Source: Spirosoma sp.
GTDB lineage: Bacteria; Bacteroidota; Bacteroidia; Cytophagales; Spirosomataceae
NCBI RefSeq assembly: GCF_026391055.1
Contig: NZ_JAPLET010000009.1
Span: forward strand, 1-64,000
Direction of reading: 5' to 3'
DNA: 64,000 nucleotides
A model generated the notes under the pieces. The model was not told where the DNA came from and did no database searches. It saw only the letters and a program-made list of their open reading frames with translations. Both the position numbers and the translations under genes were made by a program. Of this stretch, positions 1-64,000 are shown one piece after another. Within the stretch, counting starts at the first letter, position 1; the number at the start of each line of letters is the position of its first letter.

Positions 1-1
1 C

Positions 2-2437
2 GACGAATGGATTGCCGCCGTGCAGGAATGGCAGCAGCTCAACAAAGACCTGAAGTCGACCGATACGGGCAGCGACACCACCTCCGAAGCGCCCGACGCC
101 AACGACGAGTATTTTATTTACCAGACCCTAATCGGGGCCTACCCCATGCCGGGTCAGGAGAATCCCGATTTTGCAGACCGGCTCGAAGAGTACCTGCAAA
201 AAGCCATGCGGGAAGCCAAACGTAATTCAACTTACGACGCCCCCAACGAAGCCTACGAAGCCGCCACACAAACGTTTGCCCGGCAGCTGCTCGACGCCAA
301 ACGACCTTTCTGGGCCAGTTTCCAGCAGTTTCACCGGCGCATAGCCGACTTTGGCATTATCAACTCGCTGGCGCAGGTGCTGCTCAAATGCACCAGTCCG
401 GGCGTGCCGGATATTTATCAGGGCTGCGAGGGTTGGGACCTGAGCCTGGTCGATCCCGACAACCGGCGACCGGTCGACTTTGCCCCTCGCCAGCAGGCAC
501 TGAACGAGTTAATGAGCCATGACCCGGAAACCCTCTTACCGGACCTATGGGATACCCGTTACGATGCCCGGATCAAGCAGTGGCTTGTGCATACTCTATT
601 AGCCGAGCGCAACCAGCACCCCGAATTGTTTGCCCACGGACATTATGTGCCCTTGTCGGTAGAAGGGCATTACAAACAGCATGTGCTGGCGTTTGCCCGT
701 CGGTATCAGCAGTTGTGGTATGTAGTGGTGGTACCGCTGGGTCTGGCTCGGCTGTGCCGCCAGCAGAAGACGGATGCCTTGGGTCTGGCGTGGTTGGATA
801 CGCGCGTCATCCTGCCCGATGGCGCCCCCACTACCTGGCAGCACCGCCTGATCGAGCAGGAGGGCAAAGCGACTGATGGCCTTCTGGTGGCCGATTTATT
901 TGATAAACTGCCGCTGGCCGTACTAACCCTCGAAAAACTGCCTAATGAGCGCAGTGCGGGCATTCTAATTCCGATTACCTCACTGCCATCGCCCTTTGGC
1001 ATTGGCGATTTTGGTCCGGAAGCTGTGGCATTCGCTGATTTCCTCAGCCGCAGCCAGCAGACGTACTGGCAGGTGCTGCCGCTCAACCCGGTAGCGGGCG
1101 AATGCGCTTACTCGCCTTACAGCGCCATATCGAGCATGGCGGGCAACCCGTTTTTGCTCAGCCCTAACTGGCTGGTTGAAGATGGCTTGCTGACAGAGGC
1201 CGACTTACCACCCTGTCATCTGCCCATTTCTTCTGAAGTTGATTACGAAGCTGTTTACCGAACAAAAAAAGAACTCCTCAAAAAGGCTTACGAAACGGCC
1301 AGACAGCAGACAGACAGCAACGACGACTTTGCCCGGTTTTGTGAGCAGGAAGCGGATTGGCTCGACGACTTTGCTCTCTACGCCGTTCTGAAAGAGCATC
1401 ACAATAATCAGCCCTGGCACCGCTGGCCAAATCCGTATAAATCCCGTCAGACCAAAGCGCTGGACCAGTTCCGGGCCGAGCAGACGGAGGCTATCAGGGA
1501 GGTAAAATGGCTCCAGTTCATGTTTGCCAGCCAGTGGAATAGACTGAAAAGCTATTGCAACACCCTGGGCATTCAGCTTTTCGGTGATCTGCCGTTCTAC
1601 ATGAATTACGACTCGGTGGACGTGTGGGCAAACCCGGAGTTTTTCAGCCTTGATAAAGACGGTGCCATGATTGGTGTTGCCGGTGTGCCGCCCGATTACT
1701 TCAACGCTAACGGCCAGCGGTGGGGCATGCCCGTATTTCGGTGGGATACGCTTAAAGAACAGGGTTATTCGTGGTGGATCGACCGCCTGCGAAAGAATCA
1801 GGAACGCTACGATTTGCTGCGGCTGGACCATTTCCGGGCCTTTGCCAGCTACTGGGAAGTGCCCGCTCACGAGGAAACAGCCATTCAGGGCGAATGGAAA
1901 CCGGGGCCGGGGGCCGACTTTTTCCGGGCGGTGCAAAGCGAATTAGGCGAACTGCCCTTTGTAGCCGAAGACCTGGGCGACATCGACGCTGATGTATACA
2001 CGTTACGGGATCAATTCGGCTTGCCGGGCATGAAAGTCATTCAGTTTGCTTTTGGCGAAGACATGCCCGAAACCGTGAATATACCGCATCACCATACGCT
2101 CAACTCCATCGCTTACACCGGTACGCATGACAACAACACAAGCGTGGGCTGGTACCGGCAGGACAGCAGCCACGAACACCGCAGCCAGTTGGAACGCTAC
2201 GTAGGCCATCCGGTATCGCAGCTCGATGTGCATCTGGTGCTGGGTCGGCTGGTGTATGCGTCGGTTGCCAATACTGCCATTTTACCCTTACCCGATGTGC
2301 TCGGCCTGGACGAATCGGCCCGGCTGAACACCCCGGCTTCGGACGCCAGCAACTGGACCTGGCGGCTGCTTCCCGGGCAACTGGACCAAACCATAGAACA
2401 CCGCCTTCGGGAATGGACCACTGTGTACAACCGTTAA
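2..2437 (+). CDS. TreY-MalQ fusion, 5' partial: maltooligosyltrehalose synthase C-terminus plus 4-alpha-glucanotransferase
   Basis: The reading frame is open from base 2, so the true start lies upstream of the window. Visible residues up to about 310 match the C-terminal part of TreY, which converts the reducing end of maltooligosaccharides to a trehalosyl unit; the VPDIYQG stretch and the LVDPDNRRPVDF block are typical. From about residue 315 a complete MalQ-type glucanotransferase (GH77, about 490 aa) follows. LRLDHFRAF near residue 602 carries the nucleophile Asp, FVAEDLGDID near 647 the acid/base Glu, and GTHDNNTS near 701 the third acid. The fusion would couple glucan disproportionation to trehalose synthesis in the cytoplasm. 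I see no frameshift. A TreZ partner would be expected upstream but is outside the window. Confidence 0.9.
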   Translation, partial: DEWIAAVQEWQQLNKDLKSTDTGSDTTSEAPDANDEYFIYQTLIGAYPMPGQENPDFADRLEEYLQKAMREAKRNSTYDAPNEAYEAATQTFARQLLDAKRPFWASFQQFHRRIADFGIINSLAQVLLKCTSPGVPDIYQGCEGWDLSLVDPDNRRPVDFAPRQQALNELMSHDPETLLPDLWDTRYDARIKQWLVHTLLAERNQHPELFAHGHYVPLSVEGHYKQHVLAFARRYQQLWYVVVVPLGLARLCRQQKTDALGLAWLDTRVILPDGAPTTWQHRLIEQEGKATDGLLVADLFDKLPLAVLTLEKLPNERSAGILIPITSLPSPFGIGDFGPEAVAFADFLSRSQQTYWQVLPLNPVAGECAYSPYSAISSMAGNPFLLSPNWLVEDGLLTEADLPPCHLPISSEVDYEAVYRTKKELLKKAYETARQQTDSNDDFARFCEQEADWLDDFALYAVLKEHHNNQPWHRWPNPYKSRQTKALDQFRAEQTEAIREVKWLQFMFASQWNRLKSYCNTLGIQLFGDLPFYMNYDSVDVWANPEFFSLDKDGAMIGVAGVPPDYFNANGQRWGMPVFRWDTLKEQGYSWWIDRLRKNQERYDLLRLDHFRAFASYWEVPAHEETAIQGEWKPGPGADFFRAVQSELGELPFVAEDLGDIDADVYTLRDQFGLPGMKVIQFAFGEDMPETVNIPHHHTLNSIAYTGTHDNNTSVGWYRQDSSHEHRSQLERYVGHPVSQLDVHLVLGRLVYASVANTAILPLPDVLGLDESARLNTPASDASNWTWRLLPGQLDQTIEHRLREWTTVYNR

Positions 2438-2482
2438 CGGGTTCATTTTTCATCTTACAGCATTTATTATAGACACAACGTT

Positions 2483-3463
2483 ATGCTAAGAATAGGTTAT
2501 CACGCATCGCACGAGCAATTTAAGCCTAGCACCTTACTGGATTATATTCAGTTGGCGCAACAAGCGGGATTTACGGCGGGCTCCTCATCAGACCATTTTC
2601 ATCCGTGGAGCAACCGGCAGGGCGAAAGTGGTTTTGCCTGGTCGTGGTTAGGGGCCGCTTTACAGGCAACTGCATTGCCATTCGGGGTAGTTAACGCCCC
2701 CGGTCAGCGCTACCATCCGGCCATTATTGCGCAGGCAGCCGCCACCCTCGCCGACATGTTTCCGGAACGATTCTGGGTAGCTATGGGTACCGGGCAGGCT
2801 CTCAACGAAGCCATTACCGGCGACAAGTGGCCCGCGAAAGCCGACCGCAACGCCCGCCTGAAAGAGTGTGTCGACATTATCCGGGCCTTGTGGGATGGCG
2901 AAACCGTTACGCATAAGGGGCTGGTGACGGTTGAGGAAGCAACGCTATACACCCGGCCCGCCATAAAACCACTGCTGTTTGGTGCCGCCGTAACCAGCAA
3001 AACCGCCGAATGGGTAGGGAGCTGGGCCGATGGGTTATTAACCATTTCGCAGCCCCTCGATCAGCTCCGGGAAGTCGTAGAGGCTTTCCGGCGAGGGGGT
3101 GGCGCGGGTAAGCCCATGCATTTGAAAGTACAGCTTTCGTACGCCGATACGCTGGAGAATGCCAGAGCCGGGGCTTACGATCAGTGGCGGGGTAACATTT
3201 TTCCGAACGGTATGCTTACCGATCTCCGCCGGCCCGAGCAGTTCGATATGGCCGGTGAACTCGTCAACCTGGCCGAAGTGGATAAGATGGTTCATATCTC
3301 GGCAGACACCAGCCAGCACATGGCGTGGTTGCAGGAGTATATCGACCTGGGTTTCGAACAGCTTTTTCTGCACAACGTTAACCTTGAACACGAACGGTTC
3401 ATCGACGACTTCGGCCAGTACGTACTTCCTGATCTGCTGCGGCCAAGATATGCCAGTTTATAA
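2483..3463 (+). CDS. LLM-class flavin-dependent oxidoreductase
   Basis: A 326-residue bacterial luciferase-like monooxygenase-fold protein. The N-terminal strand RIGYHASHEQF, the SSDHFHPW motif near residue 37 and the MGTGQALNE segment near residue 101 match the F420-dependent glucose-6-phosphate dehydrogenase-like branch of the family. Members outside actinobacteria are thought to use FMN rather than F420, so the cofactor and substrate here are inferred only. The gene starts 45 bp after treY-malQ on the same strand and could be cotranscribed with it. The ATG at 2483 gives the expected family N-terminus. Confidence 0.85.
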   Translation: MLRIGYHASHEQFKPSTLLDYIQLAQQAGFTAGSSSDHFHPWSNRQGESGFAWSWLGAALQATALPFGVVNAPGQRYHPAIIAQAAATLADMFPERFWVAMGTGQALNEAITGDKWPAKADRNARLKECVDIIRALWDGETVTHKGLVTVEEATLYTRPAIKPLLFGAAVTSKTAEWVGSWADGLLTISQPLDQLREVVEAFRRGGGAGKPMHLKVQLSYADTLENARAGAYDQWRGNIFPNGMLTDLRRPEQFDMAGELVNLAEVDKMVHISADTSQHMAWLQEYIDLGFEQLFLHNVNLEHERFIDDFGQYVLPDLLRPRYASL

Positions 3464-3487
3464 GCGGCTTCTCAACCCAACGATACT

Positions 3488-3859
3488 ATGATTTATTGGT
3501 CAATCAGAACAGCAATCCTTGGTCTAGTTTTGCTCAGCGGTTGCAAAACCGGTACCCGGGATATTGATTTCGTCAGCAAGCAGTTTGCGGCTACGTACAA
3601 TATCGATTCGACAAAAGGCATCGACAGCACCAATCTGGCCAGCCTGATGGGGTCAAAGGCCGTCTATAGCTTCAGCAAAGACGGCAAAGGCATGAATCAT
3701 TTACAGATGGGCATGGTGTCAAGAGATACACCCTTCACCTGGAAGGTTGAACAGGATAGTCTGTACATCGACAAAAAAGGGTATGCCATTGAGAAAATTG
3801 ATAAAGGGTTCACCCTCCGCTCCGACTCTGCCAAGATTTTCCTCAGCCAGCAGCCCTAA
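3488..3859 (+). CDS. Small predicted lipoprotein, unknown function
   Basis: A 123-residue protein with a hydrophobic N-terminus (about residues 7-18) ending in LLSGC, a good lipobox with Cys19 as the lipidated residue. The rest is a short soluble domain rich in Lys, Asp and Ser, with no motif I recognise. It starts 24 bp after the LLM oxidoreductase. It most likely sits on the periplasmic face of a membrane. No function is proposed. Confidence 0.65.
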   Translation: MIYWSIRTAILGLVLLSGCKTGTRDIDFVSKQFAATYNIDSTKGIDSTNLASLMGSKAVYSFSKDGKGMNHLQMGMVSRDTPFTWKVEQDSLYIDKKGYAIEKIDKGFTLRSDSAKIFLSQQP

Positions 3860-3925
3860 TCTCTTGTACCCGACGGCAGGCCGGGTAGCCGGTGCCATGC
3901 GGTCGGGTACTTAACTAAACTTACA

Positions 3926-4612
3926 ATGGACTCCCAACAGCTCAACGACGCATCGAAATACAAAAACTGGCGGGCTCAATTGCTGAAAAGCCAGATTTCC
4001 ATCAACCACATTAATCCACTTTATATTCATCGGGCGCAGAAAGATGGCAGCATTTTATACGCCCTGCTCAATCTGGACGCCAACACCCCGGAGGGCACAA
4101 CCATGAACCCGATCTGCTTTCTCAAAGGCGATGCCGTTTCCATGCTGGTGGTTCTGATTGCCGAAGAAACGAACGAAAAATACGTGCTGCTGGTGAAACA
4201 ACGGCGCATCTGCAACGGCGACTTCACCTACGAACACCCCGCCGGGATGGTCGATGAGGAAGACTCATCACCCATTGAGGTGGCCGCGCGGGAATTGGGT
4301 GAAGAAGCCCAGTTGGACGTTGACTCATCCGAATTGACCCCGCTGTTTAATAAACCCCTGTACTCAGCTACCGCCACCAGCGACGAAGCACTGCACTTTT
4401 TTTACCTCGAACGGCGAATGCCACTGGCCGATATACAGGCTCTGAACGATAAATCGACCGGGGCTGAAGGCGAGAATGAGCATACGCAGTTGCACATCGC
4501 AACCTTGCCCGAAGCGCACGGACTGGTGAGTAATATTCATGGCGTGATGAGCCATTTACAGTACCTGCAAAAGGTGGGCGATTTCGAAACGTTGACGAAG
4601 CTGCCGGGCTGA
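3926..4612 (+). CDS. Nudix hydrolase, ADP-ribose pyrophosphatase-like
   Basis: A 228-residue Nudix-fold protein. The Nudix helix lies at about residues 107-130: it opens AGMVDEED and contains AARELGEEA, so the metal-binding RE-x-x-EE core is intact. The spacing from Gly107 to the Arg is one residue longer than the classic box, a variation seen in sugar-nucleotide pyrophosphatases. KQRRICNGDFTYEHPAG just before the box resembles ADP-ribose/NDP-sugar hydrolases. Expected role: metal-dependent hydrolysis of a nucleoside diphosphate linked to a sugar-like group in the cytoplasm. The substrate cannot be read from sequence. Confidence 0.85.
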   Translation: MDSQQLNDASKYKNWRAQLLKSQISINHINPLYIHRAQKDGSILYALLNLDANTPEGTTMNPICFLKGDAVSMLVVLIAEETNEKYVLLVKQRRICNGDFTYEHPAGMVDEEDSSPIEVAARELGEEAQLDVDSSELTPLFNKPLYSATATSDEALHFFYLERRMPLADIQALNDKSTGAEGENEHTQLHIATLPEAHGLVSNIHGVMSHLQYLQKVGDFETLTKLPG

Positions 4613-4638
4613 CCAAGCAGTAAGCAGTAAGCCAATTG

Positions 4639-4662
4639 ACGGTGCACGCGAGCGTGCACCGT
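4639..4662. repeat. Short GC-rich hairpin after the Nudix gene
   Basis: The 11-bp arms ACGGTGCACGC and GCGTGCACCGT form a near-perfect palindrome. It is followed by TAAAAAAA on the + strand rather than a T-run, so it is not a textbook intrinsic terminator in either direction. It may act as an mRNA 3'-end stabiliser for the Nudix gene. Confidence 0.5.
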
Positions 4663-4694
4663 TAAAAAAACTTAACCGGTACGTTTATTAACAC

Positions 4695-4740
4695 AGTAAG
4701 TCTATAACACTAATTACAATAACCTGAAAATAGACTTACT
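4695..4740. promoter_or_regulatory. 11-bp inverted repeat in the promoter region of the GT87-like gene
   Basis: AGTAAGTCTAT at 4695-4705 and its exact complement ATAGACTTACT at 4730-4740 are separated by 24 bp. The right arm overlaps TTACTTTG (4736-4743), which resembles the Bacteroidota -7 box TAnnTTTG. It could be an operator or an early transcript hairpin. Confidence 0.35.
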
Positions 4741-4827
4741 TTGCCGGTGATAAGGCTTGTAAGAGAAGGCCTTATTTCTCACGGCCTGGCCGACAAAACT
4801 CAACGTTAATCAGTCTTTTTCACAATC

Positions 4828-6123
4828 ATGACGGCAGCAGGCCCATTAAGCAACCAATCGCCGAAGTATTCAACCGCATCGATCGTACTGGCCGTTATCA
4901 TTCTTGCCTATTGTGTTTTCTGTGCTGTTCAGGGGGGCGATTTCGATGTATTTCTGGATGCCGGCCATAAACTGGCTACGCAACAGAATATTTACCGGCC
5001 ACCGTTTGCCAAAGGGCTTCAGTACTATTATAGTCCATTCTTCGCCTTATTGCTGTTGCCATTCAGCTACCTTCCTTTTGTAATTCCTGAACTAGCGTGG
5101 CTGCTGTTGTCGACGTTTTTGCTGTACAGAATATGGGTGTTAACGACCCGGTATCTGGACATGACCGTGTTGACGAAGAAAGAACATCGAATCTGGATTT
5201 TTGCAGTTTTCTTTCTGTCGCTGCGTTTTTTACTGTACAACTATTCGATGATCCAGATGACAATCTTTCTGATGTGGGCCACCCTGGAAAGTTTGTCTCT
5301 TTTCGAGAAAAATCGCCCGGTCGTAGGGGGAATATTGTTCGGGTTTGCCTGCACAACCAAGCTGTTACCCCTTATCTTTCTACCGTACCTGATTTACCGA
5401 CGGCACTTCACGGGCTTTGCGTACACCCTGCTGTTCTTTGGGTTCTTCCTGATTGCACCCGCTCTTGCCTTTGGCTTCGATTTCAACACATTTCTGCTGA
5501 AAGAATGGTGGCTGGTTATTAATCCGGGTAACGCAGAAAACGCCATTGAAGCCGATCTGGGCACCCATAGTCTCGTTAGCCTGATTCCCGTGTACCTGAC
5601 CGAAACGCACAATAAGATTGACATACAGCGAAACGTTCTGACGCTCACCCCCGAGCAGGCTGTATTTGTTACCAACATTGCCCGGCTGATTTTTGTAGCG
5701 GCTACCCTGTATTTTCTCAGAAGCCTTCCCTTCAAACGCAATACGGATAAAATTCAGACGATCTGGGAGTGTTCATACCTGTTTCTGGTGACGCCGTTGC
5801 TATTCCCGCACCAGCAGAAATATGCGTTTCTTTACATTGCTCCTTCCGTTATTTATTTGGTTTATTACCTGCTTATTTCGTTCAAACGGAAGAGCCGGAA
5901 CCGCCACATTCTATTGATTATTTTTGCCATCAACGCACTCATTTTTACCCCGTTTATTTCGAGCGATCTGTTAGGCCGGTATGCGTATGATGTCCTGCAA
6001 CACTTCCGGATCTTGACCGTGTCGACCATTGGGTTGTGCGTGATTCTGGCGTTTTGCACGGCGGCAAAACTCCGGCAGAAGCTGGATTTGGGCATTTCCC
6101 AGCCCAAACCCTTACAGGCTTAA
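4828..6123 (+). CDS. GT87-like polytopic membrane glycosyltransferase (DUF2029 family)
   Basis: A 431-residue integral membrane protein with roughly ten hydrophobic spans. The first is at about residues 18-37, followed by the exposed FDVFLDAGHKLATQQNIYRPP segment, which is the signature loop of GT87/DUF2029 polyprenol-phosphate-sugar-dependent transferases: an Asp-containing motif followed by Y-x-PP. SPFFALLLLPF then starts the next span. Members move a mannosyl or arabinosyl unit from a lipid-linked donor on the outer face of the membrane. The acceptor is unknown. The gene stands alone, with about 200 bp on either side, and carries a candidate promoter upstream. Confidence 0.75.
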   Translation: MTAAGPLSNQSPKYSTASIVLAVIILAYCVFCAVQGGDFDVFLDAGHKLATQQNIYRPPFAKGLQYYYSPFFALLLLPFSYLPFVIPELAWLLLSTFLLYRIWVLTTRYLDMTVLTKKEHRIWIFAVFFLSLRFLLYNYSMIQMTIFLMWATLESLSLFEKNRPVVGGILFGFACTTKLLPLIFLPYLIYRRHFTGFAYTLLFFGFFLIAPALAFGFDFNTFLLKEWWLVINPGNAENAIEADLGTHSLVSLIPVYLTETHNKIDIQRNVLTLTPEQAVFVTNIARLIFVAATLYFLRSLPFKRNTDKIQTIWECSYLFLVTPLLFPHQQKYAFLYIAPSVIYLVYYLLISFKRKSRNRHILLIIFAINALIFTPFISSDLLGRYAYDVLQHFRILTVSTIGLCVILAFCTAAKLRQKLDLGISQPKPLQA

Positions 6124-6322
6124 CCGCTGCCTTATACCAGCAGTCCGAATACCGCAACCCGGCTATGGTTGAACCAGGCGGAGTAAGCCGTGAATCCTGG
6201 TCCATTGGCTAAATAATCAATTGTAACAAAAGAGAAAGGAGCCCCGCTGTAGTTGTCAGCAGAGTGAGGCTGGTGGATCACCATGCCGTGAACCGCCGTC
6301 AACCCCTCGCTGCTGTTCAACT

Positions 6323-9124
6323 ATGAGAAACACATACCTGTATCGCTGGCTGATTCTGGCCAGTATCTTTTCCTTGTTTATTGCGCTCACAACGTCCGCC
6401 CAAACCATTAGCGGACAGGTAACCGATGCCACCACGGGAACCGGTCTGCCGGGTGTTTCGGTGCTGGTAACCGGCCAGACAGCCGGTGCCATTACCGATG
6501 CAAACGGGCTTTACAACCTGTCGGTTGGTCCGGGCTCGTACACTCTCCGCTTTAGTTTTGTAGGCTATACAACCCAGAATATCCCGGTTCAGGTTACGGC
6601 GGGCAACACCTCCACCGTGAGCGTCAAACTCGTGGAAGGGCTGGCAAGCCTTAATGAAGTGGTAGTCGTGGGGTCGCGCTCGACCCAGGCCCGCACCAGC
6701 ACCGAAACGGTAGCGCCGGTCGACGTTATTCAATCGCGTGATTTACAGGCGACGGGCCAGATCGACCTGACCCAGCAGCTGAACTTTGTAGCCCCGTCGT
6801 TCAACTCGTCTCGACAAACGGTGTCGGACGGTACGGATCACATCGACCCGGCCACCCTGCGTGGCCTTGGCCCCGATCAGGTACTGGTGCTGCTCAACGG
6901 CAAGCGTCAGCACAACCAGGCCCTCATTAACATAAACGGCACCATCGGTCGCGGTTCGGTAGGGACGGATTTGAACGCCATTCCGAGTTCGGCGATTGAG
7001 CGGATTGAAGTGCTGCGCGATGGGGCGTCCTCGCAATACGGCTCCGATGCCATTGCGGGCGTCATTAACCTCCGCCTGAAAGAACGGCCCGGCACAACGG
7101 TCAATGCCCAGGTGGGGCAGTATTACAAAGGCGATGGTCAGGTGGCACAAATTGGTATCAACCACGGTTTTAAACTCGGCGAAAAAGGTTTTCTGAGCCT
7201 TACGGGTGAGTTTCGCCACCGGGGCGCTACCAATCGCGCGGGCGATTACACCGGACCGGTTTACACTAACTGGAATGTAGGCCAGCAATCGGGCGAGAGT
7301 GCTGCGGCTTACGTAGCGCGTCGGCAGAACCTGTATCAGCAAGACCAGACGTTGATTCAACAGAATAATTTCAGTCTGAAGAACAACCTCCAGGTAGGTA
7401 ACGCCCGCGTCGACAACGCCGGTTTCTTCCTGAATGCCCGCGTTCCGATTGCCAACAGCAACGCCAGTTTTTACGCATCAGGCGGACTCAACTACCGGCG
7501 TGGGCTGGCGGGCGGTTTCTACCGCTATCCGTACCAGACCTCGCAGGTAATTACGTCTATTTATCCCAATGGATTCCTGCCCAATATTCAGTCGAGTATC
7601 AACGACCAGTCGCTGCTGGTGGGGGTTAATGGCGAAACGATGGGCTGGCGATGGGATATCAGCAACGTGTATGGCGGCAACTCGTTCCGCTTTGATGTAA
7701 CCAACTCCAACAACGCATCGCTGGCGTACCTGGGTACTCAAAACAATCCCACTTCATTTTATGCCGGTACACTCAGCTTTTACCAGAACTCGGCCGATGT
7801 CAGTGCCGCCAAGGATTTCGGGAAGCAGCTTGGGTTAACGTCGTTCAACGTGGCTACCGGCCTCACCTATCGCAACGATCAGTACCGCATCAAACCGGGT
7901 GAAGCGGCTTCGTACCTGAACTTCAGCCCCACATCGGGCCAGATTGGCGGCTCGCAGGTGTTTCCGGGCTACCAGCCTGCCAACGCGGTCAATGCCACCC
8001 GGAACGTGTACGGCGGCTACATCGACCTTGAGTCGGATGTGACAACCCGCCTGCTGCTGAATGCAGCGGGTCGATATGAGTATTACAGCGACTTCGGCGG
8101 AAACCTAGCCGGGAAAATAGCGGCCCGTTATCGGTTCAGTGAAGCGTTTTCGCTGCGGGGCTCTATCAGCAACGGCTTCCGGGCACCTTCCTTACACCAG
8201 CGGTATTTCAGCGCCATCAGCACAGTCTTCGTATCGAACGGCACCATTCTTGAGCCCCGCCAAACGGGTACGTTCCGCAACGACAGCCCAATTGCTCAGG
8301 CCTTTGGCGTACCGCCACTGGGTGCCGAACGCTCGACCAATTACAGCATCGGTATTACCTCGCGGCCATTGCCGAACGTGAGCGTTACGGTAGACGCGTA
8401 CCAGATCAACATCACCAACCGCATTATCTACAGCAACCAGTTTTCGCGCGGTACAGCGGGAGCGGGTCTTATTGTGGCCAATATCCTGAACGGGGCCGGG
8501 CAAACGGATGTGAACAGCGCCCAGTTTTTCGCCAATGCCGTAAACACCCAAACGCAGGGAATTGACGTGGTCATTGCGACCAACCCACGGCTCAGAACGG
8601 GTACGCTGGACATAACACTGGCGGCCAACTTCAACCAGACGAAACTCGTGGGCGACATTCAGCGGCCCGCCAACGTGCCAACGGATGCCACCTTCGGCAA
8701 TTTCCTGTTCAACCGGCAGGACAGCGCCCGGCTAACGGTAGCCCAGCCCAAAAGTAAAATACAGCTGACGTTCAACTACCGGCTCCGTAAGTTTGGGGCA
8801 GTGCTGCGTTTCTCGCGCTTTGGCACGGTACAGGCCTACGACCCGGCCAACCCCGCACTGGACGAGATCCAGAATCCTAAACTCATCACCGACCTGAGTT
8901 TGTCGTATCGCATCCTGAAAAACCTCAACATGACGGTGGGGGCAAATAACCTGTTCGATATTTATCCTGACCGGCTCCGCGTGGCCAATTACCCGACGCC
9001 GGAGCGATACGGGGCCGCAGCACTGGATAACTCCTCCTTCGGGCGGTTCGTCTACAGCCGTAGCGCCACGCAATTTGGGTTTAATGGCGGGTATTACTTT
9101 GTAAACCTGTCAGCAAATTTTTAG
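6323..9124 (+). CDS. TonB-dependent outer membrane receptor with carboxypeptidase-regulatory domain
   Basis: A 933-residue protein. A signal peptide covers about residues 1-27 (cleavage after TTSAQ). A carboxypeptidase-D-regulatory-like beta-sandwich lies at about 28-110 (ISGQVTDATTGTGLPGVSV), a plug domain at about 115-230 (LRGLGPDQVLVLLNGKRQH, ERIEVLRDGASSQYGSDAI), and a 22-strand type barrel runs to a C-terminal aromatic, NLSANF. This is the TonB-energised outer membrane import architecture common in Bacteroidota. No SusD-like lipoprotein follows, so it is not a standard glycan SusCD pair. The ligand is unknown. An MFS transporter is the next gene, which may or may not be functionally linked. 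Confidence 0.93.
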   Translation: MRNTYLYRWLILASIFSLFIALTTSAQTISGQVTDATTGTGLPGVSVLVTGQTAGAITDANGLYNLSVGPGSYTLRFSFVGYTTQNIPVQVTAGNTSTVSVKLVEGLASLNEVVVVGSRSTQARTSTETVAPVDVIQSRDLQATGQIDLTQQLNFVAPSFNSSRQTVSDGTDHIDPATLRGLGPDQVLVLLNGKRQHNQALININGTIGRGSVGTDLNAIPSSAIERIEVLRDGASSQYGSDAIAGVINLRLKERPGTTVNAQVGQYYKGDGQVAQIGINHGFKLGEKGFLSLTGEFRHRGATNRAGDYTGPVYTNWNVGQQSGESAAAYVARRQNLYQQDQTLIQQNNFSLKNNLQVGNARVDNAGFFLNARVPIANSNASFYASGGLNYRRGLAGGFYRYPYQTSQVITSIYPNGFLPNIQSSINDQSLLVGVNGETMGWRWDISNVYGGNSFRFDVTNSNNASLAYLGTQNNPTSFYAGTLSFYQNSADVSAAKDFGKQLGLTSFNVATGLTYRNDQYRIKPGEAASYLNFSPTSGQIGGSQVFPGYQPANAVNATRNVYGGYIDLESDVTTRLLLNAAGRYEYYSDFGGNLAGKIAARYRFSEAFSLRGSISNGFRAPSLHQRYFSAISTVFVSNGTILEPRQTGTFRNDSPIAQAFGVPPLGAERSTNYSIGITSRPLPNVSVTVDAYQINITNRIIYSNQFSRGTAGAGLIVANILNGAGQTDVNSAQFFANAVNTQTQGIDVVIATNPRLRTGTLDITLAANFNQTKLVGDIQRPANVPTDATFGNFLFNRQDSARLTVAQPKSKIQLTFNYRLRKFGAVLRFSRFGTVQAYDPANPALDEIQNPKLITDLSLSYRILKNLNMTVGANNLFDIYPDRLRVANYPTPERYGAAALDNSSFGRFVYSRSATQFGFNGGYYFVNLSANF

Positions 9125-9186
9125 AGACCATGGGTGTCGGGTTCTGGAACGCCACCCGGTCAGATCAGACACGCCTTTTTTGTTAA

Positions 9187-9262
9187 CCACAGAGACACAG
9201 AGCGCACAGCGGTATCTGTCTATGCACACAGAGCCTGCCCATAAACCTCTGTTTCTCTGTGG
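9187..9262. repeat. Inverted repeat between receptor and MFS gene
   Basis: CCACAGAGACACAGAG at 9187-9202 pairs with CTCTGTTTCTCTGTGG at 9247-9262 (15 of 16 positions) around a 44-nt loop. It lies between two same-strand genes and may be a transcript-end structure or a dispersed intergenic repeat. No second copy was seen in the window. Confidence 0.5.
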
Positions 9263-9286
9263 CTTAGCATCTTACAATCAGAATAC

Positions 9287-10885
9287 TTGTTGATCATGGC
9301 GAATCAGCTTCCTTATTACGACTGGGTGCCCTCGTGGTTACGTGATGTGGGCGTTATCGTCTTACTGATTCTGCAAAGTTTTGTGTTCGGGCTCAGCACG
9401 GATATGCTGCCGGAGCTGACCGGCGAACTGGGTACCCTAGCCGAAAACGTCAAGTTCATCATTCAGGCCAATGCCATTGGGTTCCTGTGTACCCTCCCAC
9501 TCTATTACCGGTTTCGAAGTTTTTTCAAGAAAAAAGACCTACTGCTGGGTGCTTTGCTGCTTCAGCTCGTCCTGGCACTGGCAGCGGGCCAGATGGCGTT
9601 TGTTCCGGGTCTCTGTCTGCTTAATTTCTGCATCGGCATCACCAAGTGTATGGTCACGCTGGACATGATCGGGCTTCTGATGGCGCGTTTCAACCCCACC
9701 AATAACCGGGCGTTTTTCTACGGCTTATACTACACCATTGCCAAACCGGTGGCGCTCCTCGCCGACCTAAGTCTGGCGTGGCTCATTCACCAATACAACT
9801 GGCATTATGCCGCCTGGCTATCGGTACCCGCCATTCTGGCGTCGATTGGTATAACCGCTTTGCTCTTTCATGGTGAGCGTCTGCTGCCTAAAGTCCCGCT
9901 TTCGGAAGTCGACTGGACAGGCGCGGTATTATTGACGCTAACCTGCGTGCTATTCACCTTCATTGCTGATTTCGGAAAATATTACGACTGGTTCAGCTCA
10001 GCCATTATCGACTGGTCGGTAGTGTTTTTTTTACTGGTGGCAACCCTGTTTGTACTTTGGGAGCTTCGGCAGGAACGACCCTACTGGAACCTCCGGATTT
10101 TCGGCCAGTATAAACAAATTCGGCTGGGCATACTGCTCATGCTGGTACTTTGCCTGTTCATTTATTCGTCATCGCTGGCCCGTCAGTTTGCCTTGGGGCT
10201 GGTTAAAGGGGATAGCTGGTTTCTGGGCCGACTGACAGTATCGACACTGCTGGCTTACCTCATCAGCTTCCCGCTTTGCAGTTGGCTGCTGGCCCGTCAG
10301 GTTTCGTATCGACTGCTTTTACTAACCGGCTTTGTCTGTTACATGCTGTCGTACGGCTACATCGTCGTGCTTATTTCTCCTGGCATCGACCCCGCCAATC
10401 TATACCTGTTTTATTTTCTACAGGGCATTGCCTACGGGCTAATTTTAACCACCCTGTCGACCTTTGCCTCTACCGATATCCTGGTGGCCGACAATCCGCA
10501 TCGGGCCTTTGCCAGCGTAGCCGCCCGGTCGGTTATTGGTCTGGTAACGGTAGGCTCGGTCTGGGATAATGCACTATTTCAGCGGTCGGCGATTAACCGC
10601 AACAACCTGATTAGTCGTCTTACAGGCGAAAATGGCTCGTTTCAGCAGGAGGTTCAGCTGCTTATTCGCCGATTTACGCAGGCAGGATTCGACCCACAGC
10701 ACGCCCGGGCCGCTGCCGATCAGCTTATGTATCAAAAAGTAGACGCCCAGGCGATGCTGCTGGCCGATAAGGATTTATTTGCCAGCCTGCTCTTGCTGAC
10801 CGTGGCCATCGTGCTATGCATTCCGTTCATGCGTTCGCTGGAGATGCATAACGTACGTCCCACCAACCAGTATCCGCTGGTGTAA
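9287..10885 (+). CDS. MFS transporter, DHA2-like size
   Basis: A 532-residue polytopic protein with about 12-14 hydrophobic segments, for instance near residues 20-36, 80-96, 205-223 and 240-258. Overall length and spacing fit the 14-span drug:H+ antiporter group of the major facilitator superfamily. No substrate-specific motif is evident. An ATG at 9296 is an equally good start (MANQLPYYDW); the residues differ only by three. It probably exports or imports a small solute across the inner membrane. Confidence 0.8.
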   Translation: MLIMANQLPYYDWVPSWLRDVGVIVLLILQSFVFGLSTDMLPELTGELGTLAENVKFIIQANAIGFLCTLPLYYRFRSFFKKKDLLLGALLLQLVLALAAGQMAFVPGLCLLNFCIGITKCMVTLDMIGLLMARFNPTNNRAFFYGLYYTIAKPVALLADLSLAWLIHQYNWHYAAWLSVPAILASIGITALLFHGERLLPKVPLSEVDWTGAVLLTLTCVLFTFIADFGKYYDWFSSAIIDWSVVFFLLVATLFVLWELRQERPYWNLRIFGQYKQIRLGILLMLVLCLFIYSSSLARQFALGLVKGDSWFLGRLTVSTLLAYLISFPLCSWLLARQVSYRLLLLTGFVCYMLSYGYIVVLISPGIDPANLYLFYFLQGIAYGLILTTLSTFASTDILVADNPHRAFASVAARSVIGLVTVGSVWDNALFQRSAINRNNLISRLTGENGSFQQEVQLLIRRFTQAGFDPQHARAAADQLMYQKVDAQAMLLADKDLFASLLLLTVAIVLCIPFMRSLEMHNVRPTNQYPLV

Positions 10886-11105
10886 ACGCTGCCAGCTTCG
10901 TTACAAACCAGTAATTGTGCCCACATGGGCCGCCCCGCCCGGACGATTGCTTACCCGGCTGAATCAGTCTGGCCGATCCATTCTTCTTTCTCCACCCGGG
11001 TCATTTTCTGCCTAAGTTACTCCTCTTGTTTCCATCCCTCAACGCGTTCGCGACTAACCTTCTGAAACAACAGTAACACGTCTTTTCTTTTCACAATCTT
11101 ACCGT

Positions 11106-11495
11106 ATGCTATGGGCAAAGGCTCATTCGCTACTACCAGTCATGACCATCGGGCTACTACTGCATATCGTATTGAGTTGCACTAATCTGATGCCGCCGGA
11201 GGACTCGGCCAGACGGGTCAGGCAGGGCGAAGTATTTATCGTCTCAATGCCATCGTCCATCGGTACAGGCTACACCTGGCAGTTGGCTAGCCCCGCCGAT
11301 AGTACTCATGTTACGTTCATATCAAAGCATTATATAGCCGCGAATAACCTCGACGGCGGGCCGGGAACAGACCAGTTTACCTTCAGGGCGGTAAAAAAAG
11401 GGTGGGTTCGCTTACGCTTTCAATACGTCCGGCCCTGGGAGAAAATGCTACCCAAAGACACACGCTACCAGACCTTTTCGATTACTATTTTTTAA
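11106..11495 (+). CDS. Chagasin-family (I42) cysteine protease inhibitor lipoprotein
   Basis: A 129-residue protein with a hydrophobic N-terminus ending in LSC at Cys25 (likely lipoprotein), followed by an I42 domain from about residue 38. All three inhibitory loops are recognisable: SSIGTGYTW at 51-59 (the NPTTGY loop), DGGPGTDQF at 83-91 (the Gly-rich loop) and RPW at 109-111. Chagasins are tight reversible inhibitors of papain-family proteases. The next gene, 28 bp downstream, encodes exactly such a protease, so this is probably its immunity or activity-control partner in the periplasm or at the membrane. Confidence 0.88.
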   Translation: MLWAKAHSLLPVMTIGLLLHIVLSCTNLMPPEDSARRVRQGEVFIVSMPSSIGTGYTWQLASPADSTHVTFISKHYIAANNLDGGPGTDQFTFRAVKKGWVRLRFQYVRPWEKMLPKDTRYQTFSITIF

Positions 11496-11523
11496 CCCAG
11501 CTTATTAAATCCCTATTCTTATC

Positions 11524-12588
11524 ATGAAACCAATTTCCCTTCGTGCCAGCTTGCTGGCCGTGTGCCTTCTGGCTACCAAAACCCTGTTCGCTCAGGCACC
11601 TGCCGAGCTGCCCCAAATTTATCAGGCCCGCGAACGTCAGGCCCCCGCTCAGCTTAAAGCCACACTTGTCGAACAGCGAAAGCTGATTGCCAGCCGCAAG
11701 CTTACCTTCCAGGTGGCTAACACCGGTGTATCGACGCTGAGCCTGGCCGTGCTGGCGGGTGAAAAAAACGAGCTGTCGGAAGCCGAACGCGCCCGAATTA
11801 AAACGCAGGTGACCAGTATGCGGCTCGATCCGCGGTATAGCGTCCTCCTTCAAAACCTGCAAAAAGTCTGTTTCGCCGACAAAGCGAAATACGATGCCCG
11901 GGTAGCCAATCTGGTATCGCCGGTTCGTAACCAGCGCTGCGGCAACTGCTGGGCCTATTCGGCCGTAGGAGCGTATGAGTCGAGTTACATTAAAGTCAAC
12001 AGTACGGCCAGTACCGGAATTGATGCCTCTGAGCAATATGCAGTCAGTTGCTCTGGTGGCGGCAACTGTAGCGGTGGCTTTGCCTATAAAGTGATGGAGT
12101 GGCTGGTGAACCAAAACAAACGACTGGCTACGGAAGCCAACTTCCCCGATACCGGTACGAACGGCAGCTGTCCGGTTGCGACTCCCGCTACCGATTACCG
12201 GGCAGTATCCTGGGGTGTTGTCGATCCCTCCGGCGACATCAACAAAATTGCATCGGTCGCCCAGATCAAAGCAGCCATCTGTAAGTATGGCCCCGTAGCC
12301 GCCAGTGTGCAGGTAACTCCTCTTTTCCAGAACTATGCCGGAGGCACGTTCAATGAAACCCCCAGCAATCCGGCCAACCCATCAACGAACCATGCCATCC
12401 TGCTGGTTGGCTGGGACGACGCTCGCCAGGCCTGGCTCATGAAAAATTCATGGGGCACCAGCTGGGGCGAAAACGGGTACATGTGGATTGGCTACAATAG
12501 TAATAACATTGGCCGTCGGGCCGCCTGGATCGTTGCCAAAAAACGCACCCTGGTCCTGGCAAACCCAACGGTAGTGGCCCGGAAGTAG
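11524..12588 (+). CDS. Exported papain-family (C1A) cysteine protease
   Basis: A 354-residue protein with a signal peptide (about residues 1-24, ending LFAQA), a propeptide-like region to about 125, then a C1A catalytic domain. Gln137 and Cys142 lie in NQRCGNCWAYS, His290 in TNHAILLVGW and Asn308 in WLMKNSWGTSWGENGY, so the catalytic set is complete. It should hydrolyse peptide bonds in the periplasm or outside the cell. It sits 28 bp after a chagasin-type inhibitor gene on the same strand, which argues for an operon pairing enzyme and inhibitor. Two hairpin terminators follow. Confidence 0.92.
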   Translation: MKPISLRASLLAVCLLATKTLFAQAPAELPQIYQARERQAPAQLKATLVEQRKLIASRKLTFQVANTGVSTLSLAVLAGEKNELSEAERARIKTQVTSMRLDPRYSVLLQNLQKVCFADKAKYDARVANLVSPVRNQRCGNCWAYSAVGAYESSYIKVNSTASTGIDASEQYAVSCSGGGNCSGGFAYKVMEWLVNQNKRLATEANFPDTGTNGSCPVATPATDYRAVSWGVVDPSGDINKIASVAQIKAAICKYGPVAASVQVTPLFQNYAGGTFNETPSNPANPSTNHAILLVGWDDARQAWLMKNSWGTSWGENGYMWIGYNSNNIGRRAAWIVAKKRTLVLANPTVVARK

Positions 12589-12629
12589 TAGAATGGTTAT
12601 TGGTTATTGAAAGCACCCCATTAACCATT

Positions 12630-12664
12630 CAAAAAGCTCGGCACATCCATGTCGGGCTTTTTTT
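12630..12664 (+). terminator. Rho-independent terminator of the protease gene
   Basis: Arms AAAAGCTCGGCA and TGTCGGGCTTTT pair with two G-T wobbles and run into a T-tract (GGGCTTTTTTTG), 40-75 nt past the protease stop. Confidence 0.7.
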
Positions 12665-12707
12665 GAAATACAGATGGTGTTGGTCGAGAAAATGGCCCGG
12701 GCCGCTC

Positions 12708-12728
12708 GGCATAGTCACAGACTATGCC
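12708..12728. repeat. 9-bp palindromic hairpin with 3-nt loop
   Basis: GGCATAGTC / ACA / GACTATGCC is a perfect hairpin between the two terminators. Role unknown. Confidence 0.4.
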
Positions 12729-12773
12729 CAACGTGGGCCAATAGGGTTGCCTTCTTCCAGTAACCAATAACCC

Positions 12774-12824
12774 AAAAAAGCGGGAATGAGGTGGTTTGAA
12801 CCGCTACCTCATTCCCGCTTTTTT
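12774..12824. terminator. Strong 19-bp terminator hairpin, bidirectional type
   Basis: Arms at 12774-12792 and 12806-12824 are exact complements, with an A6 run opening the left arm and a T7 run closing the right one. It would terminate + strand transcripts entering from the protease gene and could work on the other strand too. Confidence 0.8.
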
Positions 12825-12856
12825 TGCCAAACGATTTGGTATAAGACAGGTATAGT

Positions 12857-12892
12857 ATAACGTATTGGCAATTCAAAAAACAAATACGTTAT
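12857..12892. promoter_or_regulatory. 10-bp inverted repeat overlapping the SDR start codon
   Basis: ATAACGTATT at 12857-12866 and AATACGTTAT at 12883-12892 are exact complements. The right arm includes the first two bases of the ATG at 12891, so a bound protein or hairpin could block initiation. Confidence 0.4.
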
Positions 12893-13793
12893 GAATCCAA
12901 CTTCCCAAAATTTCGCATCGACCCAGCAGGACCCGCTGACTAAATATCCGCAACCCCCTCATCCCGATCAGCAACAGTCTGTTCCCGGCACCGAAGCCGA
13001 GATGCAGCCCAAAGCCGACCACGGCGAAGAAACATACCGGGGGTCAGGCAAACTAACGGGCCGGAAAGCGCTCATCACCGGGGGCGATTCAGGAATTGGC
13101 CGGGCCGTAGCCATTGCCTTTGCCCGCGAAGGAGCCGACGTTTTGATTTCCTATCTGAACGAAGATCAGGACGCCCGTGAAACGGCCCGTCTGGTGGAAG
13201 AAGCCGGTCGGAAAGCCGTACTCGTTCCCGGCGACATCAGCGATGAGGCTCACTGCAAACAGCTTATCCAACAGGCCGTCAGCGAGCTGGGTGGACTGGA
13301 TATTCTGGTTAACAATGCCGCCTTCCAGATGGCGCACGAATCCCTGCAGGACATCAGCAGTGAAGAGCTGGACCGCACGTTCCGCACCAACATCTTTGCG
13401 ATGTTCTACCTCTGCAAAGCAGCCGAGGAACACATGAAACCCGGCAGTACGGTGGTCAACACGACTTCCGTAAACGCATATAAGCCCAGTCCGCAGTTGC
13501 TGGCTTATGCCGCCACCAAGGCCGCTATTCAGAACTTTACGGCCAATCTGGGTCAGGTATGGGCCGAGAAAGGTATTCGGGTCAACTGCGTAGCGCCGGG
13601 CCCCATCTGGACCCCGCTTATTCCATCGACTATGCCCCCGGAGAAAGTAAAGACTTTCGGGCAGGATGTACCGCTGAAACGCGCCGGTCAACCCGCCGAG
13701 CTGGCACCCGTTTATGTGCTACTGGCGTCCAACGATTCCAGCTACATGACGGGTAGCACCGTTCAGGTAACAGGCGGTTCGCCAACAATCTAG
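12891..13793 (+). CDS. Short-chain dehydrogenase/reductase, YghA-like
   Basis: A 300-residue SDR with the long polar N-terminal extension (about 45 aa, DPLTKYPQPPHPDQQQ) typical of YghA-type enzymes. The NAD(P) site TGGDSGIGRA is near residues 63-72, NNAA near 143, the active-site Ser in NTTSVNAY and the catalytic YAATK near 204. It is expected to reduce a carbonyl or oxidise a small sugar or alcohol with NAD(P)H; such genes are often stress-induced in this group, but the substrate is not readable. A candidate operator overlaps its start codon. Confidence 0.88.
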   Translation: MNPTSQNFASTQQDPLTKYPQPPHPDQQQSVPGTEAEMQPKADHGEETYRGSGKLTGRKALITGGDSGIGRAVAIAFAREGADVLISYLNEDQDARETARLVEEAGRKAVLVPGDISDEAHCKQLIQQAVSELGGLDILVNNAAFQMAHESLQDISSEELDRTFRTNIFAMFYLCKAAEEHMKPGSTVVNTTSVNAYKPSPQLLAYAATKAAIQNFTANLGQVWAEKGIRVNCVAPGPIWTPLIPSTMPPEKVKTFGQDVPLKRAGQPAELAPVYVLLASNDSSYMTGSTVQVTGGSPTI

Positions 13794-13820
13794 TGTCTGT
13801 GACCCGTAAACGAGAGCACA

Positions 13821-14069
13821 ATGAAAATAGGCGAACGGCTGCTCAAACACCTCAATAAAAAGTATGGCCCATCACAGATGGTCGCCTTTACGTTTGGCCG
13901 ATACGACGTTGCCACAAAAACTGATGAAGAGGGTAACCCTGTACTTCTGTTCATCGGCAAAGCCGACGACCGGGGTATTATAAAAGGTGACCAGTTTACC
14001 CGCCGACTGCTGAAAGACCCCAGCGGAGCGGTTATAAAGGATCATTGGGACTATAAAGGGAAGGTATAA
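13821..14069 (+). CDS. Small conserved-looking protein of unknown function
   Basis: An 82-residue soluble protein starting 27 bp after the SDR stop. It has an amphipathic start (GERLLKHLNKKYG) and a Lys/Arg/Asp-rich body with the segment KADDRGIIKGDQFTRRL. No signal peptide or known domain is recognised. Gene spacing suggests cotranscription with the SDR upstream. Confidence 0.55.
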   Translation: MKIGERLLKHLNKKYGPSQMVAFTFGRYDVATKTDEEGNPVLLFIGKADDRGIIKGDQFTRRLLKDPSGAVIKDHWDYKGKV

Positions 14070-14130
14070 ACACTAGATTTTAAAGCTGCGCCGACCCGAG
14101 GAGTCGATATGGCAAAACAGAATCAATTGT

Positions 14131-14871
14131 ATGAATATAACACTCAAAGTCTGGCGACAGAAGAACACGAGTACACCGGGAAAGTTAGTCGAATATAAAC
14201 TGGCTAATATCGACCCGGACATGTCGTTTCTGGAAATGTTCGACATTCTGAACGGCGAATTAACCCATAAGGGCGAGCAGATCATTGCTTTTGACCACGA
14301 TTGTCGGGAAGGGATCTGCGGCTCCTGCGCCATGTACGTAAACGGCCGGGCGCATGGCCCCCAAACCGGTGCTGCCGTTTGTCAACTCTATATGCGCAGC
14401 TTCAACGATGGCGACACCATCATTGTGGAGCCTTGGCGCTCGCGGGGATTTCCGGTTATCAAAGACCTCTCTACCGACCGCTCGGCTTTCGACCGGATTG
14501 TGCAGGCGGGGGGCTACATCTCCGTCAACACGGGAGCAGCTCCCGAAGCCAACGAAATACTGGTATCGCATGAGATACAGGAGACCACTATGGATGCTGC
14601 CGCCTGCATTGCCTGTGGTGCGTGTGTAGCAGCCTGTAAAAACGCATCGGCCATGCTGTTCGTGAGTGCGCAGGTTTCGCGTTTTGCGTTGCTCCCGCAG
14701 GGACAGTCCGAACGGCGGGTACGGGCCGAGCGCATGGTGGCTCAGATGGATTCGGAAGGATTTGGGGCCTGCTCCTTTACCGGTGCCTGCGCCGTAGAGT
14801 GCCCAGCATCCGTATCGCTGGAGAATATAGCCCGCCTGAATCGGGAATACCTCGGTGCCAAAATCAGCTGA
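14131..14871 (+). CDS. sdhB: Succinate dehydrogenase/fumarate reductase iron-sulfur subunit (SdhB-like)
   Basis: A 246-residue SdhB/FrdB. The plant-type 2Fe-2S ligands are Cys58, Cys63, Cys66 (HDCREGICGSC) and Cys84. The ferredoxin-like part carries CIACGACVAACK near residue 157 and a further set in SFTGACAVECP near 215, which hold the 4Fe-4S and 3Fe-4S clusters. It should pass electrons between the flavoprotein SdhA and the membrane quinone site. Unusually no sdhA or sdhC lies beside it, so it is either a displaced subunit gene or a second copy. Its neighbours are a small hypothetical gene and a Gly/Ser-rich secreted protein. Confidence 0.88.
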   Translation: MNITLKVWRQKNTSTPGKLVEYKLANIDPDMSFLEMFDILNGELTHKGEQIIAFDHDCREGICGSCAMYVNGRAHGPQTGAAVCQLYMRSFNDGDTIIVEPWRSRGFPVIKDLSTDRSAFDRIVQAGGYISVNTGAAPEANEILVSHEIQETTMDAAACIACGACVAACKNASAMLFVSAQVSRFALLPQGQSERRVRAERMVAQMDSEGFGACSFTGACAVECPASVSLENIARLNREYLGAKIS

Positions 14872-15002
14872 TCGTGACTGGGGTGACGCAGCGTCTGACC
14901 CAGTCGGCCGTTTCCTCACATGCGCTCATTCTTTCGGGGATTTCCCGAAGCCAGTTTGTTAATCTAACGAGTGCAATACAAATACTTAAACCAATTCAAC
15001 GC

Positions 15003-15410
15003 ATGAAAACTTCACTAATGACAGTCGCTCTGCTGGTAGCAGTGGCCATTGGCGCTCAGGCGCAATCGGGCAGCAATACAGCTAATACTTCGGGCGGCAC
15101 AACCGGTTCCGGCACCCATAAAACGAGCGGCACTAACTCGGGTCGTGGTACGGCGTCGGGCCAAACCGGCACATCGGGCACCAATGGCCATAGCGCCGGG
15201 TCGACCGTTGGTTCCGGAACGAGCGGTTCGGCATCCGGAGCCGGTATTGGCAGCAACAACGGCCAGACGGGCGCGGGTACCTCAGGACAAGGCTCGATGG
15301 GCAGTAAGTCGGGCGGTAAGGGTAAAATGCACCAAAGCAGTGGCAACGGCAGCACGTCGAGCGGTTCCGGTACTGGTAGCAACGGCAGCAGCCGCAAAAA
15401 CAATCAATAA
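15003..15410 (+). CDS. Secreted Gly/Ser/Thr-rich low-complexity protein
   Basis: The ATG at 15003 gives a clean signal peptide (MKTSLMTVALLVAVAIGAQA, residues 1-20) and is preferred over longer in-frame starts inside sdhB. The remaining 115 residues are almost entirely Gly, Ser, Thr, Asn and Ala in loose GTSG/GSGT repeats with a Lys-rich patch (KSGGKGKMHQ). There are no cysteines. It is probably an extended secreted or cell-surface protein. The manganese catalase gene begins 18 bp later, so the two are likely cotranscribed. Repeats like this are common in Bacteroidota and give no specific function. Confidence 0.65.
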   Translation: MKTSLMTVALLVAVAIGAQAQSGSNTANTSGGTTGSGTHKTSGTNSGRGTASGQTGTSGTNGHSAGSTVGSGTSGSASGAGIGSNNGQTGAGTSGQGSMGSKSGGKGKMHQSSGNGSTSSGSGTGSNGSSRKNNQ

Positions 15411-15428
15411 CCCCTTAACCCGATCAGC

Positions 15429-16292
15429 ATGTTCTATCACGATAAGAAATTACAATTTAAAGTACGGGTCGATAAACCCAATCCACAATTTGCACGGGCC
15501 TTACAGCAGGCCATTGGCGGCATTGAAGGCGAAATCCGGGTATGTCTGCAATATTTGTTTCAATCCTGGAATTCACGTGGTCCCCAACGGTATCGGGACA
15601 TGCTGTTAGACACCGGCACCGAAGAAATGGCCCACATTGAAATGCTGGCTACGGCGGTGTCGCTCAACCTGGAAGGGGCATCGAGCGGGGTAATCGAGAG
15701 CATCGTGGGTGGCGACACGCTCATGGAAAAGATTGTGGGTGGTGGCGATCCCCGCCATTTTCTCTCGGGTGGACTGGGCGCACTGGCGGCTGATGCCAAC
15801 GGTGTACCCTTCAACGGATCGTGGGTGGTAAGCTCGGGTAACATTGCCGCCGATATGTACGCCAACGTCATGGCCGAGTCGACCGGTCGGGTACTGGCCA
15901 CGCGCTTATACGAACTCACCGACGATGCCGGTATGAAAGACATGCTTTCGTTCCTGATTGCCCGCGACACCATGCACCAGCAGCAATGGCTGGCTGTACT
16001 GGAAGAGCTGGGTAACGGCGACATCCGCAATGTGCTGCCCATTCCCAACAGCTTCCCCCAGAGCCAGGAGCATCAGGAATTCAGCTATGCGTTTGTCAAT
16101 ACGAACATCGACCCAGACGAGCCCTCGGCGGGTCTGAACCGTCGCTGGACGCAGGGTCCTTCGCTCGACGGCCGTAGCGAGTTCCGCGAAATGAAAGCCC
16201 AGCCCATCGGTGGTGAGCCCAAGTTAGCGCCCCCCATCCCCGAAGGCCACGCGCAGGTAGAGCAGATCGAAAAAGCCAACTCGAAAAGCTAG
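15429..16292 (+). CDS. Manganese (non-haem) catalase
   Basis: A 287-residue ferritin-like four-helix protein of the Mn-catalase family. Likely dimanganese ligands are Glu35 (EGEIRVCLQY region), Glu66 and His69 (GTEEMAHIEML), Glu150 (NVMAESTGR) and His183 (RDTMHQQQW). The long loop VGGGDPRHFLSGGLGALAADANG between helices is characteristic. It disproportionates hydrogen peroxide to water and oxygen in the cytoplasm. The length is near the family norm. A terminator hairpin follows 20 bp after the stop. Confidence 0.9.
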   Translation: MFYHDKKLQFKVRVDKPNPQFARALQQAIGGIEGEIRVCLQYLFQSWNSRGPQRYRDMLLDTGTEEMAHIEMLATAVSLNLEGASSGVIESIVGGDTLMEKIVGGGDPRHFLSGGLGALAADANGVPFNGSWVVSSGNIAADMYANVMAESTGRVLATRLYELTDDAGMKDMLSFLIARDTMHQQQWLAVLEELGNGDIRNVLPIPNSFPQSQEHQEFSYAFVNTNIDPDEPSAGLNRRWTQGPSLDGRSEFREMKAQPIGGEPKLAPPIPEGHAQVEQIEKANSKS

Positions 16293-16312
16293 GCTGTCTG
16301 TTTTAAACTAAC

Positions 16313-16353
16313 AAGTCCCAATTATTCAGTGACAAGCTGGATAGTTGGGACTT
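16313..16353 (+). terminator. Terminator after Mn catalase
   Basis: AAGTCCCAA at 16313-16321 pairs exactly with TTGGGACTT at 16345-16353 and runs into TTTT. The loop is 23 nt. Confidence 0.6.
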
Positions 16354-16698
16354 TTGGTGTTTGTGGGGCCTGTGTCCTGTTTCGTAAGCGGAACCAGATT
16401 ATCTAGTACAAACGTAACGATTTAGGGACATGTTCGTGCCTGACTTAGGTCGACACGGACCACGGTCGACAAATCAGTTTTCTGCTCATTCGACGGCTCC
16501 AATTAACAGGTCAACCGCCCCGACACTTAAGCTTGGATAGCCTAAGTGGACTGAATATGACAAAGAAAATGTCTGGATCAAGCTATTTGAGGAGCGTTAA
16601 GAAAGTACAAAACTGTCATGAATCAAAAATCAGCGTCTCGTGAAATGGAGGGTATTTTGAGGTAAAATGGTACGCCACTAAAATAGCAACCTCTTGTT
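16354..16698. other. Gene-free stretch
   Basis: I see no supported ORF, RNA gene or repeat here. It separates the + strand catalase operon from the convergent uvrA-like gene. Confidence 0.5.
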
Positions 16699-16750
16699 TG
16701 GGCCACTGCCTCCTGGTAGTTCTGTTAAACTACCAGGAGGCAGTGGCCCA
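16699..16750. terminator. Perfect 23-bp inverted repeat hairpin downstream of uvrA2-like gene
   Basis: Arms 16699-16721 and 16728-16750 are exact complements (core GGCCACTGCCTCCTGG) around the 6-nt loop CTGTTA. It lies 45 bp beyond the stop of the - strand UvrA-like gene. There is no T-run, so factor-independent termination is uncertain, but the stem is very stable. Confidence 0.55.
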
Positions 16751-16794
16751 AGATGAAACTAACTTAGTAGCGCATTGACTTGTAATGACGTTGG

Positions 16795-19452
16795 TTAGGG
16801 GGGACTTAGCTCGGACTTCAGGATGTTCGAAAGGAAAGGAGCTGTGCGGCTTGCCTCACACGCGGCAATCTCAGCGGGAGTGCCTGCCGCAACGATCGTG
16901 CCGCCGTGATTCCCGGCTCCGGGTCCCACGTCGATTACCCAATCACACTGGGCGATCGTACGCATATCATGCTCGACGACGATAACGGTATTGCCTGCAT
17001 CAACCAGGCGGTTAAGCTGAACCAAAAGCCGGTCGACATCCCGCGGATGCAGGCCGGTGGTCGGCTCGTCTAACACGTAAAGGGTGGTGCCCCGTTGTGT
17101 GCGTTGCAGTTCGGTGGAGAGCTTAATGCGCTGGGCCTCCCCGCCGGAAAGCTCGGTCGCGCTTTGCCCAAGTTTGAGATAACCCAGGCCAATATCCCTC
17201 AGCGTGTCGAGGGACCGCAACACCAACGCTTCCTGAGCAAAAAACAGGCAGGCTTCCTCAACCGTCATGTTCAGCACATCCGCAATGGATTTGCCGTTCC
17301 AGTTGATCTCCAGCGTCTTTTCGTTATAGCGTGTGCCATGGCAGGTCGGACAAGGGGCATACACGCTCGGCATGAACAGCAGCTCAATGCTGACCTGGCC
17401 TTCTCCTTCACAGGTGGGGCACCGCCCTTTGGCGACGTTGAAGGAAAAACGCCCGGCATCGAAGTGTCGCCTACGGGCTTCCGGCGTGGCGGCAAAGAGT
17501 TTTCGGACCTGATCAAAAAGCCCGGTATAAGTGGCCAGGTTGGAGCGTGGGGTTCGTCCGATTGGTTTTTGATCCACCTCAATCAGGCGCTGGATGGCCT
17601 CGATATCGCCCCCCAATCGACCGATGGTTTTTTCGGCGGGGGTATTTTCCAGCGTATCTTCCTCGGCCTCTTCCCGTCTCATACCCAGATGCACTGCTAC
17701 CAGATCCAGCAGAGACTGGCTCACCAGGCTGGATTTGCCAGACCCCGAGACACCGGTTACGGCGGTAAAGCAACCCAGCGGAAACGAAACAGTCACCCCC
17801 TGGAGATTATTTCGTCGGACTCCTTCCAGACGTAGCCAGCCTGTAGGGGAACGGTTGGAGGACGAGAGCCGGGCTGTTTCCTCAAACAGGTAGGGCCTGG
17901 TGCGGGACTCGCTGACCTGCCTAAGGCCTTGTGGTTCTCCACTGTAAAGAATACGCCCGCCCGCGCTGCCTGCTTCAGGGCCAACATCAACCAGCCAATC
18001 GGCACGGCGCATCAGCTCAACGTCATGTTCGACCACGAAGAGCGAGTTGCCCGACGTTTTGAGCCTGTCCAGGGCGTCGAAGAGCGCGTGGCCATCGGCC
18101 GGGTGCAGCCCGGCTGTCGGCTCGTCCAGCACATAGATGACCCCAAAGAGCTGGGAGGATAGTTGAGTGGCTAGCCGCAGCCGCTGCAACTCACCGGATG
18201 AGCAAGTGGGCGTACTACGGTCAAGCGACAGGTAACCCAGGCCCAGCTCGATGAGCGTTGTCAGGCGATCCAGCAGGTCACCGCATAGGCGCTGGGCAGC
18301 GATGCGCTTTTCCGGCGAGAGATCATCCGTACGGCGCACATCCGGGGCGCCCTTGTGCGCTGAACCACCTGCCTGCAGGCGCCGATCCAGCGCGTCTTTT
18401 GCCGCTTGGCGACTCACCAGCGACGTTGACGAATTCATGTCGGCGGCAAACTCGCCATTCGCGGCCGGGGTGATAACGTCTGCCAGTTGGTCCAGGGAGA
18501 GGTGGGAGAAATCGGCGATGTCATAGCCGGCGAAGGTAACCGAAAGGGCTTCGGGCTTTAAGCGCTTGCCCTGGCATACCGGGCAGGGGCTACTAATCAT
18601 AAACTGCAACACGCGTTTGCGCATGGCGGCACTGTCGGTATGGGCCAGCGTGTGCTCCAGGTTTCGCCGGGCGCTGCTGAAGGTTCCCTGATAGCTCGGT
18701 TCCATCTTCAGTCGCTGAGCCTGACGCGTTTCGGTTGGGGTAAGGCCCGCATAGACAGGAACTGTCGGCTGCTCGTCCGTAAAGAGAATCCACTGTCGGT
18801 CCTTTTTGGGCAGGTCTTTCCAGGGTATGTCGATGTTATAGCCCAGGGAGACTAAAATGTCGCGCAGGTTCTGACCGCCCCAGGCCGTGGGCCAGGCAGC
18901 AATAGCCCGCTGGCGGATGGTCAGCGACGGATCCGGAACCATCGACTCTTCGGTCATGGTATGCACTCGGCCCATGCCCTGGCAGCGGGGACAAGCCCCT
19001 TGGGGAGTATTGAAGGAAAAATCCTCTGCATACAGCATCGTCTGGCGGGCGGGGTAGGTGCCCACGCGCGAGTATAGCATGCGCACCAGGCTTGAGAGGG
19101 TCGTCAGACTACCTACCGTCGAGCGGGCATTGGGCGTGCCGCGTTGCTGCTGAAGGGCGACGGCGGGCGGCAGGCCGTCAATCGCGTCGACATCCGGCAC
19201 GCCCACCTGATCGATCAGCCGTCTGGCATACGGGGAAACCGATTCAAGATACCGTCGCTGTGCTTCGGCATAGAGGGTGCCAAAGGCCAGGGACGATTTG
19301 CCCGAGCCGGAGACACCGCTGAAAACCACCAGTTGATTGCGTGGTATGGAGACGTCGATATTTTTGAGGTTGTGCTCACGAGCGCCCCGCACGCGGACAA
19401 ATCCGGATGCTGCTTTATCGTCCTGGTTGTTGGCGTTTGTTCGTCGAGCCAT
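16795..19452 (-). CDS. UvrA2-type excinuclease ATPase lacking the UvrB-binding domain
   Basis: An 885-residue tandem ABC ATPase of the UvrA family. The first Walker A GVSGSGKSS is at 46-54 and the second GVSGSGKSS lies in the second half; ABC signatures are seen as SSGELQRLRLA and LSGGEAQRIKL. Zinc-type CxxC pairs occur in CPRCQG and CPTCEGEG. Between RSTVG (110-114) with SRVG (128-131) and FSFNTPQGACP (from 145) only about 13 residues intervene. Canonical UvrA carries a UvrB-binding domain of over 100 residues there. This marks it as UvrA2-like, a class linked to damage tolerance or drug resistance rather than core repair. It is monocistronic. Confidence 0.88.
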   Translation of the reverse strand: MARRTNANNQDDKAASGFVRVRGAREHNLKNIDVSIPRNQLVVFSGVSGSGKSSLAFGTLYAEAQRRYLESVSPYARRLIDQVGVPDVDAIDGLPPAVALQQQRGTPNARSTVGSLTTLSSLVRMLYSRVGTYPARQTMLYAEDFSFNTPQGACPRCQGMGRVHTMTEESMVPDPSLTIRQRAIAAWPTAWGGQNLRDILVSLGYNIDIPWKDLPKKDRQWILFTDEQPTVPVYAGLTPTETRQAQRLKMEPSYQGTFSSARRNLEHTLAHTDSAAMRKRVLQFMISSPCPVCQGKRLKPEALSVTFAGYDIADFSHLSLDQLADVITPAANGEFAADMNSSTSLVSRQAAKDALDRRLQAGGSAHKGAPDVRRTDDLSPEKRIAAQRLCGDLLDRLTTLIELGLGYLSLDRSTPTCSSGELQRLRLATQLSSQLFGVIYVLDEPTAGLHPADGHALFDALDRLKTSGNSLFVVEHDVELMRRADWLVDVGPEAGSAGGRILYSGEPQGLRQVSESRTRPYLFEETARLSSSNRSPTGWLRLEGVRRNNLQGVTVSFPLGCFTAVTGVSGSGKSSLVSQSLLDLVAVHLGMRREEAEEDTLENTPAEKTIGRLGGDIEAIQRLIEVDQKPIGRTPRSNLATYTGLFDQVRKLFAATPEARRRHFDAGRFSFNVAKGRCPTCEGEGQVSIELLFMPSVYAPCPTCHGTRYNEKTLEINWNGKSIADVLNMTVEEACLFFAQEALVLRSLDTLRDIGLGYLKLGQSATELSGGEAQRIKLSTELQRTQRGTTLYVLDEPTTGLHPRDVDRLLVQLNRLVDAGNTVIVVEHDMRTIAQCDWVIDVGPGAGNHGGTIVAAGTPAEIAACEASRTAPFLSNILKSELSPP

Positions 19453-19668
19453 AAAGGGATACCGAATGCGATTGTTTTTTTTGGCAACCTGCCTTAAAAA
19501 GCCCTAACGGATCCCCTTTTTTTTCAATTGTAATTTGTATTGAATGCTGGGCAAAACGTTAACAGACTCTCTTATACACGCAAAAAAGTCTACTATTTAT
19601 ATATCAAATTCATGGACACTCCTTCGTCTCACTAAAAACGGTAAACAGCTTCATTAGTTTAGAAGCGA

Positions 19669-19739
19669 CGGCTGGTCAGGCGGATGGAAACCCGACGTCT
19701 TGACGCGCTATCGCGGGCTTCCTCCTGCCTGACCAGCCG
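19669..19739. repeat. Large imperfect hairpin
   Basis: CGGCTGGTCAGGC at 19669-19681 is complementary to GCCTGACCAGCCG at 19727-19739, and weaker pairing extends inward for another 13 positions. It lies 9 bp past the stop of the dehydrogenase remnant on the - strand and may be its terminator or a small mobile remnant. Confidence 0.45.
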
Positions 19740-19748
19740 CCTAATCCC

Positions 19749-20099
19749 TTATTGTGGCGCAAAAACAACCCGCATCGTTTCTTTTTTATTGAACAGATCG
19801 TAGCCTTTCATGCCCTTATCAAGCGACATTTTGTGGGTGAGCATAAACCTTGAAGTAAGCTCTCCTTTTTGCAGATGATCCAGCAGCCGGGAAATGTAGC
19901 GCTGCCCGTGTTGCTGGCCCATTCGGAAGGTCAGGGCTTTGTTCATGGCCGCACCCATTGGAATACTGTCGACCAAGCCGCCATACACGCCGATAACCGA
20001 AACCGTGCCGCTTTTCCGACAAGCCAGGATGGCTTCCCGCAGCACCATTGGCCAATCAGATTCCAGCCGAACAAACTGCTTGGCTTTATCGTCATTACA
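19749..20099 (-). pseudogene. C-terminal remnant of zinc alcohol dehydrogenase (formaldehyde dehydrogenase-like)
   Basis: About 115 codons remain. The fragment reads DDKAKQFVRLESDWPMVLRE then AILACRKSGTVSVIGVYGG, and ends GYDLFNKKETMRVVFAPQ. This matches the last third of glutathione-independent formaldehyde dehydrogenase-type medium-chain dehydrogenases, from the Rossmann-fold end to the C-terminus. The catalytic zinc-binding N-terminal half is missing: in frame, a TAG stands just upstream of the remaining homology. It is therefore a dead fragment. A start at 20048 would give a 99-residue product, but such a truncated enzyme would not be active. Confidence 0.7.
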
Positions 20100-20245
20100 A
20101 AAACGCCTATTGCTGTTGCCCTAACAACCCTGCTTGTTTAAAACGTTACTCACCAAAAACCAATCGTCTTCTGGCCTCAATAATGGGGCAATACAAAGTC
20201 TATGAACAGTGAGCGTGTCGCCTTGGTTGTTATAGAAAAAACAAC

Positions 20246-20560
20246 ATGCAAACGCCCTACGAGTATCTACAAGCACGATTGGCTTCCCAGCAACCCCTGA
20301 TGGAGACGGAAGAAGGGGGGTATTTAGTCTCGGAGGTGACTGTCATTGATGAGACGACGAATGCTTTTACATTTAGCCTGGCTGGTTATGGCATGATGGC
20401 TGGCAGAACGTTGGCCGGAAGCGTAGAAGATTCACAAGATGGCAACTATCCAGGCACCTACAATTTTGTGGCTGGCGACGTTGATGCAAACAAGCCCGTG
20501 CACCAAAACTACAGCCACGACAACGTCCTGTTGTTCTTTACGCAGGGAATCACCGTCTAG
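20246..20560 (+). CDS. Small hypothetical protein
   Basis: A 104-residue soluble protein with an acidic composition and segments EGGYLVSEVTVIDE and NYPGTYNFVAGDVDANKPVH. No signal peptide, membrane span or known motif is seen. It stands alone between the dehydrogenase remnant and an SDR gene, with its own hairpin downstream. Function unknown. Confidence 0.55.
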   Translation: MQTPYEYLQARLASQQPLMETEEGGYLVSEVTVIDETTNAFTFSLAGYGMMAGRTLAGSVEDSQDGNYPGTYNFVAGDVDANKPVHQNYSHDNVLLFFTQGITV

Positions 20561-20589
20561 CTTTAAGGCTAAGCATATCCGTAGCTCGA

Positions 20590-20623
20590 CCGTCACCAGA
20601 AACCGTTAGGCTGCTGGTGACGG
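20590..20623 (+). terminator. Hairpin after the small hypothetical gene
   Basis: CCGTCACCAG (20590-20599) and CTGGTGACGG (20614-20623) are exact complements around a 14-nt loop. No T-run follows, so termination strength is uncertain. Confidence 0.45.
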
Positions 20624-20786
20624 CCTGGCAATAGATTACCATCTTAACCTGATGGCCACCTATAATCCTGTGATACAACGCGTAGCCGTATGGGTTGAGC
20701 CAATCGCATCGTGCAAAGTGTACCCATCCTGACCAGCGGGCACTAGGCCTAATTGACTAAAGAACTAACGTTTAAACACGAAAAAA

Positions 20787-21581
20787 ATGGATTTGCAGGT
20801 ACGCGGAAAAACGGCTTTGGTAACCGGATCAACGGCTGGCATTGGGTTGGCGATTGCTAAAACATTGGCTCAGGAAGGGGTCGAAGTCATACTCAATGGC
20901 CGAAATCAGGAGCGAGTCGACGCCCTGGTCCATCAACTGACGGCTGAATTGCCCGGTACGCGTTTTCGAGGCATAGCGGCTGACTTCAGCCAGGTCGAGG
21001 AAATCAACGCCTTGTTGGCCCAGCTACCTCAGGTAGACATACTGATCAATAACGTGGGCATATTTGAGCCCAGGGAGTTTACGCAGATATCCGATGAAGA
21101 CTGGTTCAAGTTTTTTGAGGTCAATGTGATGAGCGGAGTTCGGCTCTCCCGTCATTATTTCCCCAACATGTTGGCCAACGGATGGGGGCGGATCATTTTT
21201 GTCTCCAGTGAATCGGCGCTGCAAATCCCGACGGAGATGATTCACTACGGCACGACGAAGACGGCTCAGCTGGCCATCTCGCGGGGGTTAGCCGAACTGA
21301 CCACCGGTACCGAAGTGACCGTTAATACGGTGTTGCCTGGCCCGACCTTATCCGAAGGGGTTGGTGACTTTATCGGCAGTATGGCCGCCAGCCGTCAGGT
21401 GTCGGTAGAGGAAATGGAAAAGGACTTCTTCAAACAGGCCCGCCCGACCTCTATCATCAAACGGTTTGCTACAACCCAGGAAATAGCCAATTTGGTGGCT
21501 TATCTGTCGAGCCCACTGGCTTCTGCCACGAACGGAGCTGCCGTCCGGGTAGATGGGGGTGTTACCAAGACCATTGCCTAA
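20787..21581 (+). CDS. SDR-family oxidoreductase, 3-oxoacyl-reductase-like
   Basis: A 264-residue classical SDR. TGSTAGIG near residues 14-21 is the cofactor loop, NNVG near 89 the structural Asn, SSESALQIP the active-site Ser region and HYGTTKTAQ near 153 the catalytic Tyr and Lys. The length is normal. It should catalyse NAD(P)H-dependent oxidoreduction of an unknown substrate. The sequence of residues 180-230, with PTLSEGVGDFIGSMA, fits the subgroup annotated as putative oxidoreductases rather than FabG itself. A hydrolase pseudogene follows on the same strand. Confidence 0.88.
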   Translation: MDLQVRGKTALVTGSTAGIGLAIAKTLAQEGVEVILNGRNQERVDALVHQLTAELPGTRFRGIAADFSQVEEINALLAQLPQVDILINNVGIFEPREFTQISDEDWFKFFEVNVMSGVRLSRHYFPNMLANGWGRIIFVSSESALQIPTEMIHYGTTKTAQLAISRGLAELTTGTEVTVNTVLPGPTLSEGVGDFIGSMAASRQVSVEEMEKDFFKQARPTSIIKRFATTQEIANLVAYLSSPLASATNGAAVRVDGGVTKTIA

Positions 21582-21653
21582 TCGAGTGCCATCCATCTAC
21601 TAGTGGACAGGCCATTTCTGAAAGTTAAGATCTACTGACCACTACCTATATTC

Positions 21654-22075
21654 TTGAATTATGCCCGGCGTGGTGCCGATAAGCCGCTGTTACTGATCCA
21701 TGGCCTGGGAAGTTCCCTTAAGGTCTGGGATCTGATTGTCGGTGAGTTAGCCATTCACCAAGAGGTTATTGCGCTGGATCTGCCCGTTTCGGGCAGTCAC
21801 CTGCCCTGGTCGGGGAGGTATCTATTCATACCCGGCTGACGGCTGATGCGGTAACCGATTTCTTAACCCAGCACCAGCTCCTAGGCATTGATGCCGTCGG
21901 CGATTCGGTGGGGGCCCGGGTGGTGCTTGAATTAGCCCGACGGGGCAATGTGGTCGGTTCGGTTGTATCCCTGGATCCGGGTGGGTTCTGGCAAGGCTGG
22001 CAGGTGGCCTACTTCTATGACCCGGTCCGGCTATCGGCTCAATTATCCAGTATCTACCTCGGCAAAAGAGTCTGA
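21654..22075 (+). pseudogene. Alpha/beta hydrolase pseudogene, frameshifted and truncated
   Basis: The frame opens LNYARRGADKPLLLIHGLGSS, the oxyanion-side HG motif of alpha/beta hydrolases. After CTGCCCG at about 21785 the reading switches frame: adding one G there would restore DLPGFGQSPALVGEVS. The second frame then runs through DAVGDSVGARVVLELA (nucleophile elbow G-D-S-V-G) to a stop at 22073. The N-terminus before the HG strand is short, and the C-terminal half with the catalytic His is absent. Both ends are lost and the middle is frameshifted, so it is inactive. Confidence 0.7.
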
Positions 22076-22680
22076 AGTTACCGGAAAAGTTTTTCTTGGT
22101 GTGGGTGGTTCGGTGGTGCTGGTAGGTCTATTTCTCACGTTTGGCCTGAAACGATGAGGCCACATCGGATCATGAAGGCATCTCTTGCGTCTGCTACGAT
22201 CTAGGGGCTATATCTTTAAACTAGTGCGATAAAACCAGCTAAAGCCTTATTCTAAATATACCATTCTTGATTTTTCATGTCTGGAGAAGAATTTAATTGC
22301 TACTCCTTGGATAAATACATTTTATAGTTATAGTGATTTCGTCCAGGGAAACCCTTGCCCGCATGAACGCTCATTCTGAATTATGGGAATGATCTAACCT
22401 TTTCTTGGGAGCCAGAAAGCGTTCACGAAAAGGTTGCTTTTTGTGGATGCAGGCTATGAAAAGTATGACTAACTGTAACACCTATTTTGCCTGTTGCTTA
22501 AATCGCGATGGCGAAAATTCTAATTGGGGAGTACTACATGACGCTGCTAGTACAAAGATTAACAAAGGCCTGATCGCTAACGTATTTCTTGTAAATGACT
22601 CACCTATTAACCAGCTTAAACAAGGTAATCTAATCCCCCTTTACGACCAGTACATTTTAGCTAACCGAATTACCTCTACA
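22076..22680. other. Gene-poor stretch after the hydrolase remnant
   Basis: Only short unsupported frames occur. One 108-codon frame (22405-22731) has an odd composition and runs into the terminator of the opposite-strand cold-shock gene, so it is not accepted as a gene. Confidence 0.4.
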
Positions 22681-22708
22681 AAAAAAGAACAGGCCGCCAA
22701 GCCTGTTC
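22681..22708 (-). terminator. Terminator of the cold-shock gene
   Basis: GAACAGGC (22687-22694) and GCCTGTTC (22701-22708) form a perfect 8-bp stem. Read on the - strand, it is followed by a TTTTTT run at 22686-22681. Confidence 0.85.
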
Positions 22709-22741
22709 TGTCTCTACTGCCTAGTGATTGACCCAATGGCC

Positions 22742-22933
22742 TTAGGTACGTTTAACGTTGACCGCATTCAAGCCCTTCTTGCCCTGCTCGACATTGTAGG
22801 TTACTTTGTCGTTTTCCCTAAGTTCTTCGTTAGTCGCTGAAATGTGCACAAACACATCCTCGCCCCCGTCGTCGGGTTTAATAAAGCCGAAGCCTTTACT
22901 CTCATTGAAAAATTTGACACTCCCTGTTGGCAT
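22742..22933 (-). CDS. Cold-shock domain protein (CspA family)
   Basis: A 63-residue single cold-shock domain. RNP-1 is KGFGFIKP and RNP-2 is DVFVHIS, and the protein begins [14 protein letters not shown]. The ATG at 22933 gives this canonical start; a longer in-frame start at 22978 would add 15 residues that look untranslated. It binds single-stranded RNA/DNA in the cytoplasm and melts mRNA structure. The long upstream region, toward 23100, could be the structured 5' leader typical of such genes. A clean terminator follows the stop. Confidence 0.93.
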
Positions 22934-23109
22934 TGTGATAGGATTAAAGTTTGGCTCAAGGACGCCAGAAGTGGCCAACTTACCAAACAGGGTTATTAAA
23001 TGGTATGCTTCTGATAGCGGGTCTGATAAGTAGCCCGGTTATTTAGTGTACGTTAAGGTCTGACTAACTTTGAGTGAAACATCGCCAAAGTGGCTATTAA
23101 TTCCTAAAT

Positions 23110-23204
23110 TGTATAATTCGTAGTCAAGGTGCATATAAAATCTTATGTTAATGAACTGTTCTAAGATTACATGCTCTACACAAACCCTGAAAACAGGGCG
23201 AATT
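23110..23204 (+). repeat. 95-bp repeat, copy A (left flank of the RiPP island)
   Basis: It begins TGTATAATTCGTAGTCAAGG and ends AACAGGGCGAATT. The reverse complement of 54726-54820 matches it at 90 of 95 positions. Inside, AATCTTA and TAAGATT can pair. The two copies are in inverted orientation and bracket the AT-rich peptide cluster. Confidence 0.85.
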
Positions 23205-23357
23205 GTAACTCAGAAAGAGAGAGTAAAAGGCTAGTATAATATCAAGGCATTATCTGTAGATTGGTCTACCAACTATGAGTAAAGAACCGCTACAAACGGC
23301 TTCAAAATCAACATTCTCTCAGATTATAGAACAGATTTAAACCTCAACTCACAAACT

Positions 23358-23681
23358 ATGAAATCGGCTATCATCTTTCTGTTAACAGGGTTCACCACTA
23401 GTCTAAGCGCATTGGAGGAACCAGAGATCAAAGTGACAAGAGTGTCTACTACTACGCAGATTGAAACTGCCAAACGGCAAGCTCTTCAACGCTTCGGCAT
23501 TAACGCAGAGGTACAGGTGATCAAGCGAAATAATAAAGGGGAAATTACAGACTTGAAGTATGTACGGTATGATCAGGCTGGTAAGGAATCCAGCTCCTGC
23601 GAGTCTGATAATTTTGGTTTGTTGATTATCACTCGAAACGGATGCAAGATCGCAGATTTAGGCCATGAGAAGGAGATATAA
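23358..23681 (+). CDS. Small exported protein of unknown function
   Basis: A 107-residue protein with a hydrophobic N-terminus (residues 4-17, KSAIIFLLTGFTTSLSA) that looks like a signal peptide. The domain that follows, with RFGINAEVQVIKRNNKGEI and a later YDQAGKE, resembles the small alpha/beta repeats found after M56 or TonB-linked proteins in Bacteroidota. Two Cys residues near the C-terminus could pair. The resemblance is weak. It stands alone beside repeat copy A and a MITE-like element. Confidence 0.45.
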   Translation: MKSAIIFLLTGFTTSLSALEEPEIKVTRVSTTTQIETAKRQALQRFGINAEVQVIKRNNKGEITDLKYVRYDQAGKESSSCESDNFGLLIITRNGCKIADLGHEKEI

Positions 23682-23706
23682 CCCTATGCGTTAACCTGAT
23701 TGCAGT

Positions 23707-23832
23707 GGCTGTTGCAAAAGTCGATGCCTGCTTATCTTATCGCTGCAAAAAGGTGATTTTTAACCATCAAATAGCCTTTGTCCGGTAGTTAAATTTAGCT
23801 CCTAAGCTCCAGTTCAGACTTCTGCAACAGCC
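23707..23832. mobile_element. 126-bp MITE-like element with 16-bp terminal inverted repeats
   Basis: GGCTGTTGCAAAAGTC at 23707-23722 and GACTTCTGCAACAGCC at 23817-23832 match as terminal inverted repeats at 15 of 16 positions. Ends of the GGCTGTTGCA type are common among IS5-like insertion sequences. The interior has no ORF. No clear target duplication was seen, so it may be an internally deleted IS remnant. Confidence 0.6.
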
Positions 23833-23931
23833 GCCTGAATTATGATAAGTAACACAGTTTGTAAGACTAAATTGCGATTGTCTTACAGGTGTAAGACAAA
23901 CATGTTTTTAGAACTTGAGCGTGTTTTCTAG

Positions 23932-24129
23932 CTAATCCGCTTCCTGCCACAAAAAGTCTCTAGTTTCCCCATCTTCCACCACTTTCAGACGTTGATAAAG
24001 AGTTAGGTAGCGAGCTTTTCGAGTAGTGAACAGCTCGCTGGCCATGAACTCCTCCAGCCACTGACTAAAATTAAGTAACTCGGCTTGTTGATGGGAATAA
24101 GTGAAATAATCTGTAGGTGAAACCAGGGG
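23932..24129 (-). pseudogene. Short protein-coding remnant, family unknown
   Basis: About 65 codons read coherently on the - strand, including FSQWLEEFMASELFTTRKAR and YLTLYQRLKVVEDGETRDF, ending WQEAD-stop at 23932. A TAG closes the frame upstream, and the only internal ATG would leave about 40 residues. The composition is protein-like and the piece lies in a decayed region, so a gene fragment is more likely than a real gene. Family not recognised. Confidence 0.3.
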
Positions 24130-24132
24130 CTA

Positions 24133-25378
24133 CTGTAAGACTACTGCCAGGAGTCAACCGGAAGAATCGGTCTGTAGCTGAGTGGAATTAATAACCTGAT
24201 TCGGTCAGCCAATCTTGTAATAACACAATCTTTAATGCTGACTGAATAAAAGTATATTCTTTGCCAATTATTAGCCAAGTACAAATTCTCTACAAAACTT
24301 CTTCCTTCCCGAAGTCCCCGGCCAACTGCGCATCTTCTCTAGCCAAACATGACGAACAGCATTAGCGGGGTAATCCATGGGTTAGCAGATAAAATCAGTC
24401 CTCGTTTGGCGTTACTGCATTGTCTTTCTCTTCCTGACTGGCTCGTTCGATGGTTTCGACGAACTCCTGCGTTGACAGGGTGTGTACATACGGATCGTCA
24501 AGTTCTTCATCCGCATTCGGGCTCGTTTTCTGGTCATCTGCATTCATTGAGGCAAGCTAGCTTTTTTGTCTGTCCCGAAGGATACTGCTCCTTAAATTTT
24601 TAGGACCTGATCACTTATTGGGTATTCATGGTGAAAAACGGGCTACTCCGACAACCTGTCAGGGCAGTATATAGGATGACCTGTTCGTAACAAACCCATG
24701 ACGAGCATAATGCACTTGTTTTACTTATACACTTCTACTCTTAAGGGAGCTTAGATTAAAAGACCACAATGACTTTTCTTATTTTACATATCATTAACGG
24801 CCGTTTAACGTATGTAATATCCGCACAATCTCTTATGAACGCATCGATGTAGGCCCATGCTGACCAGCCCCCTGTAGAGCAGCCTTGAAGAGCAACGGAC
24901 GTTACCACCGTCATCGGATGAACCCCTATAGGTCTCATCCATTCAACACCTTACCCAAAAAGAGACTTTGATTTATGAGATAGCTAGTTGAGACCTTAGC
25001 CAACTGAGATATACCCAATTCTACCTTTACTTATGGGAAGCAACGGGCATTTAATTGGACGGTTTATTTTAATAACTGTCAACTATTATTCTTAGCATAT
25101 GGATGCCTCAATTCTGATTATGATTGTCTACTTACCGGTTGATAAGGCATTTTAGACTATTAAAATTTATCGAAGGCCCTTTATAAACGAATAATGGCAA
25201 TATGCCCTAAACGCCTTGCTGTATCCTACAAGATATAGCAAGGTGGAGTACGTCCCTATCTTACATATTAGACCTTTCTATAAGGTAGCAGCTTTAATCT
25301 TAGACAAAGATCATACCTACTTTATGATTGTAATTAGTCGAATAAAAAGGAGCATTGGTCTAATTTTTTTTGGTTCAA
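24133..25378. other. 1.2-kb gene-poor AT-rich stretch at the left edge of the island
   Basis: Only short frames with no family resemblance occur. The last 200 bp probably hold the promoter of the peptide operon that begins at 25412. I saw no tRNA or integrase that would mark an attachment site. Confidence 0.5.
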
Positions 25379-25394
25379 GTAGGCTCTCTCCTAC
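25379..25394 (+). promoter_or_regulatory. Small hairpin in the leader of the first peptide gene
   Basis: GTAGG / CTCTCT / CCTAC forms a 5-bp stem and 6-nt loop, 18 bp before the ATG at 25412 and just upstream of an A-rich stretch. It may tune initiation; this is inference. Confidence 0.25.
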
Positions 25395-25411
25395 CTTTCA
25401 AAAAAAAAGCC

Positions 25412-25612
25412 ATGGCTAGACTAATTCACAGAGTAACAAAAAATTCGCGGATGGGCAGAAATCCATTCTCCCAATTTGATAACCAACTAGATATTTTATC
25501 CTTGGAAGATACAAGTGTCATTCGAGGAGGTGACAAAGAATACAAACCAATATACGAAGACATTCAGGACGAAACACGGATTAAATTCACTGATTTTTTT
25601 AAACTATTTTAA
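25412..25612 (+). CDS. Candidate radical-SAM RiPP precursor peptide with GG leader
   Basis: A 66-residue peptide. The ATG at 25412 (MARLIHRVTKNSRMG) is preferred over a longer frame. Residues up to about 40 look like a leader: LDILSLEDTSVIRGG ends in a double-glycine C39 cleavage motif. The predicted core of about 26 residues, from DKEYKP to DFFKLF, is rich in aromatic residues: two Tyr and four Phe, in short spacing such as YED and FTD. Those fit the aromatic-x-x patterns on which cyclophane-forming radical SAM enzymes act. It begins the operon with a second small gene, the maturase and the C39 exporter. Confidence 0.65.
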   Translation: MARLIHRVTKNSRMGRNPFSQFDNQLDILSLEDTSVIRGGDKEYKPIYEDIQDETRIKFTDFFKLF

Positions 25613-25614
25613 TT

Positions 25615-25806
25615 ATGGGTAACAAGTTATTTTCCTGGATCAAAAAAAAGGGTGTTCGGCGTGTCATTGATGAACTCGACAAACGGAATATCCATATCGA
25701 CGGTGACGAAAAAAATTTAACTGGAGGTGCGCCAAAGCAACCTCAATTTATTGAATATGAAGGCGGGACTCAAACAGAAGAAAAACCTGCGCCTGAGGAA
25801 TTATGA
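25615..25806 (+). CDS. Second small peptide of the radical SAM operon, possible precursor
   Basis: A 63-residue peptide, 2 bp after the first. A basic N-terminus (LFSWIKKKGVRRVIDEL) is followed by NLTGGAPKQPQF, where GG may be a cleavage site, and an acidic, Pro/Glu-rich tail. It overlaps the maturase start by an ATGA junction at 25803-25806. It could be a second substrate or a small accessory binding protein. The GG context is weaker than in the first peptide. Confidence 0.5.
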   Translation: MGNKLFSWIKKKGVRRVIDELDKRNIHIDGDEKNLTGGAPKQPQFIEYEGGTQTEEKPAPEEL

Positions 25807-26990
25807 ACGCAGATCAATTGATCTGCCGGGCGCTTGTCTTGAAGGTAGCCAGCAGGTGTAACTTAAATTGTAGCTACTGTTATGTATATAACCAAGGAGA
25901 CCGAACGTATCGTTTTCAGCCGGTAGTCATGACCCAGTCTGTTCAGTCATCATTGCTTAACAGAGTAGAGGAATATTGCCTAGAATACAATCTGACTTCC
26001 TTCTCGTTCATTTTTCATGGTGGAGAACCTTTATTAGCAGGAGCAGACTTCTTCAAAGCTTTCGTGCGTAACGCCAATCGTCAACTAATGAACAGTAAGA
26101 TTCACCCTTACTTTTTTATGCAGACAAACGGAACACTATTATCAGAAGACTGGTGTCAGTTGCTGAATGAACTAAATATTTCCGTTGGAATAAGCATTGA
26201 TGGTGACCCGCAAACGCATGACAAACACCGTGTAGACCACGCGGGACGAGGCTCTTATGCTTTGGTATCTCGGAAAACAAAATTGGCCATGCACCTACTA
26301 CGTAACCGGCCAGGTATTATAACTGTGATTGATCCATTAACAAATCCGAGCGAAGTCTATGCCCACTGGAAGTTACTAAGCGCATTGGCCGTTGGTCTAC
26401 AGCTACCTTACGCTACGAATGACGTCCCTCCGAGCAGACCCTCGCTATCAGCTTATGGCGATTGGTTAATTAAATTATTTGATATATGGTTTGAAGACCA
26501 AGCGTTAGAAAAACCTTCGATCGGTTTGTTTCGGCAAATGATCGAGCTTATCCTAGGTATTGATCACGGATGGGAACATCTGGGCCAGCAGGGGCCAGCC
26601 TATTTTGTCATTGAAACAGATGGTGGTATTGAACCTAATGGATCCTTAAAACTTTGCGGTGATGGCTTTACCAAGTTAGGCCTAAACGTATTAGATACGC
26701 CCCTGAAGGATGTTTCTAAAAATGGGCTTTTCGAACAGTTTTTAGGCAATCGTTATGCCTTACCGACTGTTTGTCAGCAGTGTTCAGTAGTCAGCGTATG
26801 CGGGGGGGGGCTATTAGCTAATCGTTATAGTCAGCATAACGGGTTTAATAATTCGTCCGTGTATTGTCAGGACTTATATAGGCTTATCCAGCATATTAAC
26901 TGGCGGCTTAAAGATAGTTTGGCAACGAAAACTAAATATAGTTCAAACCGCAACCATGAAACGCAGTTACAAATTTCACCGGCAGCTTGA
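25803..26990 (+). CDS. FxsB-like radical SAM/SPASM peptide maturase
   Basis: A 395-residue radical SAM enzyme. Cys19, Cys23 and Cys26 (CNLNCSYCYVYNQGD) bind the SAM cluster, and FHGGEPLL near residue 75 is the SAM-contacting motif. The C-terminal SPASM-type region reads CQQCSVVSVCGGGLL and then NNSSVYCQDL, matching the layout of the FxsB/SAM-7-link family, whose members form cyclophane or related crosslinks on precursor peptides. It is translationally coupled to the second small gene by ATGA, and its last 35 bp overlap the C39 exporter. The product chemistry on the upstream peptides is inferred. Confidence 0.82.
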   Translation: MNADQLICRALVLKVASRCNLNCSYCYVYNQGDRTYRFQPVVMTQSVQSSLLNRVEEYCLEYNLTSFSFIFHGGEPLLAGADFFKAFVRNANRQLMNSKIHPYFFMQTNGTLLSEDWCQLLNELNISVGISIDGDPQTHDKHRVDHAGRGSYALVSRKTKLAMHLLRNRPGIITVIDPLTNPSEVYAHWKLLSALAVGLQLPYATNDVPPSRPSLSAYGDWLIKLFDIWFEDQALEKPSIGLFRQMIELILGIDHGWEHLGQQGPAYFVIETDGGIEPNGSLKLCGDGFTKLGLNVLDTPLKDVSKNGLFEQFLGNRYALPTVCQQCSVVSVCGGGLLANRYSQHNGFNNSSVYCQDLYRLIQHINWRLKDSLATKTKYSSNRNHETQLQISPAA

Positions 26991-29250
26991 TTACATGGAC
27001 TGCGGTCCAACCTGCCTCAAAATGGTGGCTTCTCATTTTGGACGCGAGTATTCTCTTGATTACTTGCGCGCGAAATCACATATAACACGCCAAGGCGTTA
27101 GCCTGCTCAGTTTAAGCAACGCTGCCGAACAATTAGGTTTTAAGACGTTACCGGTCAAATTAACTATAAAACAACTTAACGAAGAAGTACCATTACCTTG
27201 TATTTTACACTGGAACCAAGAGCATTTTGTTGTTCTATACGATGTTCATTCTCCTTGGCTAGGACTAACGTTATCAAAAAATAAGGAGAAGTATATTATA
27301 GCTGATCCAGGTCACAATCTGGTGGCCGTGGATGAAACCATCCTAGAAAAATGTTGGCTTAGTACAGCCGATCAAAAAGGTGTAGCGCTCCTGCTAGAAC
27401 CTACAGCCGACTTTTACAATAAGCAAGAAGAAGGGCCTGTCAAACGCACAGGTGGTTTTGCTTTCTTATTTCAGTATCTAATTCCTTATCGAAGTTATTT
27501 GCTTCAGATAGTTTTAGGGATGATCATCAGTAGTTTATTGCTATTAGTCTTCCCGTTTCTTACGCAAAGTTTGGTTGATCATGGGATTCAGAGGCAGAAT
27601 TTTTCCTTCATCCATCTCGTCTTGGGCGCTCAACTGGTACTTTTTGCGGGCAGTATAGGAGTGGATCTAATTCGTAACTGGATTTTGCTTCATATTAATA
27701 CCAGAATTAGCGTCACAATTATCTCTAACTTTTTGCTCAAGTTGATGAAATTGCCGATTAGCTTCTTCGAAGCGAAGAATATTGGCGATATTACTCAGCG
27801 CATTAGTGATCACAAGCGGATCGAACATTTCCTCACCGGCTCAACTCTTAATACTCTTTTTTCTCTCGTAAATTTATTGATTTTTTCAGTCGTTCTTGGC
27901 ACATATAATCTGGAAATACTTTACGTTTTTCTTGTAGGAAGCGGCTTATCTCTAAGTTGGATTTTGCTTTTTTTGAAACGTCGAAAAGAACTCGATTACG
28001 CTCGATTTCAACGAATGAGAGAGAATCAAAACAGCATTTACGAGATGATCACTGGCATGCCTGAAATCAAACTTAATAATTGCGAGCGCGCCCGGCGCTG
28101 GGATTGGGAGCGAATCCAAGCTAAGCTCTTCAAAATAAGTATAAAAAGCCTGGCTTTGGAGCAATATCAGGAAGTAGGATCGTCATTTCTAACTCAATTA
28201 AAGAATATTATTATTTCTTACCTTGCCGCGATGGCCGTCATTCACCACGAGATCACCCTCGGGATTATGTTGAGTGTCTCATATATCGTTGGCCAAATGA
28301 ACGGCCCGTTAGCTCAACTCATCACCTTTATCCGAAGCGTTCAGGATGCTAAAATCAGTCTCGAACGATTAAGCGAAATTCATGACCGCCCTGATGAAGA
28401 ATTAGATGAAGATCATAATACAGTGCAGGCCGATGAGTTCCCGCAAACTGGGTATGCCGGGATCGAATTCCGCCAAGGGCCCCTTCGTGGCCTTAGTGAC
28501 CAACCTAAATTAGGAATTACTCTAAAAGAGGTTTCATTTCGGTACGGCGGCCCGCAAGGCCCTTTAGTCATTAACCAATTGAACCTTCATATTCCTCAAG
28601 GTAAAGTGACTGCGATTGTAGGAGCAAGTGGCAGTGGGAAAACAACACTCCTGAAGCTACTACTCAAATTTTATCAACCTTCTGAGGGAGAGATACAGAT
28701 TAATGGGGCTGACCTGAATGGTCTCTCTGCTCGTTCCTGGCGTAAGTTATGCGGCACAGTAATGCAAGACGGTTACATTTTTTCGGATACGATAGTTCGT
28801 AACATTGCTGTGGACGGTACACGTGTTGATGGTGAACGGTTAGCCAATGCCCTTCATACGTCGAATCTAGACGCGTACGTAAAACGGTTACCATTAGGGC
28901 TAACGACAAAAATCGGTAGTACTGGCTCCGGCCTAAGCGGAGGGCAACGACAACGGGTTTTTATTGCGAGGGCCGTTTACAAAAATCCAAAATATCTCTT
29001 CTTTGACGAAGCTACTAGCGCTCTAGACGCCAATAATGAAAAAGTCATTATGGAAAATCTTGATCATTTTTTTGAAGGACGAACCGTAATCGTGATAGCT
29101 CACCGGCTTAGTACAGTTAAAAGTGCGGATCAGATTGTTGTAATGGACCAGGGACGAGTAAAAGAGCAAGGGACTCATAATGAACTAATTGCTCTTCGCG
29201 GTCAATATTTTGAATTAGTTAAGAACCAACTAGAAATTGAAACAGCTTAA
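26956..29250 (+). CDS. C39 peptidase-domain ABC exporter
   Basis: A 764-residue PCAT-type protein. The N-terminal C39 domain has Cys16 (MDCGPTC), His90 (NQEHFVVL) and Asp117 (IADPGH), so it should cleave after double-glycine leaders. A membrane domain covers about 160-450, and the ATPase begins with Walker A GASGSGKTT near 556. LSGGQRQRVF near 660 and FFDEATSALD near 681 complete it. It cuts the leader and exports the mature peptide across the inner membrane. Four peptides in this cluster carry GG motifs, so one exporter could serve them all. It overlaps the maturase gene by 35 bp. Confidence 0.93.
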   Translation: MKRSYKFHRQLDYMDCGPTCLKMVASHFGREYSLDYLRAKSHITRQGVSLLSLSNAAEQLGFKTLPVKLTIKQLNEEVPLPCILHWNQEHFVVLYDVHSPWLGLTLSKNKEKYIIADPGHNLVAVDETILEKCWLSTADQKGVALLLEPTADFYNKQEEGPVKRTGGFAFLFQYLIPYRSYLLQIVLGMIISSLLLLVFPFLTQSLVDHGIQRQNFSFIHLVLGAQLVLFAGSIGVDLIRNWILLHINTRISVTIISNFLLKLMKLPISFFEAKNIGDITQRISDHKRIEHFLTGSTLNTLFSLVNLLIFSVVLGTYNLEILYVFLVGSGLSLSWILLFLKRRKELDYARFQRMRENQNSIYEMITGMPEIKLNNCERARRWDWERIQAKLFKISIKSLALEQYQEVGSSFLTQLKNIIISYLAAMAVIHHEITLGIMLSVSYIVGQMNGPLAQLITFIRSVQDAKISLERLSEIHDRPDEELDEDHNTVQADEFPQTGYAGIEFRQGPLRGLSDQPKLGITLKEVSFRYGGPQGPLVINQLNLHIPQGKVTAIVGASGSGKTTLLKLLLKFYQPSEGEIQINGADLNGLSARSWRKLCGTVMQDGYIFSDTIVRNIAVDGTRVDGERLANALHTSNLDAYVKRLPLGLTTKIGSTGSGLSGGQRQRVFIARAVYKNPKYLFFDEATSALDANNEKVIMENLDHFFEGRTVIVIAHRLSTVKSADQIVVMDQGRVKEQGTHNELIALRGQYFELVKNQLEIETA

Positions 29251-29261
29251 CTGGTTATAAT

Positions 29262-29969
29262 ATGTCAAACGAACATGAGTTCCCTAATGATGAAATACAG
29301 GAAATTATCGGCCAAATTCCCCCATGGATTGTTAGATGGGGAATTACAACCTTAAGTATAGTCTTCCTTCTTTTTATTGCCTGCTCATTTATTATTCGGT
29401 TTCCAGAGACGGTTCCTGCGAAGGTCACCATAAGTAATAAAGTGCAACCTTTTCGAGTGAGTTGGTATCGAAATGGACCTCATGAACATGTACTTTATGT
29501 AAAAGAGGGTCAGTCAGTTAAAATAGGTGATACACTTCTCATTGAACGAAGCCTTATAGACCAATCACTTACACCTGTAATTAATTCTGTTAATGGCCGA
29601 GTCTTGCTTGTAAAAGGGACTGCCGAGGAGGCTCGGAAAACAACTCTAATTGTAACCCCTTCTCTGCACGAATTTGAAAGTCAAGCTATCTTGTCACCAA
29701 CTGTATACGGAAATGTTCACGAAGGTCAGCGGATTCTAATCAATTTAGATGCCTTCCCTGCTAATGAATTTGGGCTATTAGAAGGCGTTTTGATCGAAAA
29801 AATACCAGTTTTGATTAAAGGCAACTATCGAGTCCGAGTCCGACTCTCAAATGGCTTTATAACTACTAATCACAAACAAATCCCCAGTCAGCCTGTGCTG
29901 ATGGCTACTGGAGAAATAATTTTAGATGAAACGACACTATTTCACAAAATATTTGGCGCTATCTTCTAA
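29262..29969 (+). CDS. Short HlyD-like membrane fusion protein
   Basis: A 235-residue protein with one transmembrane span at about residues 29-49 after an N-terminal QEIIGQIPPWIVRWG, the standard start of Bacteroidota exporter adaptors. The following region VRWYRNGPHEHVLYVKEGQ-type biotinyl-like fold and the C-terminal barrel-like segment are recognisable. The long coiled-coil hairpin of full HlyD proteins (usually 400 or more residues) is missing. It starts 11 bp after the ABC exporter and is probably its partner in the periplasm. The lack of a hairpin suggests it does not itself contact an outer membrane TolC channel in the usual way. Confidence 0.7.
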   Translation: MSNEHEFPNDEIQEIIGQIPPWIVRWGITTLSIVFLLFIACSFIIRFPETVPAKVTISNKVQPFRVSWYRNGPHEHVLYVKEGQSVKIGDTLLIERSLIDQSLTPVINSVNGRVLLVKGTAEEARKTTLIVTPSLHEFESQAILSPTVYGNVHEGQRILINLDAFPANEFGLLEGVLIEKIPVLIKGNYRVRVRLSNGFITTNHKQIPSQPVLMATGEIILDETTLFHKIFGAIF

Positions 29970-29999
29970 AAGCTTTTGCCGACCGATTTGAAACGTCAG

Positions 30000-32900
30000 T
30001 TAATCCGTTTGACGAGCACGCTTTGAATCATATAATTTCGCTAGACAGTGATAGATAACTAACTCATAAATACGCTGTTTCGATGGGAACACTCGGTTAA
30101 TAGCCATGTGAATCAAACTAGTAAGTAAACTACATAACGTTGTCATATCACTTACTTGGTTGCTTAGTTCATATAATTGAGTGATTAAAAAGCTCTCTTC
30201 ATTTTGGTTCCCCCAGTTAGTAAATGTCTCATCAAAGGATTGTTGAATAAGGGACTGGTACTGCCTGTATTTCACATTGATCTGCCGACGAAGCAGTGTT
30301 GTTCCCTCAAATTCATTGAAAAAATTATCCTTAAGTTGATTCATAAGAATACTTCGTTCATCGATCGACATATTCACGCCGTTTAAGTATGTATCGATTT
30401 TACGAATCGCAAATAGAAATCGTAGATCTTCATTGACCGAATTTCCTGTTTGAGTTAAAAAAGATAGTGTTATTAAGCTATCTGCATGGAAAATAGATTC
30501 ACACAACACGATGTGAGCGGCACCATATCGTTCGATTTCCCGTTGGTACGTATCTGCTTGAATACGGTGTACAACTCCGTTATGAATAGGTACTTGCAAC
30601 GCACTTTCCATCATTTTGATTACGTGGCTGTAAAAGCCTAAATGCGGATTGCCTCGAAAGCGTAGGCGAAGATGCGGATCAGGATCTGCATATCGTATGA
30701 AAAAAAATGCCTCGATAATATTCTTCTCAAACAAGTGTTGAATTGTTGGATACAAAAATTGAGTCAGCAAAGAGTCTGACATTTTTTCTCCAGTATATAT
30801 TTTTAAGTAAAGCCATTCGCTCCCGACTGAAAATCGTTGGGTTGGTGGCTGATATGTGTTTGTAACTAAACCTGGCAGGGGAGAAACGCTGTCGTTTCGA
30901 AAAGGAATAATTAACTCATGGGTATACCGTTCCTTTTTGATTCCCAGAGGACAGAGGCTATCAGTAGCCAAAAATTCAATAATTTTTAACGTTTTATGTT
31001 TCCGAATCTCTCGAATTAACAAGTCTAATGATTCAGGAATATGCATTGAGATTAATAATTCATTATCTCCTTGGGCGATGACAAACTGGTCAGGAATGCG
31101 CAAAGCCGTTAGTTGAGCTACCAATCGTAAAGGATTTGCTTCGTTCAATAAATCACAGCGGAGTTGCCAAGTAGCTCGACTAATGATAATGTTTTGGTAC
31201 GTAACCCTGGGCAAAAATTCTTGCTCGGCCAGGACACCCCAATTCCAGCTTAAATTTAGTTGGGAATCTTGTTGTTGAAGGTCACACAAAAACTGATAGA
31301 TCGGTAAGCCTAGCCGCCAATTGTGGGCGTTGGTTAATCGCGGAACAACGCGTTTGTTTAACCGTCTTGACCGAAGGATAATGCGATTATTCCGAATCGA
31401 TACCATTAAATCGGTTACTAATAATTGATTAGCGGGTTCGACTGAAGATTTGCCAAGGTATGGAATCTCATAAGTATACATGACGGGCCTGGTTAAAATA
31501 TTGCCCGCTCGATCTTCTGGCAGGTGAATAACTTCTGCCAGCACTATGTGTTCTTGATACTCTTCTTCTCTGATAATTCCTTTTTGAATACTGTTTGCCA
31601 GTTCAGGATGGCCTTCCCCAAACCGGCTGATTAGATTAAATGCTGAAGGTCCCTGACAAGCATGAAGATAAAATAAATACGTCCCCTCATCAATTTCTTT
31701 AGCTGAGTTCGCCAGCAAAGAACCAAAGACGAAAAAGCTGCTGGGCAATGAGTTTGGAGGTCCTTTTCTTGAATGTATGTATGATAAATCAGCATCAGTC
31801 AAGGTTATCTCCATCTTATTAGTTCGCAATGTTGCCGCATACTTGTCCATCACCAACGACTGCCACCAATCCCAAACTGCTACAGGTGAGGTTTCTTTAA
31901 CGGGTAAGCTTAGGTCGTCTACTAAGGGAGCATAGCCAATTCCCATCACTGAATTTTGGCCATAACCTATGCCGAACTCTTGGTCCAGTACATGGGCTAA
32001 AGGCACTTCTTCGTCTTCGTAACGATTGTAAAACCGTCGTTTAAATTCGTCTAAATGGACATTTTGACGTGGATTATTAAGAGCCAATAGCTTTTCAATA
32101 CTCTGTTGTATTTTTTTAATGAGTCGATCTCCTAGCTGAATTGTATCGGATTTGTAAAAAGAATCTACTTGAATGAGATTCGTAATTTTTAAGCTGGGAT
32201 ATTGCTCCGTAAACCAGTGTTGAATTTGATCGTATACTTGGATCGAACCTGGCTCTTTAAGTAAAGATTCGAGTTCTTTTAACGGATCGACATAGATTGC
32301 ACTTCCAGATATCGTGTCAAATCGATTAATGAGTTCACCTACCAAATTAGAGCCCGTGATTGCAGGATCAATATCAAATGTAAGTAATTGACTATCAATA
32401 ATCTGCTCTAGATATCCGATAGCTTCACTTTCCTCTATGCCCATGGCAACGAGTTCGCCTGTTAATTGGCCAAAAGTGAGGCCCGATCGAGCTACAAGTA
32501 ACAGATGATCCAAGTAGATATCACCTTCTACAGCGCTAATGTAATAATGCTGTTCTGTTGAATCACGTTGACGCTCAATGTATCGATATGAACTTCCAAT
32601 CTGATATAAGGATGAGTTCGGAAATACGTTTAAGTGTGAGCGTAGTTCTGTTTGTTGAATGAGGTTATCACGAATCCCAAACAAACAGTCAATATCTAAT
32701 CGTGTATTAGTGGAAACAGAGTTAATGCTACCCGGCTGTAGTTGAGTACTTACTCCAAATGAGCCTACTGCACACCCAGCTAGTAGCCCAAAAGGAGTGC
32801 TTCGTGTACACATTCGGATCGCATATTTATGTAGGGTGACTAACAGTTTATCTTTCTCAGGTATAGTTTTTCCCGCGAGCCAATCTTGCAGACGTTGATG

Positions 32901-33068
32901 AAGTGATGATGAGCTAAGATAAATAGCCTGCTGCGGCAAAGGATCAGCATAAAATGTTTGTAATAGCTTTTCGAGCGGTTGCTTAGCTAATTGTGTATAA
33001 AGCTCGGCCAGCGTACTAATTGGATAAAGAGGCCGACGTAAGACAAAAAAATCTGAATGTTTAATCAT
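30000..33068 (-). CDS. Full-length LanB lantibiotic dehydratase, copy 1
   Basis: A 1022-residue class I lanthipeptide dehydratase. It begins SDFFVLRRPLYPI, has RMCTRSTPFGLLAGCAVG near residue 100 as part of the glutamylation domain, and ends in an elimination (SpaB-C/thiopeptide-type) domain from about 740 with WLYLKIYTG and RYADPDPHLRLRFRG. Such enzymes use glutamyl-tRNA to dehydrate Ser and Thr in a leader-bearing peptide. It is convergent with the exporter operon and divergent from the LytTR regulator. Its substrate is not adjacent; the Cys-free peptide at 35815 or the two at 44 kb are candidates. Confidence 0.92.
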   Translation of the reverse strand: MIKHSDFFVLRRPLYPISTLAELYTQLAKQPLEKLLQTFYADPLPQQAIYLSSSSLHQRLQDWLAGKTIPEKDKLLVTLHKYAIRMCTRSTPFGLLAGCAVGSFGVSTQLQPGSINSVSTNTRLDIDCLFGIRDNLIQQTELRSHLNVFPNSSLYQIGSSYRYIERQRDSTEQHYYISAVEGDIYLDHLLLVARSGLTFGQLTGELVAMGIEESEAIGYLEQIIDSQLLTFDIDPAITGSNLVGELINRFDTISGSAIYVDPLKELESLLKEPGSIQVYDQIQHWFTEQYPSLKITNLIQVDSFYKSDTIQLGDRLIKKIQQSIEKLLALNNPRQNVHLDEFKRRFYNRYEDEEVPLAHVLDQEFGIGYGQNSVMGIGYAPLVDDLSLPVKETSPVAVWDWWQSLVMDKYAATLRTNKMEITLTDADLSYIHSRKGPPNSLPSSFFVFGSLLANSAKEIDEGTYLFYLHACQGPSAFNLISRFGEGHPELANSIQKGIIREEEYQEHIVLAEVIHLPEDRAGNILTRPVMYTYEIPYLGKSSVEPANQLLVTDLMVSIRNNRIILRSRRLNKRVVPRLTNAHNWRLGLPIYQFLCDLQQQDSQLNLSWNWGVLAEQEFLPRVTYQNIIISRATWQLRCDLLNEANPLRLVAQLTALRIPDQFVIAQGDNELLISMHIPESLDLLIREIRKHKTLKIIEFLATDSLCPLGIKKERYTHELIIPFRNDSVSPLPGLVTNTYQPPTQRFSVGSEWLYLKIYTGEKMSDSLLTQFLYPTIQHLFEKNIIEAFFFIRYADPDPHLRLRFRGNPHLGFYSHVIKMMESALQVPIHNGVVHRIQADTYQREIERYGAAHIVLCESIFHADSLITLSFLTQTGNSVNEDLRFLFAIRKIDTYLNGVNMSIDERSILMNQLKDNFFNEFEGTTLLRRQINVKYRQYQSLIQQSFDETFTNWGNQNEESFLITQLYELSNQVSDMTTLCSLLTSLIHMAINRVFPSKQRIYELVIYHCLAKLYDSKRARQTD

Positions 33069-33136
33069 AAATTATCTTTATTATTGACTTATCTGAAACG
33101 TATGGATAAACTTGGAGTAGACAATTATTGGAAATC

Positions 33137-33206
33137 AGTTTAACTACAATAGCACAAACTTTAATCTCTACTCTTTACTACCAGTATAGTTTAACTACTC
33201 TTTACT
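33137..33206. promoter_or_regulatory. Nested direct repeats in the LanB1/LytTR divergent promoter
   Basis: AGTTTAACTAC occurs at 33137-33147 and 33188-33198. TACTCTTTACT occurs at 33169-33179 and 33196-33206. The second copies overlap each other. These short repeats lie in the intergenic region of 351 bp between the two divergent genes and may bind the LytTR regulator. Confidence 0.45.
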
Positions 33207-33419
33207 TCTCTGTACTCAGTTACATTGATGAGTAACTAAATGTTAAGTAGTAAGTAAAACTGATTCGTTTTACTACTGCCTTTAGCCCACATTTAAATGA
33301 ATTATAACAAATATCGATTGTGAACCAATTAGCATCGCACCATTAATAACATGCTGTGTATGTTCACAGTTTAATATGTCTCTTGAACAGAAATATAGTT
33401 GTTCAAATCCTCTACTTAT

Positions 33420-34226
33420 ATGTCGAACACATTGCGTTGCTTTCTGATTGATGATGATCCGGCTGCCCATCTCGTTATAGCCAACTACATAAGTCGCGTT
33501 TCGTACCTTGAGCTGGTTGGTCAAAGTACGGATTCTATTGAGGCATTATTACTTGTTCAACAGCTTAAGCCAGACATCTTGTTTTTAGATGTAGAAATGC
33601 CAGAGGTGACAGGGATGGATTTCATAAAGGCTCTTCCAGCGCCTTATCCTCAAATTGTGATGGTGACAGGTTCACCACAGTTCGCTGCTGAAACCTATAA
33701 TTTTGACATTGCCCATTATCTTCTCAAGCCTGTTCGATTCGAAAAGTTCATTCAAGCTGTTCAGCGAATTGTGGGTCGTTTACATTTTATTCAACCTCTA
33801 ACCCCACAGGAACCACCAGTGCTTGTAGAGGCTAACACGCCTGTATTAGATGAGAACATGGTAGAAGTAAGTAAGCATTTGAATGAGTCCAACTTGAATA
33901 AATCGTCACCATACTTCTTAATTAAAGAAAGTAAGAAACTAATTCGTGTGTCTCCTGACGAAATTGTATTTATTGAGGGGATGAAAGATTATCTGAAATT
34001 ACATCTTGACTCTAGAGTAATTGTTGCTCACATGACTATGGCGCGCCTGGAAGACGTTCTTCCTGAGGGTCAGTTTCTTCGGGTAAATAGGTCATATATT
34101 GTTCGGAGGCAGGCTATCAAAGAAATTGACGGTAATAGGATCGTTACTATTAACGGGAAAATCGTTACCATCGGCATTACTTACCGAGAAACAATTATGC
34201 AGGAGCTGAAGCGGAATATTTTATGA
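33420..34226 (+). CDS. LytTR-family response regulator
   Basis: A 268-residue two-domain regulator. The receiver has the acidic pair DDD at 11-13, phospho-acceptor Asp57 (ILFLDVEMPEVTG) and Lys103 (LLKPVRF). A LytTR DNA-binding domain lies at about 165-268. The ATG at 33420 is preferred to a TTG seven codons upstream. Its last 4 bp overlap the kinase start (ATGA). It probably controls the peptide cluster by binding pairs of short direct repeats, as LytTR proteins do. Confidence 0.9.
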   Translation: MSNTLRCFLIDDDPAAHLVIANYISRVSYLELVGQSTDSIEALLLVQQLKPDILFLDVEMPEVTGMDFIKALPAPYPQIVMVTGSPQFAAETYNFDIAHYLLKPVRFEKFIQAVQRIVGRLHFIQPLTPQEPPVLVEANTPVLDENMVEVSKHLNESNLNKSSPYFLIKESKKLIRVSPDEIVFIEGMKDYLKLHLDSRVIVAHMTMARLEDVLPEGQFLRVNRSYIVRRQAIKEIDGNRIVTINGKIVTIGITYRETIMQELKRNIL

Positions 34227-35407
34227 AGCCATTTCTTCCGGAAAAAGTAGCCTACTATGTAGAAAAGTATCGCAAAGCCATCCATTTTATCCTGCATGCC
34301 CTGCTATGGGTATTTACTTGTACACTCGCTTTTTACACAGTTCCACTGGCATTCAAAGATAATAACCTTATTAATCGCTTCTTTACAGTACTTATAATTA
34401 GTCAAACTTTAGGGTATTTCTATTTAATGGGGTATTGGGTACTACCTGCTTACTTATATCAATTTCGTCCGTTTCCCTTATTAGCTTGTTCATTACTAAT
34501 CTTTTACCTAATATATCTTTCTAATTATGTCTCATTTGCCTTACTGGTTTCCTACAGCGATGGTATTAATAACCCACGTGAATACTTTATAGAACGTTGG
34601 TGGAATCAAATGCATGCCAATGGTTTATTAGGCCCTTTTAAAAACTTAACGCTAGCAGTTCAGAATTTTGTTTTCAGCCTTAACGTTTCGTTTAGCTATC
34701 TGGTACCTAAGCTAATAAAGGATTTTATCACAATTCGTGGTCGAACAGTACGCCTTGAGATTGCCAATTTACAACTACAGCAATCCTATTTAAAGCTGGA
34801 ACTCGAATTTTTGCGTTCTCAGATGAATCCTCACTTTTTATTCAACACACTCAATAGTATATACGCACGGATTTTTACGCTTGATGACACCGCTGCGGAT
34901 CTGGTCTTACGCCTATCTGAGTTGATGCGCTACAGTTTATACGAAGCCGGTGTAAATTCTATTGGCTTAGATCAAGAATTATCGTACATTCAAAACTATT
35001 TGATTCTTGAAAAGAATCGCCTGAGTAGTTACCCTATTGATATACAATTCCAGCAACTTGGTCAAAGTGAAGGTTTGCAAATTGCCCCGCTCATTCTTAT
35101 AGTTTTTGTTGAAAATGCCTTCAAGCATGGAGTTAAAAGTATGAGTATCCCTGGGGTTGTTTTTGTAAACGCTCACATAAACAACAATGAACTGACTTTT
35201 GTCGTCAGCAACAGTATTGTTGCAAACCGTACTACAAAAACGGTTCAGCAGCGTTCAGGCGGAATTGGCCTTAAAAACGTAAATCGTCGGCTAGAAAACT
35301 TATATAAAGATAGATATCAACTAGATGTTGTTTCAGAACCAGATCGTTATACAATTAAACTACTGATTAAATTAGAGCAATCATCAGGAGCGATCGATGC
35401 GCGATAG
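34223..35407 (+). CDS. LytS-type sensor histidine kinase
   Basis: A 394-residue membrane kinase. Four hydrophobic spans lie at about 22-45, 52-75, 86-110 and 142-165. A coiled segment leads to the His-kinase motif SQMNPHFLFNTLNSI with phospho-His204. The C-terminal ATPase has ENAFKHGVK and GGIGLKNVNRRL. It is coupled to the LytTR regulator by an ATGA overlap. No extracellular sensor domain is visible, so it may sense a signal within the membrane, possibly the peptide itself. Confidence 0.92.
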   Translation: MKPFLPEKVAYYVEKYRKAIHFILHALLWVFTCTLAFYTVPLAFKDNNLINRFFTVLIISQTLGYFYLMGYWVLPAYLYQFRPFPLLACSLLIFYLIYLSNYVSFALLVSYSDGINNPREYFIERWWNQMHANGLLGPFKNLTLAVQNFVFSLNVSFSYLVPKLIKDFITIRGRTVRLEIANLQLQQSYLKLELEFLRSQMNPHFLFNTLNSIYARIFTLDDTAADLVLRLSELMRYSLYEAGVNSIGLDQELSYIQNYLILEKNRLSSYPIDIQFQQLGQSEGLQIAPLILIVFVENAFKHGVKSMSIPGVVFVNAHINNNELTFVVSNSIVANRTTKTVQQRSGGIGLKNVNRRLENLYKDRYQLDVVSEPDRYTIKLLIKLEQSSGAIDAR

Positions 35408-35814
35408 AGCACTACGCTTTGGAGTAGTGGCCTAACTGCGTTAAATGATGCATACCATTTACATGGTATTAAAAGCTATCCCTGCAGGCATTGTGCCCAA
35501 ACGAAATAAGTCATGCGAAACAATCGTGCATGTACTCAGCACTACAGCATTATGACTGAGCCGAAACGTTTGGTAAAACTTACACCCACTAGATTCGTGA
35601 CCACTTGGTCAAAGAACAGATAGCTCTGATGATAATCAACGGTACAGTTGTACGTGATACGTCTAATACCCACTTTAATGAATTGGTCGAAATAAATCTG
35701 ATGTTTGTGGGTTAAACCTACTACGTTTGTAGATTTTTTTTGGGCATATTATTACTAATGTCCAAATTTGATTAATATTTCTCTTAATAACTCATGTTTT
35801 AACCTCTAACTCAT
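35408..35814. other. Gap before the Cys-free small peptide gene
   Basis: I see no supported gene. A 22-codon frame near 35552 (MTEPKRLVKLTPTRF) faintly resembles lanthipeptide leaders but is too short to call. Confidence 0.35.
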
Positions 35815-35943
35815 ATGAAAACGGTAGAAAAAACAACGCGGTTAACCTTAAATCGTGAACGTCTAGTCAATCTAAGTCGTCCTGCATCAACTCTCAAATC
35901 GGAAATGTCTATATGGACTACCATTTTCACAAACGGTCTGTAA
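35815..35943 (+). CDS. Candidate Cys-free class I lanthipeptide-type precursor, 42 aa
   Basis: ATG at 35815 opens a 42-codon frame, MKTVEKTTRLTLNRERLVNL, ending TIFTNGL-stop at 35943. The RLTLNRERLVNL stretch is like the K-L-x-L-N-K-E-T-I-x-x-L leaders of Bacteroidota class I lanthipeptides. The following 22 residues hold seven Ser/Thr but no Cys, and there is no GG motif. If a LanB dehydrates it, it would yield a linear dehydroamino-acid peptide or need another nucleophile. It sits between the kinase and a pseudo-receiver gene, about 2.7 kb from LanB1. Its small size makes it easy to miss. Confidence 0.5.
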   Translation: MKTVEKTTRLTLNRERLVNLSRPASTLKSEMSIWTTIFTNGL

Positions 35944-36082
35944 AAGTTGCTCTTCATGTGAATTGCTTTTAAGGGATTTTTACACACCTATTCCTAAAAT
36001 TTAAGAGATAGTTGGTATATATTATATAGGCTTCTAAATCTAAATTTTATGTCTACATCGCTTAAAAAGTCCTTAAATACAT

Positions 36083-36124
36083 AAATTCCCGTTATAAATT
36101 TCTCATAATTTATAACGGGAATTT
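36083..36124. terminator. Perfect 18-bp hairpin after the small peptide gene
   Basis: Arms 36083-36100 and 36107-36124 are exact complements (start AAATTCCCGTTATAAATT) with the 6-nt loop TCTCAT. It is 140 bp downstream of the peptide stop and ends in ATTT, so it can act as a weak bidirectional terminator or an RNA structure. Confidence 0.55.
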
Positions 36125-36235
36125 AACGATCTATATTAATACCAATCTGCAATCTAGTTAGTTATGTTACGGTCAGTAGCGTATTAATAATTTACTAAAT
36201 TTTTTAGTTTTGGATTATTCAACGAGAAATATCTA

Positions 36236-36592
36236 ATGATGCCGTATTTAACTATAAATTATTCATGGGCAAGCTTATGCCAAATAACCCATTACTTACA
36301 ATATACTGACTTCATTGATTCAGGACAGAATTGTGAAACGGATGAAGAAGCGCTACTCTATCTACGATTTGGCGTCTATCCACTTGTTTTCCTTTGCCTG
36401 ACTCACCCAGATGAGTTAATCAATGAGGAAATTGGAATATTACTTCGCAGCCAAAAATGTGTTATTGCCACTTCTACGTATCCTCCGCATCTATTTACTA
36501 ATCTACCATTTGAACCCTTTGATTTCCTGACCGAACCTATTTCATTCAGCCAATTTGCTGCGTGTTTGAACCGTATCGCACGAAGAATATAA
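36236..36592 (+). CDS. Receiver-like protein without phospho-acceptor Asp
   Basis: A 118-residue stand-alone domain that aligns by eye to LytTR-type receivers: VYPLVFLCLTHPDELINEE matches the strand that normally reads VFLDLxMP, and FDFLTEPISFSQF matches DYLLKPISFERF. The acceptor Asp is Cys54 and the conserved Lys is Glu, and the N-terminal acidic pair is absent. It cannot be phosphorylated in the usual way. It may act as a decoy or ligand-binding partner for the LytS/LytTR pair encoded upstream. Confidence 0.5.
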   Translation: MMPYLTINYSWASLCQITHYLQYTDFIDSGQNCETDEEALLYLRFGVYPLVFLCLTHPDELINEEIGILLRSQKCVIATSTYPPHLFTNLPFEPFDFLTEPISFSQFAACLNRIARRI

Positions 36593-36621
36593 GAAGTTGA
36601 ATGATATTAAGCAGGAATACC

Positions 36622-37149
36622 TTAATCTTTGACTACTACCTCCTCCTTGCCATTAAAAGTTGAATGCCAATGCTCATTATAGATTGAATGATAAAATATA
36701 ATTGCTTTTATACTTGGCAATTCTTTTCGAAATATAGCATTATCGGCTTGACCATTGACCGTGATCCAATTCAGGTTTTGGCCCTGCGGTATGACAAATC
36801 CCTTTTCGAGCACTGTTTGATACCAAGACATTCCATTTAATCCCCGGTTCTGCTGTTCTGAAATAGCCTGCACAACAGCTGTAGGAGATCGATAAAAGTG
36901 GCCCTTATAGAATACTTGTACACTATCAATGATAGCTGGACCTATTCCAGAGTTAGCAATAGTTATCGATGAAAGCCCGCTTTCATCGATAATTTCATTA
37001 GCAATTAAGTAAGGCCATACCGAATTGAGCTGCTGTTCTCGTGTCAGCTTTGTTTGGTACAGTGTTACAACTAATGCGCATATGCTTGTGAATGTAGCAG
37101 CAATGGCAATGATCGTATCAGTGGTAAGGGGTTTCTTTATAACAGCCAT
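36622..37149 (-). CDS. Membrane-anchored hypothetical protein
   Basis: A 175-residue protein with an N-terminal span at about 12-33 (TIIAIAATFTSICALVVTLY) and a C-terminal soluble domain of about 140 residues with beta-strand character. Its ATG is in a short GC-poor leader. It lies convergent to the receiver-like gene, with 29 bp between their stops. No family recognised. It resembles the many single-span proteins found next to toxin-immunity or peptide genes, but that is only context. Confidence 0.5.
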   Translation of the reverse strand: MAVIKKPLTTDTIIAIAATFTSICALVVTLYQTKLTREQQLNSVWPYLIANEIIDESGLSSITIANSGIGPAIIDSVQVFYKGHFYRSPTAVVQAISEQQNRGLNGMSWYQTVLEKGFVIPQGQNLNWITVNGQADNAIFRKELPSIKAIIFYHSIYNEHWHSTFNGKEEVVVKD

Positions 37150-37233
37150 AAAAGTGCTTTATTTACGCCTAAATAGCTTGATGAAATTAGGGATACCATA
37201 GCCAGATAAATGTCTATTTACTTGATAATGTTT

Positions 37234-38304
37234 TTAATCACCAATTATTTTATCCGGTGACAAACTAACTAGAGTGGCGATATTTTCAGCTAATTTTTGT
37301 ATATCTACAACAAAATCAGCTGTAAAAAAATGGTCTTCCTCACGCATAGGCTGGCATAGTTGCTGGTAATAACCATATCCGAGAGCTTCGCACATATACC
37401 AAAACGCGAAGCTATGCCAATCATGAGGGTTTGTCATCTTTTTATGCAGTTCTAATATTTGAGCGTTTTTGTTCATAAATATCATATTAGTCATACCAGC
37501 ACCGTGGATTGATACTAAATACTTAGCATTTGCATAAATCGCCACCTGTTCCCAAAAGGTATAGTCTTCATTACAAAGGCTAGTGAATCCGTATTCGTTA
37601 ACTATACGCTCTACATCTGTCTCATTTTGAACTCGGCGTTGTACTGATTTTTTCCGACTTAAATAAAGTTTTTCACCCAAGTTTAAATGAATTTTTTTTA
37701 CGTTTATAGCATAATTTATATAAAACGATTTAATTTCATTTAATTTATCATAATAGTATGAGTCTACAACAGGTTTTATTCTAGGTAAACATAATTTTTT
37801 TACTAGTAAACTTTTACCTTCAGGAATAATATAGATTGATTTAAATGTAAATGGCTCTAGCGAATCAATGATAAAGCGGTTAGTAAGGTACTTTTCTGGA
37901 AGTAATAAGACCATTTTATGAGCCTGTTTTCTTACCATCCAGATTCGCAAAATACCTTCACACATCCAATGTCCATAGTTAACAAACCAGGGATGGTGGA
38001 ACAGTAAATAAGTTTCATCATCCTTCAATTCCAATAAATTACCCGGTGTATTACAGGATTTATAGTAATGATACATAGCGTCTTGGGTAAAGTTCTGCAT
38101 TTGGGTAGGGTAGCTATGGTGTGATTCTTTCACCAGACCATTTTTGTCAATGCAGAAACCCGAGTAAGAGACAAAAACATTGTGGAGCTTTCTAACCTTT
38201 AATTTTTCTATTTCATAAGTCAAAAAAGGCTCAAAAAGATTTTCTTCTTTTTGAGCTGCGTTTTTCGGCATATTAACGCGAACAACTTCTCTCATGGAAT
38301 TCAT
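37234..38304 (-). CDS. GT61-family glycosyltransferase
   Basis: The start at 38304 (MNSMREVVRV) gives 356 residues; a longer frame reaches into the upstream protease gene. The motif YLSRKKSVQRRV followed by IHGAGMTNMIFM near the C-terminus is the hallmark of GT61 (DUF563) transferases. It should add a sugar, often xylose or N-acetylglucosamine in known members, to an unknown acceptor. Its place between LanB2/protease and the regulator genes suggests it may decorate the peptide product, together with the two glycosyltransferases near 51-52 kb. Confidence 0.8.
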   Translation of the reverse strand: MNSMREVVRVNMPKNAAQKEENLFEPFLTYEIEKLKVRKLHNVFVSYSGFCIDKNGLVKESHHSYPTQMQNFTQDAMYHYYKSCNTPGNLLELKDDETYLLFHHPWFVNYGHWMCEGILRIWMVRKQAHKMVLLLPEKYLTNRFIIDSLEPFTFKSIYIIPEGKSLLVKKLCLPRIKPVVDSYYYDKLNEIKSFYINYAINVKKIHLNLGEKLYLSRKKSVQRRVQNETDVERIVNEYGFTSLCNEDYTFWEQVAIYANAKYLVSIHGAGMTNMIFMNKNAQILELHKKMTNPHDWHSFAFWYMCEALGYGYYQQLCQPMREEDHFFTADFVVDIQKLAENIATLVSLSPDKIIGD

Positions 38305-38368
38305 GGTTAAGTCTATCAAATAAAGATGTATGCTAGTAAGTTTTCGTAAGAAACACAGCTTTTCGATG

Positions 38369-40804
38369 CTACTTTGTATTAACAGGAAGAAGTGATACCT
38401 CTGGAGTCTTAAGAAACTTGTCGAGCCAGGACGTAATTTCCCAGAACACATGATACATAGACTCTCTAGCCTGATAGCCGTGGTCTTCTTTAGGTAGACT
38501 AACGTAACGAACCGTTTTACCTAATCCTTTCAAAGCTTGAAAGTAACGTTCTGTTTGGATAGGAAATGTTCCAGGATTGCTGTCTGCCTCACCATGAATA
38601 AGAAGAATTGGATAGGTAAGTTGGTGGCTGTTTTGAAAAGGAGATACGTGATTGTAAAGCTCAGGTACCTGCCAATAGTGACGCTCTTCGGCTTGGAAGC
38701 CAAAAGGTGTCAGTGTACGATTATAGGCCCCACTTAAGGCGATTCCTGTTTTGAATAGATGAGTGTGGGTCAGTAGATTGGCGGCCATGGCGGCTCCATA
38801 AGAATGGCCGGCAACAGCGACACGACTGGTATCAACCAATTTTGATTTGGCAGCGGCTTGTAAAATCGTCTGGGCGTTAAGCGTCAGCTGCTCAAGATAA
38901 GTATCATTGGGTGAGATGGCACCTTCACCTACTAGAGGCATAGCTGCAACTAGTACGGCATATCCTTGCAACACTAACAAAATAGGCGGAAGTGTTGGCA
39001 AATAAGTAAAGCGACGCCCCTCATTCGAAAACTGACTAGCATCGGTTTTTCGCTTGTATTCTACAGGATATCCCCAAAACACAGTGGGTAAAGGCCCCAT
39101 CTCCGGACGATAGCCAACCGGTAGATAAAGTTGGGCATTTAAGGTAATACTGTCCTTACGTAGAGCCGTAATCCGTTCTGTTCTTACGTTTTTCCATTGT
39201 GGGTATGGATGGGGCCAGTTAGTTAGCTGTTGATACGATCCTTTACGAAGATCATATAAGTAATAGTTGGGATACTCTTCGGGCGACTCACGGCTGACTA
39301 ATACGCTAGCTTTATCGGAATCTAGGAAAGCTATAGGTTGTTCATAAGACCCTTTTGTATTTTGCCAGACCTTGCTGATTACATTTGTTTGTAAGTTTAA
39401 TTTATTGATAAAGGGAATATTGTCTTGAGCTGCAACTCGTGTCCCTGTTATGTACACGTACCCGTCTTTTGTAATATCTAATGTGTATCGCCCGTATTTA
39501 TTGCGATTTAATTCGAAATCACCCGGATATTGGTATAAATCAGTTAAAGAGTAATCTGCGACTTTATATACTTCCGCTGGTCCGCCTTTTAATTTAATAA
39601 CCGACGCAGTTGCCTGGCGCGTTGACCACCAACGTTCTTGAACAATTGCCAGCGTATCATTTCCCCATAATATGCCATTAAAGCGGTATGTACAGCGGTG
39701 TATCTGGGTCGGCTGTCCTGAAAAAGGAGCTTCTAACACCAAGACTTTATCACGAAACATAATCTGTTGTGTTGGATTTCCCCCGTCCAGTGCCTCGACC
39801 CAACATAGAGTAGCAGGGGCATCAGTACGCCAATTATGCTCTCGGGCTAAAGTAGATACAGCGTCACGGCCTGGCAAAATTGACTCAGCTATGGGCGATT
39901 CAAGTAAGGTTTTCACCAGTTTACCTTGGGATGTAAAGATCTGAACTTTGTGTGGAAATCGGTTCCAGGGCACGGTATAGGAAAACGGGCGATGAATTGA
40001 TTTAATTAAGATAAATCGGCCGTCGGGGGAGCTATTAGCAGAAGTAATTAGCGCCGGTGTGCCAATTTGGGCGGTTTTTCGGCCATCCAAATCAAGAATT
40101 ATTAGTTGAGAAGTTGCAAAGTGCTCGAAAAGCTGATTATCATGTTCATTGTGAAGTAGTCCAGGGTATGTTCGAGTTGGGTTAGCTTGACCATTATGCT
40201 CCTGAATCGTTGGCATTAACTGGGATGGATTAGGAGTTGGGCGATTTGCATATGCAGCAACCTGAAGTAGCAAGTGGCGACTATCATTGAGCCATTCAAA
40301 GGGCGTTCCAAAAAGACTGTTCGGCTTTAAGGCGCTGACTCGACGGGCAGTTGGCTTTGTGACCTCCGTCACCCACACTTCCACTCGATGCTCTGTGTAA
40401 ACACAAAAGGCCACTTTCCGATTGTCAGGTGACCAACTGATATGATCCATAACAGCTCCTTTCGGAATGCCTTGCACATCAATAGTTTTTCCAGATGGCA
40501 GTGTTAAGATTCGTAATGAGGTGCTAAAATTTAGCCGGCTGGCTCCAAACCAATCGGGATTAAACCGAAGGCCAGCTAAACGTATTTCAGGCCGATTAAG
40601 CATTGAAAGTGGCCATAATGTAGGCCGTGGCATCAACAAGGCATAGTCACCCGTTCCATTTACCCAGATTCCTGGCATAATTGGTGCGTCTAAAACTGAC
40701 TTTATTGCGGGTGCCGGTATTTTGTAGGTTTGTTGCTCCTGAGACATCCCTTGAGTCAGGCTTGCCCACCAAAGGATTAAGATAAAAATGCCCGAGTTTT
40801 TCAT
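38369..40804 (-). CDS. Exported S9 prolyl oligopeptidase-type serine protease
   Basis: An 811-residue protein with a signal peptide (about 1-20), a beta-propeller-like N-terminal half and a C-terminal alpha/beta hydrolase domain. GHSYGAAMAANLL near residue 667 contains the catalytic Ser, and IHGEADSNPG near 745 plus KEDHGYQA near 781 provide Asp and His. It starts 10 bp after LanB2. Prolyl oligopeptidases act as leader proteases in some lanthipeptide clusters, and one precursor core here has a Pro-Pro site. It would act in the periplasm, after export. Confidence 0.85.
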   Translation of the reverse strand: MKNSGIFILILWWASLTQGMSQEQQTYKIPAPAIKSVLDAPIMPGIWVNGTGDYALLMPRPTLWPLSMLNRPEIRLAGLRFNPDWFGASRLNFSTSLRILTLPSGKTIDVQGIPKGAVMDHISWSPDNRKVAFCVYTEHRVEVWVTEVTKPTARRVSALKPNSLFGTPFEWLNDSRHLLLQVAAYANRPTPNPSQLMPTIQEHNGQANPTRTYPGLLHNEHDNQLFEHFATSQLIILDLDGRKTAQIGTPALITSANSSPDGRFILIKSIHRPFSYTVPWNRFPHKVQIFTSQGKLVKTLLESPIAESILPGRDAVSTLAREHNWRTDAPATLCWVEALDGGNPTQQIMFRDKVLVLEAPFSGQPTQIHRCTYRFNGILWGNDTLAIVQERWWSTRQATASVIKLKGGPAEVYKVADYSLTDLYQYPGDFELNRNKYGRYTLDITKDGYVYITGTRVAAQDNIPFINKLNLQTNVISKVWQNTKGSYEQPIAFLDSDKASVLVSRESPEEYPNYYLYDLRKGSYQQLTNWPHPYPQWKNVRTERITALRKDSITLNAQLYLPVGYRPEMGPLPTVFWGYPVEYKRKTDASQFSNEGRRFTYLPTLPPILLVLQGYAVLVAAMPLVGEGAISPNDTYLEQLTLNAQTILQAAAKSKLVDTSRVAVAGHSYGAAMAANLLTHTHLFKTGIALSGAYNRTLTPFGFQAEERHYWQVPELYNHVSPFQNSHQLTYPILLIHGEADSNPGTFPIQTERYFQALKGLGKTVRYVSLPKEDHGYQARESMYHVFWEITSWLDKFLKTPEVSLLPVNTK

Positions 40805-40814
40805 AATAAAGCGG

Positions 40815-43800
40815 TCAGTTGGCGGCTGTGAGTTGATGACTTCGGCTAGCTTTCTGAAGCTGGGCTAGCATAGATTCGTAATACTTGGCCAAAAAGTGGT
40901 AAATGACCAATTCATGAAGACGCTGTTTGGCCAGAAACATCCGGTTTAAGAACATATGCATGTAACTTGGCAACAAGAAATCAAGCGATACCTGTGAATC
41001 GAATAATTCTCCTTTAAGTTGATTAGCAATACAAGCAAGTTGTCGCTCTCGAGTTACAAAGCAGTCAATAGCTATCTGTAAGTCTGGATCAGTGATATCT
41101 GGTTGTAGAATAGCCGTTATAACTGCCCTTTTTTTCCTATATTGTTCGTTTAAACTATGTTTAAACCGCTCCGTACCATTGAATTCGGCGAAAAAACCAG
41201 CCTGCAATTGACTGATCAAATTAAATTTCTCGGCGAGTGAATATCCAAACGCGGTAAGCATAGAATCAATCCCACGAAGCGCAAATTGCCACCGATACGT
41301 TTCACCAAGATCGCCTTCCAACAAGTCTAAAAACTGATAAACCGCTTGGCTGTCTCGATAAAAAACTTCTTCTGACAATTCCATAGTCTGATTGCCTCCA
41401 TAGCGCTCCAATTCCCGCACATATGTATCGATCTGTATTTTCTGCAGTAAGCCTTCCTGTAGGAATGGTTCGACTGCTTGCTGAATATGATGCAATAATT
41501 CTGCAATGTTTTTACCCCCATTAGGACAATGAAAACGCACGCGTAAGTGAGGATCTGGATCGTTGTAACGAAGAAAAAACCAACGATCAATCCAACCTTG
41601 TTCGTAAAATTTATTAGCTAAAGTGCCAACCGTTTGGGTCAGTATTTTATCGCCTGTTTTATTACCAACATAAACTTTGATGTATAACCACTCACTGCCC
41701 GGTAGAAAACTGCGCCGTATGGATGTTAAGACCTTAGGACGATGTTGAGGGACGGTTGGAGAAACTGTTAGTTTACGAAGCGGAATAATTACCTCACTTG
41801 TAACATGTTTTCCTTCTTTTGTTAGAAAACATTGGTCTGGGGCACCTAAGTATTCCTGTAATACAAGTGGACCTTTTACTAAGTAGTCCCGCAGAATTTG
41901 TAAAGACCAGCCACAAGTTAAATCAATCATTAACTCATTATCGTGGGAGCCTAGGGTAACATAACGAGGCAAACCCAACTGATGAGTAAGCTTGCTAAAA
42001 TAAATGCCTAATTCATATGAATTCAGCTTCTCAATTGCCGACTTATGATCATCTGGCAGCAATCGCCAACGAGCACGGCTTAAAATAATGTTTCTATAAA
42101 CGACTCGGGGTAGAAAGGCTTCTTTCTCAAAACAGCCCCATTTCCATTCCGATGCATAAAAACCAGATTGACATTGTAAATCACAAAGAAAACGGTAAAC
42201 GGGCAAGCCCGTACCAAACAGATGAGCAGAAGAAAGGCGAGGAATAACTTCTCGCCCATGTTGTTTTGATCGAAGAATAACGCGTCCCTCTCGTACAGAA
42301 ACTACTAGGTCATCAACGGATATTTGATGAGTTTCTGGAACAGAGGCTTGTCCAAGATAAGGAATTTCATACGAACGAAGCTTAGGTCGCTGTAATACGT
42401 TTCCAATGCGAGCTTCAGGAAGGTGTACAATTTCAGCAAATAAAGCATCTGGATGGTTTGCTTCTTCGTCTTGTAAGCACTGTTTTACTTTATCAGAAAG
42501 TGTTGAATTATCCGGGCAAAAACGGGCTAATAAATTAGCAGCTGAGGGACCAAAAAAAGCTTTTAAAACAAACTTAAAATTACCTTTATCTAATTCGACT
42601 GTGGACTCAGCCAGTAAACTGCCAAATAAGACAGCACTATCATACAAACCTGTTGATTCGACGGGTTTGCCTAGGGTATCCAGATCGTTATCTGTAATCA
42701 GAAGCGTCTTGGTTTGAGTAAGCCGAGCCTCATTTAATTTATTAAATTTAAAACGGGTTAACGCATCCCATTCTATCTGATTTGGTTCATCCGTTCCGGG
42801 TATAGCAAGCTGGTGTAGTAGCGGCATGAATTCCGATTGACCTGTCACACTTAACCCATATCCTACGCCCGTTTCGCTATCCAGGGCGGTTGTCAATGAT
42901 ACTTCCTGTTGGTCATATCGTTCACTAAAACGTTTACGAAATGCTTCCAAAGAGCGGTAATGCGCTTTTGTTTCAAACCGAAGCAGCTTCTCAACTTGTT
43001 GCAGAGTTTTGTCGACTACCTGGCCGTTCAACCTGTTTGTTGTTGTATTAAAGAATAAATTCGTTTGAATTAAATCTTTTTGCTCTGTCTCAAAAAAATT
43101 CTTATTAATTAAATCATTGATAGACAAATATTTACCTATATCTTCAGTTTGATCAGTTAGGTGGTGTTGTATTTTCTGTAAAATTAATTGATAATTCTTT
43201 GTGCCCTTAAATGCAGCTAGCTTACGGCTCAGCACGGCGAAAAAGTCTTCACCGGTTAAAGTTGGCTCCAACTCACTTACTAGTAACTGAGCATCGATTA
43301 ACTGCTTAATATAACCTAGCGCAAGGTCAGCATTGACCGACTCAGATTGTAAATGCTTAGTAAGTGATTCAATTGTTTTTCCCCCTTTGGCATATGTTAC
43401 CACTTTATCCAGGTAAGGGCTGTAAGTAACAGAAGTAAGACAATAGCTACGCTTTCGATCTTGAAGTCTTGATTCAGCATACCGGTATGAATCACCGATC
43501 TTATATAAACTCGTATTCGGGTAAAATAACAGTTGCTCAGCGATTTGTGGAATGCTAAGAAGATGCGTACTTAACTTGGCTACCGCGTTCATATCCAAAC
43601 GAGACTGTTTCTGTAAGGAATCGGTTGCAAACGTTACTTCCGTATTGTGCGTGGTAAGTTGACCATCGGCATACCCAGCGAATAAGCCATAAGGCGTGGG
43701 TCGAGTAGCCATTCTACAGAAATACTTATAAAGAGCCAAGCTAATTTTTTCCTGTTTTTTTTTCTCTAAAACCTCACCAGCGATCCACTTTTTAGTGCTT

Positions 43801-43988
43801 GAATAAAGTTCAGGAGAAGCTAAATAAATGGCTTCTAGCAGCAATGGATCTTCAAATAATTTTTTCAATTTATCAAGAAATGCAACTTCCCCTTCCAGGT
43901 TGAAGAGGTCATTAAGTTCAATAACCTCTTCAACGGATTTAAGTGGTGTCCGAAGCACAAAAAAATCACAGGGTGAGTAATGACGCAT
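40815..43988 (-). CDS. Full-length LanB lantibiotic dehydratase, copy 2
   Basis: A 1057-residue homologue of copy 1: it opens CDFFVLRTPLKSVEEV, has RMATRPTPYGLFAGYADG in the glutamylation domain, and ends in an elimination domain with WLYIKVYVG and RYNDPDPHLRVRFHC. It should dehydrate Ser and Thr in leader-bearing peptides. Two precursor genes lie 113 bp and 447 bp upstream on the same strand, and the exported prolyl oligopeptidase follows 10 bp downstream, so these four likely form one operon. The two LanBs are too diverged to be a recent duplication. Confidence 0.92.
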   Translation of the reverse strand: MRHYSPCDFFVLRTPLKSVEEVIELNDLFNLEGEVAFLDKLKKLFEDPLLLEAIYLASPELYSSTKKWIAGEVLEKKKQEKISLALYKYFCRMATRPTPYGLFAGYADGQLTTHNTEVTFATDSLQKQSRLDMNAVAKLSTHLLSIPQIAEQLLFYPNTSLYKIGDSYRYAESRLQDRKRSYCLTSVTYSPYLDKVVTYAKGGKTIESLTKHLQSESVNADLALGYIKQLIDAQLLVSELEPTLTGEDFFAVLSRKLAAFKGTKNYQLILQKIQHHLTDQTEDIGKYLSINDLINKNFFETEQKDLIQTNLFFNTTTNRLNGQVVDKTLQQVEKLLRFETKAHYRSLEAFRKRFSERYDQQEVSLTTALDSETGVGYGLSVTGQSEFMPLLHQLAIPGTDEPNQIEWDALTRFKFNKLNEARLTQTKTLLITDNDLDTLGKPVESTGLYDSAVLFGSLLAESTVELDKGNFKFVLKAFFGPSAANLLARFCPDNSTLSDKVKQCLQDEEANHPDALFAEIVHLPEARIGNVLQRPKLRSYEIPYLGQASVPETHQISVDDLVVSVREGRVILRSKQHGREVIPRLSSAHLFGTGLPVYRFLCDLQCQSGFYASEWKWGCFEKEAFLPRVVYRNIILSRARWRLLPDDHKSAIEKLNSYELGIYFSKLTHQLGLPRYVTLGSHDNELMIDLTCGWSLQILRDYLVKGPLVLQEYLGAPDQCFLTKEGKHVTSEVIIPLRKLTVSPTVPQHRPKVLTSIRRSFLPGSEWLYIKVYVGNKTGDKILTQTVGTLANKFYEQGWIDRWFFLRYNDPDPHLRVRFHCPNGGKNIAELLHHIQQAVEPFLQEGLLQKIQIDTYVRELERYGGNQTMELSEEVFYRDSQAVYQFLDLLEGDLGETYRWQFALRGIDSMLTAFGYSLAEKFNLISQLQAGFFAEFNGTERFKHSLNEQYRKKRAVITAILQPDITDPDLQIAIDCFVTRERQLACIANQLKGELFDSQVSLDFLLPSYMHMFLNRMFLAKQRLHELVIYHFLAKYYESMLAQLQKASRSHQLTAAN

Positions 43989-44101
43989 AACTCTGTTAAT
44001 ATAAGAAGCCCGAATAGTTTATTTCACAAATAACTTTACAGTAAGTTTGTTTGCATTATGTCATGTGTGTAGCCAGGCCCATTCAAAGTATTGATGGCTA
44101 T

Positions 44102-44284
44102 TTATTTGGGATAAGTACAGGCATTTATCCGCGATGCGCAGTACATAGAGGGGGGGTCAAGTGCTTCGGATGAATCATCTTCTTTTGTTGCACCACCTAC
44201 AATTTGTTTTAGATCTTCTTCGCTCAGTTTAGCTACAGTCTCTTTAGCTAATTTTATCGCTTGTGTGTGCTTATTAGTCTTCAT
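44102..44284 (-). CDS. Class I lanthipeptide precursor 1
   Basis: A 60-residue peptide. The leader AKETVAKLSEEDLKQIVGG ends in a double-glycine site. The 29-residue core ATKEDDSSEALDPPSM then YCASRINACTYPK has Cys at two places and Ser/Thr at six or more, so one or two lanthionine rings are possible. Its Pro-Pro pair lies in DPPS. It lies just upstream of LanB2 on the same strand. Confidence 0.85.
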   Translation of the reverse strand: MKTNKHTQAIKLAKETVAKLSEEDLKQIVGGATKEDDSSEALDPPSMYCASRINACTYPK

Positions 44285-44435
44285 ACGTATTTTTTAAGTT
44301 AGAAGTTTATCTCGGTGATTTATACGACTGCTAATCCTAAGAGATTTTTTACTTGTAAAAAAACTACAAAAGGATCGACTTTATCCCTCGTTATATAAGG
44401 AAATAGCCGTCTCCTTTTGTAGTTCCCGTACTTGT

Positions 44436-44624
44436 TTATTTAGGTTGACCACCACCTTGTGGGCATGAAGATGTATTACAGGAATTGTTTGTTCCCGAAA
44501 CACACACTTGCTCATCATAATCGTCTTGCGTACCACCCGCAACATATTGAAGTTCTTGATCACTTAATTGAGCAAGGGTCTCTTTTGCCAGTTCCAAGGC
44601 ATTAATCAAATTGATCTTTTTCAT
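44436..44624 (-). CDS. Class I lanthipeptide precursor 2
   Basis: A 62-residue peptide. The leader ALELAKETLAQLSDQELQYV then AGG ends in a double-glycine site, closely like precursor 1 (K-E-T-x-A-x-L-S-x-x-x-L-x-x-x-x-GG). The core TQDDYDEQVCVSGTNNSC then NTSSCPQGGGQPK has three Cys and about seven Ser/Thr. The tail is Gly/Gln-rich. It is 151 bp upstream of precursor 1 and likely cotranscribed with it. Confidence 0.85.
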   Translation of the reverse strand: MKKINLINALELAKETLAQLSDQELQYVAGGTQDDYDEQVCVSGTNNSCNTSSCPQGGGQPK

Positions 44625-44871
44625 TGTCGTTTTTTTAAAATGAAAGGATGTTTTTAGAAGCTGTAATCAAGAATTTTTAATTCAAAATGCAGGCCTTCAT
44701 TCTCAATTAAAGATCCTTGATCACAGCAGTTGCTTAGGTAGGTTACGACCCTACAGAGCTATTAAATGGCTGCTCTTTTCCAATATGTACTAAGCAAGTG
44801 CTAGTGCTCAGATAGTTTTGGCTGACTAACGATACAAAGTAAATAGGGCAAAAAAGCTTATAGAAATTTTT

Positions 44872-44908
44872 TCGACCACTTAATTGACAACTTCGACTAC
44901 TTGATGTG
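44872..44908. promoter_or_regulatory. Direct repeats spaced 21 bp: LytTR-type operator candidate
   Basis: TCGACCACTTAATTG begins at 44872 and TCGACTACTTGATGT at 44893. The 21-bp period is two helical turns, the usual LytTR arrangement. It lies between the - strand precursors and the + strand TonB-type gene, so both could be controlled. Confidence 0.45.
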
Positions 44909-45012
44909 CTGGTGAGATTAAGTCATTTTTTTGCCTTCATATGAAGCTAAAACGTGCTGCCGGTTCCAATTGACAGAGAATCGCTCAATTGGTCGAAAAA
45001 GTGAGCGGGTTT

Positions 45013-45077
45013 GTCGATTTTATTTTAGAATGACTGGCGATTCGGCTTGCTTCGCTGAAGCATAAAATAAAAGCGAC
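45013..45077 (+). promoter_or_regulatory. Inverted repeat abutting the start codon at 45078
   Basis: GTCGATTTTATTTTA at 45013-45027 and TAAAATAAAAGCGAC at 45063-45077 are complementary at 14 of 15 positions. The right arm ends immediately before the ATG, so folding would hide the initiation region. Confidence 0.45.
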
Positions 45078-47477
45078 ATGAGTACTTATAAACTCTTTTA
45101 TCTAGCGGTAGCTCTTGGGATGAACTTGCTGAGTTCTTCGAAGGTGATAGCGCAAAATCAGCTGACCGGCCGTATTCTCGAAAAGCCTGGTCAAGGGGCT
45201 CCTTTTGCAACGGTTATGGTTTTAGCAGCCAAAGATTCAAGTATTGTAAAGGCGAAGATTACTGGCGAAGACGGAACGTATTTAATTGATGGTATTAGTA
45301 ATGGGCAATATTATGTAGCAGCTACCTATGTTGGCTACAAGAAATCATTTAGTCCGCTTTTGACTCTAAATGAATCTGCCCTAGCTCCCATTGATATCCC
45401 TTTAGTGCCCGATACACAAACACTGGCGGAGGTAACTATTAAAACACAGCAAGCATTTGTACAGAAAAAAGCCGATAAACTGATTGTCAATATTGAGAAC
45501 AGTATTGCGGGCAAAAGCACGAATGCTATTGAGGTTTTAAAGGTAGCTCCTTATGTATTTGTAGATGGCAATAATACCGTTTCTCTACGAGGTCGAACAA
45601 ACGTACTGATATTAGTTGATGGTAAAACGATACCAGAGGCTACATTAACGACAACTTTACAAAGCCTAGCGGCTGATAATATAGCTTCTGTTGAAGTTAT
45701 TACAAACCCCTCAGCTAAGTATGATGCAAGTGCTTCTGGTGGTGTTATCAATATCGTAACCAAACAAGGGCAGAAACTTGGCCTTAACGGAAGCTATCGG
45801 GTTAATACCTCACAAGGGCAACGATTTCGGGGAGGTACAGGATTAAATCTTAATTACCGACAAAATAAATGGAACCTGTACACCGACATTGACTACTCAA
45901 CGTATAATGGTGCCCGTTGGGAGCAGGCAACTCGCCGTTTTAATGAAAATAAGCTAGAATATAGAAGTCAATCGCAAACGGATCAGCAAACGTTTCCTCG
46001 TCTAGCTACAAAAGTAGGCGTTGATTTTAGTCCAACAGTTAACCACGTGATTGGTCTCCGTTTTGACGCATTGAAGGGTTCTATCAATAACAAACTATTG
46101 AACAACGCCCAATTTGGCCGCTTGAATTCACCAGTTGTTGATTCTTCCCTCTTAACTACCGGACGGATGGGTGAGAATTATACGATTTTTAATTACAATT
46201 TTAGTTATAAAGGAAAACTAGGCGTTGACAAAGAGTTATCTGCAACCGCTACGCTTACAGATTATAATGATTTCTGGTCTCAACCCATCGCTATTGAACG
46301 GCACGTGGGCGATGATCCATCCTTTATTTCTCAACTGGTCATCACAAATAAATCAGCAATTCAGATTGGCATTGCTCAACTGGATTATTCGCTCCCAATT
46401 GGTAAAAAGGCAAAAGCAGAGATAGGTGTGAAATATAGCTCTGTCCGAACCAATAACAACTTGATTCGTCAGGATCAACAGGCTAGTGGAGAATCGGTAG
46501 TAAATCCTAATTTCTCCAATCAATCTGCTTACCGTGAAGAAGTAGCTGCGGCATACTTAACGATCAATAGGTCTTTCAAAAAGCTGCAATTTCAAGGAGG
46601 TCTACGAGCTGAAAATACGGATGCTAGCGTTATAAACGTCTTTAGAACTCGCTATTTTAATCTATTCCCAAGTATTTTTCTACAACGCAAGTTTGGCAAG
46701 AACCATGACTTCTCGTTTTCCTATACTCGTCGGATTGACCGGCAAATGTACGAGAACATGCTCCCTTTTATTGTTTTTATTGATCCTTATACACAGTCTG
46801 TTGGTAACCCTAATTTGAAACCTCAGTTCGCTAGCCTATTCGAATTATCAGACTCATATAAAGGTCTTACCTTTTCTGCGGGATATTATCATATTCTGAA
46901 CTCAATGATCACACTTCCCGAGCAGGATCCCACTACTAAGGTTACTCGATTTGCTGTTAGAAATTTTTCTGAAATGAATAATTTCTATGCGTCCATCAAT
47001 TGGCCCTTGACACTCGCTAAATGGTGGCAAACAACCAATAGTATCTGGACATCAAATAATAATTTGCAGTCTGCCAATTTTGCAGATTTTAAAACGTCAG
47101 TAACAACTTACTCTCTTCAGTCAGTAAACAGTTTTTCACTTCCTAAAACCTGGCAGGCTCAACTAACTGCCTACTACACATCCAGGAGCATTTGGGGGCT
47201 TAACGACACCCAGCCAATTTATAACGTCAGTTTTTCTATATCTAAAGAGCTTTGGAAAGGAAAGGCTAGCTTACGATTAAGCGCTGACGATATGTTTTGG
47301 AGCGAACGCTATAGAACAACCGTTCGCTACGGAGTAGTTGATCAGCAGACATATAACTATTACGATACGCGCCGATTCGGGATGTCTCTCTATTACAAAT
47401 TTGGTAAAAAAACTGTGACTCCTGCACGTAGTCAAAATTTGAATAATAGCGCAGAACGTGATCGATTAAAAATGTAA
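45078..47477 (+). CDS. TonB-type outer membrane beta-barrel protein in the RiPP cluster
   Basis: A 799-residue outer membrane protein: signal peptide to about 25 (SSSKVIAQ), carboxypeptidase-regulatory-like domain to about 115, plug-like region from 115 to 230 with NTVSLRGRTNVLILVDGK, and a barrel to the C-terminus. The C-terminal end is Lys/Asn/Arg-rich, not a clean aromatic. This is the OMP_b-brl_3 type often found beside peptide-modification genes. It may take the peptide up, release it, or serve immunity or signalling. LanC-like and the rest of the right-hand operon follow, starting 31 bp later. Confidence 0.85.
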   Translation: MSTYKLFYLAVALGMNLLSSSKVIAQNQLTGRILEKPGQGAPFATVMVLAAKDSSIVKAKITGEDGTYLIDGISNGQYYVAATYVGYKKSFSPLLTLNESALAPIDIPLVPDTQTLAEVTIKTQQAFVQKKADKLIVNIENSIAGKSTNAIEVLKVAPYVFVDGNNTVSLRGRTNVLILVDGKTIPEATLTTTLQSLAADNIASVEVITNPSAKYDASASGGVINIVTKQGQKLGLNGSYRVNTSQGQRFRGGTGLNLNYRQNKWNLYTDIDYSTYNGARWEQATRRFNENKLEYRSQSQTDQQTFPRLATKVGVDFSPTVNHVIGLRFDALKGSINNKLLNNAQFGRLNSPVVDSSLLTTGRMGENYTIFNYNFSYKGKLGVDKELSATATLTDYNDFWSQPIAIERHVGDDPSFISQLVITNKSAIQIGIAQLDYSLPIGKKAKAEIGVKYSSVRTNNNLIRQDQQASGESVVNPNFSNQSAYREEVAAAYLTINRSFKKLQFQGGLRAENTDASVINVFRTRYFNLFPSIFLQRKFGKNHDFSFSYTRRIDRQMYENMLPFIVFIDPYTQSVGNPNLKPQFASLFELSDSYKGLTFSAGYYHILNSMITLPEQDPTTKVTRFAVRNFSEMNNFYASINWPLTLAKWWQTTNSIWTSNNNLQSANFADFKTSVTTYSLQSVNSFSLPKTWQAQLTAYYTSRSIWGLNDTQPIYNVSFSISKELWKGKASLRLSADDMFWSERYRTTVRYGVVDQQTYNYYDTRRFGMSLYYKFGKKTVTPARSQNLNNSAERDRLKM

Positions 47478-47508
47478 CGAAAACAACAAACTTACAGGAC
47501 TGCCAATT

Positions 47509-48702
47509 ATGAAAGCTATTAATAGTCAAACCCACTTAGACAGTTTAAATAGAATAATTGCCTGTATCCCTAGCGTTGAGAATCGATTAACTAATGCTGG
47601 ATATGCATACGGACGATTAGGATTAAGCTTGTTTTACTGCTACTGCGGACGATATTTTCATGATGATGAGTATTATGATAAGGCGCAGGATTACTTAAAT
47701 CAGGTTTTGCAGCTACTTGAATCACCGGATTACTTGAATAAGCGAAAATTAGCGTATGTCCGTGAGTTAGCCGAAGTAGGTACTTTTCTGCTGTTTGCCA
47801 CTAACAATAGCTTTTTAGAAGCAGATGTTGAGCCTTTACTCGCGTATATAGATGAAGTTTTAACGACGTTTATGACTCAAAAAATAGCAGACGATGATAT
47901 TAATGAGTATAGTGGAGCATCCAGAGCAGGAAATTACTTTTTAATTAGGCAGCATTCGAATCCGGACGTTCGACGCCAACTTAAAGAGTTAGCTACGGCC
48001 ATTGAGAACACTGCCCACGAAGACTCCGTTACAGGGGGGGTCTATTGGAAAGGGCCGCTGTATAAACGTGAAGGTGTTTATCTCGGGTTAGCTAATGGCT
48101 CGGCTGCTCGAATTATGTTTCTCTCGGCTTTATATCGGCAGGGAATTCAAGCTGACCGCTGTAAAATAATACTAGAGCGAGCGGTTACCTATTTACTGGC
48201 CCAGCAGCAGAATTTTCCGGGTGGAGCGTTCCCAATGGTAGTTGGAGACTCGCCTGGTGCTACACCATTGTTGCTACCTTGTGGTGATCTTGGTATCAGT
48301 TATGCGCTTTTACGCGCTTCGGAGGTGCTTACAAACGATGTTATACAAGCAAAGGCGCTTGAATTGGCCAGAGTTTGTACACTGCGATCAAGTTTAGAAG
48401 AAACCTACATTCGGGACGCTCAGTTAAATTATGGAGCGGCTGGAACAGCCCTTCTATTTGATAAACTAGGGCGTCAAACTGGCCGCCCTGAGTTTCAAGC
48501 TGCCGCCAATAGTTGGTATGCTCGTTTGCCGTCTTTCGCCACGTTCAATAACGAATTTGCTGGATACGAATCGGCTGTTAACAAAACGTATCCGTTTACC
48601 TTTCCCTGTTTTAATGAAGGCATTATCGGTATAGGCCTCTCATTGATGCGGTATTTGCAGGTCGGATTGCCTCCCTTCGATGAACTGGTTTATATTCATT
48701 AA
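47509..48702 (+). CDS. LanC-like protein with degenerate active site
   Basis: A 397-residue alpha-toroid protein of the lanthionine cyclase family. LPCGDLGISYALL at 256-268 corresponds to the WCYGDLGI block and keeps one zinc-type Cys (258). The usual LAHG His is Asn196 (LGLANG), and the CHG zinc pair is Asn307-Tyr308 (NYGAAGT). Two of three zinc ligands and the acid/base His are thus lost. It may be a noncatalytic scaffold that binds the dehydrated peptide, or a cyclase using other chemistry. It starts 31 bp after the TonB-type gene and precedes the unknown protein and the oxygenase. Confidence 0.8.
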   Translation: MKAINSQTHLDSLNRIIACIPSVENRLTNAGYAYGRLGLSLFYCYCGRYFHDDEYYDKAQDYLNQVLQLLESPDYLNKRKLAYVRELAEVGTFLLFATNNSFLEADVEPLLAYIDEVLTTFMTQKIADDDINEYSGASRAGNYFLIRQHSNPDVRRQLKELATAIENTAHEDSVTGGVYWKGPLYKREGVYLGLANGSAARIMFLSALYRQGIQADRCKIILERAVTYLLAQQQNFPGGAFPMVVGDSPGATPLLLPCGDLGISYALLRASEVLTNDVIQAKALELARVCTLRSSLEETYIRDAQLNYGAAGTALLFDKLGRQTGRPEFQAAANSWYARLPSFATFNNEFAGYESAVNKTYPFTFPCFNEGIIGIGLSLMRYLQVGLPPFDELVYIH

Positions 48703-48722
48703 AACTTAACCGCTGCAGCTAT

Positions 48723-49757
48723 ATGGTTGCTACTACTTATCCGATCTGGCTCACAGATGTAAAGGACTCTTTGAAGGCCTTTCGAACTGCAGACTCTGTA
48801 ACAAAATTTTATGACACGGGCCGATTATCAAAACTATACTTTGATAAGGAAGGCACAACTTACTTAGGAAAGGCAGGCTTTGACAAAGCAGTAAATGTAG
48901 CTTTGGCCTATGAACAGGCAGTATCTGTTTGCCGAACTGATCTCGAAAAAGGAAACATGCGTTTAGCTGATGCAGATTCACAACTCCATCAGCTCAGTGG
49001 TGATGCCTATATTTTCGCTCGTCTTTTTAGTCTATCAGGCTGGGCTTTTTATTATTATAAACGAAAGCAAACAGAAAAAGCTATTAGTTTCACGCTGGAA
49101 GGTTTAAATATAAGCGAATACTTGGAGCGCCGAGGGCATCGTATTTTGATCTATCGACGTTTTGAGCAGCACAACAATCTGGCCACTATCTTATTCAAAA
49201 CGAACCGTGAGTTGGAAGGAGCCACTTTGTTAAGTGGGATAATCGAACTATTAGTGGCCCAGCAAACTCAGAAATTGTTTGGTGGTGGTTGGGACCTACA
49301 AGCAGTTCAACATGTATCATATATTAGTGAACTCTCTATTGATGGATTTGTCTCAGTGGCTGCCAAACACTTAATCGAAGCAGGTGCCAGTGGATATAAA
49401 TGTACTGAAGCCGATTTATTCACAGTTCTTTTCGATCAGTTACCTAACATTGAGGCTACCACACAAAACAGGGCAATTATATACAACTGGCTTTATTTGA
49501 AACGTGCATTTTTTGCCGGAGACGTCAAGATCTTTTGCCAAGGCGTAAGCGAATTCATGCAGGAGGATCTCGATATTTCATTTGACCTTTTGAAGCTTTC
49601 TCTATTGCAAAATTTACTATTGTTAATTACAAAGGAAACCGGCCTGATTAATAGTTCTATCCATTACGAACTGGTTTCTTACGTTCATCAATCAATAAAG
49701 CTTTTAAAACCATTCGATTATTTAAAAAAATTAGTAACAACCCCTTACTCTGCTTAG
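48723..49757 (+). CDS. Helical protein of unknown function in the RiPP operon
   Basis: A 344-residue, mainly alpha-helical protein, possibly TPR-like (for example KAISFTLEGLNISEYLERRG and NNLATILFKTNRELEGATLL). It has no signal peptide and no recognisable catalytic motif. It starts 20 bp after the LanC-like gene and stops 3 bp before the oxygenase, so it is in the same operon. It might scaffold the modification enzymes. Function unknown. Confidence 0.7.
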   Translation: MVATTYPIWLTDVKDSLKAFRTADSVTKFYDTGRLSKLYFDKEGTTYLGKAGFDKAVNVALAYEQAVSVCRTDLEKGNMRLADADSQLHQLSGDAYIFARLFSLSGWAFYYYKRKQTEKAISFTLEGLNISEYLERRGHRILIYRRFEQHNNLATILFKTNRELEGATLLSGIIELLVAQQTQKLFGGGWDLQAVQHVSYISELSIDGFVSVAAKHLIEAGASGYKCTEADLFTVLFDQLPNIEATTQNRAIIYNWLYLKRAFFAGDVKIFCQGVSEFMQEDLDISFDLLKLSLLQNLLLLITKETGLINSSIHYELVSYVHQSIKLLKPFDYLKKLVTTPYSA

Positions 49758-49760
49758 CGT

Positions 49761-50768
49761 ATGGAACCATACTTCACAACTTGTCCCGAGTGTTTGACTT
49801 TACATCGATTTTTAACAGATGTCGGCCTCTCTATTCCCCGTCGTTTAGTCCAGCAAGCCCTGACAACTGTTGATAGTTTTCCGAAAATCTCCCTATTGGA
49901 TTTTTCGCGCCTACTACGTGGTTGGGGCGTAACACCTTATTCCTTACAGCTTTCGGATTATCAGGATACATCTTTAACAGGTCCTCTGCTAACCTATTGC
50001 CAAACTATTATTGGCCCTCAATTTGCAGTTATTAGCGAGATTTCAGATTATGTGTACTATTACACGCCTGCTTTAGGAGATTGTAAGGAAACTATTGAAA
50101 CATTTAAAAATGATTGGAATGGCATTGTTTTAGTAGGTGAAGTTACTGATAGGCTCGGGTATTCAGAAAGTGACTCCTCACTCATGGAAACCCAACCATA
50201 TCCAGATGTACGGTTAATTGACAACTTTTTGACACAAGATGAATGTAATCAATTGATTACTTATGCTGAACAAAGCAATATGTTTAGCAGAAGCCAAATT
50301 CAGCAGGTAAAGCAAGAAGCGAAAATTCATGTCGAATCAACACGACGAACAAGCTTTAGTGCCTTTTTGCCCGATAGGAACAACTTACTGTTAGCTAGTA
50401 TTTATCAAAAAGTAGCTGATGAACTAAATGTACCATTAACGCACATCGAAAATATACAATGCGTTCGTTATGCACTTGGGCAGCAATTTAAACCCCATTA
50501 CGATGGAGGAAACGGTTACGACCGTGTTCACACAATACTAGTCTATTTAAATGATGATTTTGAAAGAGGAGAAACTTATTTCCCCGAAATAAATATGAAA
50601 ATTCAGCCCAAAGCTGGACGTGCATTATATTTCAGAAACTTAGATAACAATTTGGAAATAATACCCACGTCCCTTCATGCGGGATTACCCGTAGATAAAG
50701 GTATAAAATATGGGTGCAATATTTGGGTTCGTGCACAAGCTTTAGCAGAAGTCGTATCTTACCAATGA
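49761..50768 (+). CDS. Fusion of dead C39-like domain and 2-oxoglutarate/Fe(II) oxygenase
   Basis: A 335-residue protein. Residues 1-125 resemble a C39 peptidase fold (FSRLLRGWGVTPYSLQL, GPQFAVISEIS, DWNGIVLVGE) but lack the catalytic Cys and have Gln in place of the His. Residues 150-325 are a prolyl-4-hydroxylase-like 2OG/Fe(II) domain: His246-x-Asp248 (KPHYDGG), His306 (SLHAGLPV) and Lys316 (KGIKYGC) form the expected iron and 2OG set. It likely hydroxylates the peptide product after leader recognition by the C39-like part. It overlaps the next gene by ATGA at 50765-50768. Confidence 0.78.
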   Translation: MEPYFTTCPECLTLHRFLTDVGLSIPRRLVQQALTTVDSFPKISLLDFSRLLRGWGVTPYSLQLSDYQDTSLTGPLLTYCQTIIGPQFAVISEISDYVYYYTPALGDCKETIETFKNDWNGIVLVGEVTDRLGYSESDSSLMETQPYPDVRLIDNFLTQDECNQLITYAEQSNMFSRSQIQQVKQEAKIHVESTRRTSFSAFLPDRNNLLLASIYQKVADELNVPLTHIENIQCVRYALGQQFKPHYDGGNGYDRVHTILVYLNDDFERGETYFPEINMKIQPKAGRALYFRNLDNNLEIIPTSLHAGLPVDKGIKYGCNIWVRAQALAEVVSYQ

Positions 50769-51712
50769 AAAGTTGTCTTGTTACCACACTTCGCGATGCT
50801 GATGCAGTAGCTGAAACCTTTGTGGCGTACCACCATTCGCTCGGTTTTACACACATTTATCTATTCTTCGATGAATCAGACAGTTTAATGGCTGATGCTT
50901 TAGCTGATCTTCCATATGTTACTTGTTTCAAAAGAGGGGAATTGCTAGAAAAGCAATGGAAGCAAAATAAATTATATGAAGACTACCGATTACATATCAA
51001 TCGGGAAGTTATGGCGCGGCAGATTCTCAACGTTGAGGTGGCAATTAGGCTAGCGCAGCAAGCCAACTATGACTGGATTCTCCATATTGACATAGATGAA
51101 TTATTTGTTTGCGAGGAAGATTTAACGTCCCATTTTCAACGATTAACCAATGAGGGAAATAGTGTTGTTCATTACTTGAATCATGAAGCGGTGCCGGAAC
51201 AGACCAATATTATGAACTACTTTGAAGAAGTAACATTATTCAAATTAAATCCGCATTTACTCACTCGCAATCAAATAAGTATATGCGAAGCTACGATCGG
51301 TCAGTTCAAGAATTTTTTTCGATTTTACAGAAATGGAAAGTCTGCAGGTTATCTACATCAACAATTACTGCCCCACGGCGTCCATGAATTTCTTCCTGAT
51401 AAATTGACTAAGACAGAATATAAAGGTCATATACTACATTATCCATGCTGCGGTTTTTCTCAATTTTGGAAGAAGTATAAGATGCTAGGTGATTTTTCTA
51501 ATTACTGGTTTGATCAATATCCAATTTCGCATTCTTTTCCAACTCATACCACAGCTCGAGACGTCGTTAAAACCAACGATCAAGAATTAGCGCTACGTTT
51601 TTATAAACTAATGTTTACCGATCAAGCTAAGACTTCTATCATCGATAAACTAATTGACAACTCTATCTATTTTCGGTTTCATCCACTTAAGCAGAGGGTA
51701 GGTAAGCTATAA
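50765..51712 (+). CDS. Glycosyltransferase, family 2/92-like
   Basis: A 315-residue cytoplasmic-type glycosyltransferase. MKSCLVTTLRDADAVAETFV opens a GT-A fold, and Asp109-x-Asp111 in ILHIDIDELF is the metal-binding pair. The ATG at 50765 overlaps the oxygenase stop by 4 bp, so translation is coupled. Together with the GT4 and GT61 genes of this cluster it suggests that the final peptide or a surface component is glycosylated. The acceptor is not known. Confidence 0.78.
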   Translation: MKSCLVTTLRDADAVAETFVAYHHSLGFTHIYLFFDESDSLMADALADLPYVTCFKRGELLEKQWKQNKLYEDYRLHINREVMARQILNVEVAIRLAQQANYDWILHIDIDELFVCEEDLTSHFQRLTNEGNSVVHYLNHEAVPEQTNIMNYFEEVTLFKLNPHLLTRNQISICEATIGQFKNFFRFYRNGKSAGYLHQQLLPHGVHEFLPDKLTKTEYKGHILHYPCCGFSQFWKKYKMLGDFSNYWFDQYPISHSFPTHTTARDVVKTNDQELALRFYKLMFTDQAKTSIIDKLIDNSIYFRFHPLKQRVGKL

Positions 51713-51745
51713 GCTTTTTATACTGGATACTAAACGAAATCATTA

Positions 51746-52810
51746 TCACTGATTTATAACGTTTAACAAAGGAAGGTAACAAGCCTGAGGACTAAACTTA
51801 GTGAGAGCATAGTCATAAGCGTTTTGACTAAGCCGAACTCGCCGGTTATAGTCACCTAGCAAATCCGTCAACTCCTCAACAAACTCATCTTCATTATCTA
51901 CTGCAATTAAGGCAGTTCCTTGAGCATCCTCTAAACCCGACAGTCCATGCTTCATAGTGATCAGTGGCAGCCCTGCACTTAACGCTTCGACATTTTTAAT
52001 TTTTAACCCTGAGCCAAACTGTACTGGATTAATTGCAATATCAACTTGTTGATAAATACTATTTAAATCTGGGTAAAATCCTCTTTTTATTACTCTATGT
52101 GTTGGAGAAACAAACTGGCTAACGTTGCCAAAAAGATGCAACAGCGGTTTGTTATCAGCTATTCGAGGCCACACTTTATCAAGAAACCAATGGATACCAT
52201 CGACATTAGGTACATATGTGCTACCGACAAAGCTAACGCTATAAGCATTAGTTGCTACATTTTTTCTCTCTAAAGAAACCGCGTGAGGTACGAGCAATGT
52301 TCTACCTGTTTCTAATAAAGGTGTGATGGTACAATAGTCTTGATCTTGAATAAGTAAGATATTATCATAACGTTTGTAAATTTCAATCTCTTCATCAAAG
52401 CTAATTGGCAGATGATAGTAATCAACATAACCAGCTTTGTTGAAGGACTCCTTTCGTTGGCTAATTATATCATGTGTATCTAAAATTCTTTTGATTTGAG
52501 GTGGTAGCGTATCAATTAGATAACTGAGATGAATGTACTCGACAAGACAACAATCACAGTTCAAGCTTTGAATGATTTGAGCCATAATTAATTGTTGATT
52601 ACTCCTCTTTAGCTTTAATAAATCTTTAACTTCAATAATGTTCAAATAGCCGTGTTTTAGTTCTAAATTTGCATTTTTTGGTTGATTAACCAATAAAATA
52701 GTTAACTGTGTGAATTTATGCAGATACCGAGCCAATTCACTAATTCGAGAACGATGACCGGCGCCCCCTTGCCAGAAATCAACATCTGTTATCATAACAA
52801 CTTTTTTCAT
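51746..52810 (-). CDS. GT4-family glycosyltransferase
   Basis: A 354-residue GT-B transferase. The N-terminal half has the Gly-rich loop FWQGGAGHRSRISEL, and the C-terminal half has GSGLKIKNVEALSAGLPLIT, the E-x7-E-type nucleotide-sugar site of GT4. It is convergent with the family 2/92 gene (33 bp between stops). It is the last island gene at this end and is followed upstream by an AT-rich gap. Whether it decorates the peptide is an inference from position. Confidence 0.82.
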   Translation of the reverse strand: MKKVVMITDVDFWQGGAGHRSRISELARYLHKFTQLTILLVNQPKNANLELKHGYLNIIEVKDLLKLKRSNQQLIMAQIIQSLNCDCCLVEYIHLSYLIDTLPPQIKRILDTHDIISQRKESFNKAGYVDYYHLPISFDEEIEIYKRYDNILLIQDQDYCTITPLLETGRTLLVPHAVSLERKNVATNAYSVSFVGSTYVPNVDGIHWFLDKVWPRIADNKPLLHLFGNVSQFVSPTHRVIKRGFYPDLNSIYQQVDIAINPVQFGSGLKIKNVEALSAGLPLITMKHGLSGLEDAQGTALIAVDNEDEFVEELTDLLGDYNRRVRLSQNAYDYALTKFSPQACYLPLLNVINQ

Positions 52811-53271
52811 TTTTTGATACTATTTTTTATAATAATGTTTTTTTATTTTGAAAACTAAAACATCTATAGGGTTTAGGCTAAATTATACTTGCTATTCATA
52901 TTTCTTTAATAAATTCGACATATAGACTAATATTTTCGACATATAGTTATTAAATAAATTTAGCTATATAACTCGGCTATTAATATATAAATAATTACAT
53001 GGCGTAACTGATATAATTAAGATATATCCGACTCACATTAGATGAAATATGTAATTGAAGCTACAGTTACGACTGGTTTTCAACAGGTTCTTGCTTTAAG
53101 GTCTCTGTTTACCTTTAAAACAAGCGCTTTTGATTGCTTATCCACATATTAATCGCATATTTTCGCTCGTATAATCGGACGTTGAAAGCATGTATTTCCG
53201 ATAAACTTTTACTGTACAGTTGGTTAATCAGCTGTAGTGGCGAATGTGCAGACTACTGGATTTCTATATAG
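52811..53271. other. AT-rich gap at the right edge of the island
   Basis: No supported gene. It contains the promoter of the GT4 gene and then passes into the IS110 remnant. Confidence 0.5.
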
Positions 53272-53625
53272 TTAGACAACAGGGAAGGAATAATTTTTGT
53301 TATACTCTGTGCCTTCAAGAACAACTGCGAAAATTGTGCGCACCAGCTTATTATGTACGTTGTTCAGCACCAGCATTTTACTTTTGTCTTCCGCTACTTT
53401 TCACTCAAAGTAAATCTTGAATTTACCCCTAGCTCGTACAGCAGCCATGGCAGCTAAGTGAAGAATCTTCTTCATAGGCTTATTGGCCCGGTGGCTGACT
53501 CGGCTCTTGCCTCGAACGCTACTACCAGCTCGATGCTCAAAGGGGGCAATATAATAGTAGCAGGCAAACGATTTGGAAGACGAGAAGTCCATAAATTCGT
53601 TAGTGGTTATCAGTAATTCCTGAGC
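53272..53625 (-). pseudogene. IS110-family transposase C-terminal remnant
   Basis: About 118 codons on the - strand. LLITTNEFMDFSSSKSFACY and IAPFEHRAGSSVRGKSRVSH are the conserved C-terminal block of IS110 transposases, followed by KVAEDKSKMLVLNNVHNKLV. A TGA at 53401-53403 interrupts the reading (usually Arg or Gly there). The N-terminal DEDD domain is missing: the fragment starts exactly where an IS3 end piece begins at 53626. It is inactive and shows nested insertion. Confidence 0.78.
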
Positions 53626-53753
53626 CGTATGCTACCGATTGGATTGGACAGATATTAAAATCACCGTAAGAGCCCCTCATATTGTACATTTCCGTACCTC
53701 ACCTTCTTATACGGGTACCAGCGTAACTTGACTTTACGCTTTCGCTGGTGCAT
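53626..53753 (-). repeat. 128-bp solo copy of the IS3-element right end, inverted
   Basis: The reverse complement of this stretch matches 58638-58765 closely, including the OrfB C-terminus (VKLRWYPYKKVRYG) and the terminal CGTATGCTAC. It is inserted in the IS110 remnant. It contains none of the 16-nt insertions. Confidence 0.82.
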
Positions 53754-53778
53754 CTCTATCGCAATTGTCCAGATCTTG

Positions 53779-54225
53779 TTAACGATAACCATAGCTTTCA
53801 TACATGCTATTGACTCGTACTGATCCTGCTGTAAAACTAGCTGTTCGTCTAATAGTCACGCTGTTGGTTTTAAACTCGCCTGTACCCATGAATTGAGGAG
53901 CATAGCTGACTCCATTAACTGGAAATGATTCGGTCTGAGTGGGCAACTCAAATCGAGTACCTACTAAACGGACTTGGTAAGTACGTCCAATGTTGTCGTT
54001 GGGTCTTTTCTCGGTGAACGTGTAAGTCCCATCTGCATTTTTGACAATGATCAAGCTGCCTTTAATCGTACTTGTCGTCGCTACGGGTGTGTTATCGAAG
54101 TTGGTCTGAGTGGTAAATTGTAGTTGATACTGGCCCTCGTAGTTTGGTGAAAGGTCAGGAGTTGATTTTTGACAGGCTACTGCCAGCATTGTTAGTATTG
54201 GCAGACTTAAGAGAAGACGCTTCAT
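53779..54225 (-). CDS. Predicted lipoprotein of unknown function
   Basis: The ATG at 54225 (MKRLLLSLPILTMLAVACQK) gives a clean lipoprotein signal with the lipobox AVAC at residues 15-18. The longer frame adds 18 unlikely residues. The 148-residue product has a beta-rich domain (NYEGQYQLQFTTQ, TYTFTEKRP, GEFKTNSVTIRR), of the size of small Bacteroidota lipocalin-like lipoproteins. Function unknown. It lies 25 bp from the solo IS3 end. Confidence 0.7.
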   Translation of the reverse strand: MKRLLLSLPILTMLAVACQKSTPDLSPNYEGQYQLQFTTQTNFDNTPVATTSTIKGSLIIVKNADGTYTFTEKRPNDNIGRTYQVRLVGTRFELPTQTESFPVNGVSYAPQFMGTGEFKTNSVTIRRTASFTAGSVRVNSMYESYGYR

Positions 54226-54593
54226 AATCAAAGTGATAAAGAGTTTGAAGAAGGGAAAATGAATACTGTTAATTACCACGAAATTATTATTTACCTTGAT
54301 TCTCGCAAAACCTGTTCTATAGCCTGCATCTGCATGTAACCCAGAACTTATTTTTTAGCTGAATTTCCGTTGTATAATCAAACGCTATGTTAATCTAACC
54401 ATCTGCAAAGCCCCTATCGAGCGATCATTAAACGCTAAATTTGGAAAATAAACAGCTATATTTTCTAAATCCGTAAAAATGGGTCAATCGCTTAAACAAT
54501 TCCTTAGCTAGCTAGTTTTACTCTTATATTTCACTCGAAGTAGTCCTAGATGCACTTAAAACGCAGCCCTAGGCCTGCACATAGAGCGAAAAG
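54226..54593. other. Gap with no supported gene
   Basis: AT-rich. Only the lipoprotein's promoter is expected here. Confidence 0.4.
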
Positions 54594-54624
54594 AAAGCCA
54601 GGTGACTTCGTGTTGTCTGGCTTT
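54594..54624 (+). terminator. Orphan intrinsic terminator
   Basis: AAAGCCAG (54594-54601) and CTGGCTTT (54617-54624) pair exactly and lead into TGTTTTTCTC. No + strand gene lies upstream, so it may end a small RNA or a lost gene. Confidence 0.6.
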
Positions 54625-54725
54625 TGTTTTTCTCTCTACAGGGTTTTTACGCGCAGTTGACAGACCTAATCCATGAATAATTCCTTATTATAATACCGAC
54701 CTATCATCTCCCCTTTTCAAAGGAT

Positions 54726-54820
54726 AATTCGCCCCGTTTTCAGGATTTGTATAGAGCATGTAATCTTAGAATAGTTCATTAACATAAGATTTTATATGCA
54801 CCTTGACTACAAATTATACA
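54726..54820 (-). repeat. 95-bp repeat, copy B (right flank of the RiPP island)
   Basis: It is the inverted counterpart of 23110-23204 with five mismatches. The flanks of the two copies do not match, so the repeat ends are sharp. Confidence 0.85.
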
Positions 54821-55350
54821 AAAACCAAGCCGTGTTCCAAATGGATTGACACATCCAAATGGTGGATAGTGTACGAAACTGATACTTCACTCCTACTCTC
54901 AAAATACGCCCCCGATTGAGACAGACAAGTGGCCATGAACAGGCACCATAATGGAGTGTTTGATGGGCCGACCTGTGTCACTACCCGTCAACAACAATTT
55001 GTCACTTTAAAAAAGGAATTACAGGAGGATTTCGTCTCTCGCAATGACCAGACCTTATTGCTATTGCTGCACGTTGTCAAGTCAAAGCGGACAAATAAGG
55101 GGGGGTTCGCCATGCGGTGAAAAGAGGATGAGGTGGGACGCCAGTGGGGCAGTTCAGTTATCCCACGGCAACGGCCAACCATCAGCAACTCGGGTGTTTC
55201 ACCAAAACCACCTTAGATATGGCCACTTTTATTTGACGCCGTACCCGTCTAGCCAAAACTACAGTAACCAGCAAGCCGTCCAGCATGTGTCATGATTTTG
55301 TGACAATCCGGCAACCATAACACGCGCTGGGCAGCTTACCAATGCGTTAC
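54821..55350. other. Gap between repeat B and the epimerase gene
   Basis: No frame here looks like a real protein. The GC content rises again toward the right, so the island boundary probably lies within it. Confidence 0.4.
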
Positions 55351-56283
55351 TTACCGATGTTGAAACCACGCGGCTGTAGCCTTAATACCCTCTTCGTAGG
55401 AAGTCGGGGTATAATTAAACGCCCGTTCAAATTTGGAGGAATCAAACTGAAAAGCAAACTCGTCCTGATAATTCATCTCGTAAGCCTCCTTCATAAACGG
55501 ATTGAGCCAACCAATGACCTTCAGCACCCATTTGGGCAATACAAACAGCTTATTGGGTGTGTTCATGGCACGAGCCGACAGCTGGACAAACTCACGGCCG
55601 GTCAGGGCGGGTTGGGGAGTAGGTAAGTGCCAAACCTGACCAACAGCCTCCTCCCGGGTGGCCAGCAAGTACAACGCCTGTGCCGCGTCGGGTGTGTAAT
55701 TGAACGAGCGGGGTACGTTGGCGTTGATGGGCCACTGCGCTCGGTTGCCTTTTTTCAGGTTGCTGAACACGTAGATGCCAGGTGCGCTCTTGTCGCTCAC
55801 CCCCGGCCCGTAAAAGTCCACCGCGCGCGCAATACTGGCCCGAACCTTACCTGCCTTCATCGCCTGCTGAAGCATCGTCGCCACCTCAGCGCGTACTTTC
55901 CCTTTTCGACTACTTGGGCGATAGGGCGTTTCTTCCGTAATTGGCCCATTCACCCGGCCATACATATACACGTCGTCAAAAAAAATGAGTTTAGCGTTCG
56001 CAGCCTGGCAGGCGGCTATTGTGTTCTGCATAATGAGGGGCCAATCGCGTTGCCAGACATCTGCGTTATAGTCGATTCCAATCAGCAGATACACCACGTC
56101 GGAACCGGCAACGGCCTGGATCAGTTCGTCGCGGTGGAGTGCACTGGCCGCAGCGGTTTGGGCCCCGGCAACGGATTTGGGGTTGCGGGAAACCAGTCGG
56201 ATGGTCTGCTGATTGGCTTGCAGAACGGGGATCAGGGCATTAGCGATGGTGCCATTGGCACCGATAAGTGTATGTAAGGCCAT
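55351..56283 (-). CDS. NAD-dependent epimerase/dehydratase-like SDR
   Basis: The ATG at 56283 (MALHTLIGANGTIANALIPV) gives 310 residues starting directly with the Rossmann Gly-rich loop; a longer frame adds 33 unlikely residues. It is an atypical or extended SDR: DVVYLLIG, DVYMYGRVNGPITEETPY and PTPQPALTGREFVQLSA fit NAD-epimerase-like proteins. The catalytic Tyr is likely in YMYGR. Its substrate is unknown. It diverges from an AraC-type regulator with only 85 bp between the starts, which suggests the regulator controls it. Confidence 0.85.
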   Translation of the reverse strand: MALHTLIGANGTIANALIPVLQANQQTIRLVSRNPKSVAGAQTAAASALHRDELIQAVAGSDVVYLLIGIDYNADVWQRDWPLIMQNTIAACQAANAKLIFFDDVYMYGRVNGPITEETPYRPSSRKGKVRAEVATMLQQAMKAGKVRASIARAVDFYGPGVSDKSAPGIYVFSNLKKGNRAQWPINANVPRSFNYTPDAAQALYLLATREEAVGQVWHLPTPQPALTGREFVQLSARAMNTPNKLFVLPKWVLKVIGWLNPFMKEAYEMNYQDEFAFQFDSSKFERAFNYTPTSYEEGIKATAAWFQHR

Positions 56284-56368
56284 CTGTGAAACTTGTTTGA
56301 TTGATGGGCCAAAGTTCGGTTGCCGGCTACGGGCAGGCTTGTACGAAAACGAAATACATAGATTGTAT

Positions 56369-57211
56369 ATGAAGGAGAACAATCAGACAATAGCGCAAAC
56401 TTTTGTGGCGCCTGACCGGCTAACGGAGGTATTCAGGCATATCTATTACATGAAGCATCCGGGTGAAGCGACCAGTCAGCAACTTCAGTTGTTTCCCCAC
56501 TATGAGATGATGCTGGTGTTTAATTTTGGGCCGCCAATATCAGTATCCGTCGCCGATGATACCGCGCAGGTGGAGCGGGTGGCCGTACTGGGCCCATTGG
56601 ACCGTGTACTAACCTACGAACTGTTACCAGACGCGGAGGTCATGGTCGTCGTGTTTACCCTGAACGGGTTTTACCGGCTGCTGGGCCAACCCATTCACAC
56701 CCTACGAACCGAAACGGCAAACCATGTGGCCGTCCCACTAACCGACTTAACGTACCTGGACTTGTGGGAAACGCTGGCGCAACTACCCGCCATTGCCGAC
56801 CGGGCTGAGTTACTCATGACCTACATCCAGGTGAATGTGGCCCCTGAGGACACGGCTTCATTGCTCGATGAGGTTTCGCTATTCACTAATCTGGCGATTG
56901 ATCCGGTCAAAACCATTGCCAAAAATCGTCACCTATCACCCCGGTCGGTCCAACTCCGGCTACAAAGCATCGTGGGCTTTTCGGCCAAAGAGATGGCCCG
57001 ATTTATTCGGTTCAAAAACATGATTGCTCAACTGGTAAAGCAGTACCCTACACAACCCGATTGGGCCGATCTGGTGGTTCTGCATGGCTACCACGATCAA
57101 CCCCACCTCATTCGGGATTTTCAACGCTACCTGGGTCTCAGCCCGACCGACTTTGTCAAGCAATTAGCCGAGCAACCCATCTGTATCACGCAGCCTGGTA
57201 AGCATTATTGA
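56369..57211 (+). CDS. AraC-family transcriptional regulator
   Basis: The ATG at 56369 gives 280 residues (MKENNQTIAQTFVAPDRLTE). The N-terminal part matches DUF6597-type sensory domains (YYMKHPGEATSQQL), and the C-terminal double helix-turn-helix includes NRHLSPRSVQLRLQSIVGFS and GYHDQPHLIRDFQRYLGLSP, the classical AraC second helix-turn-helix. It is divergent to the epimerase-like SDR gene and probably regulates it. An IS3 element starts 5 bp after the stop. Confidence 0.9.
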   Translation: MKENNQTIAQTFVAPDRLTEVFRHIYYMKHPGEATSQQLQLFPHYEMMLVFNFGPPISVSVADDTAQVERVAVLGPLDRVLTYELLPDAEVMVVVFTLNGFYRLLGQPIHTLRTETANHVAVPLTDLTYLDLWETLAQLPAIADRAELLMTYIQVNVAPEDTASLLDEVSLFTNLAIDPVKTIAKNRHLSPRSVQLRLQSIVGFSAKEMARFIRFKNMIAQLVKQYPTQPDWADLVVLHGYHDQPHLIRDFQRYLGLSPTDFVKQLAEQPICITQPGKHY

Positions 57212-57249
57212 ATACCGTATGCTACTGGAAAATCTAGTCAGAATCCAGT

Positions 57250-57486
57250 ATGAATACGTATCTTAATGATTTGTTAGGCTATAAGAAAAAGAAAACTCGA
57301 CACCTATTTCGATGGAAGGTCGTCGAAGCCTATCGCGCCGAACGAGTCCAGGCCTCCGAACTGGAAGAAACCTTGCGCATTCCCATGAAGGAGCTGCGCC
57401 GTCTCAACCGCAACTACTTTAGACTCCGCTTACTTCCCCGCGCGTCGGCCGCCTATTACAACCCAGAAACCGCCGAAAAACGATGA
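57250..57486 (+). CDS. IS3-element OrfA (helix-turn-helix)
   Basis: A 78-residue basic protein (MNTYLNDLLGYKKKKTRHLF, ending NPETAEKR), the position and size of a short IS3 OrfA. It would bind the IS ends. Its stop overlaps the OrfB start (ATGA at 57483-57486), the arrangement used for coupling or frameshifting in IS3 elements. It is intact and has no 16-nt insertion. Confidence 0.7.
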   Translation: MNTYLNDLLGYKKKKTRHLFRWKVVEAYRAERVQASELEETLRIPMKELRRLNRNYFRLRLLPRASAAYYNPETAEKR

Positions 57487-57538
57487 AACGAGACGCGGAT
57501 TATATCAAAATGCTGGAACGTAAACTAGCTGACATGGA

Positions 57539-57554
57539 CCGGGCCGCCGGAGCG
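57539..57554 (+). repeat. 16-nt insertion 1
   Basis: CCGGGCCGCCGGAGCG, forward. Removal restores GAC-ATG-GAG-AAG (DMEKE). Confidence 0.85.
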
Positions 57555-57623
57555 GAAGGAGAATCAGTTTCTCCGCTTATAGGCTGAGGCCTACCAAACG
57601 GTGATCCAGATCGCCGAAGAGCA

Positions 57624-57639
57624 CGGGGCCGCCCGTGCG
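57624..57639 (+). repeat. 16-nt insertion 2
   Basis: CGGGGCCGCCCGTGCG, forward. Removal restores GAG-CAG-TTT-TAC (EQFY). Stem pair C2-G11 is swapped to G-C relative to consensus. Confidence 0.85.
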
Positions 57640-57670
57640 GTTTTACATTCCAATCGTAAAAAAGCCTGGC

Positions 57671-57686
57671 CGCACCGGCGGACCGG
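57671..57686 (-). repeat. 16-nt insertion 3, inverted
   Basis: Its reverse complement is CCGGTCCGCCGGTGCG. One extra base beside it is needed to reach the QAAEKL frame. Confidence 0.78.
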
Positions 57687-57753
57687 CCAGGCGGCCGAAA
57701 AATTAACTCGTCGCTACCCCTTAGTGGGGATGGAGGTAATTTGTAAGCTGTTT

Positions 57754-57769
57754 CGGAGCCGCCCGTGCG
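57754..57769 (+). repeat. 16-nt insertion 4
   Basis: CGGAGCCGCCCGTGCG, forward. Removal restores TTT-GGC-CGA-GTG-AGA-CAA (FGRVRQ). Confidence 0.82.
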
Positions 57770-57847
57770 GGCCGAGTGAGACAAGCCTGGTATGCGGCTA
57801 CCCGGCGACAGGAGAAGGTGTGGTTTCAGACGGATGCTATCTTGCAG

Positions 57848-57863
57848 CCGGGCCGCCGTCGCG
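57848..57863 (+). repeat. 16-nt insertion 5
   Basis: CCGGGCCGCCGTCGCG, forward. Removal joins CAG to GAA (LQEV). Confidence 0.85.
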
Positions 57864-58112
57864 GAAGTCAGGCGCATACGCCGTGATATTCCGGGCATGG
57901 GTACCCACAAACTCCATCATGAAATGCAAGTATTTTTAACCCGGCATCGCATTAAACTAGGTCGGGATCGCTTGCATGTGCTCTTGAAAGAGAACGGCAT
58001 GCTGGCTAAGCGCAAGGCCCAAAAGGTCACAACAACTCAATCAAATCATACGCATTTCAAATACCCTAACAAGGTCAAAAATGTCATACCTAGCCGGGCT
58101 AATGAGTTGTGG

Positions 58113-58128
58113 CCGGGCCGCCGGTGCG
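58113..58128 (+). repeat. 16-nt insertion 6
   Basis: CCGGGCCGCCGGTGCG, forward, the consensus. Removal joins TGG to GTG-AGC-GAT (WVSD), the catalytic Asp block. Confidence 0.88.
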
Positions 58129-58213
58129 GTGAGCGATCTGACGTATATATCAGTGGGGCCGACTTATGCGTATCTCTACATCATCATGGATGCTTTTTCG
58201 CCTAAGATCGTGG

Positions 58214-58229
58214 CAGGGCCGCCTGTGCG
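58214..58229 (+). repeat. 16-nt insertion 7
   Basis: CAGGGCCGCCTGTGCG, forward. Removal restores GTG-GGC-TGG (VGW). A and T replace C2 and G11 as a compensated pair. Confidence 0.88.
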
Positions 58230-58329
58230 GCTGGTCTTTGAGAAAACGATGCATGCTCAAGGGGCTTTGAGGTCATTGAATATGGCTTTGTAAGCCCGTG
58301 AAGATATCAGCCAGTCGTTGATCCATCAT

Positions 58330-58345
58330 CGCTCCGGCGACCCGG
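58330..58345 (-). repeat. 16-nt insertion 8, inverted
   Basis: Its reverse complement is CCGGGTCGCCGGAGCG, identical to insertion 9. Removal restores CAT-CAT-TCG-GAT-CGG (HHSDR), the second catalytic Asp block. Confidence 0.88.
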
Positions 58346-58439
58346 TCGGATCGGGGCGTTCAGTACTGTTCCTGGGCATACGTGCAACGACTACGTCAAG
58401 TGAATGCGACCATCAGTATGACTGAGTCGGGTGATCCGA

Positions 58440-58455
58440 CCGGGTCGCCGGAGCG
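58440..58455 (+). repeat. 16-nt insertion 9
   Basis: CCGGGTCGCCGGAGCG, forward. Removal restores GAT-CCG-AAC-GAA-AAC (DPNEN), beside the catalytic Glu region. Confidence 0.88.
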
Positions 58456-58612
58456 ACGAAAACTCGATGGCTGAGCGCGTGCTTCAGTCCCTAAAGGAGG
58501 ATTGCAAACTGAGCCGTACCTTTACTTCTTTCGCGGCCGCAACGGAAGGTATCGAACGAGCGATTACGGCTTATAACACGGTTCGTCCACACGCTTCGCT
58601 GAATTATTTAAC

Positions 58613-58627
58613 CGCCCGGCGGCCCGG
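58613..58627 (-). repeat. 15-nt insertion 10, inverted
   Basis: Its reverse complement is CCGGGCCGCCGGGCG, the consensus minus one base. Removal restores TTA-ACT-CCG-CAT (LTPH). Being 15 nt, it leaves the frame intact. Confidence 0.75.
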
Positions 58628-59043
58628 TCCGCATCAAATGCACCAGCGAAAGCGTGAAGTCAAGTTACGCTGGTACCCATACAAGAAGGTGAGGTACGGA
58701 AATGTGCAATGCGAGGGCCTCTTACGGTGATTTTAATATCTGTCCAATTCAATCAGTAGCATACGCTTAGGTAGATAGATGTGCTTCTAGTCTGAAAGTT
58801 GGGAAAAGAAACGCGTTTCATTTATGTTGACCTGTTCAATTTGTCTCGTAAATAGATAGACCACCAATGAGAATCAATAATATAAGTTACATCTCATTAT
58901 TAACTGAACGAGTCATAATCAGCCATCAAAACCGTTCAGAAAAACGTCCAGTTGTTTTTAGGCCAAAACAATATTTATAATTGCAAAACTTTACGAATAG
59001 GCTCACCCATTTGGCCACTTATTCCTGACCGCTTACCCAACCG

Positions 59044-60102
59044 ATGAAAAAAAAGGAACTTCAGGGAGTTAAGGAAATTGCCCGCCGTGCTAACGTAGCA
59101 ATTGCCACCGTTGACCGAGTGATTCATAATCGGACTGGCGTTTCGGCCAAAACACGAGAAAAAATCAACAAAATCATTGCCGAACTCAACTACCAGCCAA
59201 ACCTGTTAGCCAGACGATTAGCGTCAGGAAAGACTATTTCGATCGCTGTTTTAATTCCTTCTGTCACTGAGGAGACAGACTTCTGGGAAGCTCCTTTACA
59301 GGGTATCCAGCAAGCCGAAGCCGAGATTAGATCGTATGGAATCAACGTAAATCTGTTTTTTTTTGAACTAAGCGACCCTAACTCCTTTATTACGCAGGCA
59401 AACCGAATTCTAGATTCTACCGTCGATGGCATTGTCTTAGCCCCTTCCTTTGTCGATGAAGCCCAGGAATTCACCACCGTCTGTCAGAGAAACGGTATTC
59501 CCTTCGTTTTTATAGACGCTGATATTCCTGGCCAACAAAGCCTGTCTTACATCGGACCACCTTTGTTTCAAAGTGGTTACCTGGCCGGGAAGCTAAGCAC
59601 TTACAAACTCCACGAAACCAGTAAACTGTTGATTGTCAATATTGCTACGTCGCTGGATAGCTTTACCTATAAGCAGATTGAGGACGGTTTCAAGACTTAT
59701 TTCACGGATCATGAACTGAAGTATCCAATTCTAAGAGCCGATATTCGGCAAACGGATTTTGCTTCTATTTCGAATCATCTTCAACAGTTGTTCGATGCCA
59801 ACACCGACATTGATGCGGTTTTTGTCAGCAATTCCAGGGTATTCTCAGTAGCGCGCTTTCTGGATAGTCGACAATCAAGTCAAAAGCCCCTGCTGATCGG
59901 CTATGATTTTGTCAACGAAAACATCCATTTTTTAGCCAGCGGAACCATCGATTTTCTGATCTGCCACCAACCTAAAGACCAAGGTTATCGCAGCATTATG
60001 GCATTGTATCAGCATCTGGTTCTATTAGCTCCTGTCGCCAAAGAATACTATATGCCAATCGATATTGTCACCCAAGAGAATCAAGCTTTTTATCGAAATT
60101 GA
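59044..60102 (+). CDS. LacI-family transcriptional regulator
   Basis: A 352-residue regulator: helix-turn-helix at about 8-28 (VKEIARRANVAIATVDRVIH), hinge to about 60 (NYQPNLLARRLA), then a periplasmic-binding-protein-like domain with substituted-sugar-type pockets. It probably binds the perfect palindrome at 60215-60236, just downstream, to control the Gfo/Idh/MocA operon, with a sugar derivative as effector. It is transcribed in the same direction as the operon. Confidence 0.9.
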   Translation: MKKKELQGVKEIARRANVAIATVDRVIHNRTGVSAKTREKINKIIAELNYQPNLLARRLASGKTISIAVLIPSVTEETDFWEAPLQGIQQAEAEIRSYGINVNLFFFELSDPNSFITQANRILDSTVDGIVLAPSFVDEAQEFTTVCQRNGIPFVFIDADIPGQQSLSYIGPPLFQSGYLAGKLSTYKLHETSKLLIVNIATSLDSFTYKQIEDGFKTYFTDHELKYPILRADIRQTDFASISNHLQQLFDANTDIDAVFVSNSRVFSVARFLDSRQSSQKPLLIGYDFVNENIHFLASGTIDFLICHQPKDQGYRSIMALYQHLVLLAPVAKEYYMPIDIVTQENQAFYRN

Positions 60103-60214
60103 TTCCTTAGGCGATTCGGCCATTAGACCATAGATCATACCACCAGGCCGTATAATATCAGAATTTTAGTCAACTTTCTCCTAATATTCTTTCTGGCTTA
60201 AGATTGTTTGTATA

Positions 60215-60236
60215 TTTACGGGTACGTACCCGTAAA
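60215..60236. promoter_or_regulatory. Perfect 22-bp palindromic operator (LacI type)
   Basis: The half-site TTTACGGGTAC (60215-60225) is followed directly by its complement. The centre is at 60225/60226, as in LacI-family operators. TTTG-like and TATATTTA elements lie immediately upstream (60205-60218), so a bound repressor would cover the promoter. The palindrome's last base begins an ATG at 60236, which argues that the real start is 60272. Confidence 0.8.
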
Positions 60237-60271
60237 TGAGCGAACCGCTATTTTCTAGCCCCTTATTATCT

Positions 60272-61297
60272 ATGACCAGCTTGATTCATAACCGGCGAAT
60301 TTTTCTGCAAAAGGCTACTTTAGGTGGCATAGCACTGGGAATTACACCATTCACCTGGCCATCTGTCAATTCTGTAGAACCCGGCAAACGAGTTGGTATG
60401 ATTGGTTTGGATACGTCCCACAGTGTGGCATTTACTAAAGCGCTTAATGCTACGGATGCAAGCTCCAATTATGCTGGGTACAAGGTTGTGGCCGCTTATC
60501 CCTATGGCAGTAAAACCATTGAAAGCAGCGCCAAACGAATCCCGGACTACACTACCGAAGTTAAAAAGCTGAATGTGGAGATAGTGGGTTCTATTGACGA
60601 GCTACTCAAAAAAGTCGACGTAGTACTGCTGGAAACGAACGACGGGCGGCTTCATCTTGAGCAGGTTACGCAAGTACTTAAAGCAGGAAAACGCGTATTT
60701 ATCGATAAACCAATTGCCGCTTCTCTCGTCGATGTACTTGCTATTTTCGAGGTTTCCAAAAACTATAACGTTCCCGTTTTCTCCGCTTCCTCCCTGCGTT
60801 ATATCAAAGGCATGGAAGGAATCGACAAAGGGCAGGTTCTGGGAGCCGATACGTTTAGCCCTGCCGTTCTGGAAAAAACACATCCTGATCTGTTCTGGTA
60901 TGGTGTTCACGGGGTAGAAATGCTTTATACCGCCATGGGGACTGGCTGTCGGCAAGTGGTACAGGTTCATACCGATGGAACCGATATTGTCGTCGGGACC
61001 TGGGCCGACGGCCGGGTAGGTACCTTCCGGGGCACACGTACGGGCAAACACGAATACGGCGGAACAGTGTATACACAGGCCGGGAACACAAAGCTGGGTC
61101 CTTATGGGGGCTATGAGCCGTTACTGAAAGAGATTATTACCTATTTCGAAACGGGAAAATCGCCGATAGCACCCGAGGCAACTATCGAAATATTTGCGTT
61201 TATGGAAGCCGCCGACGAAAGCAAACGCCAGAACGGGGCTGCTGTGATGCTGGAAAGTGTGCTGGCAAAAGCGAAAAAGAAAGTGGCCGTCAAATAA
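60272..61297 (+). CDS. Gfo/Idh/MocA-family oxidoreductase with Tat-type signal
   Basis: The ATG at 60272 (MTSLIHNRRIFLQKATLGGI) gives a twin-arginine signal (NRRIFLQK) and is preferred over the ATG inside the operator at 60236. The 341-residue protein has a Rossmann domain (GMIGLDTSHS, ending near IDKPIAAS at about residue 150) and a C-terminal substrate domain. Members oxidise sugar or cyclitol derivatives with bound NAD. It is the first gene of the operon behind the operator. The DNA-binding repressor is encoded just upstream. Confidence 0.85.
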   Translation: MTSLIHNRRIFLQKATLGGIALGITPFTWPSVNSVEPGKRVGMIGLDTSHSVAFTKALNATDASSNYAGYKVVAAYPYGSKTIESSAKRIPDYTTEVKKLNVEIVGSIDELLKKVDVVLLETNDGRLHLEQVTQVLKAGKRVFIDKPIAASLVDVLAIFEVSKNYNVPVFSASSLRYIKGMEGIDKGQVLGADTFSPAVLEKTHPDLFWYGVHGVEMLYTAMGTGCRQVVQVHTDGTDIVVGTWADGRVGTFRGTRTGKHEYGGTVYTQAGNTKLGPYGGYEPLLKEIITYFETGKSPIAPEATIEIFAFMEAADESKRQNGAAVMLESVLAKAKKKVAVK

Positions 61298-61316
61298 CTA
61301 GAAGCCAGTTAGTGAT

Positions 61317-62654
61317 ATGAAGGCCGTGAGCAACGACTCCCCCCTAACGCAACATCTTGAAGCAAAGCGGTACTATTCTGGCTTTGCTTTGGCTAGTGAT
61401 ACCTACAATGCGATCACTGCGGCTAGTGACGGTAGGATTTACTACATTCTGTCGTCAGAATCGTATGAGCAGGGAGGGAAAATGTACGTCTACGACCCCC
61501 AAACTAACGAAACCCAGCTTTTAGCTGATCTTACAGACATTTGCGGGGAAGCGGGTAAAAAAGCAATTCCACAGGGTAAAAGTCACGTTCGATTCTATGA
61601 ATATGAGGGGAAGCTCTATTTCGCTACCCATTGTAACATCTATGAAACAATTGATGGGATACCCGGCTTGCCCCAACACGTACCAGATGGCTTTACAACC
61701 TATCCGGGAGGGCACATCCTGTCGTACGACCCGGCTACCGGTGCGTTTAAGGATTTAGCAATTGCACCTAATGGCGAAGGCATTCTGACCATGACGATCG
61801 ACCGCGTCCGGGGTTACCTGTATGTCCTTACCTGGCCGCTGGGGTACCTAATTCAATACACAATTGCTACCCGCAACCTGCAACCTATAGGGCTAACCTG
61901 TGGCCGCGGTGAGGCTGGCACAGTTGGTGACGATTACCGGGTAATATGCCGGTCCACGTTTGTCGATCCCAGCGATGGAAGGTTGTATTTGTCAACCGCA
62001 GAAGGAGATATCCTTACGTATTGCCCCGACAAAAAAACACTTAACAAGGTTGATGGGGCGCATTTACGCCTTGATTATTTTGGTCGGTATGATCCCACGC
62101 GTCCGGGAAGCATGGGGTATAACTGGCGGAAAATAAGTTGGTCAGCCTCCGAAGCCGTGGCGTATGGTGTTCATGGTAATTCGGGCTATCTCTTCCGATT
62201 CGACCCTCGTCAATCGACACTAACAGTAGTCGAACGAATTACTTCGGAGCCATCAAAGCGGAGTGGCATGTCCGATCAATTTCGGTATGGTTATCTGGGG
62301 TTTCAACTCGGGCCGGACGACACTACGGTTTATTACCTGACCGGCGGGCCTATTCCCGCTGATGAGAAAAAACAGGAAGGCGCAGAGTCAAGTGTAAAGG
62401 AGTCGGGAAGCGCGCAGGAAAATCTTCATCTGGTTACGTATCACTTACCGACTTTCCACTATCAGGATCACGGACCTATTTATTATGCCGATGGCACGCG
62501 ACCATCGCACGTCAATTCCATTGCTATTGGTGCCGATGGGACGATTTATACGTTGGCCAGATTTGATTACGAGGGCCACTCGGTTCAGGATTTAATAAAA
62601 ATCTCTTCTCTCCTCGCCAACTCATACCCTTTTCTGACAGACCATATTCCTTAA
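61317..62654 (+). CDS. Beta-propeller-like hypothetical protein of the LacI operon
   Basis: A 445-residue soluble protein with repeating beta-strand blocks such as GRIYYILSSESYEQGGKMYV, YDPATGAFKDLAI, and DGRLYLSTAEGDILTY, spaced about 45-60 residues, in the style of a six- or seven-bladed propeller. No signal peptide is seen. It starts 20 bp after the first oxidoreductase. Possibly a lactonase- or carbohydrate-binding-like fold, but I recognise no specific family. Confidence 0.7.
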   Translation: MKAVSNDSPLTQHLEAKRYYSGFALASDTYNAITAASDGRIYYILSSESYEQGGKMYVYDPQTNETQLLADLTDICGEAGKKAIPQGKSHVRFYEYEGKLYFATHCNIYETIDGIPGLPQHVPDGFTTYPGGHILSYDPATGAFKDLAIAPNGEGILTMTIDRVRGYLYVLTWPLGYLIQYTIATRNLQPIGLTCGRGEAGTVGDDYRVICRSTFVDPSDGRLYLSTAEGDILTYCPDKKTLNKVDGAHLRLDYFGRYDPTRPGSMGYNWRKISWSASEAVAYGVHGNSGYLFRFDPRQSTLTVVERITSEPSKRSGMSDQFRYGYLGFQLGPDDTTVYYLTGGPIPADEKKQEGAESSVKESGSAQENLHLVTYHLPTFHYQDHGPIYYADGTRPSHVNSIAIGADGTIYTLARFDYEGHSVQDLIKISSLLANSYPFLTDHIP

Positions 62655-62691
62655 CCCTTAAATCTCGATCAAGGTGAAAAAACTGACTAGC

Positions 62692-64000
62692 ATGACCTCT
62701 AGTAATTCACGAAGAGACTTTCTCCAAAAAACTATTGCAGGCACCGCTGTCCTCTCGGCAGGCGGGGTTTTACCAGGTTTCAGTGCTGCGAGTTACGGGC
62801 GCATTCTGGGTGCCAACGAAAAAGTACGGGTGGGTATAATGGGCGTCAACAGTCGTGGGCTGGCCCTGGCAGGCAACTTCTCGCTCCAGACGAACTGCGA
62901 AGTAGTTTCCATTTCAGATGTCGACGCGCGGGCTGCTGAAAAATGCATCGCAACGGTCGAAGGCAATCAAAAATCAAAGCCTAAAAATCAGCCCGATTTC
63001 CGGAAAGCACTGGAGGATAAAGGCATGGATGCGCTGGTTATAGCCGCACCCGATCACTGGCACGCGCCTGCTGCGATACTGGCCTCCAAAGCCGGGAAAC
63101 ACGTTTACCTCGAAAAGCCATGCAGCCATAATCCCCACGAAGGAGAACTGCTGGTCGCAACTGTCAAAAAGTACAAAAATGTGATTCAGATGGGTAATCA
63201 GCGTCGATCGTGGCCCAACGTAGCGCTGGCTATTCAGGAGGTAAAAGCCGGTGTTATCGGCCGGCCTTATTTCGCTAAAGGCTGGTACACCAACAACCGG
63301 GCGTCTATCGGTATTGGTAAAGAAACAGCCGTACCCAACTGGCTTAATTATGAGTTATGGCAGGGGCCCGCTCCCCGGCGAGCCTTCAAAGATAACCTCA
63401 TTCATTACAACTGGCACTGGTTCTGGCATTGGGGCACGGCCGAATCCTGCAACAATGGCACCCACATGCTCGATCTGATGCGCTGGGGACTGGGCGTTGA
63501 ATTTCCCACAAAAGTGACCTCTTCTGGCGGCCGATATCGCTATAAAGACGACTGGGAAACGCCCGATACCCAGGTAATCAACCTGGAGTTTGCCAATAAT
63601 ACCGCCATGACCTGGGAAGGCAGAAGCTGTAACGGACGTACCATTGAAGGGAACAGTGCCGGGGTAATGTTTTACGGCGAAACCGGTTCGCTACTGATTG
63701 AATCGGGCAATTCTTATAAAATTTACGACCTTGAGAATAAACTCGTGAAAGAGGTGAAAAACGATCTCCCCATCGATCCTCGCAACCGGATGAATCCGTC
63801 GCAGACGCTAGATGCTATTCACATTCAGAACTTTTTTGACAGCATCAAAAAAGGCACCGCCCTTGCCTCCGATATTGTTGGTGGTCACCAAAGTACCCTG
63901 CTTTGTCAATTGGGAAATATAGCCCAGCGTACAGGTGGGGCACTTACGATTGACCCAACTAACGGACATATTAAAAATAACAAGGAAGCGGAAAAACTTT
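62692..64000 (+). CDS. Gfo/Idh/MocA-family oxidoreductase, 3' partial
   Basis: The frame is open to the window end; at least 436 residues are present. The ATG at 62692 (MTSSNSRRDFLQKTIAGTAV) gives a typical Tat signal with SRRDFLQK; an in-frame GTG at 62674 adds six residues. The Rossmann loop VGIMGVNSRG, the EKPCSHN motif near 150 and the C-terminal W-rich domain (HYNWHWFWHWGTAE) fit exported Gfo/Idh/MocA dehydrogenases acting on sugars. It is the third gene of the LacI-controlled operon. Confidence 0.9.
   Translation, partial: MTSSNSRRDFLQKTIAGTAVLSAGGVLPGFSAASYGRILGANEKVRVGIMGVNSRGLALAGNFSLQTNCEVVSISDVDARAAEKCIATVEGNQKSKPKNQPDFRKALEDKGMDALVIAAPDHWHAPAAILASKAGKHVYLEKPCSHNPHEGELLVATVKKYKNVIQMGNQRRSWPNVALAIQEVKAGVIGRPYFAKGWYTNNRASIGIGKETAVPNWLNYELWQGPAPRRAFKDNLIHYNWHWFWHWGTAESCNNGTHMLDLMRWGLGVEFPTKVTSSGGRYRYKDDWETPDTQVINLEFANNTAMTWEGRSCNGRTIEGNSAGVMFYGETGSLLIESGNSYKIYDLENKLVKEVKNDLPIDPRNRMNPSQTLDAIHIQNFFDSIKKGTALASDIVGGHQSTLLCQLGNIAQRTGGALTIDPTNGHIKNNKEAEKL

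What the first reader, a model, noticed from the sequence alone, without database searches (positions are those of the whole stretch)
57539..58627. Ten copies of a 16-nt hairpin micro-insertion inside one IS3 transposase gene
OrfB is interrupted at ten places by a GC-rich piece of 16 nt (one copy 15 nt), consensus CCGGGCCGCCGGTGCG. Seven copies are forward and three inverted. Excising each one rejoins recognisable transposase sequence at single-codon precision (WVSD, HHSDR, VGW, LQEV). Positions 1-4 pair with 9-12 around the loop 5-8. Copies 2 and 7 change both members of a pair (G-C and A-T for C-G), so structure is conserved. Position 13-16 is always NGCG. The base after most insertions is G. 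This looks like a mobile or homing micro-element, reminiscent of very small dispersed repeats in cyanobacteria and GC clusters in yeast mitochondria. RNA-level removal or translational bypass are alternatives.
Basis: partly seen in the sequence, partly recalled or inferred. Interest (0 to 1): 0.93.

Follow-up and report, generated by a model that had tools for sequence, protein, structure and literature searches.

The report
Sixteen-base mobile hairpin in transposase genes
A dead transposase gene in a bacterium is riddled with copies of a 16-letter mobile DNA hairpin that is scattered through related genomes, and the loop of the hairpin base-pairs with the first letter of the place where it inserts, which makes the unknown way such tiny elements move directly testable.

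Summary
Against intact IS3 copies in sister species (89-93% identical outside the gaps), the window copy carries ten inserts of 15-16 nt and an eleventh, degenerate one of 14 nt. The copy is dead: it also has two nonsense codons and a 1-nt deletion.

The piece is a micro-element dispersed in the genus (probably Spirosoma); one variant was also found in Dyadobacter, Larkinella and Emticicia. For 100 of 244 copies an exact empty homologous site was found, with no duplication or loss. Nine of ten window sites are also occupied in IS3 copies outside its clade.

In 17 largely unsampled genomes, copies with T6 are followed by A 78, G 22, C 1 (T not searched), whereas 20 of 487 C6 core matches were found followed by a base other than G.

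RNA removal or bypass is unsupported. The mobilising enzyme is unknown; Y1/RAYT genes do not track it. It works like a minimal REP/IS200-type element but fails that family's tests.

The parts
57216..58765 (+). Dead IS3-family copy (orfA/orfB) that hosts the micro-insertions; 12-bp terminal inverted repeats
   Evidence: Inverted repeat I6 57216-57227/58754-58765; aligns end to end with L009, L036, L010, L037
57438..57451 (.).
   Evidence: Gap against all four intact copies aligned
57539..57554 (+). Micro-element copy 1, 16 nt, next base G
   Evidence: keeps all five pairings scored
57624..57639 (+). Copy 2, 16 nt, stem pair 2-11 is G-C, next base G
57671..57685 (-). Copy 3, net 15 nt, at the centre of the palindrome GCCTGGC|GCCAGGC; loop TCCG, next base G
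   Evidence: the same site carries the element in the opposite orientation in L096
57754..57769 (+). Copy 4, 16 nt, one stem mismatch (A at position 4), next base G
57848..57863 (+). Copy 5, 16 nt, mismatch at pair 1-12, next base G
   Evidence: aligner places it one base left; the boundary is ambiguous by one G
58113..58128 (+). Copy 6, 16 nt (W|VSD site), next base G
   Evidence: boundary ambiguous by one G
58214..58229 (+). Copy 7, 16 nt, stem pair 2-11 is A-T, next base G
   Evidence: boundary ambiguous
58330..58345 (-). Copy 8, 16 nt, loop GTCG, next base A (HH|SDRG site)
   Evidence: same site and type in other genomes
58440..58455 (+). Copy 9, 16 nt, loop GTCG, next base A
58613..58627 (-). 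Copy 10, 15 nt, position 13 missing, next base G
57580..57582 (+). Nonsense codon unrelated to the inserts
58291..58293 (+). Second nonsense codon unrelated to the inserts
58236..58237 (+). 1-nt deletion relative to all four intact copies aligned

Best explanation
The pieces are copies of a non-autonomous mobile element of 16 nt. One strand folds as a 4-bp hairpin (1-4 with 9-12) whose loop also pairs with the element's own 3' end and with the first base of the target (8-15, 7-16, 6-(+1)), a pseudoknot or an alternating fold that straddles the insertion junction. Shown: precise insertion without target loss or duplication where an empty site was found, the preference R|GT, covariation of the pairs, and repeated use of the same sites. 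Inferred: the folded single strand is cut and joined by an enzyme acting in trans, with the loop as the guide that checks the 3' junction on excision and picks the target base on insertion, in the manner of the guide/cleavage-site pairing of IS200/IS605 and REP elements. Insertion frameshifts a gene, so copies survive between genes, in other palindromic repeats and in dispensable or dead transposase genes, where they pile up at the best sites. My split: mobile element about 0.95, loop-target pairing about 0.9, single-stranded-DNA strand transfer by a trans enzyme about 0.5.
For: Empty sites: 85 of 174, 100 of 244 in the larger set, with no excess mismatch next to the junction. Of 160 insertions of 15-17 nt between homologous loci, 151 score as the element (about one anchor miss allowed), 135 of these exactly 16 nt. 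In 117 non-redundant insertions the strongest covarying column pairs are 7-16, 2-11, 1-12, 1-5, 5-12 and 6-(+1). Stem 2 is 90.9% Watson-Crick against 10-33% when slid; 36 two-sided changes against a shuffle maximum of 12. In the 60 rows that neither match the core used for fetching nor come from L210-L239, 7-16 is Watson-Crick in 54 and 6-(+1) in 44. All 11 target clusters with G at 7 have C at 16. Other genomes: 101 T6 copies in 17 genomes are followed by A 78, G 22, C 1 (T not searched); 20 C6 copies followed by A, C or T were found against 487 core matches; Fisher p = 3e-66. Orientation against the interrupted transposase frame is balanced, 23 to 24 at 47 unique targets, which favours DNA over sense-mRNA targets. 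One palindromic site is hit in both orientations.
Against: No mobilising gene was identified. Y1_Tnp has no match (E <= 0.001) in 7 of 36 genus genomes, including G031 with 73 core matches. No replichore strand bias was seen in G032 (100 of 108 sites used); lagging-strand bias is typical of IS200/IS605 (recalled). A 1-nt first loop and a 2-nt third loop make a complete pseudoknot sterically tight, so the two helices may alternate. Position 5 covaries with position 1, which the model does not explain. G6 copies break the +1 rule: of 8, 5 are followed by A, 2 by C, 1 by G. For 144 of 244 copies no empty site was found.
Confidence: 0.6

Rival explanations
1. RNA-mediated insertion: the 16-nt hairpin moves as RNA (reverse splicing-like or templated by a reverse transcriptase), and the loop/+1 pair is analogous to the single 3'-exon pair of group II introns.
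For: The single base pair to the first 3'-flank base resembles the delta/EBS3 contacts of group II introns (recalled). RNA-mediated movement has been proposed for yeast mitochondrial GC clusters (PMC4478555, passages).
Against: Balanced orientation relative to the interrupted frames (strand taken from the longest rejoined frame) and no co-conversion of flanks.
Confidence: 0.2
2. A host system disables transposons by planting short hairpins in them; the transposase bias is targeting, not survivorship.
For: Eleven inserts in one 1.55-kb IS, against 21 exact core matches in the whole 8-Mb genome, 4 of them in this IS. Several transposase families are hit, some copies heavily (L081, L096, L064, L090).
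Against: In G032 only 15 of 90 copies examined are in recognised transposase frames; many others are between genes or in palindromic repeats. Purifying selection can explain absence from host genes.
Confidence: 0.12
3. Inheritance plus loss: an ancestral IS carried the pieces at all sites, and today's empty copies arose by precise excision or gene conversion.
For: Nine of ten window sites are also occupied in IS3 copies outside the window clade, mostly with the same element type per site.
Against: The four nearest relatives aligned (G035, G024) are empty at all ten sites, so many precise losses would be needed. One site is occupied in opposite orientations. The IS110-type GID|V site is occupied in G005, G031 and, in another genus, G059. 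The weak target preference alone already predicts about 1.5 shared sites.
Confidence: 0.12
4. The pieces are functional and removed in RNA or bypassed by ribosomes, so the gene is active.
For: Single-base precision of the junctions. Byp elements of yeast mitochondria are mobile hairpins (recalled; only listings seen).
Against: Unrelated nonsense codons and a deletion in the window copy; no clear intact host gene interrupted among the frames inspected; codon phases differ.
Confidence: 0.03

Closest known systems
REP elements (GTAG-tagged) with RAYT/TnpA-REP transposases
   Same: Short tagged palindromes, dispersed, often in inverted pairs, acted on as single strands; cleavage-site choice by complementarity with an element-borne guide (PMC8266576, passages)
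   Different: Here 16 nt, not 20-40 bp (PMC3733652, passages); the bottom strand starts CGCN, not GTAG; the pairing base lies in the hairpin loop; no Y1 gene tracks the element
CGTC-tagged palindromic repeats
   Same: Tetranucleotide tag plus hairpin, no dedicated transposase known, some inserted in palindromes, reported in Bacteroidetes among other phyla (PMC3733652, passages)
   Different: 8-9-bp stem, 4-5-nt loop, 3-nt tail and CGTC tag; ours has a 4-bp stem, CGCN and no such tail
IS200/IS605 insertion sequences
   Same: Cleavage and target sites read by base pairing with a guide (PMC8266576, passages); no target duplication (recalled)
   Different: Ours has one 12-nt hairpin and no gene; the guide is in the loop, not 5' of the palindrome
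Yeast mitochondrial GC clusters and double-hairpin elements
   Same: Tiny GC-rich mobile hairpins of unresolved mechanism (PMC4478555, passages; double-hairpin papers only as listings)
   Different: GC42 is 42 nt with putative AG target duplication; ours is 16 nt without duplication, in a bacterial family
Small dispersed repeats of cyanobacteria (SDR)
   Same: Very small dispersed mobile repeats in bacteria (recalled; original paper not held)
   Different: Reported as longer (recalled); no loop-target covariation known to me

Membership tests
REP (GTAG) / RAYT system | GTAG (or close) tetranucleotide at one end | tested here: not met
   Bottom strand starts CGC plus a variable base in most of 117 insertions
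REP (GTAG) / RAYT system | Associated Y1 transposase gene, flanked by the repeats | tested here: not met
   7 of 36 genus genomes have no Y1_Tnp match, among them G031 with 73 core matches. Of the 32 Y1 loci held (not all places found), 4 contain elements, 8 in all; only L104 has two beside the gene
CGTC repeats | CGTC tag, 8-9-bp stem, 3-nt tail | tested here: not met
   16-nt unit with 4-bp stem; definition from passages of PMC3733652
IS200/IS605 (ssDNA transposition) | Precise insertion without target-site duplication | tested here: met
   Exact empty sites for 100 of 244 copies; none found for the other 144
IS200/IS605 (ssDNA transposition) | Base-pairing guide that matches the junction/target | tested here: met
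   6-(+1) and 7-16 covariation, but with a loop guide, not a 5' guide, and G6 copies do not follow it
IS200/IS605 (ssDNA transposition) | tnpA (HUH) gene inside the element | tested here: not met
   The element is 16 nt
IS200/IS605 (ssDNA transposition) | Lagging-strand bias | tested here: inconclusive
   No replichore bias in G032: 100 of 108 sites used, 86 after removing close inverted pairs; origin position not known
MITE of a DDE transposon | Terminal inverted repeats and target-site duplication | tested here: not met
   No duplication at the empty sites
Yeast mitochondrial GC clusters | AG or ACT target duplication; GC42 is 42 nt | tested here: not met
   16 nt, no duplication; definition from passages of PMC4478555
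Byp (translational bypass) elements | Host frame otherwise intact and expressed across the insert | tested here: not met
   The window copy has stops and a deletion; expression not testable here, other copies not tested for expression
Cyanobacterial SDRs | Same sequence family or same mechanism | not testable with these tools
   Original paper not held; comparison rests on recall

The most novel reading that the evidence does not exclude
A class of mobile DNA only 16 nt long, spread in one bacterial family, in which the whole element is a self-recognising pseudoknot whose loop reads its own 3' end plus the first target base, moved by machinery that is not a Y1/RAYT transposase. Changing one loop base would change the target base: a minimal nucleic-acid-guided insertion system.
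Probability: 0.4. Interest if true: 0.95.

Novelty: new variant of a known kind. Interest (0 to 1): 0.85.

Why it matters
How very small hairpin elements move is still open: the passages and abstracts I saw call REP dissemination poorly understood (PMC8266576) and leave the GC-cluster mechanism to hypothesis (PMC4478555). This family offers many copies, exact empty sites, recurrent targets and a one-base rule linking loop and target, so the mechanism becomes directly testable in culturable relatives. At 16 nt it would be among the smallest natural mobile DNA units (recalled, not searched). It also warns that frameshifted transposases in these genomes can reflect micro-insertion, not sequencing error.

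Tried and rejected
Y1/RAYT as mobiliser: no tracking across 36 genomes. Replication-strand bias in G032: none. Flanking inverted repeats as a general target rule: complementarity counts for k = 1 to 10 are near chance except k = 5 (37 of 107) and k = 1 (8 of 107, below chance), although several intergenic copies do lie in palindromes. A long fixed target motif: only about 3.4 bits. Pairing of loop base 5 with +2: not supported. A functional tRNA host in L149: none called. IS605 ends as the origin of the element: only L104 has two copies beside tnpA, and no homologous empty site was found for them. Paper searches for Spirosoma repeats, small dispersed repeats, double-hairpin elements, very small mobile repeats, mobile elements in Spirosomaceae, bypass, Dyadobacter palindromes, guide/pseudoknot and SDR5 listed no paper that I recognised as describing this element; I saw titles and abstract starts only, apart from passages of PMC3733652, PMC4478555 and PMC8266576.

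Biases to keep in mind. Most loci were fetched because they hold the core GGGCCGCCNGNGCG, so consensus counts are inflated; 54 of the 117 rows match that core. Loci L210-L239 were fetched with T7 and A or G at 16 required, so their T7 rows are no evidence for 7-16; three of the 117 rows come from them, two at the selected site. The reversed-sequence control (391 against 0) is on pre-selected loci. Named-genus loci L240-L290 were selected with T6 followed by A, so one search is no test of that rule. The pattern excluded T after the element; the 487 do not require C at position 1, so the C6 proportion is approximate. The 17 test genomes had supplied a few loci before. Site lists for searches were entered by hand. 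Only one member of each large transposase cluster was checked against Pfam. Rows dropped: one search kept 244 of 270 pattern hits; one search dropped 9 unanchored insertions and 1 too near an end, and merged 151 to 117; one search used 100 of 108 sites and removed close inverted pairs to 86. One search stopped with a script error after part of its output and was rerun.

Full report
1. The observation. The window holds one IS3-family copy bounded by 12-bp inverted repeats at 57216-57227 and 58754-58765. The genus search found full-length relatives about 170 nt shorter. Outside gaps the identity is 88.6-93.0%. These relatives keep open orfA and orfB frames; the window copy has two unrelated nonsense codons and a 1-nt deletion. 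The pieces are real insertions into a copy that is dead.

2. Genome, genus and family. The core GGGCCGCCNGNGCG occurs 21 times exactly in the window's genome (4 in this IS) against 4 for the reversed pattern. It is enriched in most of the 36 genus genomes, for example 134 against 1 in G005, 97 against 1 in G032 and 73 against 2 in G031; a few, such as G008 (2 against 2), are at control level. With a longer pattern ending in GT, all 17 same-genus genomes drawn and, by my count of the table, 27 of 62 other genomes of the family match, against 35 of 311 in other families of the order, with one to five matches each. Some of these, in the family too, lack the 2-11 pair and are probably chance. In named genomes one 20-nt variant was found in 51 stretches: 27 Dyadobacter, 15 Spirosoma, 5 Larkinella, 1 Emticicia, 1 unnamed Spirosomataceae and 2 MAGs titled Chloroflexi and Thermoflexales, likely chance. 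G031 is probably Spirosoma endophyticum, because three contig lengths agree, so the window's genus is probably Spirosoma.

3. Precise insertion. For 100 of 244 copies an ungapped homologous site without the piece was present among the fetched loci (85 of 174 in the first set). Mismatch between occupied and empty copies is no higher next to the junction than further away. The +1 base comes from the target: 73 cases are G in both states (C6) and 6 are A in both (T6); in 10 cases the empty relative has A where the occupied C6 copy has G, and a handful differ otherwise. Insertions of 15-17 nt between homologous loci number 161; of the 160 with enough flank, 151 score as the element (about one anchor miss allowed) and 135 of those are exactly 16 nt.

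4. Structure by covariation. In 117 non-redundant insertions the strongest covarying pairs are 7-16 (Watson-Crick in 111), 2-11 (110), 1-12 (108), 1-5 (100), 5-12 (through 1) and 6-(+1) (101). Stem 1 is 94.7% Watson-Crick (28-44% when slid), stem 2 (6-17, 7-16, 8-15) 90.9% (10-33% when slid); two-sided changes are 56 against a shuffle maximum of 18, and 36 against 12. Because many loci were chosen by the core, I checked the 60 rows outside it and outside L210-L239: Watson-Crick in 52 (1-12), 55 (2-11), 54 (7-16), 50 (8-15) and 44 (6-(+1)). A sub-class with G at 7 ends in C: all 11 target clusters. The loop thus pairs with the element's 3' end and with the first target base. I call this a pseudoknot across the junction; whether both helices exist at once is not shown, and the connecting loops are short for that.

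5. The target-base rule in other genomes. The rule was first seen in 166 copies and holds in 175 target clusters: T6 is followed by A in 10 and G in 5 of 15, C6 by A in 3 of 154 (p = 2e-10). It was then tested in 17 genomes that had supplied only a few loci. T6 copies: 101, followed by A 78, G 22, C 1; among the 93 with a 2-11 pair, A 73 and G 20. T after the element was not searched for. C6 copies followed by A, C or T: 20, half of them without a 2-11 pair, against 487 core matches (p = 3e-66, with the caveat that the two patterns differ at position 1). G6 copies do not follow the rule: of 8, 5 are followed by A, 2 by C and 1 by G.

6. Where copies sit. Of 85 rejoined frames of at least 120 aa, 58 belong to transposases: an IS3 cluster (37), an IS110 cluster (15), a Mutator type (2) and four Pfam-supported singletons (one member per large cluster tested). 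Two more singletons look like transposases without a Pfam match. The others that I inspected were mostly upstream extensions of host genes; two (L056, L057) are ambiguous. In G032, 15 of 90 copies are in recognised transposase frames; many others lie in palindromic repeats or between genes. Orientation in transposases is balanced (23 to 24 at 47 unique targets).

7. Recurrence. Nine of the ten window sites (same strand, within one base) are also occupied in IS3 copies outside the window clade (L011, L012, L014, L015, L017, L096, L099); a simulation weighted by the target preference gives a mean near 1.5 and a maximum of 7 in 20,000 trials (sites entered by hand). The palindromic site 409 is occupied in both orientations. 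The IS110-type site GID|V is occupied in G005, G031 and, in another genus, G059. Recurrence with mostly the same element type per site fits type-specific targeting. Inheritance with precise loss is less parsimonious, because the four closest relatives aligned are empty at all ten sites.

8. Mechanism. The best reading is a single-stranded 16-nt element recognised by its fold and by the loop-junction pairing, cut and joined by an enzyme in trans. The logic is that of IS200/IS605 and REP elements, whose cleavage sites are read by an element-borne guide (PMC8266576, passages). Membership fails: wrong tag, wrong size, guide in the loop, and no Y1 match in several genomes, one of them rich in elements. 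An RNA route is possible but less favoured. A transposon-silencing role is not excluded.

9. Verdict. Confirmed, and stronger than reported: a micro-element of a bacterial family with a target-reading loop. New variant of a known kind, with unknown machinery.

Noticed in passing
window 3881-3896: A further element-like 16-mer (stem pairs kept, loop GTAG, 7-16 mismatched) inside a larger palindrome with arms GTACCCGAC/GTCGGGTAC.
   Followed up: no
window 53626-53753: Solo remnant of the same IS3 end (93% over 128 nt), inverted, 3.5 kb upstream.
   Followed up: no
L149:1940-2240: In G334 (same family) two tandem tRNA-Arg-like sequences (my reading) carry the element inside the T stem and another GC-rich insert near the anticodon stem; no tRNA is called there, so they are probably pseudogenes.
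   Followed up: partly
L057:990-1020: In the window's own genome an element inside a larger repeat lies in a long open frame that I read as an iron-sulphur oxidoreductase and that runs through it (554 aa with the element in place).
   Followed up: no
L104:1454-1907: In G002 an IS605-type unit (tnpA and tnpB divergent, my reading of the frames) has two inverted elements directly beside tnpA.
   Followed up: partly
L082, L086, L087, L066, L072: Element copies nested, often at the same position in both arms, in larger dispersed repeats containing TTTTTGTCAT-type sequence, which multiply them in G005 and G032.
   Followed up: no
element position 5: Position 5 is complementary to position 1 (100 of 117) and usually equals position 12; the simple fold does not explain this.
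   Followed up: no
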